A stretch of DNA of 7,283 nucleotides from positions 1 to 7,283 of the forward strand of contig JAOZRJ010000076.1 of NCBI GenBank assembly GCA_029931885.1, given 5' to 3'. The notes beneath the pieces were generated by a model that saw only the letters and a program-made list of their open reading frames with translations, had not been told where the DNA came from and did no database searches. Positions 1 to 7,283 of the stretch are shown here, one piece after another (within the stretch, counting starts at the first letter, position 1; the number at the start of each line of letters is the position of its first letter). The DNA is from Candidatus Omnitrophota bacterium. GTDB taxonomy: Bacteria; Omnitrophota; Koll11; Zapsychrales; Aceulaceae. A program made the translations under genes and the position numbers.

Positions 1-254
1 CCCCTTGGCGAGACATCGCGGGATACTCACTGTTGGCAATCGAACGACAGGAAAGAACAAAGGCGTTGTCAATCAAAGTGATGACTAAAAGTAATAACAA
101 ATTTGTTGATAATAAACTAACATCCAATCAAGATGTAGTTGATGATATCGGGAAAGCTTTAGCAAAAGCAGAACACGAAAAAGACAAAGAAATTCGATCA
201 AAGGCCATGGAAGATATGGAAGAGTTTGCTGAACTATTAGATCAAGTCCCATAA
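1..254 (+). CDS. 3' end of a gene cut by the left edge; unrecognised phage protein
   Basis: The reading frame is open from base 3 to a TAA at 252-254 with no stop up to the window edge, so the true start lies outside. A TTG at 33 is in frame, but there is no good reason to prefer it as a start because coding continues upstream as PWRDIAGYSLL. The visible part begins with this short hydrophobic helix-like stretch (D-I-A-G-Y-x-L-L-A) and continues as a highly charged Lys/Glu/Asp-rich tail, probably helical. The D-x-A-G-Y-x-L-L-A pattern recalls the last helix of phage MazG-like or nucleotide-modification-associated small proteins, but that is a weak resemblance from memory. It ends 41 bases before the Ntn hydrolase and is probably cotranscribed with it, since no promoter is visible between them. 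Function unknown. Confidence 0.7.
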   Translation, partial: PWRDIAGYSLLAIERQERTKALSIKVMTKSNNKFVDNKLTSNQDVVDDIGKALAKAEHEKDKEIRSKAMEDMEEFAELLDQVP

Positions 255-257
255 ATA

Positions 258-280
258 ATAGAGAATAAAATAAACTCTAT
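258..280 (+). promoter_or_regulatory. AU-rich hairpin just upstream of the Ntn hydrolase ribosome binding site
   Basis: ATAGAG (258-263) is the exact reverse complement of CTCTAT (275-280), with an 11-base A-rich loop. It ends 5 bases before the AGGA at 286-289 that serves the ATG at 296. There is no T-run after it, so it is not a terminator. It may tune ribosome access or mRNA stability, which is an inference from position only. Confidence 0.3.
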
Positions 281-295
281 ATCTCAGGACAATAT

Positions 296-1240
296 ATGTG
301 CGTAATCGTCGCCGTCAAATTGGACGGGCCTAAGGGCAAACGGTGGGTATTAGGAAAGAACAGAGATCGAAATTATATTCCAGACATTTTCTTTCGGAAA
401 CCCTCGAAGGCCAAAGAAGGTGGTTATAGTGTCTTCGTAGATAAGCAAACTATGTGGTCCGAAGGTGTCAATGACGCTGGAATCGGAATCGTAAATTCAG
501 CATTGATGGTCGTTGAGGATGAAAAAATCGCTAACAAAAAAGACAAAGGCCAAAATGTTTCAGACGGCGGGGAGTTGATACGAGAAGCTTTGCGATTGAC
601 TGACATTACAGATGTTGTAGAATTCTTAGTTAAAGAAGGTTTGTTTGGCTTCACGTTCGTTTCTAATGGAGAAAAATTATTTGTTATTGAAAATGTCCGA
701 GAATGGATTGAAGATAAAACACGTGACGATGATAAGAAAGTAGTTAGTCATAACATGAGTTGGTATGAACTACAGGACGAATCGATTACGATAATCGTAA
801 GAACCAACCACGGCGAACTATTTGATCAAACGGGTTACCTGTCAGGAACCACGGCGGGTAAATCATCTAGACATCGCCGTAAGTACGTTGAGACGGGATT
901 GAAAAGATTAAAATTGAATTCGACCGCGGACGTGTTTACTGCATTGTCTTATAAGAAAGATAAAAACCCAGAATCAAATCCACTCAGAGAGTTCGGCAAG
1001 TGTGATATCTTTACAACGGGACAAATTGTAATTGATCCAAAATATCATACAATGCGATATCGACCAATAAAATGTAATATTAAGATAGATGGAAAAGAAG
1101 TAACGCCGAATAACATCAAACCAAGGTCCACGGACAAAACTACAATCTATGTCATTGAAAAGCCAGAAGATATTAAAGAAAATTTAAGTTTTCGAAAGTA
1201 TCTTGATCATAAAGCAAATCGCTCAATGATAATGATATAA
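296..1240 (+). CDS. Predicted Ntn hydrolase of the acyltransferase/C45-like type
   Basis: The protein has 314 residues. It starts Met-Cys, so removal of the initiator Met would expose Cys2 as the N-terminal nucleophile, the defining feature of cysteine Ntn hydrolases. Other visible signatures of this fold are GKNRDRN (residues 20-26), like the N-x-D segment after the first strand in penicillin acylase/C45/NRDE-type members; a W-S-E-G-V-N-D-A-G-I-G turn (54-64); and RTNHG (169-173), which resembles the TNH motif of the 6-aminopenicillanate acyltransferase branch. Such enzymes hydrolyse or transfer linear amide bonds; the substrate cannot be read from the sequence. AGGA at 286-289 lies 6 bases before the ATG and supports this start. 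It is followed by an intrinsic terminator, so it ends the upstream transcription unit and is not clearly part of the modifier operon, although it is adjacent. The C-terminal third (about 215-314) is not recognised. Confidence 0.72.
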   Translation: MCVIVAVKLDGPKGKRWVLGKNRDRNYIPDIFFRKPSKAKEGGYSVFVDKQTMWSEGVNDAGIGIVNSALMVVEDEKIANKKDKGQNVSDGGELIREALRLTDITDVVEFLVKEGLFGFTFVSNGEKLFVIENVREWIEDKTRDDDKKVVSHNMSWYELQDESITIIVRTNHGELFDQTGYLSGTTAGKSSRHRRKYVETGLKRLKLNSTADVFTALSYKKDKNPESNPLREFGKCDIFTTGQIVIDPKYHTMRYRPIKCNIKIDGKEVTPNNIKPRSTDKTTIYVIEKPEDIKENLSFRKYLDHKANRSMIMI

Positions 1241-1264
1241 AGACTTGCAGAACTATTTTAAAAT

Positions 1265-1299
1265 AAAGCCATTTTGTTGTTGACAGAATGGCTTTTTTT
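1265..1299 (+). terminator. Intrinsic terminator after the Ntn hydrolase gene
   Basis: A 12-bp stem is formed by 1265-1276 and 1284-1295 (one G-U pair), with a 7-base loop, and it is directly followed by a T-run (1293-1299). It is 25 bases past the stop codon. The -35 hexamer of the next promoter lies inside the loop and descending arm, so the terminator and promoter share bases. Confidence 0.8.
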
Positions 1300-1346
1300 A
1301 TGTAGACTGATTATTATATTGAACAGTCAGAAAAGAAGTTAAAAAC
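1279..1346 (+). repeat. Promoter-leader repeat, copy 1
   Basis: These 68 bases align with 4095-4158 with a few substitutions and short gaps. The repeat runs from GTTGACA through TGTAGACTGATT and TATATTGA into the untranslated leader (AAAAGAA...AAAAAC). Copy 1 precedes the E2-like gene and copy 2 the E1-like gene. The match extends past the promoter hexamers into the 5' leader, so it looks like a duplicated or jointly constrained control module. Confidence 0.7.
1280..1308 (+). promoter_or_regulatory. Sigma-70-type promoter for the E2-like/JAB unit
   Basis: TTGACA (1280-1285) is a perfect -35 element. It is spaced 17 bases from TAGACT (1303-1308), a 4/6 match to TATAAT. The same arrangement with the same hexamers and spacing recurs at 4096-4124 upstream of the E1-like gene, which supports function. 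An alternative -10-like TATATT at 1315-1320 is too far from the -35 element. Confidence 0.65.
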
Positions 1347-1363
1347 GAATGAGAGAATAATAA

Positions 1364-2809
1364 ATGGAAGCAAACATTTTTGTTTCAACCACTCAAATCC
1401 CTAGCGAATACAACATCGTTGACGCTCTTAGTTCCCCAATAGCATTTACACTTGACACCGGCGACACCGGCTATCTATTGACTGATAGTCAACTGTCCAC
1501 ATTGCTTGAAACGGCGAGATTGGAAGTCGGTAACAGAACAGATACAAACTTCAGGGGAATTCGATACTACAATTTAAATACGCAGGGCGTGCCTGTAGAC
1601 GAATCTAGTGTGTTTGAAGGGCTGCCTAAACGGACTGGCAGGAGAAGTAGAGTTAGTGTCATCAAATGGGATGGATTGAAAAAGGATGTCTTCAGGAAAT
1701 TGACTGAAAAAATCCTGGCTCCGGCCATTCCTGATATTCCCATCTGTCTATCTGTACCTCATGGACGTTCTGAATCAGAAGCTCAATTATACAAAAAAGC
1801 TGGTCATTTCAATATTTTGGTTTGGTCGGGTTTTAAAAACTCTAAGTTAGATCATTCCAGCACGAAAATTTGGGACATACGGGTTGATTGTTCGGACAGT
1901 CCTTTCGTTTGTTCGGGTGAGGGAATCCACCCAATCATGGACGGCGAATATTGTGTGGCAGAAGTTTTTGAAGATACTCTCTACATTCATCATGATTTAG
2001 TTCATCATGGAACTGATAGGGAATTCATGATCTTCAGAAAAATTCTGGAAGAGACTGCAAACATTCTCAAGAATCCTGAGTTGATTCTGGCAGCGCGAGA
2101 AGATCGGATTCGTCGAAACGTGAAATACTACGTAGACCTTTGTCACAAAGGATCGGCCGATAAGATCAAACAGTTGCAACGCGAACTGCGGGATGCGCAG
2201 AGTAAAGTTGATGAATATAAGCAATTGTTTATTCAACAACTTCGAAATCAAGACCGTCTCAATGCTGAAATTCCCGCCCTTGAGAACTTAACAGAGGGTG
2301 CACGGGATCAATTCGCGAAAGACTATCAACGGCTCTGTGAGTATCGAGATGTCACTGATATTAAAGTCTATGAGAACGCAATAGACATTTACACCGATCA
2401 TTTGTATTGTGTTGATGGCCGATCTGGACTAACTCACTGGATGGGACGTTTCAGAATCCACATTGACGCAAGAGGTCGTAACGGGGCGGTACTTTGGAAA
2501 AACTTGGATTTCGTCATCCGCGGTTATGAGAGTGGGATGCAAGCTCCCCATGTGTTTAATCGTGGATCTGCTTGCCTGGGTTCACTTGAAGAAGTGATTC
2601 CACAATACTTAGCCAAATGGGACTTTGCAACGTTGACTCAATTGGCAATCAGTTTCGTTCAGTCTGTAAACACTGATGATGTTGCTGGCTCGAAAGTGAA
2701 TCGTTGGCCAATTGCAGAATGTAGTTTTGAAGCTGCCAGAGAACAAGGGATTAACCCAGAGCAACACAATAAGAAGTATATATCAAAACCTTCAGGCGGA
2801 AACGGATAA
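1364..2809 (+). CDS. E2-like (ubiquitin-conjugating enzyme fold) protein with a long N-terminal extension
   Basis: The protein has 481 residues. About residues 345-450 resemble an E2 core: beta-strand segments (GRFRIHID, VLWKNLDFVI), then A-P-H-V-F-N-R-G-S-A-C-L-G-S (395-407), the counterpart of the eukaryotic HPN...G-x-x-C-L stretch, with Cys404 as the predicted thioester cysteine. A helix follows (W419-D-F-A-T-L-T-Q-L-A-I-S-F-V-Q-S-V) like the E2 helix after the active site. The E2 Asn is not present; the HPN triad reads A-P-H. Residues 263-325 are heptad-like and charged, probably a coiled coil. Residues 1-260 are not recognised; they are rich in His, Cys and acidic residues (IHHDLVHH at 208-215) and could be a target-binding or E3-like part. 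GAGAG at 1351-1355 sits 8 bases before the ATG. The stop overlaps the JAB start (TAATG). The C-terminus ends S-G-G-N-G. Confidence 0.72.
   Translation: MEANIFVSTTQIPSEYNIVDALSSPIAFTLDTGDTGYLLTDSQLSTLLETARLEVGNRTDTNFRGIRYYNLNTQGVPVDESSVFEGLPKRTGRRSRVSVIKWDGLKKDVFRKLTEKILAPAIPDIPICLSVPHGRSESEAQLYKKAGHFNILVWSGFKNSKLDHSSTKIWDIRVDCSDSPFVCSGEGIHPIMDGEYCVAEVFEDTLYIHHDLVHHGTDREFMIFRKILEETANILKNPELILAAREDRIRRNVKYYVDLCHKGSADKIKQLQRELRDAQSKVDEYKQLFIQQLRNQDRLNAEIPALENLTEGARDQFAKDYQRLCEYRDVTDIKVYENAIDIYTDHLYCVDGRSGLTHWMGRFRIHIDARGRNGAVLWKNLDFVIRGYESGMQAPHVFNRGSACLGSLEEVIPQYLAKWDFATLTQLAISFVQSVNTDDVAGSKVNRWPIAECSFEAAREQGINPEQHNKKYISKPSGGNG
1454..1471 (+). repeat. Tandem 9-base repeat in the E2-like gene
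   Basis: GACACCGGC occurs twice in a row (1454-1462 and 1463-1471) and encodes Asp-Thr-Gly twice (residues 31-36). It is a small in-frame duplication that keeps the frame; a site of length variation between relatives is possible. Confidence 0.6.
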
Positions 2810-4071
2810 TGTCAATTGATACAAGTAAAACATGGATTGGCCGCTGGGGCGGCCAGTTTCAGTCAAAAACAACAGAGGAAAAAACTGTGAGCAATTCTAA
2901 AATGTTTCATCCTAAGAACAGAAGTGATGAACCTGAAGTCAGTCAAATTGACAAAACTGTAGTGCCTGTCATTCGTGTGTCACGACAAGCATTGCACAAG
3001 ATGTTTTTGTATGTTAAAATTGGCACAAAGGAAGTTGGTTGGATGGGCACTCTCCTTGATAACAGGGAAGAAGACGGCGAGTTTTATTTAAAGGACGTTT
3101 TCTTAGCTGAACAGGAAGTTACATCCGTTCAAACGAATCTTACAACTGATGGCGTCGCAGGAATGATGAACGAATTGATGTTGCGACCAGACGCGATGGA
3201 GATCTGTAACAATTTAAAATTTTGGGGACATTCTCATGTCAATATGGGCGTGGGCCCTAGTGGTCAGGATGAAGACACAGTGGTCGATTTACGTGGTGAA
3301 ACAACTGATTATTTCCTGCGGGGAATTTTCAATAAACGCGGCGAAGTAAAATTCACATTGTTTCTGTATGATGAAAACATTAAAATCGATGACTGTAAAT
3401 GGTACTCTGAAGACGAAGTGCCGGATGAACTTGAAGCAAGTATCCAGAAAGAGTTTGATGAAAAAGTCACCGAATCGACTTTTACGCATCAAGATTGGAA
3501 CACTTACGGTGGCGCTTACGGCAACACTTACGGACACGTTGAACGTGCTAAAGATTTCACCGAGCGGTCTAACGCAACTGGTTATTGGAATGACGGGCAG
3601 TGGATATCCTACGCACGGAATCGGGCATACGATCCTTCTGTCAAATTGAGGCCGTTACGTCGAAAGTATAATCACACAACTAAAGAGTGGGAAGACATTG
3701 ATGGAAACATCATCGAGTCTACTGGACACTTTGGTTATGTGAATGGCATTTATCGGGAACTGACTGTTGAAGAGTTGACTAAAGTCTGTGAGGATCAATC
3801 ATCTGCAGACGACGCAGAAATGGAAGAGTTGAATCAAGAAATTGAAGATCTTCTGGATGACATCGATATCTCTGAAATTCCAGACGACGAGTTGGAAGAG
3901 TTGTCCGCAGATGAAGATGAATTTCTTTTGTTTCTTAATTTGAAGTATTCTCTGGAAGCAGACGGCGACCCTGAAACACTCAACATATTGAATGAACGGA
4001 TTCAAGAATCTGACGGCACTATCAGTACTGATGACATCATAGATACCGATGACATCTGGAAGGACAACTGA
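2809..4071 (+). CDS. JAB/JAMM metalloprotease (deubiquitinase-like), long form
   Basis: The protein has 420 residues. The JAMM motif H-S-H-x7-S-x2-D is complete: His141, His143, Ser151, Asp154, with Glu75 in the KEVGWMG strand as the likely general base. Residues 48-200 form the JAB domain. JAB enzymes of this type cleave isopeptide or peptide bonds after ubiquitin-like modifiers, either maturing the precursor or removing it from targets, with Zn2+ held by the two His and the Asp. The N-terminal 47 residues are polar and probably disordered. After the domain come a Tyr-Gly rich patch (TYGGAYGNTYG, 232-242), a Trp/Tyr-rich segment (260-315) and a strongly acidic tail (about 330-420). The start overlaps the upstream stop as TAATG, implying translational coupling with the E2-like gene. 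A second in-frame start, GTG at 2887 after AGAGGA, would drop 26 residues without touching the JAB domain. It is longer than typical single-domain bacterial JAB proteins. Confidence 0.9.
   Translation: MSIDTSKTWIGRWGGQFQSKTTEEKTVSNSKMFHPKNRSDEPEVSQIDKTVVPVIRVSRQALHKMFLYVKIGTKEVGWMGTLLDNREEDGEFYLKDVFLAEQEVTSVQTNLTTDGVAGMMNELMLRPDAMEICNNLKFWGHSHVNMGVGPSGQDEDTVVDLRGETTDYFLRGIFNKRGEVKFTLFLYDENIKIDDCKWYSEDEVPDELEASIQKEFDEKVTESTFTHQDWNTYGGAYGNTYGHVERAKDFTERSNATGYWNDGQWISYARNRAYDPSVKLRPLRRKYNHTTKEWEDIDGNIIESTGHFGYVNGIYRELTVEELTKVCEDQSSADDAEMEELNQEIEDLLDDIDISEIPDDELEELSADEDEFLLFLNLKYSLEADGDPETLNILNERIQESDGTISTDDIIDTDDIWKDN
2836..2857 (+). promoter_or_regulatory. GC-rich hairpin early in the JAB coding region
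   Basis: TGGCCGC (2838-2844) pairs perfectly with GCGGCCA (2849-2855) around a TGGG tetraloop. Two more pairs below (2836-2837 with 2856-2857, one G-U) make 9 bp. It begins 27 bases after the ATG, codons 10-16, and stands out in AT-leaning sequence. It could slow or gate translation from the first start; effect not known. Confidence 0.4.
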
Positions 4072-4094
4072 TTTTAATTTTAATTCATTTTTTT

Positions 4095-4158
4095 GTTGAC
4101 ACAATGGTTTCTTTTGTGTAGACTGATTTTATATTGAGTCGCAAAAGAAATCAAAAAC
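4095..4158 (+). repeat. Promoter-leader repeat, copy 2
   Basis: This is the partner of 1279-1346. It keeps GTTGACA, AATGG, TGTAGACTGATT, TATATTGA, GTC and AAAAGAA...AAAAAC, with a 1-base gap near the -10 region and a 2-base gap in the leader. The strong terminator stem of copy 1 is not conserved here. Confidence 0.7.
4096..4124 (+). promoter_or_regulatory. Sigma-70-type promoter for the E1-like gene
   Basis: TTGACA (4096-4101), 17 bases, then TAGACT (4119-4124): identical hexamers and spacing to the promoter at 1280-1308. A leader of roughly 40 bases leads to GGAG at 4164-4167 and the ATG at 4174. I see no convincing terminator between the JAB stop at 4071 and this promoter, so readthrough from JAB into the E1-like gene is likely. 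Confidence 0.65.
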
Positions 4159-4173
4159 ATTTCGGAGCAACGA

Positions 4174-4839
4174 ATGATTAATCCAACACGACATCTTGAG
4201 TATTTCAAGCCGGTTGAGTTCGCCAACAAACGGATTGACATCATCGGGGTTGGAGCAACTGGTTCTAAGATCGCTATGGAACTGGCCAAGCTCGGCATTA
4301 AGAACATCCACATATGGGATGATGACGTTATAGAAGGCCACAATCTCGCAAACCAACACTTTATTGAATCTGACATAGGAGAACTAAAAGTATCCGCCTT
4401 GGCACAGCACATCGTTGACGCAACAGGATGTATCGTAACACAACATCCCTGTAGAGTCGAAGGTGGAGAGCCTTTAGGCGCTTACGTGTTCAACTTGGTT
4501 GATTCTATGAAGGATCGGAAAGCGATTTGGGAAGGCTCAATCAAATTGAAGCCTATGACAAAAGTGATGTTTGAAAGTCGCATGGGCGGAAACAACGGCA
4601 GGATATACACTGTCAACCCTCTGGAGATGAAGGATATCGAAGGATGGGAAGGGACGTTGTATGAAGATGAAGAAGCGCCCGTCAGCGCTTGTGGAGCCAG
4701 CTCGACTGTCGGAGCTACTGGTGATTTGATCACTGGTTTTATTGTGTGGAATTTCATGAGACATGTTTCGAATTGTAAAATATCTAACGAAATTATTTTT
4801 TCAATTGAACCGATGATGTTGTTGGAGCAAAATTTTTAA
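4174..4839 (+). CDS. ThiF/E1-like adenylating enzyme
   Basis: The protein has 221 residues, a minimal ThiF/MoeB/E1-type Rossmann adenylation domain. It shows the nucleotide loop G-V-G-A-T-G-S (25-31) after a short strand, the acidic end of strand 2 (WDDD, 48-51), the N-x-x-N-Q segment (N57, N60, Q61), Lys72 in GELKVSAL, and Asp110 where E1 enzymes hold Mg-ATP. A-P-V-S-A-C-G-A-S-S-T-V-G-A-T-G (168-183) carries Cys173, a candidate catalytic cysteine. The family activates the C-terminal Gly of a ubiquitin-like or ThiS-like protein as an acyl-adenylate; ThiF/MoeB relatives do this for sulfur transfer, E1s for conjugation. The neighbouring E2-like and JAB genes favour conjugation. GGAG lies 6 bases upstream of the ATG. 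There is no second adenylation domain and no ubiquitin-fold domain. Its last 47 bases overlap the 3' end of the opposite-strand endonuclease. Confidence 0.9.
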   Translation: MINPTRHLEYFKPVEFANKRIDIIGVGATGSKIAMELAKLGIKNIHIWDDDVIEGHNLANQHFIESDIGELKVSALAQHIVDATGCIVTQHPCRVEGGEPLGAYVFNLVDSMKDRKAIWEGSIKLKPMTKVMFESRMGGNNGRIYTVNPLEMKDIEGWEGTLYEDEEAPVSACGASSTVGATGDLITGFIVWNFMRHVSNCKISNEIIFSIEPMMLLEQNF

Positions 4840-5503
4840 ATTTGCAGTTATTGAAATGATATCGTTTCATGTTGGGGCCCCCACCTTTTTTTGAACAATA
4901 AGGGCATGTAATGATATCATATTTTTTATTTTTGTTCCAAGCCGGCCGTGTATTATTTCTTTTGGTTTCACTAATTTTATTTCGTGTAACTTCAGTAACG
5001 ATATGGCCGAGATTGGCTTTTGATATAAGTGATTTTTGTTCGTCGGACATTGATTTATTATAATTTGGATTGCCGGTTTTTAACATTCTAAGACTTTGTT
5101 TTTCATTTTGAATTTTAGTTCGTTTTTTGCCGGTGTTCGATTGACTAATTTTAGCATTCATGTCAACGGAATTTTTATAACCAATTCTTGTTGCACCGCC
5201 AATACCACCCGGCGTTAAATTATAGTAAATATCGTCATTGATCGCATCAAATTTATCAATGTAATAAATTTCAGATTCGTTTAAATCATTTTTATTGTAA
5301 CACCATTTAATTATTTCAATCTGAAAATTAAATGAACCGTATTTTTTCAAAGCTTTTTTTAATAATATCCCAGAACCATAATAAGATTTGACAAAATACG
5401 TAGAAGTTTTTTGACCTATATATTTTTTCTGATTGGTCAAATTGGTTGTTAGATATACGTAGCCGTATTTTGGGATTTTCGGCAGATAAATATTGTTAGA
5501 CAT
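4793..5503 (-). CDS. Free-standing GIY-YIG homing endonuclease with NUMOD3 repeats and a zinc finger
   Basis: The protein has 236 residues. The N-terminal GIY-YIG nuclease shows Y-V-Y (15-17) and Y-I-G (28-30), the S-Y-Y-G-S-G-x-L-L-K-K-A segment typical of phage members (40-51), Glu78 (the metal-binding Glu) and an Asn at 95. Two NUMOD3-like DNA-binding segments follow (about 116-130 and 143-182). The C-terminal C200-x2-C203...H216-x3-C220 is a zinc-finger-type motif. Such genes are selfish elements that cut cognate alleles lacking them. GGAG lies 6 bases before the ATG. It runs against all neighbours and is richer in A+T, Lys and Asn than they are, suggesting separate ancestry. Residues 222-236 overlap the antisense of the E1-like 3' end, just past the last zinc ligand, so the functional part ends at the gene border. 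Confidence 0.9.
   Translation of the reverse strand: MSNNIYLPKIPKYGYVYLTTNLTNQKKYIGQKTSTYFVKSYYGSGILLKKALKKYGSFNFQIEIIKWCYNKNDLNESEIYYIDKFDAINDDIYYNLTPGGIGGATRIGYKNSVDMNAKISQSNTGKKRTKIQNEKQSLRMLKTGNPNYNKSMSDEQKSLISKANLGHIVTEVTRNKISETKRNNTRPAWNKNKKYDIITCPYCSKKGGGPNMKRYHFNNCKFKNFAPTTSSVQLKK
4852..4892 (+). terminator. Possible intrinsic terminator after the E1-like gene
   Basis: A 7-bp stem (TGAAATG with CGTTTCA, 4852-4869, one wobble pair) is followed by a short GC-rich TGGG/CCCA hairpin (4873-4883) and a run of seven T (4886-4892). It lies 13-53 bases past the E1-like stop and inside the antisense strand of the endonuclease zinc-finger codons. The GC stem is short (4 bp, 3-base loop), so this is tentative. 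Confidence 0.3.
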
Positions 5504-5536
5504 TTCCTACTCCATTAGGATACTGTTTAGAGGTTT

Positions 5537-5557
5537 GGCGAAGTTTTGAGCTTCGTC
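5537..5557 (-). promoter_or_regulatory. Hairpin in the leader of the homing endonuclease
   Basis: GGCGAAG (5537-5543) pairs with CTTCGTC (5551-5557) with one wobble pair. On the - strand it lies about 35 bases before the endonuclease ATG. T4-type homing endonuclease genes often carry leader hairpins that limit early translation; here that is only an analogy, and the hairpin does not visibly cover the GGAG. Confidence 0.35.
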
Positions 5558-5574
5558 AGATCTTGTTACATATG

Positions 5575-5582
5575 TATTTATC
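5575..5582 (-). promoter_or_regulatory. Possible T4-late-like promoter for the endonuclease
   Basis: The - strand reads GATAAATA, 7/8 to the T4 late element TATAAATA, 71 bases upstream of the endonuclease ATG. Such short AT-rich matches arise easily by chance, and no other late-type site was seen in the window. Confidence 0.2.
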
Positions 5583-5618
5583 ATTTAAATAAAATCCTAT
5601 TCAAAATAACAAAAGGGG

Positions 5619-5647
5619 TTGACAAAGTGGCCTTTTTTTGTTATAAT
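5619..5647 (+). promoter_or_regulatory. Consensus extended -10 promoter for the ubiquitin-like gene
   Basis: TTGACA (5619-5624) and TATAAT (5642-5647) are both perfect with 17-base spacing, and TG at 5639-5640 adds an extended -10. This is the best promoter in the window. It sits in an AAAAGG...CCTTTTTTT context (5611-5639) that could also form a weak terminator hairpin, echoing the terminator/promoter overlap at 1265-1308. Transcription would start near 5654, leaving a leader of about 75 bases. Confidence 0.88.
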
Positions 5648-5664
5648 GGTATTATAATTTAAAC

Positions 5665-5692
5665 GTTGAAAAACCAATTCCGGTTTTGAAAC
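5665..5692 (+). promoter_or_regulatory. 5' leader hairpin of the ubiquitin-like mRNA
   Basis: AAAACC (5670-5675) pairs with GGTTTT (5682-5687) around a 6-base loop. Below it, tandem G-A/A-G mismatches and GTT/AAC (5665-5667 with 5690-5692) extend the stem. It begins about 10 bases after the predicted transcription start and leaves the AAGG at 5718-5721 free, which fits a 5'-stabilising role. Confidence 0.4.
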
Positions 5693-5729
5693 TTTCGTAA
5701 TTTTTTAAATCCCTAACAAGGTAAATACA

Positions 5730-6002
5730 ATGTCTGAAGAAACTCAAGAAGTAGCAGTAGAAGCAACTGAAGAAACCCCTGAAGTACAGGGCCCTGTAGT
5801 TCGTGTAGCACGTGTAACTGAAGGGATGCAAGAAGTTCCTTTCACCCCTGGCATGTCTGTATCTCAAGCGATTGAACTTGCTGGTTACGTCGTGGGCGGC
5901 GAAGATCAAGTCCGGCTCAATAATGAACTTGTGTCTGATCTGGACACCACCGTTCCCGAAGACGGAACTATCTTGATCCTTCAAAAGATTACTGGTAACT
6001 AG
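5730..6002 (+). CDS. Ubiquitin-like/ThiS-MoaD-like beta-grasp modifier
   Basis: The protein has 90 residues. An acidic tail (1-20, Glu-rich, probably disordered) precedes a beta-grasp-like core (21-89): a strand pair VVRVARV...QEVPFTP, the G-M-S-V-S-Q-A-I-E-L-A-G helix (41-52), V-R-L-N-N-E (61-66), D-L-D-T-T-V-P-E-D-G (70-79) and the final strand T-I-L-I-L-Q-K-I-T-G-N. This order matches ThiS/MoaD (G-x-T-V-x-x-A-L, V-R-V-N-G-E, D-T-x-L-x-D-G-D, then the C-terminal strand). The C-terminus is Thr-Gly-Asn, not Gly-Gly, so either Asn90 is trimmed to expose Gly89 or a single Gly suffices. Lys86 is the only lysine. AAGG lies 8 bases before the ATG. It is the probable substrate of the E1-like enzyme, and its own strong promoter suggests it is made in excess of the enzymes. 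A sulfur-carrier role is the main alternative. Confidence 0.8.
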   Translation: MSEETQEVAVEATEETPEVQGPVVRVARVTEGMQEVPFTPGMSVSQAIELAGYVVGGEDQVRLNNELVSDLDTTVPEDGTILILQKITGN

Positions 6003-6006
6003 CCAG

Positions 6007-6046
6007 TCGGCCGACTGTCAATCGGCCGAGTTAAAATCGATTTTTT
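6007..6046 (+). terminator. Hairpin after the ubiquitin-like gene, terminator-like
   Basis: TCGGCCGA at 6007-6014 and again at 6022-6029 form an 8-bp stem with a 7-base loop; each copy is itself palindromic. A T-run (6041-6046) follows 11 bases after the stem, further than in a classic intrinsic terminator. An AAAATCGATTTT palindrome (6033-6044) lies between. It could terminate part of the modifier transcript, with the rest reading into the structured region downstream. Confidence 0.45.
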
Positions 6047-6057
6047 GAATTTTATCA

Positions 6058-6186
6058 AATCGGAAATTTCCGAAGTGCGTAAGCATCCTTTAGAAATTTC
6101 CGATTCAAAACGGGAATATCGGGAATAATCAGTTTTCTGTTCCGCTCCGAAATGGATGATTGATTGTTTCCGATATTTTCGTTTTG
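6058..6186 (+). ncRNA. Candidate structured RNA: two abutting long hairpins
   Basis: Hairpin 1 (6058-6105): 13 perfect base pairs (6058-6070 with 6093-6105), one C/A mismatch, then GAAG/CTTT (6072-6075 with 6088-6091), a 2-base bulge, TGC/GCA and a GTAA (GNRA) tetraloop (6079-6082). Hairpin 2 (6106-6186): 26 consecutive pairs between 6106-6131 and 6161-6186, four of them G-U, with a smaller TTTC/GAAA hairpin (6134-6137 with 6149-6152) in the apical part. The two helices touch with no free base and could stack. The four wobble pairs in hairpin 2 pair as + strand RNA but would be C/A mismatches in the opposite transcript, which argues for + strand transcription. No open frame of note and no dedicated promoter are seen here; readthrough from the modifier promoter is the likely source. 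It may be a 3' UTR element, a processed small RNA, or a protein-binding repeat region. Confidence 0.55.
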
Positions 6187-6241
6187 CCGCGACCCCCGCA
6201 AAGCTACAACACTCCTTGGCTAAAAAACTTGCTTTTTTTAC

Positions 6242-6269
6242 TTGACAAACTTGGTAGGACCTGTATAAT
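6242..6269 (+). promoter_or_regulatory. Consensus sigma-70 promoter for the 136-residue gene
   Basis: TTGACA (6242-6247) and TATAAT (6264-6269) are both perfect, with 16-base spacing. It follows a run of seven T (6233-6239), a third instance in the window of a T-run immediately upstream of or within a promoter. The leader would be about 20 bases before the ATG at 6296. Confidence 0.85.
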
Positions 6270-6295
6270 GGTTCTTATAAACAGTGAGAAATTAA

Positions 6296-6706
6296 ATGGA
6301 AGTCTCAACTGACCCCGATGTTTTAGAACAACTGATTTCAAATAGACGAACGACCCTTGATCACATCCTTTGTTTAGGGTATGGATTTCAACGTCCATCT
6401 ATCAACAAATGGACTAGAAACAATGGTAGTTCTTATGTAGCTGAAATCAATCCCGATTCAAGAGTCTTGGGCTTATCACACAATGACGAAGAAAGAACGG
6501 TAACAGACAATCTCGCTATTGATACACACGCCCCCGAATTCTTTAAGAAACTACGGGAGTTCATGTTTAAAACAAAATTTCATTTGATTGATCACAACTC
6601 TAAATCAATTTCGACGATGAAGAGATATAAAAAATTTAGTTTGGCCAATTTAGGAAATTTCATTGATTGTGGAATTTTTAAATATTTGTTATGGCGACGG
6701 TCCTAA
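6296..6706 (+). CDS. Unknown phage protein, 136 residues
   Basis: I do not recognise this protein. It is basic overall, with no signal peptide or membrane segment. The N-terminal part (1-30) looks helical, the middle (30-75) polar with N-W/T/G-rich turns, and the end (85-136) Lys/Phe-rich, finishing L-L-W-R-R-S. It contains single Cys residues at 26 and 125 and no metal-binding pattern. The gene has its own consensus promoter and a very short leader; the ribosome site is weak (GAG near 6284-6288). It is followed after 18 bases by the Lys-rich gene, so the two probably share a transcript. A small early phage protein acting on the host would fit the promoter and size, but this is a guess. Confidence 0.75.
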   Translation: MEVSTDPDVLEQLISNRRTTLDHILCLGYGFQRPSINKWTRNNGSSYVAEINPDSRVLGLSHNDEERTVTDNLAIDTHAPEFFKKLREFMFKTKFHLIDHNSKSISTMKRYKKFSLANLGNFIDCGIFKYLLWRRS

Positions 6707-6724
6707 TATTCTTACAGGTAGCGA

Positions 6725-7283
6725 ATGAGTGGAAAAGAAATGACTTTGGATTCAATCATATATGACATTGAATCACAGGAACTTTATTCAATCCTCGACC
6801 AAGAGATTGACGTATCGATGTTATCAGCTGACGAAGACGAAAAAGTCGAAGATGATATTGAAACTGAAACTAAGGTCCTGAAAAAAACCAAGGCAGAAGA
6901 AAAAAAGAAACTGGCTAACATTGTCAATCTCTTCAAGGAAGATCTTCTAAAGAAAAAACGAAAAGTCGTGAAAAAATCAAAAGTGACCAAGGTGCCAGGC
7001 GATGCTTGTAAACAAGTGTTCGTCGACGGCAAATGGCAAATCGAACTTCTGGGTGAAGCAATCACTTCATTCCACAAGTATCAAGACGGCTGGAAGAAAT
7101 TCGGAAAGCTGAAAGTGTTTGAGAAATTGAATCAAGATCTTCTGTATGTCTGTAATGAAGACGACAAACTGGATTTCATTTATCGTAAATCTGATGATAG
7201 CATCGTTGAATCATCAAGTGACGCCGTGTTAATCAGAGCAAAAAGGAAAACAATGGCTAAAGCAAAAACCAAGAAAGTCAAAG
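6725..7283 (+). CDS. 5' part of a Lys/Glu-rich gene cut by the right edge
   Basis: The frame opens with ATG at 6725 (AGGT at 6716-6719 upstream) and stays open through 186 codons to the window end, so the gene is incomplete. Residues 1-50 are acidic. Residues 50-90 are very lysine-rich and probably helical, including K-K-K-R-K at 76-80. Residues 95-170 look like a compact small domain with alternating aromatic residues (F-V-D-G-K-W-Q-I-E-L, F-H-K-Y-Q-D-G-W-K-K-F, F-I-Y-R-K). A second Lys-rich stretch starts near 171. No family is recognised. An in-frame ATG at 7252 follows AAAGGA and could be an internal start. The alternation of acidic and basic low-complexity linkers suggests a scaffold or nucleic-acid-binding protein, an inference from composition only. 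Confidence 0.75.
   Translation, partial: MSGKEMTLDSIIYDIESQELYSILDQEIDVSMLSADEDEKVEDDIETETKVLKKTKAEEKKKLANIVNLFKEDLLKKKRKVVKKSKVTKVPGDACKQVFVDGKWQIELLGEAITSFHKYQDGWKKFGKLKVFEKLNQDLLYVCNEDDKLDFIYRKSDDSIVESSSDAVLIRAKRKTMAKAKTKKVK

Follow-up and report, generated by a model that had tools for sequence, protein, structure and literature searches.

Bacterial ubiquitin-like (Ubl) conjugation is best known as a form of antiphage defence. In archaea, the SAMP2-JAMM1-UbaA system combines a Ubl protein, a JAMM protease, and a single E1; we know of no E2 in this system. SAMPs end in Gly-Gly. The Bil operons are bacterial antiphage operons that, in the portion of the publication available to us, are described as encoding a Ubl protein (BilA), an E2 (BilB), a JAB protease (BilC), and an E1 (BilD) (PMC11354881). 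Bacterial operons with Ubl, E2, E1, and JAB genes also make up rows 6a-6e of Iyer et al. (2006), whose phage row (5) is given, in the accessible part of that work, as the lambda/T1 tail-assembly TAPI-TAPK pair (PMC1779556).

The window analysed here, which is the whole 7,283-nucleotide stretch of DNA presented above, encodes all four parts of such a system: a tag, an activating enzyme, a transfer enzyme, and a tag-removing protease. The initial annotation had proposed this complete set, and the E2-like, JAB, E1-like, and Ubl genes were all confirmed at the coordinates given below. The DNA probably comes from a virus of bacteria. When the whole window was compared with 50,697 phage records by megablast, no match was found, and no lifestyle gene was recognised in it, so the initial annotation's description of the phage as lytic gains no support.

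The E2-like protein (481 amino acids; positions 1364 to 2809, + strand) was assigned from its fold model, residue conservation, and hhalign comparisons. It consists of an N-terminal alpha/beta part (residues 1-235), a long helix or coiled coil (238-307), and a C-terminal UBC-like domain (about 311-481) that carries P395-H396 and C404-L-G. Structure prediction models this last domain as a UBC fold, with the candidate catalytic Cys placed after an HPN-like motif, and C404 is conserved in 70 of 72 distinct sequences. The proposed E2 region therefore withstood examination, as did its description as an unusual fusion, since a UBC-like domain is joined to an atypical N-terminal part. Across the 78 rows of the E2 family, a His precedes the Cys, and no His follows C404 among positions conserved at 60% or more. 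At E 0.01, Pfam E2 families match none of 61 family members, and tblastn with the window E2, or with two of its relatives, found no match in the phage records. The E2 relatives P0002 and P0003 show 65% and 53% identity. When PDB sequences were searched with the E2 profile, none of the 53 matches up to E 10 was to an E2 and almost all fell on the coiled coil, so that a fold comparison was needed. By hhalign, the window E2 matched gut-phage E2s (probability 97.5, E 6.3e-12), and residues 319-451 matched an 892-amino-acid Xanthomonas phage protein at E 5.7e-4, with a probability of only 29.6.

The start codon of the JAB gene (positions 2809 to 4071, + strand) lies on the E2 stop codon with a one-base overlap. 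The 420-amino-acid product is a JAB/JAMM metalloprotease-like protein with a long acidic C-terminal tail, as judged from its zinc-site residues, their conservation, and profile matches. The E...H-x-H...S-x-x-D site is present as E75, H141-S-H143, and S151-x-x-D154; H141, H143, S151, and D154 are each conserved in 54/54 sequences and E75 in 53/54. A four-sequence JAB profile matches Rpn11 at 1.3e-7.

The E1/ThiF-like adenylating enzyme (221 amino acids; positions 4174 to 4839, + strand) was recognised from Pfam, PHROG, and PDB matches. It has a single domain with one ThiF stretch (residues 18-202), matching Pfam ThiF at 7.3e-18 and phrog_15670 at 8.2e-19. Its key residues are G25xG27xxG30, D49, D51, K72, D110, R136, and C173, so both the GxGxxG motif and a candidate catalytic Cys are present; 49 of 51 distinct reading frames retain C173. 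Scores fell below the cut-offs of more specific models, namely TIGR03736 PRTRC ThiF (36 bits against 144.75) and NCBIfam ThiF for thiamine biosynthesis (61.2 bits against 159, and 42.8 against 275.25). Similar E1 proteins were matched by tblastn in 75 of the 50,697 phage records, and exact peptide patterns gave no E1 match in IMG/VR. The annotated phage genes encountered in the analysis mostly bear names such as "thiamine biosynthesis protein" or "hypothetical protein."

In the PDB search, the E1 matched Cap2, MccB, UBA3, Uba4, and Uba1, with Cap2 of type II CBASS the nearest (3.7e-5), and the PADLOC models that it matches best are E1-E2 proteins. Cap2 is an E2-E1 fusion. In the window, however, E1 and E2 are separate genes, the set has its own Ubl gene, and no cGAS-like cyclase was recognised. 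The resemblance to Cap2 and to the PADLOC models would suit a role in counter-defence, in which the JAB protein and a decoy Ubl would work against host Ubl or CBASS (Cap2/Cap3) conjugation by stripping or saturating it. We consider this very unlikely, because a full E1-E2-Ubl set with conserved catalytic residues exceeds what a decoy or protease would need. The conservation of catalytic residues in all three enzymes across deep divergence counts instead for a conjugation pathway.

The Ubl modifier (90 amino acids; positions 5730 to 6002, + strand) has an acidic tail (residues 1-21), a predicted beta-grasp domain (about 22-88), and the C-terminus ..KITGN. The proposal that this small protein is a ubiquitin-like modifier is thus upheld by its model. 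C-terminal Gly-Gly is absent; the window protein ends TGN (Gly-Asn), and its relatives mostly end Asn-Ala. GG near the end was seen in three of 48 rows from the fetched loci (gut loci L033, L055, and L056), and also in a Xanthomonas phage Ubl.

Because several environmental Ubls were initially chosen by a G[NG] tail pattern, a possible bias was checked using a Ubl family HMM with the tail removed, leaving out one locus at a time, among 641 ORFs. All 8 Ubls were recovered at E 2.5e-4 or better, and for L005 a second Ubl-repeat protein outscored the omitted one. With the full trimmed HMM, L006 and the second L005 protein were found too, both ending KGA, as was L065 with an inner QGN. Given these finds and the three gut loci with GG, the constant end is best read as [G/N/S]-[N/A/G] and not strictly as GN. 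The exact register of one tail type against the other is uncertain, since MAFFT aligned the two differently. Some Ubls occur as tandem repeats joined at GN (L007/L024 and L009), and others are fused ahead of a partner of ~125 amino acids (L037, L040, L041, L045, and L058), so the JAB protease would have something to cut. Four PHROGs were matched by this partner, each by one of 30 members, and it was therefore given no functional assignment.

These features also bear on whether the Ubl is a sulfur or small-molecule carrier, activated by the ThiF-like protein for tRNA, cofactor, or DNA-base modification while the E2-like and JAB proteins serve as scaffolds. SAMP1, MoaD, ThiS, and TtuB lie roughly as near to the Ubl model as ubiquitin does, and the E1 is a minimal ThiF. 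However, sulfur carriers end in Gly-Gly, whereas GG is found in the last six residues of none of the best 120 of 1,556 Ubl relatives. The E2-fold protein, with an invariant His and a near-invariant Cys, is conserved and linked wherever the contig allows, and a scan of eight window genes recognised no ThiG, MoaE, or rhodanese. A carrier role therefore seems unlikely.

In the window, E1 and Ubl are separated by 890 nt that contain an AT-rich, antisense GIY-YIG homing endonuclease gene (positions 4793 to 5503, - strand; phrog_314, 3.6e-39; NCBIfam grpIintron_endo, 1.5e-19), which overlaps the 3' end of E1. Its GC fraction is 0.300, compared with 0.451 for E1 and 0.473 for Ubl. In relatives where Ubl follows E1, the spacing is 20 nt (L004), 26 nt (L005), 23 nt (L062), or 70 nt (L007). 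Together with the composition of the endonuclease gene, these short gaps make the split look like the outcome of an insertion, and the gene is probably a mobile element outside the Ubl pathway. An intron at this site was considered and dropped, because Rfam showed no group I RNA up to E 1 and the E1 C-terminus aligns with that of relatives; at gathering score, an Rfam scan of ten loci found tRNAs only. Promoter-like sites, each a consensus match only, precede all three units on the + strand. Two 58-nt repeats that are 83% identical lie before E2-JAB (positions 1255 to 1312; TTGACA-17-TAGACT at 1280-1308) and before E1 (4071 to 4128; TTGACA-17-TAGACT at 4096-4124), and a sigma-70-like TTGACA-17-TATAAT site (12/12), with TG ahead of the second hexamer, lies before Ubl (5619 to 5647). 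The earlier suggestion of split transcription units thus holds to the extent that each unit has its own promoter-like site, but the separation of Ubl from E1 is better explained by insertion.

Linkage was surveyed by searching viral contigs with JAB only, which gave 55 loci, four of them repeating another locus with an identical JAB. E2 adjoins JAB in 54 of the 55 loci and E1 in 52 of the 55, with the missing genes falling at contig ends. The set therefore belongs to a linked, mainly phage-borne family, a large one whose tag mostly ends unlike ubiquitin. Both the phage association and the linkage foreseen in the initial annotation, which had treated unlinked genes in related phages as a counterindication, are borne out wherever the contig permits. 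In the open-licence literature (best matches listed for some topics; subscription papers and preprints outside the scope), we found no description of this phage family, and the terms ubiquitin, JAB, and ThiF each occur zero times in the main text of a report on crAss-like phages (PMC7886860).

The nameable neighbours in relatives are mostly replication or nucleotide genes, and many others are hypothetical. They include DNA primase, helicase, an SbcC-like protein, and thymidylate synthase (a PHROG match was obtained for 6 of 10 neighbours), together with toprim and uracil-DNA glycosylase in a Flavobacterium phage, DNA ligase and topoisomerase in Xanthomonas phage, and primase in two further phages. 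Helicase families were matched by 13 of 104 neighbour proteins and integrase families by two. This context weighs against superinfection exclusion or inter-phage defence, by which a phage-carried, Bil-like system would tag the virions of rivals. Bil has the same four parts (PMC11354881, as available), and Bil-like systems are described, in the discussion section of another source, as hindering phage assembly by tail tagging (PMC12135933). Nevertheless, the window E1, E2, and Ubl are unlike those of Bil in the features tested, and we regard such a role as improbable.

We consider it likely that the cassette is a self-contained, reversible phage Ubl-conjugation pathway that tags proteins in early or mid infection, presumably to the benefit of the phage. 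The JAB protease would trim or separate Ubl precursors and later take the tag off. The small ThiF-type E1 would adenylate the Ubl C-terminus (-Gly-Asn in the window, or a trimmed form) and hand the Ubl, perhaps via Cys173, to Cys404 of E2, whose N-terminal domain and long coiled coil may stand in for a separate ligase in target choice and positioning. Since relatives have replication and nucleotide genes nearby, the probable targets are DNA-metabolism proteins of the phage or host, tagged at an early or middle stage of infection, rather than virions.

More tentatively, the family could represent a phage-specific branch of Ubl conjugation across many phage groups, defined by non-diglycine activation (-Gly-Asn/-Asn-Ala), precursors of polyubiquitin-like or ubiquitin-fusion type that its own JAB cleaves, and a role in phage DNA replication, with a gut branch coupled to the dedicated ~125-amino-acid partner and a retron-like reverse transcriptase. 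Diversity-generating retroelement reverse transcriptases follow an SQ motif rule; the gut enzyme has QGxxxSP, not SQ, and that assignment was set aside. A protein-tagging pathway run by phages would follow, as a large phage-borne counterpart with an E2 family outside the Pfam E2 models and a mostly non-Gly-Gly tail. It would open to direct test both the role of a Ubl tag in infection and the glycine dependence of ubiquitin activation. In their tandem and fusion forms, the precursors resemble the polyubiquitin and ubiquitin-fusion genes of eukaryotes, which has a bearing on how the ubiquitin system arose.

Among the described systems, SAMP2-JAMM1-UbaA likewise has a Ubl, a JAMM protease, and a single E1; the Ubl profile has its best match in SAMP2 of the JAMM1-SAMP2 entry 5lda (E 0.0054) and the JAB profile matches JAMM1, both weakly. 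Flavobacterium phages and crAss-like Bacteroides phages have ThiF genes labelled "thiamine biosynthesis protein," which encode an E1 similar to that of the window. In the two such phages examined closely, three genes lie upstream of E1: one whose product looks Ubl-like at its N-terminus (by eye), one for ~420-440 amino acids, and a JAB gene. The window E2 family does not match the ~420-440-amino-acid protein by HMM, nor by hhalign for FpV4, and the ~420-amino-acid Flavobacterium phage gene was on that hhalign result rejected as a homologous E2. The lambda/T1 TAPI-TAPK pair is marked by a tail-module location and a JAB with NlpC/P60. The window JAB has no NlpC/P60 match, and the nameable neighbours in relatives are of replication type; the window itself is too short to place. 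Rows 6a-6e of Iyer et al. share the function set of the window, and row 6e also has tandem Ubls. Unlike in the window, E2 is fused to E1 in rows 6a and 6c, and in 6a also to JAB; the classical His is missing from the E2 of row 6d and the 6e E2 is termed inactive, in the part of that work available (PMC1779556).

Bil and the window hold the same four activities within one locus, although the window Ubl is set off by the homing endonuclease gene, and the gene order Ubl-E2-JAB-E1 in gut-phage relatives is a further likeness. Bil is a bacterial antiphage operon, whereas the window-type family is mainly phage-borne. As far as the available portion of the Bil source describes them (PMC11354881), BilD has inactive and active adenylation domains and a Cys domain, compared with the one 221-amino-acid domain of the window E1; BilB has a CEHH motif with His after the Cys, compared with a His before the Cys and none conserved after it; and BilA has two Ubl domains and a reactive C-terminal Gly, compared with one domain ending GN. 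Close kinship with Bil thus fails on the E1 domains, the E2 motif, and the number and end of the Ubl domains, and the initial annotation's suggestion of a separate branch is supported. With its single short E1 domain, different E2 motif, and Ubl end of Gly-Asn rather than Gly-Gly, the set is not Bil but a system distinct from it.

The window carries four ubiquitin-like pathway genes on the plus strand, which encode an E2-like protein (1364-2809), a JAB metalloprotease-like protein (2809-4071), a ThiF-like adenylating enzyme (E1/ThiF; 4174-4839), and a ubiquitin-like modifier (Ubl; 5730-6002). A GIY-YIG homing endonuclease gene lies antisense between E1 and Ubl (4793-5503). No near relative of the window was identified by megablast among 50,697 phage records. 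At 296-1240, a 314-aa protein starts with MCVIVAV..KNRDR and recalls N-terminal-nucleophile (NRDE-like) hydrolases; it has no Pfam or PDB match up to an E value of 1.

Relatives of this gene set were sought in IMG/VR with a pattern that specifies only the JAB motif, which yielded 95 stretches and 55 confirmed relatives. Judged by JAB identity, four of the latter duplicate another locus; L001 and L011 are one contig. E2 is found beside JAB in 54/55 loci and E1 in 52/55, and in the four loci deficient in E2 or E1 (L009, L012, L029, and L039) the contig ends at or just past JAB. Median spacing amounts to -8 nt for E2-JAB and 3 nt for JAB-E1, with JAB-E1 distances of up to 1.3 kb in some loci; two loci (L006 and L030) have a reversed gene order with the genes still together. 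The same pattern was applied to one genome from each of 84,980 bacterial and archaeal species, giving 22 stretches and 12 confirmed loci (by title, 11 MAGs and one 'Clostridium sp. CAG:678' scaffold), in which E1 adjoins JAB in 12/12 and E2 in 11/12. From these searches, the system is mainly viral.

Among phage records, a tblastn match to E1 occurs in 75 of 50,697. All four genes are present in the human gut phage record MT835544, which also carries, by eye, 11 small related-looking proteins (81-107 aa; L002:1928-15506) ending C-x-C-x-SLL. A 229-kb Xanthomonas phage encodes E1, an E2-like protein, and a Ubl-like protein with the C-terminus SGG, and no JAB was recognized in it. The E2-like protein of Xanthomonas phage PhiXhv-16 (L059:3238-5916) has 892 aa, the motif HPH...GSLCLG, and a very Cys-rich C-terminal tail that by eye could be zinc-binding and RING-like. 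A Flavobacterium psychrophilum phage, a Kehishuvirus, and bajarodcaudo virus 1 carry JAB and E1 together with a middle protein that does not match the E2 family of the window.

Protein sets for assessing residue conservation were assembled by iterative HMM search from 59 loci and 20 database proteins. The raw alignment rows contained duplicates, and residues were therefore recounted on distinct sequences with window numbering. Among 72 distinct E2 sequences, P395 is present in 69, H396 in 72, C404 and G406 in 70 each, and N436 and D439 in 64 each. Both C404 exceptions carry Val: P0020 and the second of two neighboring E2 genes in L004 (3021-4628, with Cys, and 4629-5990). This pair recalls the eukaryotic pairs of Ubc13 plus an inactive variant. 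For JAB, 53 of 54 distinct sequences have E75, and all 54 have H141, H143, S151, and D154. C173 of E1 is retained in 49 of 51, the others being one K (L003) and one gap in half of a split frame. The E1 gene at L001:3165-3834 lies in two overlapping frames, reflecting a frameshift or a sequencing error, and was used uncorrected.

The loci fall into two branches. The environmental branch comprises the window, L001, L004-L007, L009, L030, L062-L065, and repeats, and the gut branch comprises 54/74 loci, assigned by the presence of either a ~125-aa partner protein or a reverse transcriptase. The E2s of the two branches are homologous as judged by profile alignment (hhalign 97.5%, E 6.3e-12). Environmental Ubls mostly end x-G-N (K-G-A in L006), and in some this end precedes one or nine further residues or another Ubl; no Ubl was found in L064, where the contig stops just past E1. 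Gut-branch Ubls have ends such as K-A-D-N-A, with GG near the end in three (L033, L055, and L056). The Ubl profile matches 1,556 protein clusters. The 120 best-scoring of these, a selection biased toward the consensus, all lack GG in the last six residues, and 119 of them terminate in K-x-x-[NSG]-[AG] plus 0-3 residues.

Some Ubls are encoded within larger proteins, the likely precursors. Two Ubls are joined at G-N in L007 and L009, each with two strong HMM domains. Similar-looking tandems occur in L065 (joined at Q-G-N; one domain strong, two weak) and in a second L005 protein (two weak domains, with three repeats discerned by eye). The L065 protein (7430-8431) has a helical-looking C-terminal extension that by eye resembles a SAP/HeH-type DNA-binding end. 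In L037, L040, L041, L045, and L058, Ubl is fused directly to the partner, which elsewhere is a separate neighboring gene. Such architectures would require a protease and fit JAB, which may cleave them. The partner (L022:3611-3985 and homologues) is conserved and present at 46 of the first 59 loci: 41 encode it separately, upstream of E2, and five have it fused behind Ubl. It is possibly a substrate or carrier.

The distance from E1 to the Ubl start is 20, 26, 23, and 70 nt in L004, L005, L062, and L007, and 890 nt in the window. The intervening homing endonuclease gene, which would account for the split look of the set in the window, has a GC content of 0.300 versus 0.451 for E1 and 0.473 for Ubl. 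E1 seems intact, since its C-terminus aligns with those of relatives. A 58-nt repeat (copies 83% identical) with TTGACA-17-TAGACT lies upstream of both E2 and E1, and a full-consensus promoter-like site precedes Ubl. Single sites of this kind prove little, because the window has 29, against an average of 18.2 (sd 4.9) after shuffling. A second full-consensus sigma-70-like promoter (TTGACA-16-TATAAT; 6242-6269) lies ahead of a 136-aa ORF (6296-6706).

In environmental relatives, 6/10 neighbor proteins scanned match PHROGs (nucleotidyltransferase, thymidylate synthase, metallophosphoesterase, SbcC-like, helicase, and primase). Of 104 neighbor proteins, 28 were matched by a reverse transcriptase family, with counts of 13 for helicase families and of 2 each for integrase families, among 25 listed of 80 families. 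The evidence best supports a conjugation pathway that the phage uses early or mid infection, in which, given its E2, E1, and JAB families, the intact gene set would conjugate proteins.

The reverse transcriptase lies 3' of E1 (e.g., L013:6199-7302, L014:7834-8961, and L053:7709-8857) in 45/54 gut-type and 0/20 other loci; some of the nine gut-type loci without it end near E1. It has a retron-like motif (PQGTPxSPxLTN, YTRYADD), matches Pfam RVT_1 in 9/9 tested, and has RT_II-A as its best PADLOC model in 8/8 tested. Several loci have 200-500 nt between the two genes, where a structured RNA could fit.

The chemistry of the pathway is already known. Among the matches listed, the open-licence library searched gave no description of an E1-E2-JAB-Ubl set carried by a phage, and within that library the phage branch appears undescribed, as do its E2 family, Ubl tail, and precursors. 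For comparison, we used features of the 2006 bacterial operons from passages of PMC1779556, where the phage case is a tail-assembly Ubl with JAB, and those of the Bil antiphage operons from passages of PMC11354881. Relative to the latter, the window set differs in three features: E1 architecture, E2 motif, and the end and domain number of Ubl.
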